Shown here: positions 1 to 32,922 of the stretch, piece by piece
Numbering within the stretch: the stretch's first letter is position 1
Layout of the letters: every line of letters begins with the position of its first letter
Virus record (IMG/VR): IMGVR_UViG_3300025154_001404
Location: 1 to 32,922 of that record
DNA length: 32,922 bases
From: a virus
Reading direction: 5' to 3' (one strand)
Made by a program: the position numbers and the translations under genes
Notes under the pieces: model-generated
What the model saw: the letters and a program-made list of their open reading frames with translations, nothing else
Told to the model about the DNA's origin: nothing
Databases searched by the model: none

Positions 1-219
1 GATTTCAAAAAGCTGAAGGATATGGTTGATGTTGATATCGTAAAGCATTTGGATCATAAAGACCTCAATACGCTTTTTGATAACCCCACTTCAGAGAACG
101 TGGTTACATGGATAGCAGATAAACTCAATACTACATTGGAAAATTCTGAAATAGTTCTTGAGAGAATCAGGTTCTGGGAAACTTCAACCTCATATACAGA
201 ATGGACAAAAGAAAGGTAG
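1..219 (+). CDS. queD: 6-carboxytetrahydropterin synthase QueD (C-terminal part, 5' end outside window)
   Basis: The frame is open from base 1 and begins DFKKLKDMVD, so the gene starts before the window. QueD converts 7,8-dihydroneopterin triphosphate to 6-carboxytetrahydropterin, the second step towards 7-deazaguanines. Seen here are the C-terminal hallmarks of the T-fold family: the DF-x-x-LK segment, LDHKDLN, the NPTSENV helix start and the terminal WETSTSYTEW segment, whose Glu binds the pterin. It is followed by a small ORF, then queE, and folE lies further down, which supports the assignment. No catalytic Cys or zinc His residues can be checked because they lie in the missing N-terminal part. 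Confidence 0.88.
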   Translation, partial: DFKKLKDMVDVDIVKHLDHKDLNTLFDNPTSENVVTWIADKLNTTLENSEIVLERIRFWETSTSYTEWTKER

Positions 220-223
220 AAAA

Positions 224-550
224 GTGTATGATAAAGAAGCTAATAAGGATCTATTCAGAGAGATGATTTTGTCTGCAATAACAGATTTGGATAAAGTATC
301 TACTACAGCAAAAAAACAAGAGATTGAAACAGATAGACAGTCAGCTTTCAAATGGTTTGAATCGAATAGTAATAGACCTGGTTCTTTTGTTTGGTGTTGT
401 CAGATACTAAGTGCTGATGAAGAGGCTTTAAGGAAAGTTATTTTTAACGAAGAGATGAGGAAGAAATTGAAGTTCAAACTAGAAACAGCGAACAGAGAGA
501 GAACAAAAAGAGGGGATGATGAAAACTCTGAAAGTGAAAGAGATTTTTAG
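224..550 (+). CDS. conserved phage protein of unknown function
   Basis: The protein is about 108 residues from a GTG start chosen because AAAGG lies 8 to 12 bases upstream; an ATG at 158 in the same frame lies deep inside queD and has no good ribosome site. The product begins VYDKEANKDLF. The middle (AFKWFESNSNRPGSFVWCCQ) followed by ILSADEEALR resembles a small phage family in which a Trp-containing helix precedes a LDPE-LR type segment, perhaps a helix-turn-helix, but this is only a resemblance. The C-terminus is highly charged. It lies between queD and queE and overlaps queE by about 32 bases, so it is co-expressed with the modification genes. Function unknown. Confidence 0.65.
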   Translation: MYDKEANKDLFREMILSAITDLDKVSTTAKKQEIETDRQSAFKWFESNSNRPGSFVWCCQILSADEEALRKVIFNEEMRKKLKFKLETANRERTKRGDDENSESERDF

Positions 551-1175
551 AAGTATAGAAGGTGAAGTGTGCAATACAGGACAAGGAAGAATCACAACAT
601 TTATTCGTTTGGCAGGGTGCAATTTGCGTTGTAGAGCTTGTGACACACCTGAAGCTCAGAGTTTTGCTTCAGGAACTGAAATGAATATTATTGATATTGT
701 AAAGGAGTGCAAGACAAAGAAAGTCACAATAACAGGTGGTGAGCCTCTTCTACAAGAAAACGTATTTGATCTGACCAGGGAACTGAATGTGGAGAAAAAG
801 ATTGTTTCGATTGAGACTAACGGAACAATTGCTGCTTTCGGTTACGGAGTAAATAGTTTTGTTGTGGATTATAAGCTACCTAGTTCAGGTATGGAAGACA
901 GAATGAATATGTTCAACTTCAATGGATTGCGACCGAGAGATTTTGTAAAGTTCGTTATAGGAACTGAGCTTGACTTGAAAAGAGCTATCGAAGTATACAG
1001 ACAGTTGAAAGATGGTCGTTTATGTCATGCTCAATTTGCTTTCTCCCCTCTCAACAAAATAAACCCTGATGATACTATAATAGGACATCACTACATACTC
1101 CGAGAGCTAGAAGCGCAAGGCATAAACGATTTTTATCTGAATATTCAAGTACATAAGCTCCTTGGTCTGAAATAG
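519..1175 (+). CDS. queE: 7-carboxy-7-deazaguanine synthase QueE (radical SAM)
   Basis: QueE is a radical-SAM enzyme that contracts 6-carboxytetrahydropterin to 7-carboxy-7-deazaguanine (CDG), forming the 7-deazapurine ring. The sequence shows the N-terminal KEIFRSIEGE element, FIRLAGCNLRCRACDTPEAQ with the three cluster cysteines in C-x3-C-x2-C spacing (about residues 34, 38 and 41), the TGGEPLLQ motif that contacts SAM, and IETNGT. Length of about 218 residues is normal for the family. ATG 519 is preferred to ATG 516 because AGAGGGG then has workable spacing; both are possible. With the partial queD and folE it forms the GTP-to-CDG pathway. No queC follows. Confidence 0.95.
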   Translation: MKTLKVKEIFRSIEGEVCNTGQGRITTFIRLAGCNLRCRACDTPEAQSFASGTEMNIIDIVKECKTKKVTITGGEPLLQENVFDLTRELNVEKKIVSIETNGTIAAFGYGVNSFVVDYKLPSSGMEDRMNMFNFNGLRPRDFVKFVIGTELDLKRAIEVYRQLKDGRLCHAQFAFSPLNKINPDDTIIGHHYILRELEAQGINDFYLNIQVHKLLGLK

Positions 1176-1207
1176 AGGTTTTTTTCTCAACCCTTTAACT
1201 TTTTCGC

Positions 1208-1237
1208 TTCACTTTTTAAAAAGTGTGCTAGTATAAT
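1208..1237 (+). promoter_or_regulatory. sigma70-like promoter with a palindrome in the spacer
   Basis: A perfect TATAAT at 1232-1237 has TTCACT (4 of 6 to consensus) 18 bases upstream at 1208-1213. Between and partly over the -35 box lies a perfect 16-base palindrome at 1210-1225 (CACTTTTTAAAAAGTG). It lies in the 131-base gap before the HU-like gene. The palindrome could be an operator; it lacks the GC-rich stem of a terminator. Promoter reading is by eye only. Confidence 0.55.
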
Positions 1238-1306
1238 AATAACAATCGAAATCAAGCAAGGTGCTTGAAGGGAGTAAAAAATCAAAACAATCAAGGAGAA
1301 ACAAGA

Positions 1307-1588
1307 ATGACAAAGGCAGATCTGATTGATGGTATCAGGAAGAACATTGAAGGGGTGAACAAGGACAAAGCAAAGGGGATCGTTGATTATATCTTCACTG
1401 AGATAAAGGTAAAGTTGATGCAAGGGGAAGAGGTTGCAATTCATGGGTTTGGGAAGTTCAAGATAGCTATTCGCCCTGTACGAACAGGACATAATCCCAG
1501 GACAGGGGAAGCACTTGAGATCCCTGAGTCAAAATTGATCAAGTTTAAAGCTGCCAGAGAAACCAAGAACGAACTGAACGACAAATAG
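1307..1588 (+). CDS. HU/IHF-family DNA-binding protein
   Basis: This is a 93-residue HU-type histone-like protein, a dimeric DNA-bending protein that coats or kinks DNA. It starts MTKADLIDGI, has the GFGKFKI turn and the beta-arm signature RTGHNPRTGE that inserts into the minor groove, and ends with KFKAAR, as in ordinary HU. The start at 1307 is set by AAGGAG about 10 bases upstream; an ATG at 1265 in frame adds residues not found in the family. It is the first gene behind a clear promoter. Phage HU proteins are known, for example TF1 of SPO1, which prefers the phage's own modified DNA; a similar role here is inference. Confidence 0.93.
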   Translation: MTKADLIDGIRKNIEGVNKDKAKGIVDYIFTEIKVKLMQGEEVAIHGFGKFKIAIRPVRTGHNPRTGEALEIPESKLIKFKAARETKNELNDK

Positions 1589-1596
1589 GAGATACA

Positions 1597-2253
1597 ATGA
1601 AAAAGTTGGAAGATATCAAGTCGAAGGAGCTGCAAACGGCAGCTAAAGCGATCAATGAAAGTGGGCTTCTCGGAGATGTGAAGATTCGCATAGTAGGAAC
1701 AGGCAAAGAAGCTTTGCTCAAGGTTTTCACTGAGAAGTTCGATAGTATTCTTTACAAAGAAGGATCTGATGATCCTGATCCCGTAGCAACAAAAGAACTT
1801 GCGGAGAAAGCAAAAGTCGCAGTAGATTTTTACAATGCTGTTTACTCAGATGAGGGCAACGAACCTGCTCCTGAACCAGAACCTGAAAAGAAAGAAGAGG
1901 CAAAGACCGAGGAGCCTAAGAAGAGAGGTCGTCCTAAGAAAGAGAAAGCGGAAGGAGACAAGCCTGCTGAACCGAAAGAGAAGAAACCTCGTGAGCGTAT
2001 GCCTATTCAGGACCTCCCTCGATCTCGATATGGCCATTTGATAGGAACTCAAGCAGCAGCGATTGACGATGCTCTTTGGGAAGGTGGAACTTTGGACGAA
2101 ATAGCAGAGAAATGTACCTGTAAGAAGTTTCGTATCCAGTCCCATCTCAAGCATATCAAAGATAAAAGACCTACTCTTACTCTCACAGAAACGAAAAAGA
2201 AAGTAGGAGAAGCCGAAGTATCTTTTTTTAAGATCGAACAAGAAAAAATGTAG
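1597..2253 (+). CDS. AT-hook, Lys/Glu/Pro-rich DNA-binding protein
   Basis: The 218-residue product has three visible parts. Residues 1-83 look like a compact alpha/beta domain. Residues 88-135 form a flexible Pro/Glu/Lys linker with an AT-hook (KKRGRPKK, about 108-115), which binds the minor groove of AT-rich DNA. Residues 140-190 have the pattern GTLDEIAEKCTCKKFRIQSH, like a small helix-turn-helix. It follows the HU-like gene by 8 bases and shares its promoter, then ends at a hairpin terminator, so the two form a bicistronic DNA-architecture unit. I recognise no named family for the full protein. A nucleoid-like or transcriptional role is inferred from the AT-hook and context. Confidence 0.82.
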   Translation: MKKLEDIKSKELQTAAKAINESGLLGDVKIRIVGTGKEALLKVFTEKFDSILYKEGSDDPDPVATKELAEKAKVAVDFYNAVYSDEGNEPAPEPEPEKKEEAKTEEPKKRGRPKKEKAEGDKPAEPKEKKPRERMPIQDLPRSRYGHLIGTQAAAIDDALWEGGTLDEIAEKCTCKKFRIQSHLKHIKDKRPTLTLTETKKKVGEAEVSFFKIEQEKM

Positions 2254-2262
2254 TTTCAATTT

Positions 2263-2301
2263 AAGATAGAGGCTTTCTTAGTATAGGTAAGCCTCTATCT
2301 T
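2263..2301 (+). terminator. intrinsic-type terminator after the HU/AT-hook operon
   Basis: A perfect 13-base-pair stem (arms 2263-2275 and 2289-2301, AAGATAGAGGCTT and its complement) encloses a 13-base loop and is followed by a T-rich stretch (TCCTTTGCTTTCC). It lies 10 bases after the stop codon at 2253 and before folE. The tail is not a pure T run, so termination may be partial. Confidence 0.7.
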
Positions 2302-2338
2302 CCTTTGCTTTCCGTTTCACTATTCTGTTGGAGAATAA

Positions 2339-2917
2339 ATGGATCAGAAACATGTCGAACATTGTATTCGATCTATGTTAGAAACAGGTTTGGATCTCAA
2401 TATTCACAATCCCAATTATAAAGATACTCCTAAGAGAATAGCTAAAATGTATTGCAAGGAGTTTCTTTGTAATTGTGATACAGAATTTGATGATTACGCC
2501 TGTTTTCCTAATGAGTATAACTATGATCAGATCATTTCATTTCCTAAGATAAGTTTCATTTCTATCTGCCCTCATCATTTTCTTCCTGTATCAGGATATG
2601 CTTGGTTCTTCTACATTCCGGATAGAGTGCTAATAGGAGCAAGCAAACCTGCTCGTTTGATTAAACATTATTCAAAACAACCTATTCTTCAAGAGTCGCT
2701 AGGAGAACTCATTCTTGACAGATTTGAAACTAATATACAGCCGCAAGGTTGTATGATCTACATAGATGCTGTCCACGGATGCATGGCACACAGAGGCATA
2801 GAAGAACCTGATTCGGGAATGATAACATCTGTGGTTAGAGGTTCTTTCAAAGAAATATCAGTCTTGGAAGAAAAGGCTATAAAAATGATTGAATTATCAT
2901 TAATGATGAGGAGATAA
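2339..2917 (+). CDS. folE: GTP cyclohydrolase I FolE
   Basis: FolE opens GTP to 7,8-dihydroneopterin triphosphate, the entry step for folate and for 7-deazaguanines. The 192-residue product keeps the family signature: SICPHHFLPVSGYAWFFYIP with zinc Cys77 and His80 and catalytic His79, VLIGASKPARLI, the QES helix start, and GCMAHRG with the third zinc ligand Cys148. The E that normally follows the first Cys (CEHH) is Pro here (CPHH). It starts after TTGGAGAATAA and sits downstream of a terminator. In this cluster with queD, queE and dpdA it most likely feeds DNA modification rather than folate. Confidence 0.95.
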   Translation: MDQKHVEHCIRSMLETGLDLNIHNPNYKDTPKRIAKMYCKEFLCNCDTEFDDYACFPNEYNYDQIISFPKISFISICPHHFLPVSGYAWFFYIPDRVLIGASKPARLIKHYSKQPILQESLGELILDRFETNIQPQGCMIYIDAVHGCMAHRGIEEPDSGMITSVVRGSFKEISVLEEKAIKMIELSLMMRR

Positions 2918-2921
2918 GAAG

Positions 2922-3374
2922 ATGCAACTATTCATAGGAAATGAAGCAGAGGGTCCTGATAAAGGAGCTCTTACTTTATTCATCGGGTCTAAAGATGTAG
3001 GCAACAATGAGATCTTGAAAATCCTGAGTGAAAACCCTGAGATAAAACGAGTCTATTTCGGAGCAAACAATAACCAAGGCATTTCTGATATTAATGTTGA
3101 ATTGCTTGAGCATCTAACAAAAGAATCAGAGGTTGTTATAGAAATAAACAATCCTGAGCAATATGCAAAGATATGGGATAATCTTGCATATATGCAACCT
3201 GATAATATAAAAGTAGTTCTTACTTTGCCGGTTGCTTTTGATTTTGATTTTATGGGATGTTTTGATATCAAATTGGTAAATGAAAAGAAAGAGGTAGTCT
3301 GGTTTGAGATGAAAAGCAAATATTTTACAGAACCTGACGATATTTTATACAAAACAGATAAGGAGGTTGTATGA
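2922..3374 (+). CDS. unknown protein, possible cluster-less radical-SAM-like relative
   Basis: The 150-residue product is coupled to folE (4-base gap, GAGGAGATAAG upstream) and overlaps the glycosyltransferase by ATGA. I do not recognise it. Its order of elements resembles that of QueE in the same window: a GALTLFIG strand where QueE has TTFIRLAG, a KRVYFGANNN segment where QueE has KVTITGGEPL, NVELLEHL where QueE has NVFDLTREL, and VVIEIN where QueE has VSIETN. The cluster-binding cysteine triad is absent, with a single Cys near residue 106. If the likeness is real it is a degenerate half-barrel without radical chemistry. Otherwise it is a protein of unknown function. Confidence 0.6.
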   Translation: MQLFIGNEAEGPDKGALTLFIGSKDVGNNEILKILSENPEIKRVYFGANNNQGISDINVELLEHLTKESEVVIEINNPEQYAKIWDNLAYMQPDNIKVVLTLPVAFDFDFMGCFDIKLVNEKKEVVWFEMKSKYFTEPDDILYKTDKEVV

Positions 3375-4510
3375 GAAAGTTATGGTATTTTCCTTTAGAA
3401 CCTTATCGTTCTCGATATACTTGTCAGTTGTCGAAGGAAAAAGAGGGATGGTTAGAGTCAAGATGGAATCAAATAGGTTTAAATTATGAAAGAATAGAAG
3501 GAGCAAGCCTAAATGATGATATAAGATCAGGTAGCGTTTTAGATGCTTGCGGTCGAGGTTATTGGTCATGTAGTCAAATTCAGAATTTTCTAAGGAAATT
3601 AAATGAGGGAGAAATAAGCTCAGATGATTGTATTTATCTTGATGATTTTTGGACGCCGGGTATAGAAGCTCTTCCCTACGCTTTTCATCTAACAGGTATT
3701 AAACCTAAAATATTTGCCATGCTCCATGCCCAAACTGTTGACATTTATGATTTTACATACCCTATGAGAAAATGGATGCGACACTTTGAAGTAGGGCAAG
3801 GCAATTTCTTTGATGGCATATTTGTAACCAGCACCTGTCTGAGAGATCTATGCTTGTATGCAGGCGTAGGGAGTGAAGAAACAGTACATATCACGGGTTT
3901 GCCTTACAATAGTGATGAAGTTAGAACTCACTTTCCTGGCACACTTCCGAAAAAGAAGAATCAAATAATTTTCACTTCGAGGTGGGATGAAGAAAAAGAT
4001 CCTTTGTTCTTTCTTTCCGTTGTTGATGAAATACTCGAATCAGGAAATGACTACATCAATTTCTTAGTGACCACATCCTCCCCTGAACTACGATCTAACA
4101 ACCCTGAGCTTATTGACAAGGTGTATCGCTACAAAGATAAGTATCCTGATAACTTTGATATCAAAATCAATCTCACAAAAGAGGAATATTACCACAATCT
4201 GTTGGAATCAAAAATTCAATTCAATTGCGCCCATCAGGACTTTGTAAGCTGGACTTTACTAGAAGCAACAACTTGTGGTTGCATTCCTGTGTATCCTAAC
4301 TACCTTAGTTTCCCTGAAGCTTTGCAATATGCCTACGATATGATGTATGTAAAAAACGATGTTCAATCCGCTGCGAATAAGATACTTCAGGAGATCAATT
4401 TCGGAGGAATCAAGTATGTTGATTGGATTTACCTTCCCTATGATTACAGTTGGTTGAGAATGTTGAATGTTATGCAAGGAACACAACAGTACCCCAAAAA
4501 GGATTGGTAG
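3371..4510 (+). CDS. GT-B fold glycosyltransferase
   Basis: The 379-residue protein looks like a GT4-type (GT-B) glycosyltransferase. The C-terminal half has FTSRWDEEKDP (about 201-211), a classic opening of the nucleotide-sugar domain, and a region from Glu298 to Glu316 (LLEATTCGCIPVYPN, then SFPEA) matching the E-x-n-E donor-binding motif and the 'E-A-x-x-x-G-x-P-V' pattern. The N-terminal half (1-190) is divergent and presumably binds the acceptor. ATG 3371 has AAGGAGG upstream. It lies inside the 7-deazaguanine block between folE and the QueD-like/dpdA pair. A DNA-base or protein acceptor is possible; which is not shown by the sequence. Confidence 0.82.
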   Translation: MRKLWYFPLEPYRSRYTCQLSKEKEGWLESRWNQIGLNYERIEGASLNDDIRSGSVLDACGRGYWSCSQIQNFLRKLNEGEISSDDCIYLDDFWTPGIEALPYAFHLTGIKPKIFAMLHAQTVDIYDFTYPMRKWMRHFEVGQGNFFDGIFVTSTCLRDLCLYAGVGSEETVHITGLPYNSDEVRTHFPGTLPKKKNQIIFTSRWDEEKDPLFFLSVVDEILESGNDYINFLVTTSSPELRSNNPELIDKVYRYKDKYPDNFDIKINLTKEEYYHNLLESKIQFNCAHQDFVSWTLLEATTCGCIPVYPNYLSFPEALQYAYDMMYVKNDVQSAANKILQEINFGGIKYVDWIYLPYDYSWLRMLNVMQGTQQYPKKDW

Positions 4511-4511
4511 A

Positions 4512-4847
4512 ATGAAAATTTATGTGTGGTTAACAACTCAGTTTGAAGGGTACCATAATTGGCCTGATGCTCCTGTTCATTTGTCTTTTTTACGTTCTAC
4601 CCATAGGCATATCTTTCATGTGAAGATGTTGTTTGAGGTATCGCATAGCGATAGGGATATTGAGTTTATCGAAACTAAATGGAAGGTAGAAGATTACATA
4701 AAAAACAGATGGGATTCATCTCAAGCTCGTCCTCGCACAGGAGTTTCGTGTGAGATGATAGCTGAAGATTTGCTTGAGCATTTTGATGCTTTCAGGGTTG
4801 AGATATCTGAAGATGGTGAAAACGGTGCGATAGTAGAAAGAGGATGA
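4512..4847 (+). CDS. QueD-like T-fold protein next to dpdA
   Basis: The 111-residue protein starts at ATG 4512, just after the glycosyltransferase stop; an upstream in-frame ATG at 4467 lies inside that gene. It resembles the QueD/6-pyruvoyl-tetrahydropterin synthase fold: THRHIFHVKMLFEV parallels the H-x-H zinc strand of QueD, DRDIEFIETK parallels the 'MVMDFGDLK' region, VSCEMIAEDL parallels PTSENVVTWI, and VEISEDGENGA parallels the terminal WETSTSY strand. The pterin-binding Glu is placed in a different setting (SEDGEN). It ends one base before dpdA, so the two are tightly coupled. It may bind or process a 7-deazaguanine intermediate; a decarboxylase of the DpdL type is one option I cannot confirm. 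Confidence 0.75.
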   Translation: MKIYVWLTTQFEGYHNWPDAPVHLSFLRSTHRHIFHVKMLFEVSHSDRDIEFIETKWKVEDYIKNRWDSSQARPRTGVSCEMIAEDLLEHFDAFRVEISEDGENGAIVERG

Positions 4848-4848
4848 T

Positions 4849-5730
4849 ATGAAATGTTTTCTTGATTCAGGCGCTCACTCTTTGTATGAGCGTGTAATGA
4901 AAAGTCTGCATAAAGGATCAAAAAGAAAAGGAGATATTGATTATTCTTATGTAGAAACAAAAGAGTTTTGGAAATATGTTGATGACTATGCCGAATTCAT
5001 AAAACAAAATTTTGATCATATTGATATCTATGTCAATGTGGACGTTATTTTCAATGGGGAAGCTTCTTGGCGAGTTCAAGAATATCTTGAGAAAGAACAC
5101 GGATTGTCACCTCTGCCTGTATTTCATCCAAAAGAAGATTTCAAATGGTTAAGAAAGTATATGGATAAGTATGAGTACATAGGAATAGGCGGGTTAGGTC
5201 AGGACATGACAAAATCGGATTACTATGATTTTGCAGATAAAGTATTCGGAATGCTTTGTGATTATCCTGATTGTTTGCCTAGATGGAAGACTCACGGATT
5301 TGCTATGACCTCTCCCGATCTGTTATATAAATATCCCTTCTTCTCTGTCGATAGCACAAGTTGGGTTCAATTTGGTAGATATGGGATTATCTTATTTCCT
5401 AAACAAGGCAGATATGATAGATCCCCTTACACAATCAAAGTATCCACTAAATCCCCATCTCTTGAAAAAGCAGATAAACACCTACAAACTATGTCTGTAA
5501 CAGAACGTGAGTATTTGGAAGAAGTTATCAGTGGAGAAGGTTTTACACTAGGCAAGAGTCATTTTGAAAATGGAAAGGAGGTTGTAGAAGAACCGGGTTT
5601 GAGCAATGATTGTTCTGTAAGAGATAAGTGGAATATGCTTTTCTTTCTCAGAATGGAACAAGCTTTACCTAAATGGCCTTGGGCTTTCAAACACAAAAAA
5701 GGAATATTTACAGGCGCTTTTGACTTATGA
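4849..5730 (+). CDS. dpdA: phage DpdA: 7-deazaguanine DNA transglycosylase (TGT-like)
   Basis: The 293-residue product matches the phage DpdA branch of the tRNA-guanine transglycosylase family, which exchanges guanine in DNA for a free 7-deazaguanine base. Seen are FLDSGAHS (residues 4-11; Asp6 corresponds to the Asp of DSGGFQ in TGT), YVNVDVI, PVFHP, YIGIGGLG (about 110-117, the GGLAVGE equivalent), HGFAMTS and FSVDSTSW (Asp168 region, the likely nucleophile). The C-x-C-x2-C zinc site of bacterial TGT is absent, which fits DpdA and not a tRNA enzyme. It follows the QueD-like gene by one base. Without queC the base it inserts is uncertain. Confidence 0.9.
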   Translation: MKCFLDSGAHSLYERVMKSLHKGSKRKGDIDYSYVETKEFWKYVDDYAEFIKQNFDHIDIYVNVDVIFNGEASWRVQEYLEKEHGLSPLPVFHPKEDFKWLRKYMDKYEYIGIGGLGQDMTKSDYYDFADKVFGMLCDYPDCLPRWKTHGFAMTSPDLLYKYPFFSVDSTSWVQFGRYGIILFPKQGRYDRSPYTIKVSTKSPSLEKADKHLQTMSVTEREYLEEVISGEGFTLGKSHFENGKEVVEEPGLSNDCSVRDKWNMLFFLRMEQALPKWPWAFKHKKGIFTGAFDL

Positions 5731-5741
5731 GAGGAGATATT

Positions 5742-6095
5742 ATGAAAGTTGTAATTGCAGGAAGCAGAACAGCCAGGTACGCCGATGTAATTGAAGCTGT
5801 CGATTGGTCAGGTACAGGTCGAAATATCACAGAAGTTGTATGTGGTATGGCAAGGGGTGCAGACTCTCATGGGAAGGAATGGGCGCAACGCAACAATATC
5901 TCTGTAAAAGAGTTTCCTGCTGATTGGGATAAATATGGTAAATCAGCAGGCTTTATACGAAATAAAGAAATGGCAGAGTACGCAGACGCAGCTATAGTTT
6001 GTTGGGATGGCAAATCTCGAGGCTCTGTCAATATGATTGAGGAGATGAAAAGGTTAGGTAAGCCTGTTTTTGTCTGGCAATTTAAACCTCACTAA
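5742..6095 (+). CDS. SLOG-domain protein (YspA/DUF2493 type)
   Basis: The 117-residue product begins MKVVIAGSRTARY and continues with GMARGADSHGKEWAQ, KEFPADWDKYGKSAGFIRN and a final GKSRGSVNMIEEMKRLGKPV, which is the Rossmann-like SLOG pattern of the YspA/DUF2493 group. The related LOG enzymes cleave nucleotide monophosphates to the free base, while other SLOG domains only sense nucleotides; the activity here is unknown. ATG 5742 is chosen since GAGGAG is well placed; an ATG at 5727 overlaps the dpdA stop. Coupling to dpdA suggests a role with nucleotides or bases in the modification pathway, but this is inference. Confidence 0.82.
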   Translation: MKVVIAGSRTARYADVIEAVDWSGTGRNITEVVCGMARGADSHGKEWAQRNNISVKEFPADWDKYGKSAGFIRNKEMAEYADAAIVCWDGKSRGSVNMIEEMKRLGKPVFVWQFKPH

Positions 6096-6121
6096 ACACA
6101 ATTAACTATAGGAGCAATACA

Positions 6122-6535
6122 ATGAGCAGCAGTTTGACACAAGAAGAAATAATGCAAAGGTTTGATGCTCTGGTAAAGAAAGCAGAACTAGCAGAACCTC
6201 AGTTTGTGATTAACCCTGATCAACCTCTTCATCTTCAACTTCTGAATGTAATTGATGAAAAGTATGAGTGGGCAGCGAAACAAAGACTGGGAAGATTGAG
6301 CGATGAATGGGGAATCTGGTCTAGGCAAATGAATCTGATCGTGAGAGAAAAGCAATCGTTGGCAGAAACTTCGGAAGAGAAAGCTGTATTTGGTTTGTTG
6401 TTCTCTTACTGGATAACTGTTTCCTCTTTACTTGAGCTTCGTCACAAACACAGATTTCCTGCCGAAGATGTGTTGACGAAAACAATAAGAACAAGGTTTA
6501 GATTGAGAAAAGAAATAGAGGAGTATGATATATAA
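6122..6535 (+). CDS. hypothetical phage protein
   Basis: The 137-residue product starts after TATAGGAGCAATACA. It is mostly helical, with a Trp-rich middle (DEWGIWSRQMN) and a hydrophobic helix near FGLLFSYWITVSSLLEL. No catalytic motif or named family is recognised. It overlaps the next gene by one base (TAATG), so it is translationally coupled to it. The hydrophobic stretch is short and could be either a buried helix or one membrane segment. Confidence 0.7.
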   Translation: MSSSLTQEEIMQRFDALVKKAELAEPQFVINPDQPLHLQLLNVIDEKYEWAAKQRLGRLSDEWGIWSRQMNLIVREKQSLAETSEEKAVFGLLFSYWITVSSLLELRHKHRFPAEDVLTKTIRTRFRLRKEIEEYDI

Positions 6536-6807
6536 TGAAACTCTACTTAGCCGGGAACTTCCCTGCACTAAACACCCCTACTATCGAAAGAGCAAACAAG
6601 GAATTTGTTGAGTCCAAAGGACTTGAATACAAAAGACTTGTCTCTTTCTTTTACCCTAAACATGTGCAAAATATTTTAGATTTGAAAGAGGAGAAATGTT
6701 TAAACTGCAAGCATTCAAATGGTGAGCCTTTTTGTAACATAGTTCAATCTCCGCACACTACAGAAATTAGTGAAAACTTTTGGTGTCCTAAATGGGAGAA
6801 AGAGTAA
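6535..6807 (+). CDS. small phage protein with C-terminal zinc-ribbon-like cysteines
   Basis: The 90-residue protein begins MKLYLAGNFPAL, a start shared by a group of phage proteins with a Rossmann-like or deoxyribosyltransferase-like first strand, followed by RLVSFFYPKHV. The C-terminal third has four cysteines (ECKCLNC-like pair CLNC, then FCN and WCP) that could hold one zinc. It overlaps both neighbours by one base. The beginning recalls small 'MKLYLAG' phage proteins whose function is not known; no active-site set is complete enough to name an enzyme. Confidence 0.68.
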   Translation: MKLYLAGNFPALNTPTIERANKEFVESKGLEYKRLVSFFYPKHVQNILDLKEEKCLNCKHSNGEPFCNIVQSPHTTEISENFWCPKWEKE

Positions 6808-7280
6808 TGTCAGATAAAGGATTAGTTAAAGAATTAGGGCATATTATAGGCTTTGGGAACATGATGCACTTGGCACAAGAATGTTGGAAGGAGTTAGATA
6901 TTCCGGAAAGTGGTGTGTTTGCAGTAGGTCCTTGCTTGGGGTTTACTGTTCCTTGTTGGTGTAATGAACCACAAGATTGTGATTTTTGTGCTGGGTCAGG
7001 GTGGGTGACTAAAGGCGTGTTTCGTGCTCTTGCCCCATCTAATCATCAAGATGCAACAGACTTACCTTTCAATAGTAGTATTAATACAGAAAAAGGGACA
7101 GAAGCTTGTTTTCAAAATGGGAGAAACAAGATGCATTTACACTCGGATAATGATAAATGGGTTGAATGTTCTGTGTGTAGTAATTGGTTATGGGATTGCT
7201 ATACAGAATATGACAAGGAATCAAATACTTACACTTGTCTTTCTTGTAAAGGAAAAACGAAAGAGGAGCTAAACGCATGA
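6807..7280 (+). CDS. Cys-rich zinc-finger-like protein
   Basis: The 157-residue product begins MSDKGLVKELGHIIGFGNMM; ATG 6807 overlaps the previous stop (TAATG) and is preferred to ATG 6792. Two cysteine clusters are seen: CWCNEPQDCDFCAGSGW, which looks like half of a DnaJ-type C-x2-C-x-G-x-G finger, and CSVCSNWLWDC followed by CLSCKGK. The N-terminal 45 residues are helical. It likely binds two zinc ions; partner and role are unknown. It overlaps the sliding-clamp gene by ATGA, so it is expressed with the replication block. Confidence 0.72.
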   Translation: MSDKGLVKELGHIIGFGNMMHLAQECWKELDIPESGVFAVGPCLGFTVPCWCNEPQDCDFCAGSGWVTKGVFRALAPSNHQDATDLPFNSSINTEKGTEACFQNGRNKMHLHSDNDKWVECSVCSNWLWDCYTEYDKESNTYTCLSCKGKTKEELNA

Positions 7281-8335
7281 AATTCAATAGGAAGCAATTG
7301 CTGGAAGTAATTGACATAGTAAAACCTGCTGTAGCAAAAAGAGAAATAGTTCAACAACAAACCCATTTAATATTCACAGGGACAAATCTTTGTGCAACAA
7401 ATGGGAGCATAATGATCTCTCACCCCTTACCTTCTGAATTTGTATCTTCTATCAAATCAGACGACCTTATCAAGATCCTTCAATCTTCGTCTTCAGATGA
7501 AGTCGAGATCAATCTTGATAAGGATAAAGTAAGGATCGTCACGCCAGACACTAAGGCAAAGCTGTCTGTGATGCTTGACGAACGAGATAAAGTCGAAGAG
7601 TTGATAAAGTCACTCAGCGACGAAATGAGTGATTGGAAGTTCTTACCTGAAGATTTCTCAGACGCTTTGTGGTTGTGTGCCTTTTCTGCAAGCAAGAATC
7701 AGACTGACTTGGTTCTCACTTCTGTATTTGTTAATGGAGAAGATGTTTCGACTACAGATAAAGTGAGAACATCCTGGTACAAAATGAAAGAGGGTGTTGA
7801 CAAGATGTTGATTTCCGCTGTTGATGCTCTTGAACTTTCCAATCTCACTGTTTCTGAATACTGTGAATCAGATAACTGGTTGCATTTTAAGACTGAAAAT
7901 GAAGCAACTTTCTCTTGCAGAAAAGTGATGGGTGATCATCTGCCTCTTGTTTCTTTGTTCTCTTTGATTGATTCAGGATCGACAATCTTTACTCTTCCTT
8001 CCGAATTTAAGACTGCAATTGAATCTACCTATGTAATGCTTGACAATGTGAAAACAGACCCAACAAAGACCGTCTCTGTTTTGTTCAAAAAGGGGGAGAT
8101 CATTTGTAAAGCAGAGCAGGAGAGAGGTTCATTGGAGAAGATCATCAAGACTGAGTATGAAGGGGAAGAGAAAGAGTTTCACGTCAATCCTTACTTCCTC
8201 AGTCAAGTTCTTGAAAAGAGTACCGATGTTTCTTTCCATTCAATGAAGCGCCAAGATCGAGAGTTCTCAGTAGCTCTGTTTACTTCAGGGAATTTCAAGC
8301 ATATGGTTCAACTTCCTTTGTTGAAGGGGAAATAA
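7277..8335 (+). CDS. dnaN: DNA polymerase III beta-type sliding clamp
   Basis: The 352-residue product matches the length and layout of a bacterial-type beta clamp made of three similar domains, which encircles DNA and tethers the polymerase. The N-terminal MKFNRKQLLEVIDIVKPAVA resembles the start of DnaN, and the C-terminus (FHVNPYFLSQVLEKSTDVSF, then ending NFKHMVQLPL) matches the third-domain pattern in which the final residues line the partner-binding pocket. Sequence is divergent, so the call rests on these ends, on length, and on direct coupling to DNA polymerase (ATG at 8335 overlaps its stop) with a DnaX-like loader nearby. Confidence 0.85.
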   Translation: MKFNRKQLLEVIDIVKPAVAKREIVQQQTHLIFTGTNLCATNGSIMISHPLPSEFVSSIKSDDLIKILQSSSSDEVEINLDKDKVRIVTPDTKAKLSVMLDERDKVEELIKSLSDEMSDWKFLPEDFSDALWLCAFSASKNQTDLVLTSVFVNGEDVSTTDKVRTSWYKMKEGVDKMLISAVDALELSNLTVSEYCESDNWLHFKTENEATFSCRKVMGDHLPLVSLFSLIDSGSTIFTLPSEFKTAIESTYVMLDNVKTDPTKTVSVLFKKGEIICKAEQERGSLEKIIKTEYEGEEKEFHVNPYFLSQVLEKSTDVSFHSMKRQDREFSVALFTSGNFKHMVQLPLLKGK

Positions 8336-11013
8336 TGCTGGGCTTCTTTACTACGAAAGAGATTCAGGAAGCAAGTGAAGGCATGATAAATAAAGCTCCT
8401 GAAGGGGATCTATGTAATGAATGTGGTCTATTTCGTAAATGTAGATCCCCTAAAATGCCTTACACAGGAAAAGGAAAGAGGAAGATTCTTATAATTGCGG
8501 AGGCTCCGGGAGAGCAAGAGGACAAGCTAAACATTCAATTAGTAGGTGAAGTAGGGCAGTTCTTCCGACAAAAACTGAAAGAATGTTATATTGATCTGGA
8601 GGAAGATTGTTGGAAGATCAATTCAGCGAATTGTAGACCTTCAGACGAAAAAGGAGCAAACAGAGAACCGACAAACCAAGAGATAGATTGCTGTCGTCCT
8701 TACGTCTACTCTGTAATTGACGAACTTCAACCTACAGATATCCTTGTAATGGGCGAGTCAGCTTGTAGGTGTATGTTCGGACAAATCTTCAAAGATACTT
8801 CGATAGGAAGATGGAGAGGGTTAAAGATTCCAAGTAGGAGATTCAACGCTTTTCTTTACCCTCTTTATCATCCTTCTTTTCCTATGCGAAATGTGAAGGA
8901 TGATCTTCTCCAAAGCTTCTACATGCTCGATCTGAAAAGAGCTATAGAAAGTTGTCATGAGACTAGACCTGAGTTCTATGACTACAAATCTCACGTTGAG
9001 AACATCTTTTCTTTCGAGTCTGTTATGTCACTTCTCAATAGAATAGAAACATATGGTGTAGACAACTTGTTTCACGACTATGAGACCTCAGGACTGAAAC
9101 CTTATCAAGAAGGTCATAAAATAGTTTCTGTGTCTTGTGCTTTCGAGGAAGATGATAAGATCAAAGCTTACGCTTTTCCTTATGACTATCGCCATCATTT
9201 TGATAAAATACAAAAGATGGCAATAAAGAAAAGATGGCGACAAATCATGCAGTCTGATATTCCCAAGACTTCTCATAACCTTAAGTACGAAAAAGTTTGG
9301 ACGTATGTGATCTTTGGTGTAGAAACAAACAATGGTCATTGGTGTACTATGGACACCGCGCATGTGATTGATGATCGAAAGAAGTTCACATCACTGAATT
9401 TCCAAAGTTACATCAATTTCGGAATCGAACCTTATGATTCTTACATTGATCCTTATAAGAAAGCTCTTAAAGGAGAAAAGTTCAATAGAATGGAAGAGGC
9501 TGATTTGGATCTCTTGCTTGACTATGGAGGTCTTGACTCAAAAATAGGCTATATGCTATGGGATCTACAAAAGAGGATAACTCAATCACCAGGATTAGAA
9601 AGAGCAAGAGAGTTCTTCAATCGAGCTTCCTCTTCTTTAACAAAAATGACTCTACATGGTGTCAGATCTGATTTGAACTACTACGAAACGACAGGGAAGG
9701 AAATAGACAAAGAGATAGCGGATTTGAAGAATAGAATAATAACAAGCAAGGAAGCTGAGTTTTTCAAAAGAAGATCAGGGAAAGAATTGAAGATAGGAAA
9801 GAATGTGAGTGACAAAGATCTAAGAACACTCCTATATGACTATCTTCAATTTGAACCTATCAAAACTACAGAATCAGAACAAACCTCTGTTGACAAAGAA
9901 GCTATAATAGGAATTGATCTTCCTTTTGTGAAAGATAACATCAAACTAAGGGAGTTGAATAAAACAAAAGGAACGTATTTTGATCAGTTTATTAGGGAGA
10001 CTTGTTCTGATAAAATTCATACTTGGTTCAATCTTCATATTCCCAGGAGTTTCAGGTCTTCGTCGGACAGTCCCAATCTTCACAACATTCCAGTGAGAGA
10101 TGAACTTGCTAAGAAACTTTGTAGATCGGGCATTTATCCCTCTCCTGGAAGATTCTTTCTATTCGGAGATGTGAAAGCAGGTGAAGTTTGTGTTGCTGCA
10201 ATGTACTCTAAAGATCCTAATCTTGTTTACTACATTAAAACACCGGGAACAGATATGCACAGGGATCAATCTGAAGTTATCTGGGACATATCAGAGAGCG
10301 AAGTAGCGAAAGAGATCAGGTTCTATACAAAGAACTGCTTTGTATTCCCTGAGTTTTACGGTGATTATTATGGGAACTGTGCTAAAGCTTTGTGGAAGAA
10401 CTGCATAGCTTTGAAAACAAGCAGTGGTGTAGTTCTAAAAGATCATCTGATTAAAATAGGAATTATTCCTAAAGACAATCAGATCCAGCAATTCCGATCT
10501 TTTGAAAACCACATGAAGCAAGTAGAAGAAAAGTTCTGGCACAAATTTGGCAACTTGAGAGAATGGCAAAAAGAGATCATAGCAGAGTATAAAAAGACAG
10601 GTTTTGTTCGACTGAAACATGGATTCAGGAGAGGGGGGTATTTAAAGAAAAATGAGATAGGCAACACTCCCATTCAGGGTACTTTGTTCCATCTCGTTCT
10701 TGAGCTTCTTATCTATGTGGATGAAATGTGTGCAAAGAATAAATGGGAATCAAATCTAGCTCTGCAAATTCACGATGAAATCATTCCTGATTGTGTTCCT
10801 TCTGAGTACAAACAGATACGACAAACAATGGAAAACTGTGTTTCTAAGATTCTACCTGAAAGATTTGATTGGATTAACGTCCCTCTGACACTTGAGTTTG
10901 AAGCATCCCCTGTTAATCATTCTTGGTATCACAAAACAGAGATAGATTCTGAGGGATACTTTACTAAAAAAGGAACACCTTTCTTTGGTCAAAGATTAGA
11001 AGGAGTAATCTAA
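8335..11013 (+). CDS. DNA polymerase family A fused to a family-4 UDG-like domain
   Basis: The 892-residue replicative polymerase has three parts. Residues 20-205 resemble family-4 uracil-DNA glycosylase: C27-x2-C30 and C36, AEAPGEQEDKLNIQLVGEVG (55-74), and YHPSFPMRN (178-186). Residues 240-410 form a 3'-5' exonuclease with D248-Y-E250, HNLKYE (Asp replaced by Glu) and Y397-x3-D401. Residues 565-892 form the polymerase: motif A is D612-VKAGE rather than DYSQIE, motif B has R662 and K666 with F-Y-G, and motif C is QIHDE (813-815). The 5' nuclease domain of Pol I is absent and is supplied by a separate gene at 16246. UDG-polymerase fusions are known, for example in SPO1-like phages. Confidence 0.93.
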   Translation: MLGFFTTKEIQEASEGMINKAPEGDLCNECGLFRKCRSPKMPYTGKGKRKILIIAEAPGEQEDKLNIQLVGEVGQFFRQKLKECYIDLEEDCWKINSANCRPSDEKGANREPTNQEIDCCRPYVYSVIDELQPTDILVMGESACRCMFGQIFKDTSIGRWRGLKIPSRRFNAFLYPLYHPSFPMRNVKDDLLQSFYMLDLKRAIESCHETRPEFYDYKSHVENIFSFESVMSLLNRIETYGVDNLFHDYETSGLKPYQEGHKIVSVSCAFEEDDKIKAYAFPYDYRHHFDKIQKMAIKKRWRQIMQSDIPKTSHNLKYEKVWTYVIFGVETNNGHWCTMDTAHVIDDRKKFTSLNFQSYINFGIEPYDSYIDPYKKALKGEKFNRMEEADLDLLLDYGGLDSKIGYMLWDLQKRITQSPGLERAREFFNRASSSLTKMTLHGVRSDLNYYETTGKEIDKEIADLKNRIITSKEAEFFKRRSGKELKIGKNVSDKDLRTLLYDYLQFEPIKTTESEQTSVDKEAIIGIDLPFVKDNIKLRELNKTKGTYFDQFIRETCSDKIHTWFNLHIPRSFRSSSDSPNLHNIPVRDELAKKLCRSGIYPSPGRFFLFGDVKAGEVCVAAMYSKDPNLVYYIKTPGTDMHRDQSEVIWDISESEVAKEIRFYTKNCFVFPEFYGDYYGNCAKALWKNCIALKTSSGVVLKDHLIKIGIIPKDNQIQQFRSFENHMKQVEEKFWHKFGNLREWQKEIIAEYKKTGFVRLKHGFRRGGYLKKNEIGNTPIQGTLFHLVLELLIYVDEMCAKNKWESNLALQIHDEIIPDCVPSEYKQIRQTMENCVSKILPERFDWINVPLTLEFEASPVNHSWYHKTEIDSEGYFTKKGTPFFGQRLEGVI

Positions 11014-11225
11014 TGGGAAGAAATGAAACAACAGAAGTTGAGATCATTTTTATAACGCATACAGATAAAGCTATATCAATTCGACAAGAAGAAGGTGAGT
11101 CAATTTGGATTCCAAAAAGCCTTGTAAAGAATCTTGAAGACTCTGATTACAAAACTTTTTTTAACGGAGATGAAATTACAATAGAAATTCCTGAATGGTT
11201 AGCTGAAGAGAAGGATCTAATCTAA
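11013..11225 (+). CDS. small phage protein of unknown function
   Basis: The 70-residue product is acidic and beta-rich, with an IWIPKSLV segment seen in several small phage proteins of replication modules. It is coupled to the polymerase (one-base TAATG overlap at both ends). No motif gives a function. Confidence 0.68.
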   Translation: MGRNETTEVEIIFITHTDKAISIRQEEGESIWIPKSLVKNLEDSDYKTFFNGDEITIEIPEWLAEEKDLI

Positions 11226-11599
11226 TGGGGATGAGCCAGAAACAGAGATACACTTTGGTTGTTCTTTCTCTACTTCAAGGTCTTATCAATGATATGAAAG
11301 TGGAGATAGAAGAAAGGAAAGTAAGTAAACAAAGGGATAAAAATAGGAAAGAAGAATTGCTCATGGGAGTGAACTCTCTCGAGGATGAATTGACCAACTT
11401 TCAGGAACTCTATAACAAATCAGAGTTGACATCTAAAGAACTAGGTAGAGTAACTCAAGCAATGACTATTATGGAATTGGCTTTGAGTGGTTGCGTTCCT
11501 GAGAACAGATTAAGACAAATATTCATTGAAGTTTCCAATTTGATACCTGAAGCAAAGCGACTGATAGAAAGAAATCATATTTGGGAAACATTTAACTGA
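11225..11599 (+). CDS. helical, charged protein of unknown function
   Basis: The 124-residue product starts at ATG 11225 in a TAATG overlap; a second in-frame ATG lies two codons later. It is predicted helical, with a Lys/Glu-rich first half (EIEERKVSKQRDKNRKEEL) likely to form a coiled coil and a second half RQIFIEVSNLIPEAKRLI. No named family is recognised. It sits between the polymerase and clamp-loader genes, so a replisome accessory role is possible but not shown. Confidence 0.68.
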   Translation: MGMSQKQRYTLVVLSLLQGLINDMKVEIEERKVSKQRDKNRKEELLMGVNSLEDELTNFQELYNKSELTSKELGRVTQAMTIMELALSGCVPENRLRQIFIEVSNLIPEAKRLIERNHIWETFN

Positions 11600-11609
11600 A
11601 AGGAAGCAA

Positions 11610-12590
11610 ATGAGCGGACTTGACACAGCTTACAGACCTGTTGATTTTGATGAAGTGATAGGAAATGAAGATATCAAGAACTCTCTGGCTTCAATCTTCG
11701 GAAGAGAGCAAGAGAAAGTACCTCATGCGTTTCTATTTCATGGACCTAAAGGATGCGGAAAGACCTCGATAGGTAGAATAGTAGCATCCAAACTAGGGGC
11801 TTACAGTGCAGACAAAGAATATAACCCGGACTTTCGAGAGTTCAATGCTTCTAGTTTTAGGGGTATAGATACAATAAGAGATATTGCTCAGGATTGCATG
11901 TACGCACCTGTTCAATCTCCTTGTATTGTGTATCTAATGGATGAGGTTCACATGCTAACCAAAGAGGCCAAAGAGGCCTTTCTAAAACTTTTAGAAGAAC
12001 CTCCCAGTCATGTATATTTCATACTCTGTACAACTGAACCTCAGAATCTTACAGAAACGATCCGATCAAGATGTGTGAAGTTTGAAGTCAAGGTGTTGCG
12101 AAGGGATGATATTTATCAACTTCTCACTGAAGTTGTAGCTTCGGAATTTGAAGATTCCTCAGCTTTTCCTGATTCTGTCATTGTCAAAATAGCTGAGAAA
12201 TCCGAAGGTGTTCCTCGTGATGCCCTCAATCTACTTGAGACTGTTATTGATGTAGAAGATGAAAAGAAAGCTCTTGAGATACTGGAATCTGCTTTTATCG
12301 CTGAAGCTTCGATAAAAGATTTGATTCAGACAATGATTGATGGGACTTTGACAGTGGAAGGTAGATGGAAGAAAATGCAGGGGATTTTGACCGGTTTAAA
12401 GGATCAGAGGGGACAGAATGATCCTGAAAAGATGCGTAGGGGGATTCTTGATTATCTCACCAAAGTTCTTCTAACAACAAACGACCACTTGAGGATTGCT
12501 AAAATAGCAAACTATTGGACAAACAATTTCTATTCGTCAGGGGAATCTGGTCTTAGACTTGCGGCGTACCTAAGTTGCATGACAAAATAA
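11610..12590 (+). CDS. dnaX: DnaX-like clamp-loader AAA+ ATPase
   Basis: The 326-residue protein is a DNA polymerase III gamma/tau-like clamp loader, which opens the sliding clamp and puts it on primed DNA using ATP. It has YRPVDFDEVIG at the start, Walker A GPKGCGKT (45-52), Walker B YLMDEVHML (108-116), sensor 1 ILCTTEP and the IRSRC (151-155) arginine finger. The four-Cys zinc module of bacterial DnaX is missing, as is usual in phage versions. It is the only loader subunit visible, suggesting a homomeric or reduced complex. It lies 10 bases after the previous gene with AAAGGAAGCAA upstream. Confidence 0.93.
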   Translation: MSGLDTAYRPVDFDEVIGNEDIKNSLASIFGREQEKVPHAFLFHGPKGCGKTSIGRIVASKLGAYSADKEYNPDFREFNASSFRGIDTIRDIAQDCMYAPVQSPCIVYLMDEVHMLTKEAKEAFLKLLEEPPSHVYFILCTTEPQNLTETIRSRCVKFEVKVLRRDDIYQLLTEVVASEFEDSSAFPDSVIVKIAEKSEGVPRDALNLLETVIDVEDEKKALEILESAFIAEASIKDLIQTMIDGTLTVEGRWKKMQGILTGLKDQRGQNDPEKMRRGILDYLTKVLLTTNDHLRIAKIANYWTNNFYSSGESGLRLAAYLSCMTK

Positions 12591-12616
12591 CTGACTGCAA
12601 AAAGCGAGATCATGAT

Positions 12617-12886
12617 ATGATAAAAAGTAGAAAGTTAATGTGTGATAAAAACAGAAAGGAAAAAGCGAATATTGGATGTTTTCTTCGATGTGGTAAGCCT
12701 CTCACCAATAAAGATTCTTTTGTTGTTCATGATACAGTATGGAGTGAATCAGGACTCCCTTCTGAGCTTCCTAATGTATTTGTGAACGTGCATAAAGAGT
12801 GTTTTGAAAAGAGAATAGGACGTAAGTTGGTAAGAGAAGATTTCAGACCTTGCGAAATAAACAAAAAGAATGGATGGAGGAAATAA
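12617..12886 (+). CDS. small protein with conserved Cys/His pattern
   Basis: The recognisable part is GCFLRCGKPL, then NVHKECFEKRIGRKLVRED, a pattern found in small phage proteins that probably bind one zinc through two Cys, one His and another Cys. The start is unclear: ATG 12575 overlaps the clamp-loader gene and lacks a ribosome site, ATG 12617 has a weak GCGAG, and ATG 12638 is also possible. The N-terminal 15 residues are therefore uncertain. No enzyme motif is seen. Confidence 0.6.
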   Translation: MIKSRKLMCDKNRKEKANIGCFLRCGKPLTNKDSFVVHDTVWSESGLPSELPNVFVNVHKECFEKRIGRKLVREDFRPCEINKKNGWRK

Positions 12887-13009
12887 ATGTTGTTTTTCAT
12901 CATTTACTATAAGCCTGCTTATTGGAGATTAAAACCTAAGATTGTTACTGGTTTAGGTGAATTTATTTTTCAATGGTTGTTTTTTGGAATAGAAATTGAT
13001 ACTTGGTAA
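12887..13009 (+). CDS. 40-residue hydrophobic peptide
   Basis: An ORF too short for usual length cut-offs runs from ATG 12887, directly after the previous stop, with a strong GGAGG six bases upstream. The product (start MLFFIIYYKPAYWRLK, end LFFGIEIDTW) is hydrophobic and aromatic with a basic middle. It fills the gap exactly and is followed by the next gene's ribosome site, which supports real coding. Function unknown; a small membrane-associated peptide is possible. Confidence 0.55.
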   Translation: MLFFIIYYKPAYWRLKPKIVTGLGEFIFQWLFFGIEIDTW

Positions 13010-13023
13010 TAAGGAGATCAAAA

Positions 13024-13542
13024 ATGTCTGAGAGTGAAACAAAACTTTCTGATTACAAAAGTGAGTACGAACAGGATCTTGAGGTTGATAAGTTTGATCT
13101 TGAAAGAGAGTGGAACAAAAACGGCTCTTTGGCAATGAAATGGGCTGAAAAAGCTGCAATTGCTGAGTATGAATTGAAAATGGCAGAGCAGAATTACAAA
13201 ATTGTAAAGGCTAAGATTGACCTTGATGTTCGATCTTCGCCTAGTGATTTTGGTTGGGCAGAAAGTAAATCTCCTACGGAGAGTTTTATTCAATCTTGTG
13301 TTAGGAATGATCCTCGTTACATAGAAGCTTCGGACAATTGGGCGCAAGCCATAAAAGATGCCCACATTCTGAAGATGGCAGAAAATGTGATGAATTTTCA
13401 AAGGAGGGCAACGTGTGAGGGACTAACAAAACTATGGATCTTTCTTTATAAGAGTGAAGAAAGAATTCCTAGGTACATGAAAGATGCAATGGATCAACAA
13501 GACTTGGATAAAGAAATGGAAGGATATGCTAAAGGTAATTAA
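13024..13542 (+). CDS. UvsY-like recombination mediator (tentative)
   Basis: The 172-residue product starts at ATG 13024 behind AAGGAGATCAAAA; the in-frame ATG at 13003 has no such site. It is helical and charged. Layout resembles T4 UvsY: an acidic start with DKFDLEREW, then SLAMKWAEKAAIAEYELKMA (a KW-containing helix), NYKIVKAKIDLDV, a variable acidic loop, and a C-terminal helix ending NVMNFQRRATCEGL. UvsY loads the RecA-like recombinase onto ssDNA coated with gp32. The presence of gp32-like and RecA-like genes directly downstream supports this, but primary similarity is weak. Confidence 0.6.
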   Translation: MSESETKLSDYKSEYEQDLEVDKFDLEREWNKNGSLAMKWAEKAAIAEYELKMAEQNYKIVKAKIDLDVRSSPSDFGWAESKSPTESFIQSCVRNDPRYIEASDNWAQAIKDAHILKMAENVMNFQRRATCEGLTKLWIFLYKSEERIPRYMKDAMDQQDLDKEMEGYAKGN

Positions 13543-13729
13543 GAATTTAGCATTGAGTGTCGTTGTTTGTGTCGGGGCAGCTATAGCTCTTGTTATTGAA
13601 TTAGCATTGGCTATATTGCTATTCTGTATTGTTATTCCTTTAAAAGTGTTTTCCTCTGTCGTATTCAAAGCTTACTTTGAGCAGAAGAAGGCGAGTGAGA
13701 AACAAAAACCCAAAAACAAATTACATTAA
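13526..13729 (+). CDS. small membrane protein
   Basis: From ATG 13526 (GGAAGG six bases upstream; the ATG at 13484 lies deeper in the previous gene) the 67-residue product has a basic start MLKVIKN, then a long hydrophobic stretch of about 35 residues (ALSVVVCVGAAIALVIELA and AILLFCIVIPL) that would form one or two membrane helices, and a Lys-rich tail ending QKPKNKLH. It overlaps the UvsY-like gene by 17 bases. No role in recombination is evident. Confidence 0.68.
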   Translation: MLKVIKNLALSVVVCVGAAIALVIELALAILLFCIVIPLKVFSSVVFKAYFEQKKASEKQKPKNKLH

Positions 13730-13738
13730 GGAGCACAA

Positions 13739-14818
13739 ATGTTTGATTTATCCGAACTCGAAAAAGATCTTGAGAAATCTCAACAGGAAAGTATAGAAAG
13801 AGCAGAAGAAGGGGGAGGGAATCAAAAATGGCAAGGGGGATTGATTTTCCCTCTCCCTGAAAATTGCAGACCTCAATGGAAATGCACTGAAGGGGAACAT
13901 GCTATAGATATCGTTCCTTGGAAAGTGCAGACTGATTTACACCCTAACAATAAGAAAGGAACATGGGCGTATACGGTTGATTATTTCAGGCATGAGAAAG
14001 TAGGACCTCTTGAACATTTCGTAACTTGTCCTTTGAGAACATGGGGAAAGCGTTGTCCGATCTGTGAGTTTCGTGATGCTGAAATGCTGAAGCCCTCTTT
14101 CAACAAAGAGTATCTTGATAGAATCCGAGCGAAGCATCGAAGTATGTATTACATCTGGGTGCGAAATGCCCCTGCTGAAGAACAAAAAGGAGTTCAGTTC
14201 TGGATGCCTAGTTGGCATATTTTTGAGCAAGACATTCAAGGTGCTGCAAAGATCCCTTTCGGTGGGGGAACAATTCTTTTCATGCACCCTTCAAAAGAGA
14301 AAGGCAAAACTTGTTATTTCAAAAGAACAGGCAAAGGTCCTACAAGTACCAAATACACCGAGCACAAGTTTCTTGATCGTAGGATGGATATTCCTCAAGA
14401 GATACTAGAACAAGCAAGTGCTCTTTCTCTTGAGACTCTTCTTCCTCAACCTTCAGCGGAGGAAATCTATGAGATCTTGAATCAGGCTCCTGAAACGCTA
14501 GAATCATCAGGCAAGACTTACTCAACTGCTTCCCAAACTACGGAGGAGAAAACAACTGTAACAGATCAAGCATTTACGCAAGAGACGAAGACAAAGCTTG
14601 AGTGTCCCCATGGAGGTTCATTCGGAAAAGATTGCGAAGAACTTCCTGCTAATCTTTGTTCTAAGTGTAAAATTTGGGATGCTTGTGCTGAAAAATCAAA
14701 GGAGTTTAAGGGAACAAAAGAAGAGACAAAAACAGAACCTGTGAAAGAAGAGACAAAGAGAGAAGAACCCACAAAGACAACAGAAGCTCCAGTTGTTGCT
14801 CGCAGACGAAGGAGATAG
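13739..14818 (+). CDS. gp32-like single-stranded DNA-binding protein
   Basis: The 359-residue protein resembles T4 gp32, which coats ssDNA at the fork. The core shows WKCTEGEHAIDIVPW, a CPLRTWGKRCPICEF zinc site (gp32 has a comparable H-x-C-C-C zinc ribbon), and beta strands such as YYIWVRNA. Residues about 285-320 carry a second Cys-rich segment (CPHGGSFGKDCEEL, then CSKCKIWDAC), probably a separate zinc knuckle. The tail is Lys/Glu-rich and ends in five Arg, not in the acidic tip typical of gp32 or SSB. The last Arg codons (AGGAGA) double as the ribosome site of the next gene. It lies between UvsY-like and RecA-like genes. Confidence 0.85.
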   Translation: MFDLSELEKDLEKSQQESIERAEEGGGNQKWQGGLIFPLPENCRPQWKCTEGEHAIDIVPWKVQTDLHPNNKKGTWAYTVDYFRHEKVGPLEHFVTCPLRTWGKRCPICEFRDAEMLKPSFNKEYLDRIRAKHRSMYYIWVRNAPAEEQKGVQFWMPSWHIFEQDIQGAAKIPFGGGTILFMHPSKEKGKTCYFKRTGKGPTSTKYTEHKFLDRRMDIPQEILEQASALSLETLLPQPSAEEIYEILNQAPETLESSGKTYSTASQTTEEKTTVTDQAFTQETKTKLECPHGGSFGKDCEELPANLCSKCKIWDACAEKSKEFKGTKEETKTEPVKEETKREEPTKTTEAPVVARRRRR

Positions 14819-14821
14819 AAA

Positions 14822-14995
14822 ATGAGAACAGTAGAATTTAAGTTTGACCTTAAGGTTAAAGTAAAGACTGATTTAGGGCAAGACGGTATAGTCGAAAGTT
14901 TGTGTCTTAATAGAGGAGGAGAAAAGATCTATCTAGTTCGTACAACTACATCTAATGAATGGTACTCTGAAAAAGATCTGACCTTGACGGATTAA
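14822..14995 (+). CDS. 57-residue phage protein
   Basis: A short ORF starts at ATG 14822 with AGGAGA upstream and ends with TAA at 14993-14995. The product begins MRTVEFKFDLKVKVKTDLG and ends with TSNEWYSEKDLTLTD. The order of strands (basic turn, G-x-V-x-S-L, YLV-x-x-x-x-x-x-W-x-S-E-x-x-L) is that of small SH3-like barrels common in phages, which are usually annotated as hypothetical. It is the last gene before the structured RNA element. Confidence 0.75.
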   Translation: MRTVEFKFDLKVKVKTDLGQDGIVESLCLNRGGEKIYLVRTTTSNEWYSEKDLTLTD

Positions 14996-15002
14996 CAAAA
15001 AT

Positions 15003-15162
15003 GCTGAGGTGGCCGAAGAACACAGAGGTCCTTATTGAATCCGGATCTAGTATAGATAAGGGAATGCAGTGGGTGGGGACGATTTGAGGATTCTTTAAGA
15101 GGGGGAGCCTATAAAAGGCTGTGATCTTTGCAGGTGTCAAATCCTGTCCTCAGCTCTTTTTT
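15003..15162 (+). ncRNA. candidate structured RNA with tRNA-like closing stem, upstream of recA
   Basis: No gene is seen in the 180 bases before recA. The ends pair perfectly over 7 bp (GCTGAGG 15003-15009 with CCTCAGC 15148-15154) and are followed by six T (15157-15162). The 5' start GCTGAGGTGGCCGA resembles a bacterial tRNA-Ser 5' end, and GCAGG-TGTCAAAT-CCTGT (15130-15147) resembles a T-arm with one extra loop base. Inside are CCTTAT/ATAAGG (15030-15035/15056-15061), GAATCC/GGATTC (15037-15042/15088-15093) and AGCCT/AGGCT (15106-15110/15116-15120). No normal anticodon arm fits and no CCA is encoded. TTGAGGA at 15084-15090 competes with the 5' arm for the 3' arm, as in a switch. Confidence 0.42.
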
Positions 15163-15175
15163 ATAAGGAGAGGTG

Positions 15176-16252
15176 ATGTCTATAGTAAAACGAAGAAAGT
15201 CCACATCTGAATCGGTTAATGATATTGAGAGTCATGTCAAAGAAGGGAATCGACCTCAGATAGAGGAGATTCAATGGGTCAGCACAGGATGTCCTACGCT
15301 CAATCTTGCTTTGTCAGGAAATGTAGGTAAAGGATTTCCAGTAGGAAGAATAATCAATGGCATAGGAACAAAAGACACCGGGAAAACCTTGTTGGCTTGT
15401 GAAGTGATCAATCAAGCTTGGTACAATGAAGGCAAGAAAAAAGGAAAGAGTGTTTATATAGGATATAACGAGCCTGAGAACAAATTCGATTACAAGCTTG
15501 CAGCAGATAATAGGCTGCCTGTTGATGAGATTGAGTGGGTTCATACTCAAGATTCTGATTCTTGGTATAATTGGGCGACAAACTGTTTGAATCAAAACAG
15601 GGGCAAATATGATCTGATGGTTCTTACAACTGACAGTCTTGATGGAATCTTGTCAAAAAGAGAAGAGAAACATGCGAAGAAAAAGAGTAGCGTAGGAGCA
15701 CAGGACTACAAAGTGGGTGTTGCTACAATGCTTTCATATTTCTTCAAAGAGAATAGTGGTCTTATTAAAGAATGCAATTGCGTGTTCCACATTATTTCTC
15801 AAGTGAGAGCAAAGATAGGAGCAAAACCTTGGGAACGAAAACTTACTCGATCTGCGGGACATGCTCTTGATCATGCAGCTACGATCATTTATTGGTTGGA
15901 AGAAAGAGGAAGTATTGAGCATGATAATGGAATGCAGCAAGGCAAGAATGTCAATGTTGAAGTAGAAAAGAATCATGCTGCAATCTACAGTATGCCTGTT
16001 GAGTTTCGTATTCTTTATGGATATGGGATAGATAACATCGGAAGTGCGGTTAGTTTTGCTTTAGAGTATGATATTCTTGTTCCTTCAGGTTCTTGGTATG
16101 ATTGGAATGGGGAACGATTTCAAGGCAAGAACAAGCTTGAACCTTTTTTTGATGAAAACCCCTCTGCTTATTTAGAGCTTTTATCTAAGATACAACAAAG
16201 ATGGGATGAAATGAGAAATGAAGCTAAAGTCCAAAGGAGGCCGAAATGGTAA
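15176..16252 (+). CDS. RecA-like recombinase
   Basis: The product of about 358 residues is a RecA/UvsX-family ATPase that forms filaments on ssDNA and pairs homologous DNA. It has WVSTGCPTLNLALSGN, a P-loop GTKDTGKT (about 64-71), IGYNEPENKFD, LMVLTTDSLDGIL (Walker B position), and FHIISQVRAKIGA (L2 region). Its C-terminal 60 residues are unlike bacterial RecA. ATG 15176 has AGGAG six bases upstream; GTG 15173 is also possible. Its leader is the structured RNA at 15003-15162, so expression may be controlled there. The gene overlaps the 5' nuclease gene by 7 bases. Confidence 0.9.
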   Translation: MSIVKRRKSTSESVNDIESHVKEGNRPQIEEIQWVSTGCPTLNLALSGNVGKGFPVGRIINGIGTKDTGKTLLACEVINQAWYNEGKKKGKSVYIGYNEPENKFDYKLAADNRLPVDEIEWVHTQDSDSWYNWATNCLNQNRGKYDLMVLTTDSLDGILSKREEKHAKKKSSVGAQDYKVGVATMLSYFFKENSGLIKECNCVFHIISQVRAKIGAKPWERKLTRSAGHALDHAATIIYWLEERGSIEHDNGMQQGKNVNVEVEKNHAAIYSMPVEFRILYGYGIDNIGSAVSFALEYDILVPSGSWYDWNGERFQGKNKLEPFFDENPSAYLELLSKIQQRWDEMRNEAKVQRRPKW

Positions 16253-17142
16253 GTTCAACTCCTATGCTTCTAGTCGATTGTTCTCACATTCTGCACACAG
16301 CCAAGCACGCTATGGTTTCAAACAGATTGAGTAACAACGGAATAGAAACCAGTGTAATCTTTAGCTTTATTTCTCAACTGTTTTCGTTGTCGAAGAAATT
16401 CAATAGTAACCACTTTGTTTTTGCTTTTGACTCTGAGAAGTCATTGAGAAGAGAGATCTATCCTACATATAAACTGAAGAGGAACAACGCGAAGAAAGAG
16501 AAAACAGATCAGGAAAGATATTACGATCAGGTTTGCTACGATCAATTCAATGAGATCCGAGACGCTGTTCTTCCTATGTTGGGATTCAAAAATCTTTTCT
16601 TTCAAGAAGGATTAGAAGCAGATGATATTGTCGCCTCTATCGTTCGCACCTACGAAAAAGAAATTGCCATTGTATCATCTGACAAAGATCTTTACCAACT
16701 GCTAAGCGAAGGTAATGGAAAAGACGTTTATATGTACAACATCAAGACAAAAAAGAAGTATAGGAAATCAGATCTTTACGAGGAGTTTGGAGTAACACCC
16801 GATCAATGGTGGCAGTTGTTATGCATCAAAGGTTGTGATACTGATGAAGTGCATGGAATTCCTGATGTAGGATACAAAACAGCAAGTAAATACCTCAATG
16901 AAAAACTATCAGCAAGAGACGGCAAAAAGAGACTGATTGACTCCTCTGCTTCAAAGAGAATAATTGAAAGGAATGTTCGTCTTGTAAAACTTCCTTTTGA
17001 AGGAACAGGGGAATTTTCTTTAGTAGAGGATGATTTGTCATTGGGCAAGTTCCAACAAATGTGCCATAAGTATGGTTTTGTGAGTATGTTGAAAACAGAG
17101 AAAGTTTTGGAATGGAAAACTTGCATGGGAGTTACTAAATAA
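16246..17142 (+). CDS. 5'-3' exonuclease (FEN / Pol I 5'-nuclease family)
   Basis: The 298-residue protein is a flap/5' nuclease like T5 D15 or the N-terminal domain of Pol I, removing primers and flaps. Metal-binding acids are visible: LLVDCSHI at the start, FAFDSEKSLRREIYPTYK, QEGLEADDIVASI, IVSSDKDLYQLL and KGCDTDEVHGIPDVGYKTA, the last being the helix-hairpin-helix region. AAAGGAGG precedes ATG 16246. The DNA polymerase of this phage lacks this domain, so the two genes complement one another. It is coupled to the following nuclease gene (TAATG). Confidence 0.93.
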   Translation: MVSSTPMLLVDCSHILHTAKHAMVSNRLSNNGIETSVIFSFISQLFSLSKKFNSNHFVFAFDSEKSLRREIYPTYKLKRNNAKKEKTDQERYYDQVCYDQFNEIRDAVLPMLGFKNLFFQEGLEADDIVASIVRTYEKEIAIVSSDKDLYQLLSEGNGKDVYMYNIKTKKKYRKSDLYEEFGVTPDQWWQLLCIKGCDTDEVHGIPDVGYKTASKYLNEKLSARDGKKRLIDSSASKRIIERNVRLVKLPFEGTGEFSLVEDDLSLGKFQQMCHKYGFVSMLKTEKVLEWKTCMGVTK

Positions 17143-17774
17143 TGGCTAAAGGAGGAACTGAAGAGAATCTAATTGGCAGAGAGTTGTCTGAGCTTTGGAC
17201 TGAAGGTAAAAGAAAGGATCTTGTCAGGAGAACAGAATCTAGCGGAGGAAGACTGACCAGCACAAGACAAAGAAATAACAAAGCGGAAGTGACAAAATAT
17301 CAAGGAGGGGATCTTACTTTCAGTGACACAATCATAAAACCTCTGTTTGACCTTTTTAGCATTGAGAGCAAAACAGGATATGCTGATAAAAAGAAATGTA
17401 AGAAATGTGGTGAGATCTATTTTTTTCATTGGTGCATTCTGGATGTTCTTGATTCTGCACAAGATGAAACAAAGTTTGAGACATTTTGGAAACAAGCATC
17501 AAGAGACGCCCAAGTAACAAATCGTTTTCCTATGTTAATTTTCCGACGCAATAGAAGGAAATCATGTATTGCATTGAGAACTTCTGAATTTGGGGAATTC
17601 TTAGATCAGTTCGGAAATCCTGTTAAACGTCCTTATTTCAAAATGAGCATAGGAAATGAAGAGATAACAATTATGCAATGGAGGGATTTTCAGAATTGGA
17701 CTAAAGGGGGATTCAGATCTTTTATTGAATCATGGTTGTCTAGGAGAGTACAGATAATAAGGAGACAAAAATGA
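17142..17774 (+). CDS. PD-(D/E)XK nuclease, resolvase-like
   Basis: The 210-residue product begins with GRELSELW, RRTESSGGRLTST, then GGDLTFSDTI and LFSIESKTG. That is the order E, R-SSG, GD, E-x-K of archaeal-Hjc-type Holliday-junction resolvases and related PD-(D/E)XK nucleases: catalytic Asp in GGDL and Glu/Lys in IESK. A Cys set (CKKCGEIYFFHWC) is inserted next, and the C-terminal part (LIFRRNRRKSCIAL) is basic. It sits among recombination genes (RecA-like, 5' nuclease, Mre11/Rad50-like), so branch cutting or resolution is a sensible role; exact substrate is inferred. Confidence 0.7.
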   Translation: MAKGGTEENLIGRELSELWTEGKRKDLVRRTESSGGRLTSTRQRNNKAEVTKYQGGDLTFSDTIIKPLFDLFSIESKTGYADKKKCKKCGEIYFFHWCILDVLDSAQDETKFETFWKQASRDAQVTNRFPMLIFRRNRRKSCIALRTSEFGEFLDQFGNPVKRPYFKMSIGNEEITIMQWRDFQNWTKGGFRSFIESWLSRRVQIIRRQK

Positions 17775-17947
17775 GTAAACAAATAATACCTGCATTGATT
17801 AGATGGGCATTGACTTTTATCATGCTTTATTTTTCTTACAAAGAAACTGGACCTTTTACTTGTCTGTTTTTATTTTTACTTGTTGTTTCGATGGAAATTC
17901 ATAATTTTCTTTGGAGAAAATCTTTTGAACTTCTAAAAGGTTTGTAA
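17771..17947 (+). CDS. 58-residue membrane protein
   Basis: A short ORF begins at ATG 17771 in an ATGA overlap with the previous stop, with AAGGAG upstream, and ends TAA 17945-17947. The product has two hydrophobic helices (ALIRWALTFIMLYFSY, then LFLFLLVVSM) joined by KETGPFTC, and a basic C-terminus WRKSFELLKGL. It resembles no named family. Size and layout would fit an inner-membrane helper peptide, but nothing links it to the neighbouring recombination enzymes beyond co-translation. Confidence 0.7.
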   Translation: MSKQIIPALIRWALTFIMLYFSYKETGPFTCLFLFLLVVSMEIHNFLWRKSFELLKGL

Positions 17948-17948
17948 G

Positions 17949-19199
17949 ATGATCAAAACAATTGAAGTAATTAATTGGCAAAGTCACAAAAAGACTCTTC
18001 TCAAACTTCTCCCGGGTCTGAACATTCTTGCAGGTGCAACAAAGAACGGTAAATCAGTAATAATAAGAGCAGCAGGCGATTGGTGCTTACTGAATGATGT
18101 AAGAGGAACAGGCTTCAGACCCGTTGTGAAAGACAGCGAAGTAAGCTCTTGCAAGATCGAATTTGAAGACGGAACTTGGGTGCAAAGGGAGAGGAACGAA
18201 GTACAAGGAAAGAAAGCTGTTAATGGATACAAGTATTTTGATGGAAGAGATGAAAGAAAAGCAGTAGCTTTGGGCTCAGATGTTCCTGAAGAGATCCAAT
18301 TGATTGCTAGAATGAATGAGATCAATATTCAAGGTCAAGAGGATGATAGATTTCTACTGAGTAAAAAGACAAGTCCCGGTGAGATTGCAAAGAAGCTCAA
18401 TGCTTTAGTGGGACTAGAGATTATTGATAAGGTTACAGACAAAGCTAAAGAGTTGTACACAAGAACAAAGGATCAGTTGGATCAAGCAAGGGGAGAGCAA
18501 AAAGAAAAAGAGGCTAAGCTAAAAACTCTTGAGTATCTTGATGCTTTAGGAAAAGAACTCGATTCGTTGGAAGTAATGGACAAAAAGAAAGGAGAACTCG
18601 AAAGAGGAATAGACAAAGCATCTGTTTTGATATCTGAGACAGAAGATTTATTGGACATCATTCAAGGCAATCAAGAGTGGCTTCAAGTTGAATCAATCTA
18701 TAGTAATTTAGTAGAGAACAAGAAGAAGATTGATTCCTTAGAAGATTCTATAAACACAGCAAGCAATCTTTCTGCCTCTATACTCAAGACAAACGAGAGG
18801 TTAGAGAAAAAAACAAACTGGTTGAAAGTTGAGTCTTTACATAAAACAACGAAAGAGAAAGTGGAGCAAGCTCAGGAAATAGAAAGCAAAGAAAAACGAG
18901 CGAGATCTCTGATACGACAAATAGAAGAAACGAAGGAGCGAGTTCATGACAATGAGAAATGGATGGTGGTTGAAGCTGTTTTATTAAATAACCAAAGACT
19001 TTTTTCTGAGCTTCAAAAGAAAGTTACCATAATCACTCAAACTGAGAACATGCTAGAAGTCATTTCAAGAAAGATCGCTGAAGGACGGGGCAAGGAAAAG
19101 TGTCTCCTTGAGCTTGTAAACAAGCGTGAAAGTCTACTTTCGCAAGTCAAGCAATTGTGTCCCATCTTTTCCGTTCCGTGTTGCTTGGAGGATTCATGA
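17949..19199 (+). CDS. Rad50/SbcC/gp46-like ATPase, N-terminal half (split gene)
   Basis: The 416-residue protein is the N-terminal part of a Rad50-type ATPase, the partner of Mre11 in DNA end processing. It begins MIKTIEVINWQSHKKTLLKL, has P-loop GATKNGKS (29-36) and a Q-loop region near EINIQGQEDD, then more than 240 residues of charged coiled coil (about 160-400). It ends with LCPIFSVPCCLEDS, where a normal Rad50 would have its C-P-x-C zinc hook, with the spacing altered. The signature motif and Walker B are absent; they are found in the gene at 20650. It overlaps the Mre11-like gene by ATGA. Confidence 0.88.
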   Translation: MIKTIEVINWQSHKKTLLKLLPGLNILAGATKNGKSVIIRAAGDWCLLNDVRGTGFRPVVKDSEVSSCKIEFEDGTWVQRERNEVQGKKAVNGYKYFDGRDERKAVALGSDVPEEIQLIARMNEINIQGQEDDRFLLSKKTSPGEIAKKLNALVGLEIIDKVTDKAKELYTRTKDQLDQARGEQKEKEAKLKTLEYLDALGKELDSLEVMDKKKGELERGIDKASVLISETEDLLDIIQGNQEWLQVESIYSNLVENKKKIDSLEDSINTASNLSASILKTNERLEKKTNWLKVESLHKTTKEKVEQAQEIESKEKRARSLIRQIEETKERVHDNEKWMVVEAVLLNNQRLFSELQKKVTIITQTENMLEVISRKIAEGRGKEKCLLELVNKRESLLSQVKQLCPIFSVPCCLEDS

Positions 19200-20131
19200 A
19201 ACTTATCTGCACAGACGATTGGCATCTTAGGTCTACAAAACCTGAGAATAGAATAGATGATTTCTTTTACACCCAATACAAAAAGGTTGTTTTTATTTAT
19301 AACTACGCTTTGGAAAATGACATAAAAACAATCTTAAATGGAGGTGACTTATTTGACATAGCCATTCAACCTTTGAAACAGATGCTCAAATTAATCAATA
19401 TGTACACCGAGTTGTTCCTGACTTACAAGAATAAAGGAATTCAGCATCTTGTAGTAGAAGGACAACACGATCAGAGGTATCATTCGACTGACTTGACAGG
19501 GACTCCTATCGAGAACCTAAGAACAAGTGGAGCAATCGAATTAATGACCAAAGATTGTTTCATGTTGGATGAGGAAACAAATGTGTACGGAGCAGGATGG
19601 GGATCTGAAGTTCCTCAAGTAGAAGATCCTGATGCTTTCAATATCCTGCTTACCCACAGAATGGTTGTTCATGAAAAACTCTGGTTTGGCCAAGACGGGG
19701 AAGAAAGAGCAAACATACTACTGAGGAAATATCCTGATTACAGTTTGATTGTTTCCGGTGATAATCATCAAACTCTTACAGGTTTAGCAGATGGAGCTTG
19801 GTTGATAAATGCAGGTTCTATTATGAGACAAGGAACAGATCAAACAGATCATCGTCCTTGTTTCTATGTGTTTGATACTTTTAATGGTCTGCTTGAACAA
19901 ATCTTTATTCCTTGTGAAAAATCTTCTCTTGTGTTTGATCTGAAAAAGGTTGAGAGAGAAAAAAAGAAGAATGAGGAATTACTTGTTTACAAAGAGGAAC
20001 TAAAGAAAGATATGGAGACATCAGGTTTAGATTTCTCTTTGGATTTGAAAAACGCTTTTGACAAAACAAAACCCGATAGTGTCGATCAAAGCATAATGCA
20101 AGAGATCTTAGAAGGAGCGACAAATGGTTAG
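19196..20131 (+). CDS. Mre11/SbcD/gp47-like nuclease
   Basis: The 311-residue protein is a calcineurin-type phosphoesterase acting as an exo/endonuclease with the Rad50-like ATPase. All metal motifs are visible: CTDDWHLR (residues 5-12), GGDLFD (49-54), EGQHDQ (GNHD equivalent, 88-93), LLTHRMV and SGDNHQT. ATG 19196 has GGAGG directly upstream and lies in an ATGA overlap; an ATG at 19157 lies inside the previous gene. The last 70 residues are charged and helical and could contact the Rad50 coils. It sits between the two halves of the split ATPase. Confidence 0.93.
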   Translation: MKLICTDDWHLRSTKPENRIDDFFYTQYKKVVFIYNYALENDIKTILNGGDLFDIAIQPLKQMLKLINMYTELFLTYKNKGIQHLVVEGQHDQRYHSTDLTGTPIENLRTSGAIELMTKDCFMLDEETNVYGAGWGSEVPQVEDPDAFNILLTHRMVVHEKLWFGQDGEERANILLRKYPDYSLIVSGDNHQTLTGLADGAWLINAGSIMRQGTDQTDHRPCFYVFDTFNGLLEQIFIPCEKSSLVFDLKKVEREKKKNEELLVYKEELKKDMETSGLDFSLDLKNAFDKTKPDSVDQSIMQEILEGATNG

Positions 20132-20372
20132 ACCTGAGCAAATCATCAAAGAACTCAAAGAATACGAAGCCGCTATAGGACAAACAAAACAAGATATTGC
20201 AAGGGATCAAGGTGTTCTGCAAGGAATGTGTAAGCAGTTGAAGGAAGTAACAGGAACAGATGATTTAGAAGCTTCAAGGAAAATAGTCGATGATTGGAAA
20301 AATGAGAAAGAGAAGATTGAGAAAGAACTAGGATCAGGGTTTGAAGATATGAAAGCGAGGTTTCCTTTATGA
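20124..20372 (+). CDS. small coiled-coil protein between the rad50 halves
   Basis: The 82-residue product is almost wholly coiled coil (IIKELKEYEAAIGQTKQDIA, a short break, then ASRKIVDDWKNEKEKIEKEL). It overlaps mre11 by 8 bases and the next gene by ATGA. It may be a detached piece of the Rad50 coil or an adaptor for the Mre11/Rad50-like complex; it contains no zinc-hook CxxC, only one Cys. Function unknown. Confidence 0.68.
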   Translation: MVRPEQIIKELKEYEAAIGQTKQDIARDQGVLQGMCKQLKEVTGTDDLEASRKIVDDWKNEKEKIEKELGSGFEDMKARFPL

Positions 20373-20653
20373 TCAAAGATATTTGTACTTGTAACAAGCT
20401 TGAATGGAAAGAAGGAAAGCCTTCTAAACCTGGTTTATATCTTATAAAGAATAGAGGACAATGGCCCATACACAATGTAACTGTTGCTTACGGAGATTGG
20501 AGAAGAGCACAAAATCCGAAATGTTTGTATATGGGAGAGCACCAATTAGAACAAATATCAGATGTTGAATGTTACTTTGGTCCTATTCCTCCTTATCCTA
20601 GAGCGAAAGAAAACAATGTATTGAATCACATATTCGGAGTAGATGACAAATGA
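20369..20653 (+). CDS. small hypothetical protein with W-x-x-G-KP-x-KPG-x-Y-L motif
   Basis: The 94-residue product has LEWKEGKPSKPGLYLIK near its start and QISDVECYFGPIP near its end. This order (KPG-x-YL-x-K, then an x-x-V-x-x-Y-x-G-P-I-P) is common in small phage proteins of unknown function. ATGA overlaps on both sides couple it to the coiled-coil gene and to the C-terminal Rad50 half. Nothing ties it directly to DNA end processing. Confidence 0.68.
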   Translation: MIKDICTCNKLEWKEGKPSKPGLYLIKNRGQWPIHNVTVAYGDWRRAQNPKCLYMGEHQLEQISDVECYFGPIPPYPRAKENNVLNHIFGVDDK

Positions 20654-21252
20654 CAACATTGCAGGATTATCGTGAGAAATACATTTCCTTGAGAGCAGAA
20701 GAATCTATACTACAAAGAGATGTTGAAGCTTTAAAAGTGAAGGGAAACACACTAGAAGACAGATCCTTGCGTCTTGAAAAGATGAGAGTCTTGATTCAAG
20801 CAGTTGCAGAACAAACACAGAAGAATCTTGAGTTTAGAATATCCAAACTTGTTACAACCGCTTTATCTGCGGTATTTGATGATCCTGAAGAGTTTCTTGT
20901 TAAATTCGTAAAGAGAAGAGGCAAAACAGAGTGCGATTTGCTGTTTATCAAAAACGGGAGAGAAATGAATCCCATCGGATTTACAGGGGGCGGAGTTCTT
21001 GACATTACTTGCTTTGCTCTGAGGATTGCTTTTTGGAGCTTAAAGAAGAACAGGGATACGATACTAATTGATGAACCTTTTAGAAATCTACATGGAATAA
21101 AGGAACAAGAAAGATGCTCTGAAATGGTAAAGATGTTATCAGATGAGTTAGGCATTCAGTTTTTAATGGTCAGTGACGTTGATCTTGTAAATAAAGCAGC
21201 GGATAAGGTTTTTAATGTTGATCTTATTGACGGTGTTTCTGTGGTTAGCTAG
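20650..21252 (+). CDS. Rad50/SbcC/gp46-like ATPase, C-terminal half (split gene)
   Basis: The 200-residue protein starts with about 60 residues of coiled coil, then has the second half of an ABC ATPase head: FTGGGVLDITCFALR (signature, about 111-125), TILIDEPFRNL (Walker B and D-loop, 137-147) and FLMVSD (H-loop position). It lacks a P-loop. Paired with the P-loop half at 17949 it would rebuild one Rad50-like head. The two halves lie 1.45 kb apart with mre11 and two small ORFs between them. ATGA overlap with the previous gene. No T-rich hairpin is seen after the stop. Confidence 0.88.
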   Translation: MTTLQDYREKYISLRAEESILQRDVEALKVKGNTLEDRSLRLEKMRVLIQAVAEQTQKNLEFRISKLVTTALSAVFDDPEEFLVKFVKRRGKTECDLLFIKNGREMNPIGFTGGGVLDITCFALRIAFWSLKKNRDTILIDEPFRNLHGIKEQERCSEMVKMLSDELGIQFLMVSDVDLVNKAADKVFNVDLIDGVSVVS

Positions 21253-21274
21253 CTCAAAACAAGGGGGAGTACAA

Positions 21275-21655
21275 ATGAACCACAGACCAACAATCAACCC
21301 GAAGTTCATGTGTCCACAGTGTCTCAATGGAGCGCATTTTGAGCACCACAAGCATATCAAAAAGTGGACCATAAAAAAAATGCGCCCTGGTAAGTATCTA
21401 ACGAATAATTGCTTCGAGCCGGCCAGGTACAAGGAGCGCCACGACGAACTTGCGGCAGAAATGTTGAGGCGGGGAGGGAACCACAACTCCCCCATTGAGC
21501 AGCCGGACTTTGGCTATCTGGAAGAGTGGGAACGAGAGTGGAAGGCCGATCCCGCAGCCTCCAGGCAGGCACTCATGGATCGGTGCCCTGAATGCCGGTA
21601 TATGATTTTGAATCAGATCGATTTTCTGTCGATGAGGGACGCTAAGAAGGCATAG
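21275..21655 (+). CDS. Cys-rich hypothetical protein, GC-rich
   Basis: The 126-residue product starts at ATG 21275 with GGGGGAG upstream; the longer reading from 21215 overlaps the Rad50 half. It contains FMCPQCLNGAHF near the start and RCPECRYM near the end, two C-x2-C pairs that may form a zinc ribbon, with NNCFEPARY between. From about 21370 the DNA is clearly richer in G and C than the genes to the left, suggesting recent acquisition. It is the last plus-strand gene and converges with the minus-strand late genes. Confidence 0.68.
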   Translation: MNHRPTINPKFMCPQCLNGAHFEHHKHIKKWTIKKMRPGKYLTNNCFEPARYKERHDELAAEMLRRGGNHNSPIEQPDFGYLEEWEREWKADPAASRQALMDRCPECRYMILNQIDFLSMRDAKKA

Positions 21656-21718
21656 CAGTGGTTAGACGACGCGGAGAGGATACGACCATGAAAAACAGCT
21701 ACCCCAGGTGCGGCCCCG

Positions 21719-21803
21719 GTCGGTGCTGATCTGTAGCTTGTATCTGGTCGCATTCTTACTGGCAGTCCCATTCCAGGCGGATGTCTACCGCCTGGAATGG
21801 GAC
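21719..21803. repeat. diverged direct repeat, copy 1 (matches 25538-25622)
   Basis: Starting at GTCGGTGCTGATCT the two stretches match over about 85 bases with scattered changes and small indels. They correspond to the signal-peptide end and first strands of the duplicated secreted-protein gene, and lie in the same orientation 3.8 kb apart. Confidence 0.7.
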
Positions 21804-21809
21804 TGCCAG
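21759..21809. repeat. perfect 22-bp inverted repeat
   Basis: Arms 21759-21780 and 21788-21809 are exact reverse complements around a 7-base loop (ATGTCTA). The stem is GC-rich but neither strand has a T run after it, so a standard intrinsic terminator is unlikely, although it lies near the meeting point of convergent operons. The matching place in the second gene copy is only an imperfect inverted repeat. Confidence 0.85.
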
Positions 21810-21844
21810 GAGTAGAACGAAAGCCACTGTGAGCACGGATGCTC

Positions 21845-22096
21845 TCACAGATCAGCGACCTTCACGCTGCGCGGGTCCGCTTCGATCACGGCCATAACCG
21901 CTTCGTCGGTTGCGATGCGAGTGCAGGGCTCACCAAGCTGCGAAGACCACGGCTCGGCATTCCAGGCAAAACCACAACCTTCCATCCCTTCGACAAATAT
22001 CACGGCCTCAAGCTCGGCCTGGATAGCGTGCCAGGCTTCCGGCGTGAGGGAGTCACCGTCCTGGGCCATTCGAAATACTTTTGTCACAAGTGCCAC
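21845..22096 (-). CDS. 83-residue hypothetical protein
   Basis: The start is GTG 22096 with GGAGG about 7 bases upstream, inside the end of the previous gene. The acidic product begins MALVTKVFRMAQDGDSLTPE and contains AWHAIQAELEAVIFVEGMEG. No family is recognised. GC content and codon use (many GCC, GAG, CTC) differ from the AT-rich early genes and match neighbours in this junction. The stop overlaps the GTG of the broken secreted gene, so the three minus-strand genes formed one small cassette. Confidence 0.62.
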   Translation of the reverse strand: MALVTKVFRMAQDGDSLTPEAWHAIQAELEAVIFVEGMEGCGFAWNAEPWSSQLGEPCTRIATDEAVMAVIEADPRSVKVADL

Positions 22097-22097
22097 G

Positions 22098-22334
22098 TCA
22101 TGCCTCCTCGATACACCACATTGATTTCGGTCGCCCTATCTCATAATTGATGCAGTTAAATGTACTCGGGAATAACGCCTGCTTAAAATCAACCAAATTC
22201 CCTTCTTCCTCAAACGCAACGAATGGGCGCAGGTGATTATGGGAGCACTGGCCCCATGTGAGCTTGTCTCGCCTTAAGTCGGCTTCCCATTTTCGGCATG
22301 TTCCGCAAATTCTTTTTTCTGGTATCTCTAGCAT
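22098..22334 (-). CDS. Cys-rich small protein, probable zinc-binding
   Basis: The 78-residue product starts at ATG 22334 behind GGAGGTTGC. Cysteines in RICGTCRKWE, WGQCSHNHLR and FNCINYEIG give a C-x2-C...C...C arrangement seen in small phage and prophage proteins that bind zinc or an iron-sulfur cluster. The start overlaps the spacer just after the tail gene stop. It belongs to the GC-richer minus-strand cassette. Function unknown. Confidence 0.66.
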   Translation of the reverse strand: MLEIPEKRICGTCRKWEADLRRDKLTWGQCSHNHLRPFVAFEEEGNLVDFKQALFPSTFNCINYEIGRPKSMWCIEEA

Positions 22335-22344
22335 GCAACCTCCA

Positions 22345-23301
22345 TTACGCCGGAACAAACGAAAATTCCTTTATCCGATTCCCGCCGTATGTCGAAATCA
22401 GACCATGCCGCCTACTCGCGTTGAGCGTGGCGTCGTTGATTGTGATATCGCCCAAAATCTGAGAACCGTTATACTTGAGCCTATATGTCGTTGTGTCTGG
22501 ATGCTCAATTTCAATCAGGGCGTTTGCTACAAAAGCAACCGCTGAATTGATAGTCGTGGTCCATGAACCGTTTAAGAAATACTCCAATTTGCAGTTCTTT
22601 CCGTTGTGATAGCCAACCACTCCGTATGTTGGAGCAGAATAACTGTCAAGGCCCATGCAGACACCTGCCTGCGTGCCGTTGGGAGAGTTTACCAGTTTCG
22701 CCTTCACCGCTCCGAGAGCAGACGAGAAAAGTCGGGTTTTGAAAAGGGTTGGAAGGGAAATTTGCTTAACTGACATATCATCAAAATACACAACACCATC
22801 GACATTACGTTGCACTATAAACATAGTAGATGCAACTCCATATTTTAGATATGTGTGTATTCGTTTGTTCCAGCTTTCTGGAACATTTGAACTAATATCA
22901 CCGGTGTAATTAGTATAAGATCCCCCATTTTCCTGAATTTTTGTCATAATTGCATTATTGTCACCATATAACCAAACATCTGCTCTATAAAATCCATTTG
23001 TTTGGTTGGTTGTTTGTTTTACCAAAACGAATGATACACCGGAGGATCTATTGAAGCCTTGGCTATAATTTCCTCCGTGCTTTATTGTAGCCTCCTTGAT
23101 TGTATCAATTGTCGTACTCGTTCCAACTTGAGTTGCACAATTGTCTGCTAGAGTTCCCGTAAACAGTTCCATGTCGCCATTGGTCAACAACTCTTCACCC
23201 AACGTAGGCGTATTCGTCCAAATCCCCGTGGCCGAATCGAGCACCCAGGTTGGCCCGTACCACTCCTGTTTTAGTCTATCGAGAATTATTGGATGAGCCA
23301 T
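22345..23301 (-). CDS. tail-associated protein with carbohydrate-binding-like domains
   Basis: The 318-residue product begins MAHPIILDRLKQEWYGPTWV. Residues about 35-180 (ELLTNGDMELFTG ... VDGVVYFDDMSVKQIS) follow the jelly-roll carbohydrate-binding pattern 'E-x-x-x-N-x-x-F ... Y-x-D-D-x-S-x-K'. Residues 185-318 are beta-rich and resemble a second lectin-like sandwich, ending RIKEFSFVPA. Such proteins usually decorate tail fibres or capsids and bind sugars. It is the last of the tail genes, with GGAGG upstream in the end of the previous gene. Confidence 0.68.
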   Translation of the reverse strand: MAHPIILDRLKQEWYGPTWVLDSATGIWTNTPTLGEELLTNGDMELFTGTLADNCATQVGTSTTIDTIKEATIKHGGNYSQGFNRSSGVSFVLVKQTTNQTNGFYRADVWLYGDNNAIMTKIQENGGSYTNYTGDISSNVPESWNKRIHTYLKYGVASTMFIVQRNVDGVVYFDDMSVKQISLPTLFKTRLFSSALGAVKAKLVNSPNGTQAGVCMGLDSYSAPTYGVVGYHNGKNCKLEYFLNGSWTTTINSAVAFVANALIEIEHPDTTTYRLKYNGSQILGDITINDATLNASRRHGLISTYGGNRIKEFSFVPA

Positions 23302-23303
23302 GA

Positions 23304-23885
23304 TTATGCGCCTCCGTTCACGACATTACCCTCGCCGGGATAAATTATGAGATCGAAGGCATCGACACCGACCTTGATAGTTTTAAACGTGAAAGAATCA
23401 CCAACTGATGGAGTCGCAAATCCAACTTTATCGCCGTTGTTCCCCCACGTGATTACCCCACCGGATGAGATTCCAGGTCGGTCGTTGGGGCCGGTCTTGA
23501 TGTAGAATGCACCCGCCCCTGCGGTTTCGACCTGCACCAGCCCATTCATTTCCCCTGTAAGCGTTGGGCATTGTTGCGTGTTGGCTACGGTCTGGCCCGA
23601 ATTACTGATGAGCGTTCCACGCATCTGCTGAACCGTTAGATTCCCGGTGGTCGGGACTTCTTCCCGCTTTATGCCTCCGTTCAGCGTGGTGAATGTGCCA
23701 GCGGCAGGCGTCGTACCACCGATGTCCCCAGGAGCCAGTCGGCCTACTGTAGACCACCAAGAAGCTATGGATTCCCAAACAAGGACAGGACTTACTCTTC
23801 GTGGTTTTGTCTCTGCCCCTGCTTGCATTTCTGCTGTAGTTGCAACAGGATCTTGTTTGAGCTGAGTGCCTGGTATTCTTTTCAT
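23304..23885 (-). CDS. tail-fibre-like structural protein
   Basis: The 193-residue product contains GDIGGTTPAAGTFTTLNGG, a phrase repeated across phage tail-fibre proteins, followed by a beta-rich C-terminal part (AFYIKTGPNDRPGISSGG ... FDLIIYPGEGNVVNGGA) like trimeric tip domains. The N-terminal 60 residues probably attach to a partner. It lies between two virion-like genes and reads MKRIPGTQLKQDPVATTAE at the start, also typical of fibre attachment regions. GC content rises inside it. Confidence 0.68.
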   Translation of the reverse strand: MKRIPGTQLKQDPVATTAEMQAGAETKPRRVSPVLVWESIASWWSTVGRLAPGDIGGTTPAAGTFTTLNGGIKREEVPTTGNLTVQQMRGTLISNSGQTVANTQQCPTLTGEMNGLVQVETAGAGAFYIKTGPNDRPGISSGGVITWGNNGDKVGFATPSVGDSFTFKTIKVGVDAFDLIIYPGEGNVVNGGA

Positions 23886-23896
23886 TCGATACTCCT

Positions 23897-24223
23897 TTAC
23901 GATACTTCAAGAACTCTAAGATCCCCTATTTCTCCGCTCAAGCTACAAAAATATGGATTTTGAGCAGGCGGTATGAGAACTTCTATTATAGAACCTACAG
24001 GTATAGGCATTCCGTTAGCTGGTGTTAAAGGAGAGCTTCCCCAATAACATTCACCACTAGAGCCATTAGAATTATTATAAGCATATATCCCTGTTCTTCC
24101 TTGTCCCCCTGTTAGATGTGTAGCAAACTCAGCTTCCCCTGATCTTACTGTTACTGCGGTTATCTTGAACTCGTTTTCAGGAGGAGCCATTCTTCTTATT
24201 GCAGCTTCGATATTCCAAGGCAT
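23897..24223 (-). CDS. small virion-associated protein (tentative)
   Basis: The 108-residue product is beta-rich (FKITAVTVRSGEAEFATHLT), with a Gly/Asn/Ser-rich middle (YAYNNSNGSSGECYWGSSPL). No named family. It starts at ATG 24223 with AAAGGAG upstream and lies in the tail-fibre block, so a decoration or fibre-linked role is likely from place alone. Confidence 0.62.
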   Translation of the reverse strand: MPWNIEAAIRRMAPPENEFKITAVTVRSGEAEFATHLTGGQGRTGIYAYNNSNGSSGECYWGSSPLTPANGMPIPVGSIIEVLIPPAQNPYFCSLSGEIGDLRVLEVS

Positions 24224-24263
24224 ACTTCACTCCTTTTACTACAAAAGATTTTTCATTTTCTTA

Positions 24264-24707
24264 TTACTTAACACTGTTACTATCACTCGTCTTCGGAACA
24301 ATCACAACTACGTTCTTGCCTGCTTCCCGTGCTGTTTTAATAACTTCAGTGGTATCCTCAACCTCTGTACCCGATGGAAGTACAATCGTATTATCCCCAA
24401 TCACAGCCGAAGCCGCGGTTCCCGAGATCGGCGTCGAGGACCTGTTTCTCAGCCACATCATGGCGAGCGAGGTGAAGGCCGAACATGCGGGCACGATAAT
24501 GAGCGGGATAGCTATGCTGATTGTCTGGATCTGCTCGACAGTCGCGGCGACATAGATCCCAAAACAGGAAAGCAACGTAAATGTTGCTTTGATGATAGCT
24601 GCCCAGTATGTCTCGGATAGATACCAATCTTTACTCTCGCCAATAGGAGCAATAGCTTTACGAAGCTCAGGAATTGATTTTACAAGCTGCCACCATGATA
24701 TTTGCAT
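24264..24707 (-). CDS. membrane protein, holin-like (tentative)
   Basis: The 147-residue product has two likely membrane helices at about residues 34-56 (YWAAIIKATFTLLSCFGIYV) and 62-86 (TISIAIPLIIVPACSAFTSL), a basic turn WLRNR, then a soluble acidic/Ser-rich tail ending SDSNSVK. Size, two-helix layout and place beside a lipoprotein after the tail-spike gene fit a holin, but no endolysin is visible in the window, so a different membrane role remains possible. It starts after GGAGATATTGAA, downstream of a long hairpin. Confidence 0.55.
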   Translation of the reverse strand: MQISWWQLVKSIPELRKAIAPIGESKDWYLSETYWAAIIKATFTLLSCFGIYVAATVEQIQTISIAIPLIIVPACSAFTSLAMMWLRNRSSTPISGTAASAVIGDNTIVLPSGTEVEDTTEVIKTAREAGKNVVVIVPKTSDSNSVK

Positions 24708-24722
24708 TTCAATATCTCCATT

Positions 24723-24776
24723 TAATACCGAAGAAGATAGACTTTAGTTTCCTATTGTCCTCTTCTTGCGGTATTA
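24723..24776 (-). promoter_or_regulatory. long hairpin before the holin-like gene
   Basis: Arms 24723-24737 and 24761-24776 pair as TAATACCG/CGGTATTA plus AAGAAGA/TCTTCTT with one bulged base and a 23-base loop. It lies between the lipoprotein stop and the holin-like start, ending about 15 bases before ATG 24707 and close to its GGAG site. No T run follows on the minus strand. It may be a processing or translation-control hairpin. Confidence 0.5.
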
Positions 24777-24792
24777 TTTCAAAAAGGATACT

Positions 24793-25167
24793 TCATCTTT
24801 TGTTTGTTCCTACTGCTCTAAGAACATAGTTGATAAGATCTCTTATCTCTTGTTCTTTGGTCAACAAAGTCTTTACATCTTTTGTAGACTCAGTGAGAGG
24901 AACAATTGTACAGTAAGCAGAGATTCCATCATCAATTCTCAATAGCAGAGGTTGTATCTTGTTGTCGATATATTCCTTCATTTTCCCTTGAGAAGTTGCA
25001 GATGCAATTCCTATTGAGAGATGAGCAAGTCCTGCACTTGTTTGAAGATCTGAGCACACAGCTTGAGCCTTATCAAAAACAGTTGCGTAAGGATCTCTAA
25101 ATGTGGATACCGACGAACAACTCGCTAGCACAAATACACTCAACAAAGCAATAAAAAATTTGTTCAT
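24793..25167 (-). CDS. secreted lipoprotein
   Basis: The 124-residue product has a signal sequence MNKFFIALLSVFVLASC with lipobox L-A-S-C (lipidated Cys17), followed by SSVSTFRDPYATVFDKAQAV and a helical C-terminal part. It should be anchored in the outer or inner membrane. It has no C-terminal membrane helix, so it is not a unimolecular spanin; it could be an outer-membrane spanin partner, or a superinfection-exclusion or conversion lipoprotein. Its 120-base leader carries a promoter-like pair, suggesting expression apart from the late operon. AAGGAG precedes the ATG. Confidence 0.78.
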   Translation of the reverse strand: MNKFFIALLSVFVLASCSSVSTFRDPYATVFDKAQAVCSDLQTSAGLAHLSIGIASATSQGKMKEYIDNKIQPLLLRIDDGISAYCTIVPLTESTKDVKTLLTKEQEIRDLINYVLRAVGTNKR

Positions 25168-25224
25168 TTTCTTCTCCTTAATTTTGAATACTTTAATTGT
25201 TTCCTTACATTCCCCTCAGTCTTC

Positions 25225-25253
25225 ATTATGGTGTATCTTGCTGATACTTCCAA
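25225..25253 (-). promoter_or_regulatory. promoter-like pair for the lipoprotein gene
   Basis: On the minus strand TTGGAA (25253-25248) is followed after exactly 17 bases by CATAAT (25230-25225). The spacer contains a small inverted repeat GTATC-AGCAA-GATAC. It lies 58 bases before the lipoprotein start. By-eye call; 4/6 and 5/6 matches to sigma70 boxes. Confidence 0.42.
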
Positions 25254-25479
25254 TCTGACACTTCAAACCCTATAACCATTGAAGGCACCTCAATGCTTTG
25301 TCGGGATTTTACGACCCTCATTAGTCCAAACCCCACGAGTAGTATTCCATGCTCGCCCATAATCGTTATATGACATGATCCGAAACATCAGCAGCCCGGA
25401 ATCGGAAGCGCCCTTCCAAACGTACTCAGGCCCGGCGCTCCCGGTATCCCTGACCTCTCCCCATGGCCTAACATCCTCA

Positions 25480-25525
25480 CATCCCTCACCGACCACTTCG
25501 CATTCACGGTAGTCGGTGAGGGATG
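25480..25525. repeat. perfect 14-bp inverted repeat inside the frameshifted gene
   Basis: Arms 25480-25493 (CATCCCTCACCGAC) and 25512-25525 are exact reverse complements with an 18-base loop. It falls where the two halves of the fibronectin-like domain change frame. No T run follows on either strand. Confidence 0.8.
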
Positions 25526-25537
25526 CCAAGGTTTGTT

Positions 25538-25622
25538 GTCGGTGCTGATCTGGAGCTTGTAGCCGGTTGCATCCTTCGTGACGTCCCGTTCCAGTCGGAT
25601 GTCTGCCGCGATGGAATGGGAC
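25538..25622. repeat. diverged direct repeat, copy 2 (matches 21719-21803)
   Basis: This is the partner of the repeat at 21719. It includes an imperfect inverted repeat (arms about 25583-25598 and 25606-25622) where the other copy is a perfect one. Confidence 0.7.
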
Positions 25623-25721
25623 GCGAGAATGAGGATTGTTGCTATAGTGAGTAGGATTTTTGTCATTCTCAGTCCTCGACAAAGGAGTCGCAACATTATC
25701 ACCGCATCCCTCGCAGACCGC

Positions 25722-28532
25722 TCATAATGTTGGTGCTGTAAGTTGAATATAAAACACTGTAACTCTTACCCGACCAGTATTGTCTGCTGGCGATGCGTTT
25801 GGAGTAATCCTTATTTTTTGTGCCGACGCATTAAGGTATGGACACGACTTAGTGCCAACATCCGTCGTGCCTGCTGCCACAGCAACACTTGCTCCCGTTT
25901 GAAAAGCCGTCCCCGTAGTGGCTCCTGTCACCGTAAAAGTAGCTGCTGTAGGAATCAGTACGGTAACACGCACCGAAACACCTAGTATTATAGCATTAGC
26001 CGGAAGATCTATTGTTGTATCTGTCGTTGCGGCGGCGGCGACTGTAACAAGTTGGGTAACGGTTCCAATACTGGCTTTTTCGCCACTTGCTCCTGTCAAT
26101 AACTGCTCACTACTTGGAATAGCACCAAGATGATTCCCACTCCACACTTCTCCCGCTTGTTGGGTCACAGTGGAATCATCTGTAATATTGTCACATATCT
26201 TGACATTTACATTTGTTCCTAGCGACCTAAGATTTGAGCTAGAAATATTATTAAGAGTATTGCCATTAGCCAAAAAATTAGTAACGCCGCTCCATGCTAT
26301 TCCATACCCATTAGAAATACCCTTTATTTTGTTAGTAGATGCAACGCTATATGAAGAGTCCAAAAAGTAAATTCCATATGCAGCATTGCTGATGCTGTTC
26401 CCGTCTATTTCATTACCCGAAACTGTTACATTGTCAGAATGATGCACCGAAATCCCGTTACTCGACGCCGTTATTAGGCCATAACCTTTTATTGTATTCC
26501 CACTAACTATAATACCATTGTTGTCTTTGGTTCCGTCAGTGTGACCCTTGACTGATATCCCATTAGCTCCAGCATTTATTACAATGTTGCCAGATACATC
26601 AGCATCAAGATCACCGGAATTATGTGTGTTGTATCCTACAGATATTCCATTACCTGTAGCACCGATAATATTACAACCCCTAATCCAACAACCTTTAGAT
26701 GAGAATCCATGAAGATTGAAACCATCTCCCGTCCCACCAATTGCAGTACAATCTGTGAAACCAGAATATCTCACATTAGCTGTTATTGCATTTTCTCGGA
26801 CATTTTCAGTTCTACAATGAGAGATATCTATATTGTGAGAAGATTCCCCGATATGAAATCCATATCCCTTCGCTGGAGTTGCAATGTTTTGTCCATCTCT
26901 CACAATGACGTTTTCGATGTCACAATGAGCGGATTGCTCTATTTCTATACCCTCTCCATCATCTGGGCCTGTAACAACAGCATTTTTCACCTGACATCCG
27001 TATGCCAATGATAACTTAATTCCTCCACCGACCACACCTGCATCAAGTTGCCATGTACCACCTTCTATGGTTGAGTTCGTAAGTGCATTCAACTTTGTGA
27101 CCGTGGCGGTGCTTGCTATTACGTATGCGCCTATGGTTTTATTTTGCAGCACGATAGTACCAGCACCAACAGATGCAACGCGGTTAAGTTCCTGGTTCCT
27201 CCCATCTGTCGCCACGATATAGGTAGCGTCATAAACTATTACATAATCACCGGCAGCAAACCCAGCGCTACTCGTTACATTTAATGTGGTATCTCCTACC
27301 GCCGAATTTACGGAAAATGCCGTAGTTGTGGCTGATTCTGATCCATCCATATTAATAATCCAGGTTTGTGCAGCCCCCGAATTTTTCGTAATTGTCGCAC
27401 CATTAGCGATGAGTCGGACGTTGGATTTGTGTGCTATTGAAAGTGCTAAATAGGTTTCACCAGGTCTAAGTTCCACTGTCCCGCCGCCGGAATCAGATAC
27501 ACATTGGATTGCAGTATTTATGAAAGATGTCATAGCTGTAGTGCCTGGAGAAGTATTTTCTCCAAACATATTAGGACTAGCATAATTCAGCCCAACCACC
27601 TCCCCCGGCAGACTCGAAAACATCTGCCCGCCGTTGTCCTCCAGGTGGGAGCCGGAGGCGAAGGTGATTGAATACCCAGCCTTCAGCAAATCTGCTCCCA
27701 ATGAGTCGGGATCCACTGAGCCGGTGGTTCGCACCATAAGCTGTCCGGCGTTCCAGGCCCATTTGCCAGCCGCGTCAATGCTACCAACCCCAGCTACTTT
27801 GGTGAGCGCAACCCCAGACTCATAAAGTGTTGCAGGCTCATTAGCCAAGGTCATCTCATAGATTGACCCAGACACCACGGTCCACGCGGCCCCTCCACCG
27901 GCAACGGAAAGCTGTGTGGCTATGATTGCACCCCGATCCGGCCTTACCGTGACGCCTGTAGGCACAGTAACGGATTGGAGAAGCTGATAGGTATGATTAC
28001 CTGGAAGCCGAACACTGACCTCGCCCGAAAGCGTAGCCAAAACCCAGGCTAGGGAACCTTCGTCTGTAGCATCTCCATGATCTGTAATAGATGTATCCGG
28101 AGAAACAATCCATTCTCGATACTGTGAATTACCGTAAGCATTTACAGTACCTTTATAGTAAACAACTATTCTAAAGGTATCTGTCGTGTTGTTCTCAGCA
28201 CAATAAACAACAAGCGAAGATGTTCCGGGTACTACCCATATATCTCCTATAGCCCCTGCATGAGTATTCGGAACAGCTTCACTTGTCCCGTACTCTGTTA
28301 TAGCAGAAACGGCTTTCGGAAGCGATACAGTCACTCCTGTAGGGCCGTTAAACGTACCTGTTAGAATATAAACTTCAGGGGAATCGGAAATTTCGGAAGC
28401 TACGTTAGAGATTCTGGATGATAGTGTCCCATAGGCTACGTCAATAGCGTCCATATCTTCGTTGTAGGCGCTTCTCCAAGCTTCTCCTTGAGAAGGTTTA
28501 GTCAAAACTAAATTGGGAGTTCGTGTGCTCAT
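25722..28532 (-). CDS. tail spike / tail fibre with right-handed beta-helix
   Basis: The 936-residue product begins with NLVLTKPSQGEAWRSAYNED, the usual start of phage fibre proteins that attach to the tail. Residues about 60-330 hold beta-rich adaptor regions. Residues 330-780 look like a parallel beta-helix of the pectate-lyase/NosD type, with repeated short turns (NGISVGYN, NGISVKG, NGISVHHSDNVTVSGNEIDG, NGYGIAWSG). Residues about 795-936 (SGEKASIGTVTQLVTVAAAA ... NTGRVRVTVFYI) are a C-terminal module I recall as recurring in other phage fibres. It should bind and perhaps cleave surface glycans. No catalytic residues can be assigned by eye. Confidence 0.85.
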   Translation of the reverse strand: MSTRTPNLVLTKPSQGEAWRSAYNEDMDAIDVAYGTLSSRISNVASEISDSPEVYILTGTFNGPTGVTVSLPKAVSAITEYGTSEAVPNTHAGAIGDIWVVPGTSSLVVYCAENNTTDTFRIVVYYKGTVNAYGNSQYREWIVSPDTSITDHGDATDEGSLAWVLATLSGEVSVRLPGNHTYQLLQSVTVPTGVTVRPDRGAIIATQLSVAGGGAAWTVVSGSIYEMTLANEPATLYESGVALTKVAGVGSIDAAGKWAWNAGQLMVRTTGSVDPDSLGADLLKAGYSITFASGSHLEDNGGQMFSSLPGEVVGLNYASPNMFGENTSPGTTAMTSFINTAIQCVSDSGGGTVELRPGETYLALSIAHKSNVRLIANGATITKNSGAAQTWIINMDGSESATTTAFSVNSAVGDTTLNVTSSAGFAAGDYVIVYDATYIVATDGRNQELNRVASVGAGTIVLQNKTIGAYVIASTATVTKLNALTNSTIEGGTWQLDAGVVGGGIKLSLAYGCQVKNAVVTGPDDGEGIEIEQSAHCDIENVIVRDGQNIATPAKGYGFHIGESSHNIDISHCRTENVRENAITANVRYSGFTDCTAIGGTGDGFNLHGFSSKGCWIRGCNIIGATGNGISVGYNTHNSGDLDADVSGNIVINAGANGISVKGHTDGTKDNNGIIVSGNTIKGYGLITASSNGISVHHSDNVTVSGNEIDGNSISNAAYGIYFLDSSYSVASTNKIKGISNGYGIAWSGVTNFLANGNTLNNISSSNLRSLGTNVNVKICDNITDDSTVTQQAGEVWSGNHLGAIPSSEQLLTGASGEKASIGTVTQLVTVAAAATTDTTIDLPANAIILGVSVRVTVLIPTAATFTVTGATTGTAFQTGASVAVAAGTTDVGTKSCPYLNASAQKIRITPNASPADNTGRVRVTVFYIQLTAPTL

Positions 28533-28541
28533 TTTTTCTCC

Positions 28542-31500
28542 TTAAATAGGAATGCCGGGCCAATCGTCATAATAAAACACATCATCTGAATATGTACACC
28601 ATTCAAAAGAAACTTCCCTAGCAGAAAAATTATGACTGACTTTTGTAACCTGCTGTGTCAATCTGTCTTCTGTTAATCTGCCTATACCTACTGTATCTCC
28701 CCTGTTTCCTGAATGGCTTCCTACTATTTCTATTACATTTCCTGAAATACTAGAAATTGAATAACTGCAATATTCTCCACTTGTTCCCACAGCGAACAAT
28801 TTAGCTGCACTCAAATAAGAGGTTTCAGTCTCTCCACTAGGATATGTCAAATTAACCTCGCCATTCACATATAAAGCTGATTCGCTTGTATGATCTCTCG
28901 CAAGATTTCCTCCCCAAACAGATTTATAACTACTAGGGAGCAAAGTAAAAACATCTCCGAATTCTATGCCAGAGCATTGAGCGCCCGCTTTATGAGAACC
29001 TTGCATTGTAATGTGTTCATTTTTATTAATGCGATATCGAGCATGTCTATTTGCTTCATCTTCATTATTGCATCCTCTTAATTCTACGTTCTGAACTTTA
29101 GGAAGTCTTGAAAGTTCTTCATACCAAGAAGCTTTTGCAAGTGCAGTGGTCTTTTTTACTCCGTACTTATCTGCATCCCACCAAGTTACTGTAACCGCAT
29201 CAACCTTCTCAGTTTCGTCATACCCTGACCAACTACAAGAACTATCTTTTGATCCTTTGCTTGAAGGAAGGATATTTCCTGCTGAAAATACATATTGAGA
29301 GATTCTGGGTTTATCAACAACAGGTTTCCACAAAGACCCTTCTCTTAGTATTCTCATTCTTCCACATTGTTCGATGTTTCTTAGAAACCCATCAGCGAAA
29401 TTGGACAACTCATCATAGACAACATTGCACGTTGCTCTTCTATTTCCTACAACTAAAGCTTCTGTCCATTCTTCCCAATCCTCAAAAGAGGTTCGTTTTA
29501 AATCTGAAGGTGTCTGTTTTATTCCGTATAGTCTATTTGTGCAAGCATCAAACATTTGCCATGCGGGGACAGAAGGATCAACTTCTTGGGTACTTGAATT
29601 GTCCCAAGTAGGGACTGTAATAAGAGTTCTTTGGTGTTTAACAACTACAGTTCCTAAAGTACCAGATACTTTGTCACTAGCTTTCACACCCAAAGCCATT
29701 ACCTGAATACCTGGATATAATTGCTGCAAATCTAGTATTTCTTGAAACGACACTAACCATGAACTATCTTTCGTATTATCTTCGTTGTCATGGTCAGATG
29801 TTTTCCTTACTAAAAGAATATCGTAAAAATCTCGAGAAGGCAAATCAAGTTGAAATTCAAAACGAGGGACAGAAGATAATCTTTCTGCTCCACATACTAT
29901 TGTACTTTCTGTCCAAGTAGAAGTTCCTGTTACTCTATAATGGTAAGAGAATTCTACAGACCTCGCACTTGTTTTACCTGTGTTACTACTTACATGCCCT
30001 AAGCCTTCCCTGAACTCCAATATTATTTTGACATGATCGCATTTACTTTGAGTTTGAATAATGAAAGCAGCGGCGAAGTCTGTTGTCGCATTGGTTGTAA
30101 TCTCTTCCGTAGGAACGACATCTTCTGTTCCTTCAACTGTCAAATCATAAGCTGTTCCTCTAGTAATTCTAATGCAATCCAAACTACAAAGACCATAGAT
30201 TTCTGTAGGAACACCCGATAGAACATACTTACCATATCCTATGTATTGGTTATAATAACTCTTATAGGACAAAGAACTGTAATCTTCAGGGGCATCGCTT
30301 AGTCTGGCGTCGTTATTTGCTATGTAAAAATCCTTGTCGGTCATTAAAGTTACAAGATCTCCTAAATCATCCTCAACTTGGATTTTGAAATCACCTTCCG
30401 TTACCTCCGGGGCACCCATCTCCCCTGTATAAATTAGATGACCTGACGAAACTGTTCCTTTGATATAGTACCAAGTATCCAATGTAGGAGTGAAGTCTTC
30501 AGAAGAACTAAAAATAACCGACCACTGCAAACTATCTACCCCTCCCGCAGGAGGGTTTGAGACTTCGTACTTCACTTGAGAAGATTGAAAATATAATTGG
30601 CTGCTCAAGTAACCGAAGAAAACTCTCGTTACGGTAACAACTTCTCCTTCTGTTTCTGTAGAAGTTGTGTAAAAAAGACATCTATTATTATAATCAGGGA
30701 ATTTAACCCAAAATTCAAATTGAACAGGGCGAGACATTAGCAGAGTTTCATAATCATCTGTAGATAAGTAGTCCCCTTCTCCGGGTAAATCAATATAACC
30801 ATTTCCCCATTTAGGACTATCTAGTTTTACCTCAGCTTGTCCGTATTTCGTCCAAGGTGAGCCTCTCCCTGAAGAATCAAGCACAGGTAAGTTTTTTGCT
30901 GTTCTACAAGTCCATACAACATCCACCCCATCAGATGTTGTTCCCCCTACAACCGTCCCCCATGTAGGTTCTGTAGTAGCATGAGTAGTTCCTGGTGTAG
31001 TACATTCATACCAATACCCATTAGATACAGTAGAGGTAACGTAATCCCCTGAAATCTTTGCTGTGTTCGCTGTCCAATCTGAAGGAGAAGCTAAAGCCCT
31101 GCAAGTCCAAACAACTGTTCCGTCAGATGTTGTTCCCCCAGGGGTAGTCCCCCACACAGGCTCTGTTATATCTGTATCTCCTGCTGTCGTACATTCGTAG
31201 CAGTAGTCTCCAACTACAGTAGGGAGAACGTAATCCCCATCTAAAAAAGTTGTTTCCATAGACCATATTGCAGTGTTAAAATTCAAAAGACAAACGCCTA
31301 CTGCATTTGCTCTAGGGTCGTATCTCAGTCTTCTGTCATACGAGAAATCATGTTTTGTATCAGGAAAATTGGAGAGTGTAGTTACTGTAGAAGCTCCTAC
31401 GGTTGTATCTCCGTCTGTAGCCGCAAAAACATAATTATCATAGCTCGTTAAAAGTTCTTCCCCTATTCGTACTCTATCTGCTGTTATTACGTTATTTGTT

Positions 31501-32069
31501 TTGCCTGCACTCAGAGCAAACAAAATAAACTGCCACATATTGTAGTCTTCATCTACTGTTCTGTAACCTCCGATAATAGGAGGGGCACTCCACAACTCTC
31601 CATATGCTACAGGAACAGGAAGTCCTGAAGCATTCATGTTTTGCATTCCTCCCCAACCGTACGTGGCTTTCTCTGAACCTGGAGATTCAGGTATTGTCGG
31701 GGACATGATTGAACTGATAAGAAGACCTGCTCCTATGGTTAAAACTGCCGCTGCAATATTGGCAACAACCATAGCAGTAGTAGCAGCCGTTCCTGCATAA
31801 GTAACAAGAAGTCCTGCAATTGCAGGGGCTCCTTGATACGATGAGATTATGATCATATCGCTCGGGAGCAATTCTTGTTCCGGCGAAGATGGGTATCCCT
31901 GACAACTAATATGAATCCTATCTACACCTAGCTTATCAAGATGTGCTTTTCCTAGCCTTATAGCCTCATCAATAGTAAGACCTAATCTCCAAGGGTAGTT
32001 GTACACAACTCTATCTTTAGAAGGGGAGATAAGATATGGGATAACTACAACTCTCACTGTTTCTTGCAC
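28542..32069 (-). CDS. central tail / host-specificity protein J
   Basis: The 1175-residue product is a lambda gpJ-like tail-tip protein. Its N-terminal 125 residues end in a long hydrophobic run (about 80-121, GLLVTYAGTAATTAMVVANI), as in gpI/gpJ. YGWGGMQNMNASGLPVPVAY (137-156) and the late segment LPKVQNVELRGCNNEDEANR with QCSGIEFGDVFTLLP are typical of phage tail protein J. Inserted are two sugar-binding-like repeats (268-389) and a LamG-like domain (about 410-645). The start is GTG 32069 or GTG 32057, the latter overlapping the K stop as GTGA; no strong ribosome site is seen, so coupling to K is likely. Confidence 0.9.
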   Translation of the reverse strand: MQETVRVVVIPYLISPSKDRVVYNYPWRLGLTIDEAIRLGKAHLDKLGVDRIHISCQGYPSSPEQELLPSDMIIISSYQGAPAIAGLLVTYAGTAATTAMVVANIAAAVLTIGAGLLISSIMSPTIPESPGSEKATYGWGGMQNMNASGLPVPVAYGELWSAPPIIGGYRTVDEDYNMWQFILFALSAGKTNNVITADRVRIGEELLTSYDNYVFAATDGDTTVGASTVTTLSNFPDTKHDFSYDRRLRYDPRANAVGVCLLNFNTAIWSMETTFLDGDYVLPTVVGDYCYECTTAGDTDITEPVWGTTPGGTTSDGTVVWTCRALASPSDWTANTAKISGDYVTSTVSNGYWYECTTPGTTHATTEPTWGTVVGGTTSDGVDVVWTCRTAKNLPVLDSSGRGSPWTKYGQAEVKLDSPKWGNGYIDLPGEGDYLSTDDYETLLMSRPVQFEFWVKFPDYNNRCLFYTTSTETEGEVVTVTRVFFGYLSSQLYFQSSQVKYEVSNPPAGGVDSLQWSVIFSSSEDFTPTLDTWYYIKGTVSSGHLIYTGEMGAPEVTEGDFKIQVEDDLGDLVTLMTDKDFYIANNDARLSDAPEDYSSLSYKSYYNQYIGYGKYVLSGVPTEIYGLCSLDCIRITRGTAYDLTVEGTEDVVPTEEITTNATTDFAAAFIIQTQSKCDHVKIILEFREGLGHVSSNTGKTSARSVEFSYHYRVTGTSTWTESTIVCGAERLSSVPRFEFQLDLPSRDFYDILLVRKTSDHDNEDNTKDSSWLVSFQEILDLQQLYPGIQVMALGVKASDKVSGTLGTVVVKHQRTLITVPTWDNSSTQEVDPSVPAWQMFDACTNRLYGIKQTPSDLKRTSFEDWEEWTEALVVGNRRATCNVVYDELSNFADGFLRNIEQCGRMRILREGSLWKPVVDKPRISQYVFSAGNILPSSKGSKDSSCSWSGYDETEKVDAVTVTWWDADKYGVKKTTALAKASWYEELSRLPKVQNVELRGCNNEDEANRHARYRINKNEHITMQGSHKAGAQCSGIEFGDVFTLLPSSYKSVWGGNLARDHTSESALYVNGEVNLTYPSGETETSYLSAAKLFAVGTSGEYCSYSISSISGNVIEIVGSHSGNRGDTVGIGRLTEDRLTQQVTKVSHNFSAREVSFEWCTYSDDVFYYDDWPGIPI
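30902..31268 (-). repeat. tandem protein repeat inside J
   Basis: Two adjacent units of about 55 residues share the pattern GDY-V-x-x-T-V-x-x-x-Y-x-YECTT-x-G-x-T, then TEP-x-WGT-x-x-GGTTSDG-x-x-VWTCR. The DNA repeats recognisably, for example TCAGATGTTGTTCCCCC in both. Similar units recur in phage tail proteins and resemble small carbohydrate-binding modules. Confidence 0.8.
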
Positions 32070-32443
32070 AGGTAGAATCCCTTCACCAGTTTAGAATACA
32101 AACCATCAGTTACAGAAGATATATGGCATCCTAGTTCTTCATTGGTATGAATCATGTATCTTTTATCTATCATACGACCGAAGTGGGCAGACCCGTCAAC
32201 ATGCTTGAAAAGAACGATAGCTTTTCTGACGGGCTTGTCTATCTGTTCGTACTCGGGGAGCGTTTTCCTTACGATTCCCCAAACTTTATCAGCTTCATTG
32301 TGTGAAATATCAGAATAATCTGGAGTATCTTCTCCCATCAATTTTCCTGACTCAATAACAACACCCCAACAATCGTACAAATCAGGACCTCTGCCGTACT
32401 CTCCGAAAGGCTTACCGATAAGATGATCAAATTCACTTTTCAT
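32054..32443 (-). CDS. NlpC/P60 tail-tip peptidase (lambda gpK-like)
   Basis: The 129-residue protein begins DHLIGKPFGEYGRGPDLYDC, the hallmark of phage NlpC/P60 cysteine peptidases; Cys25 in YDCWGVV is the nucleophile, with His87 (SAHFGRM) and His99 (MIHTNE) as candidate catalytic His. In lambda, gpK joins the tail tip and is thought to act on peptidoglycan during entry. It lies between L and J in the standard order. Only the peptidase domain is present; the N-terminal JAB-type domain of lambda gpK is missing. It overlaps L by ATGA. Confidence 0.9.
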   Translation of the reverse strand: MKSEFDHLIGKPFGEYGRGPDLYDCWGVVIESGKLMGEDTPDYSDISHNEADKVWGIVRKTLPEYEQIDKPVRKAIVLFKHVDGSAHFGRMIDKRYMIHTNEELGCHISSVTDGLYSKLVKGFYLCKKQ

Positions 32444-32922
32444 AAATCTTCATCATCCTGTATTGATCTAACAATACCTAATTGAGCACCAAAGTATTTT
32501 GCATTTCCATGTCGATCAAGACAGCCCCGTAAAGTTCTTGGGCATGTAGTTAATTCCCCAGAATAAGGGCATCTAGGATCTCCAGGAAAAGTAGGATACT
32601 GACAAATACTATCATGCATCTTCCAATAGGGCCAAGGCAAAGTCAGAGGGTTGTCAAGACCAGCAACAACAGTAGCTACTCCTCTGCTCACTGTAGGTTT
32701 CTTTATTTGGAACTTAGAGTAAAAAATGTATTCATCGGCTTCTAGTAGTTTGGAGTTGATAACATACAATTCTGCCCACATTCTTTTGAGCATATCATTA
32801 TCTCTAATTGTCTGCTCAACCCCTCCACCTATGTTACTGAAATGAACTTGGATAGTGGGAGCGTACTCATTACCATCCTGAGTGATCCCGTCTATCTCAA
32901 ACCAACTCTTCAACCAAGTAAT
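32440..32922 (-). CDS. minor tail protein L (5' end outside window)
   Basis: The frame is open to the right edge of the window, beginning ITWLKSWFEIDGI; a TTG at 32913 could be read as a start but the family extends further upstream, so the gene is treated as truncated. It matches lambda gpL, which joins the tail tube to the tip. Four cysteines (ICQYP, RCPYSG, TTCPRT, RGCLDR) match the Cys set that holds a [4Fe-4S] cluster in lambda gpL. The gene order L-K-J, with I absent or fused, supports the call. Confidence 0.88.
   Translation of the reverse strand: MTWLKSWFEIDGITQDGNEYAPTIQVHFSNIGGGVEQTIRDNDMLKRMWAELYVINSKLLEADEYIFYSKFQIKKPTVSRGVATVVAGLDNPLTLPWPYWKMHDSICQYPTFPGDPRCPYSGELTTCPRTLRGCLDRHGNAKYFGAQLGIVRSIQDDEDL

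Follow-up and report, generated by a model that had tools for sequence, protein, structure and literature searches.

A queC-less cassette with a predicted glycosylation branch

We analysed a 32,922-base IMG/VR virus record (the window, by which we mean this whole stretch of DNA) and found at its left end a gene block that is probably a 7-deazaguanine DNA hypermodification cassette, one that lacks queC and has a predicted glycosylation branch. The gene order in this virus is queD-queE-folE-U150-GT-Tf-dpdA, all on the plus strand, and the genes of the pathway to 7-carboxy-7-deazaguanine (CDG), folE, queD and queE, lie beside a DpdA, as in DpdA-dependent DNA modification. FolE, QueD and QueE make CDG and DpdA exchanges guanine in DNA, activities that are established for these families. 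A sequence-only reading of the window had proposed CDG, a decarboxylated base or a product of the extra enzymes in the block as the base placed in DNA. The extra enzymes do matter, but the T-fold protein Tf and the glycosyltransferase GT had gone unrecognised, and that reading therefore went no further than CDG or its decarboxylated form. The evidence assembled here points beyond these, to a predicted glycosylated 7-deazaguanine.

Profile matches upheld the earlier identification of FolE, QueE and DpdA in the window, and that of QueD, of which the window holds the 3′ end only. The block opens with the last 72 codons of queD (6-carboxy-tetrahydropterin synthase; positions 1–219; PTPS PF01242, 1.6e-10), followed by queE (CDG synthase; 516–1175; phrog_2076, 4.8e-33; Radical_SAM, 1.4e-11), whose cysteine motif GCNLRCRACD is intact, and folE (GTP cyclohydrolase I; 2339–2917; PF01227, 1.4e-39), with intact CPHH and CMAHRG motifs. 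A gene for an HU/IHF-like DNA-binding protein (1265–1588; PF00216, 3.5e-26) sits inside the block, outside its conserved core. Next come U150 (2922–3374; 150 aa), a conserved protein of the cassette, and GT (3371–4510), a GT-B glycosyltransferase of the GT4 type assigned from PF00534, its AlphaFold2 (AF2) fold and a tree. Tf (4512–4847, with 4512 as the likely start in a reading frame that is open from 4467; phrog_17812, 1e-26) lies directly before dpdA (4849–5730; phrog_887, 6.6e-41), which encodes a TGT-family DNA transglycosylase lacking the zinc site. The start of a SLOG-family (YspA/cpYpsA-related) gene (5727–6095, plus strand; PF10686, 5.7e-12) overlaps the dpdA stop; among the best-conserved neighbouring families of cassette loci it did not appear.

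The window recurs at 100% identity in the parent contig IMGVR_UViG_3300025154_000129 (53,908 bases), at positions 16517–49438 in window orientation, with 16.5 kb more upstream. Neither record has recognisable capsid or terminase genes; both therefore look incomplete, the window at both ends. In the parent contig queD is complete (L007 6478–6849; PTPS, 2.4e-30) and its zinc, cysteine and Asp-His motifs are present.

Tf and QueC exclude one another

The QueC profile PF06508 finds no match in the 32.9 kb of the window, as the sequence-only reading had stated. That reading had called for a search to the left of base 1, and the 16.5 kb now available there extend the result: QueC is absent from the whole 53.9 kb contig, like the window an incomplete-looking record. 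Neither QueC nor Gat-QueC, the entry to the preQ0/G+ branch, is encoded in either. Likewise, no QueC was found within 10 kb in 209 cassette loci fetched with GT or Tf. Since the absence of queC holds in the extended contig and in relatives, the final base is probably not preQ0 or G+, as had been suggested.

Among complete phage records, no true QueC was present in the 12 with Tf, and Tf was missing from the six DpdA phages that have QueC (Fisher p 5e-5, in groups that had been chosen by Tf or DpdA similarity). Taking all records together, Tf was present in 20/20 without a true QueC and absent from 6/6 QueC-bearing DpdA phages. Eight of these 20 had not been chosen by Tf, namely the window, its parent contig and six relatives (G002–G007) that were retrieved through DpdA or GT alone and all carried Tf and no QueC. 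Two weak QueC-like matches were set aside: that in phage X1 looks by eye like an NAD synthetase (SGGVDS), and that in phage D479, a member of the QueC family, is divergent, lacks SGGxDS and so is not a canonical QueC.

Tf is a predicted QueD paralogue

The Tf protein is 126 aa long when read from the open start and belongs to PHROG 17812, a family annotated as of unknown function. Profile–profile comparison with phage QueDs (hhalign) gave 94.6% and an E value of 6.5e-8 over nearly the whole length. The best match among solved structures was PH0634, a PTPS-like protein, at a weak E of 0.017. An alignment of 18 Tf sequences has invariant H15, H31, H33, R48, E51, S79-C80-E81 and E100; against QueD, HRH aligns with HGH and SCE with PTSE, and the glutamate of EDGENGA matches the one in ET. 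The metal-binding triad H15/H31/H33 of a T-fold, here assigned by profile, is thus kept. Both the cysteine before HGH and the Asp-His dyad (LDHxxLN) are missing, which rules out the reading frame at 4467–4847 as QueD proper. From the profile match, the kept histidines and the missing catalytic residues, we therefore infer that Tf is a QueD paralogue in which the metal site has been kept and the QueD chemistry lost.

More than 590 Tf proteins were among the matches listed in a scan of viral contigs. Tf does not need GT, because phiST, MA9V-3, D479, I1_18, Ahp1 and Bakedbeans carry Tf with no GT seen next to it.

GT is a predicted relative of QTMAN

All 12 members of the GT family examined, of which the protein in this virus has 379 aa, match PF00534. 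The AlphaFold2 model (pLDDT 93.4) matched GT-B structures with Z scores up to 27.9 (MshA, BshA and others). A kinship to QTMAN, the mannosyltransferase of tRNA queuosine, was first suggested by sequence motifs and then put to the test; queuosine is itself a 7-deazaguanine. We ran the GT profile (A9) over 694 bacterial genomes, 398 in one phylum and 296 in another. In the first phylum, where PF12038 marks 27 genomes above its cut-off, the top match was a module copy in G009 (5.8e-47), followed down to 3e-12 only by C-terminal halves of the QTMAN genes so marked, save for a contig-edge fragment in G280; other GT4s begin at 4e-8. In the second phylum, a module copy in G011 came first and QTMAN genes, about 90 of them, came next, reaching down to 2e-14; other GT4s begin at 9e-11. 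Below an E of about 1e-11, both phyla thus yielded QTMAN genes, apart from the module copies and the one contig-edge fragment. By profile search, the nearest non-phage relatives of the phage GT among these 694 genomes are almost only QTMAN.

In a tree of the C-terminal domain, phage GTs and QTMAN share one side of the branch that sets off the closest generic GT4s (93/74, a moderate support in a place where long branches meet), and QTMAN lies inside the phage GT diversity. Profile–profile scores do not separate the two, at 149 for GT against QTMAN and 150 against the closest generic GT4 (hhalign), so that the GT4 C-terminal domain that GT shares with QTMAN is not discriminating by this score alone. 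The QTMAN_N domain PF12038 had no match in any of the 12 phage GT members. Because the kinship lies in the C-terminal domain and PF12038 is absent, GT is, by its domain content, a relative of QTMAN and not a QTMAN. The shared domain is the one that binds the donor, which makes GDP-mannose a first guess for the donor of the predicted GT. Upstream of queD, overlapping its start by ATGA, lies a cupin gene (Cupin_2, 3.3e-14; MannoseP_isomer, 2.1e-10) similar to the mannose-6-phosphate isomerase domain; it would fit GDP-mannose and is rare in relatives.

Three transglycosylase families and two candidate accessory enzymes

The zinc site had been described as absent from DpdA, and the CxCxxC motif of tRNA-type enzymes is indeed missing from the window DpdA and from all 61 aligned relatives (0/61). 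D6, D65, H149 and D168 are invariant in this alignment, and the catalytic aspartates D6 and D168 are thus kept. The tree of DpdA subfamilies that had been proposed as a check places the window protein and the other GT-linked DpdAs on one side of a branch and the DpdAs of QueC phages on the other (SH-aLRT 100); the GT-linked clade adjoins DpdA1.

Across 178 loci with Tf and GT, the transglycosylase was p510, a family of about 510 aa, in 102, DpdA in 63 and PHROG 10773 in five; no locus had two and eight had none. Both p510 and PHROG 10773 carry DSGG, a later aspartate and other TGT motifs, and a profile built from both families picks up queuine tRNA-ribosyltransferases of solved structure (best E 0.0044). 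Comparison with DpdA by hhalign gave no link, and the CxCxxC zinc motif occurs in 1/115 of the p510 and phrog_10773 proteins. These motifs and matches suggest that the two families are putative, previously unrecognised DNA transglycosylases.

The U150 family, a protein of 170–180 aa, was found in 91 loci. At E ≤ 0.001 its AF2 model (pLDDT 77) matched no fold in the PDB, and at E ≤ 5 its sequence matched no PDB entry either. We considered U150 as a QueE paralogue without the cysteines and rejected this, as hhalign gave at most 2% against QueE, radical-SAM proteins and DpdA. The place just upstream of GT is taken either by U150 or by a radical-SAM protein some 450 aa long: each occurred alone (84 and 31 loci, respectively) and the two together once. 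Because they almost never co-occur, their distribution suggests that they may be alternative enzymes for one step.

The cassette recurs across viral and bacterial loci

The linkage of GT, Tf, DpdA and the CDG genes is far beyond chance. In 49 viral loci fetched with the GT sequence and no other, many of them cut by contig ends, we counted DpdA in 47, Tf in 44, FolE in 40, QueE and QueD in 34 each, and QueC in none. Conversely, 134 of 160 viral loci fetched with Tf contained GT (76/80 and 58/80 in the two sets). Tf and GT lay on the same strand in 178/178 loci and less than 3 kb apart in 172, among loci that are partly non-independent, with some contigs turning up in two or more scans, and that hold 181 distinct Tf sequences. 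The order queD-queE-folE-Tf-GT-dpdA was frequent, and many cassettes adjoin replication genes. Bacterial contigs, among them L248, L249 and L251, hold compact operons of the same genes, ordered Tf-U150-GT-dpdA-queD-queE-folE in L248. Cultured phages with the cassette include the Synechococcus phage BUCT-ZZ01, ACP17, PA5oct/Paride/Callisto, Phosso and Xanthomonas X1; the PA5oct-type phages have GT, Tf and a p510-type transglycosylase.

Discussion

We propose the following pathway for this virus. FolE, QueD and QueE, whose genes are present, would convert GTP to CDG. Tf would then process or deliver CDG at the step of QueC, as its exclusivity with QueC and its residues suggest, and decarboxylation of CDG is a candidate reaction. 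DpdA, judged by its family and position, would swap DNA guanine for the resulting base, and GT would place a sugar on the 7-deazaguanine, probably once this has entered the DNA. More speculatively, U150, or the radical-SAM protein in sister phages, may prepare the acceptor. CDG and 7-deazaguanine are without a free sugar-type hydroxyl to accept a sugar, which counts against glycosylation; the sugar might be joined as an ester to the carboxylate of CDG, to C7 as a C-glycoside, or to a hydroxymethyl group that Tf, U150 or the radical-SAM protein would supply. Another point to be counted against the main reading is that CDG could be a substrate for the QueC of the host. The bulky base that we predict would shield virion DNA from restriction.

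An unlikely alternative is that the DNA holds plain CDG or decarboxylated 7-deazaguanine, with Tf as a CDG decarboxylase and GT acting elsewhere, on a virion protein or the host surface. A version free of GT does exist, in the six named phages that have Tf without a neighbouring GT, and CDG has been foreseen for a queC-less phage (PMC6884629). However, in 170 loci GT is co-directional and tightly linked with Tf and one of the three transglycosylases, and its nearest cellular kin glycosylates a 7-deazaguanine. On the side of such simpler bases, dCDG, dDG and a predicted decarboxylase, DpdL, were reportedly described by Cui et al. in 2023 (NAR). Tf, also found in Cellulophaga phage phiST, might be what was named DpdL. 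We give a slim chance to a missing queC that reflects host dependence, in which host QueC turns phage CDG into preQ0 and the phage inserts dPreQ0. Most bacteria have QueC (found in 12/14 control rings), and precursor supply by the host has been discussed (PMC6884629), but this leaves GT, and the presence of Tf just where QueC is missing, unexplained.

The cassette might instead remodel tRNA, a TGT-family enzyme inserting a 7-deazaguanine and a QTMAN-like enzyme mannosylating it, as in glycosylated queuosine. QTMAN acts on tRNA and every enzyme here comes from a queuosine superfamily; nevertheless, we hold this to be quite improbable, given that the tRNA-type zinc motif is all but missing from the 61 DpdAs and the 115 p510 and phrog_10773 proteins, that the DpdA1 family has been shown to modify DNA (PMC6884629), and that so many cassettes border on replication genes. 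A glycosylated pterin made by FolE, QueD/Tf and GT without any link to DNA, comparable to the product of the cyanobacterial tetrahydrobiopterin glucosyltransferase, seems to us very improbable. FolE and T-fold proteins are pterin enzymes and that glucosyltransferase (9v0l) is among the structural matches of GT (Z 24.4), yet many other GT-B folds match equally well or better, and the cassette nearly always has a transglycosylase and usually QueE, neither of which has a known role in pterin glycosides.

The predicted glycosylated 7-deazaguanine cassette can be set beside several known systems. DpdA-type 7-deazaguanine DNA modification in phages 9g and CAjan (Hutinet et al. 2019, PMC6884629) likewise has FolE, QueD and QueE together with a zinc-less transglycosylase in a single block close to replication genes; here, in contrast, QueC is missing, Tf and a glycosyltransferase are present instead, and DpdA belongs to a separate clade. 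With the phages of dCDG and dDG it shares a pathway ending at CDG, and it differs in having GT plus U150 or the radical-SAM protein and in its predicted glycosylated product. QTMAN, an alpha-mannosyltransferase that combines PF12038 with a GT4 domain, offers in its C-terminal donor-binding domain the nearest non-phage relative of GT and acts on a 7-deazaguanine in nucleic acid, whereas the predicted target of GT is DNA and a base without the cyclopentenediol. If our reading is true, the likeness to T4-type glucosylated hydroxymethylcytosine would be a post-replicative sugar placed on a DNA base by a GT-B enzyme; the base and pathway are others, with base exchange by a transglycosylase and not synthesis of a modified dNTP.

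That the queC-less Mycobacterium phage Bipper might carry CDG has already been published (PMC6884629). The glycosylation branch is apparently new, provisionally so, as the literature searched, incomplete in its coverage, offered nothing relevant on glycosylated 7-deazaguanine in DNA or on DpdL. In the same literature, papers on PA5oct-type phages made no mention of DNA modification, and no restriction data were found for PA5oct, MIJ3, Paride or Callisto.

In its wider form, a tentative proposal to which we give nearly an even chance, many phages, from about 50 kb to jumbo phages of more than 280 kb, would carry glycosylated 7-deazaguanine DNA, perhaps mannosylated and possibly through a carbon–carbon bond at C7. 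They would make it with a T-fold enzyme descended from QueD in place of QueC, with any one of three transglycosylases that can stand in for each other, and with a phage GT from whose relatives QTMAN may descend. The gene set appears widespread, recurring in many phages that are unrelated to one another, and a testable role is gained for phrog_17812 and for several 'hypothetical proteins'. Through the kinship of GT and QTMAN, the modification of phage DNA would be linked in evolution to the glycosylated queuosine of tRNA. To our knowledge, the 7-deazaguanine bases of phages carry only small groups at position 7. If our reading is true, a sugar at this position would unite base exchange and glycosylation, two separate strategies of phage DNA protection, in a novel form of DNA armour against the restriction enzymes of bacteria.

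Genes adjoining the queC-less cassette

We identified two genes that abut the ends of the 7-deazaguanine cassette. Upstream of queD lies a cupin gene of PHROG 7851 (positions 6101-6481 of L007, the stretch carrying the complete queD; some 150-530 bases ahead of the window's first base), which overlaps the start of queD by ATGA. The encoded cupin resembles the C-terminal domain of mannose-6-phosphate isomerase, and its phage relatives are located in nucleotide-sugar/heptose clusters of cyanophages. At the other end, the start of a gene for a SLOG-family protein related to YspA/cpYpsA (window 5727-6095) overlaps the dpdA stop. Farther out on the 53.9 kb parent contig (G001), we observed a duplicated gene with the short repeated motif LQGQSVTRLSM, its copies lying at about 1.5-2.0 and 3.4-4.1 kb in the window orientation. 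Several reading frames are open on both strands of the stretch that holds them.

Gene content of related loci

Two radical-SAM proteins recur in cassettes with the GT4 glycosyltransferase (GT), as seen in loci L132 (1371-2711) and L150 (8911-9837). One of the two, of ~450 aa, is encoded directly upstream of the GT; it and the conserved cassette protein U150 exclude one another almost completely.

Other phages showed further arrangements. In Xanthomonas phage X1, a PAPS-reductase-family protein adjoins folE within the cassette (L014 6338-6871), and Vibrio phage D479 (L247) combines the QueD-paralogous T-fold protein (Tf) with a QueC-family protein that is divergent and lacks the SGGxDS motif. 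Xanthomonas phage PhiXhv-15 has a related GT beside genes for a glucosamine-fructose-6-phosphate aminotransferase and for a protein resembling GlcNAc-malate deacetylase (L024 3618-6852); no deazaguanine genes are annotated in the stretch shown around it. This neighbourhood perhaps represents another glycosylated-base or bacillithiol-like pathway.

The genome of phage PA5oct was sized at ~375 kb by pulsed-field gel (PMC3936114), whereas its sequence (NC_071039, L016) spans 286.8 kb. Extensive modification of the DNA or terminal redundancy could account for this gap.

Lastly, we found a cassette of GT, Tf, QueD and the ~510-aa TGT-like family p510 within bacterial contigs of Magnetospirillum (L254 and L256), one of them 1.4 Mb long. 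Because of this bacterial setting, prophages that carry the predicted modification probably exist.
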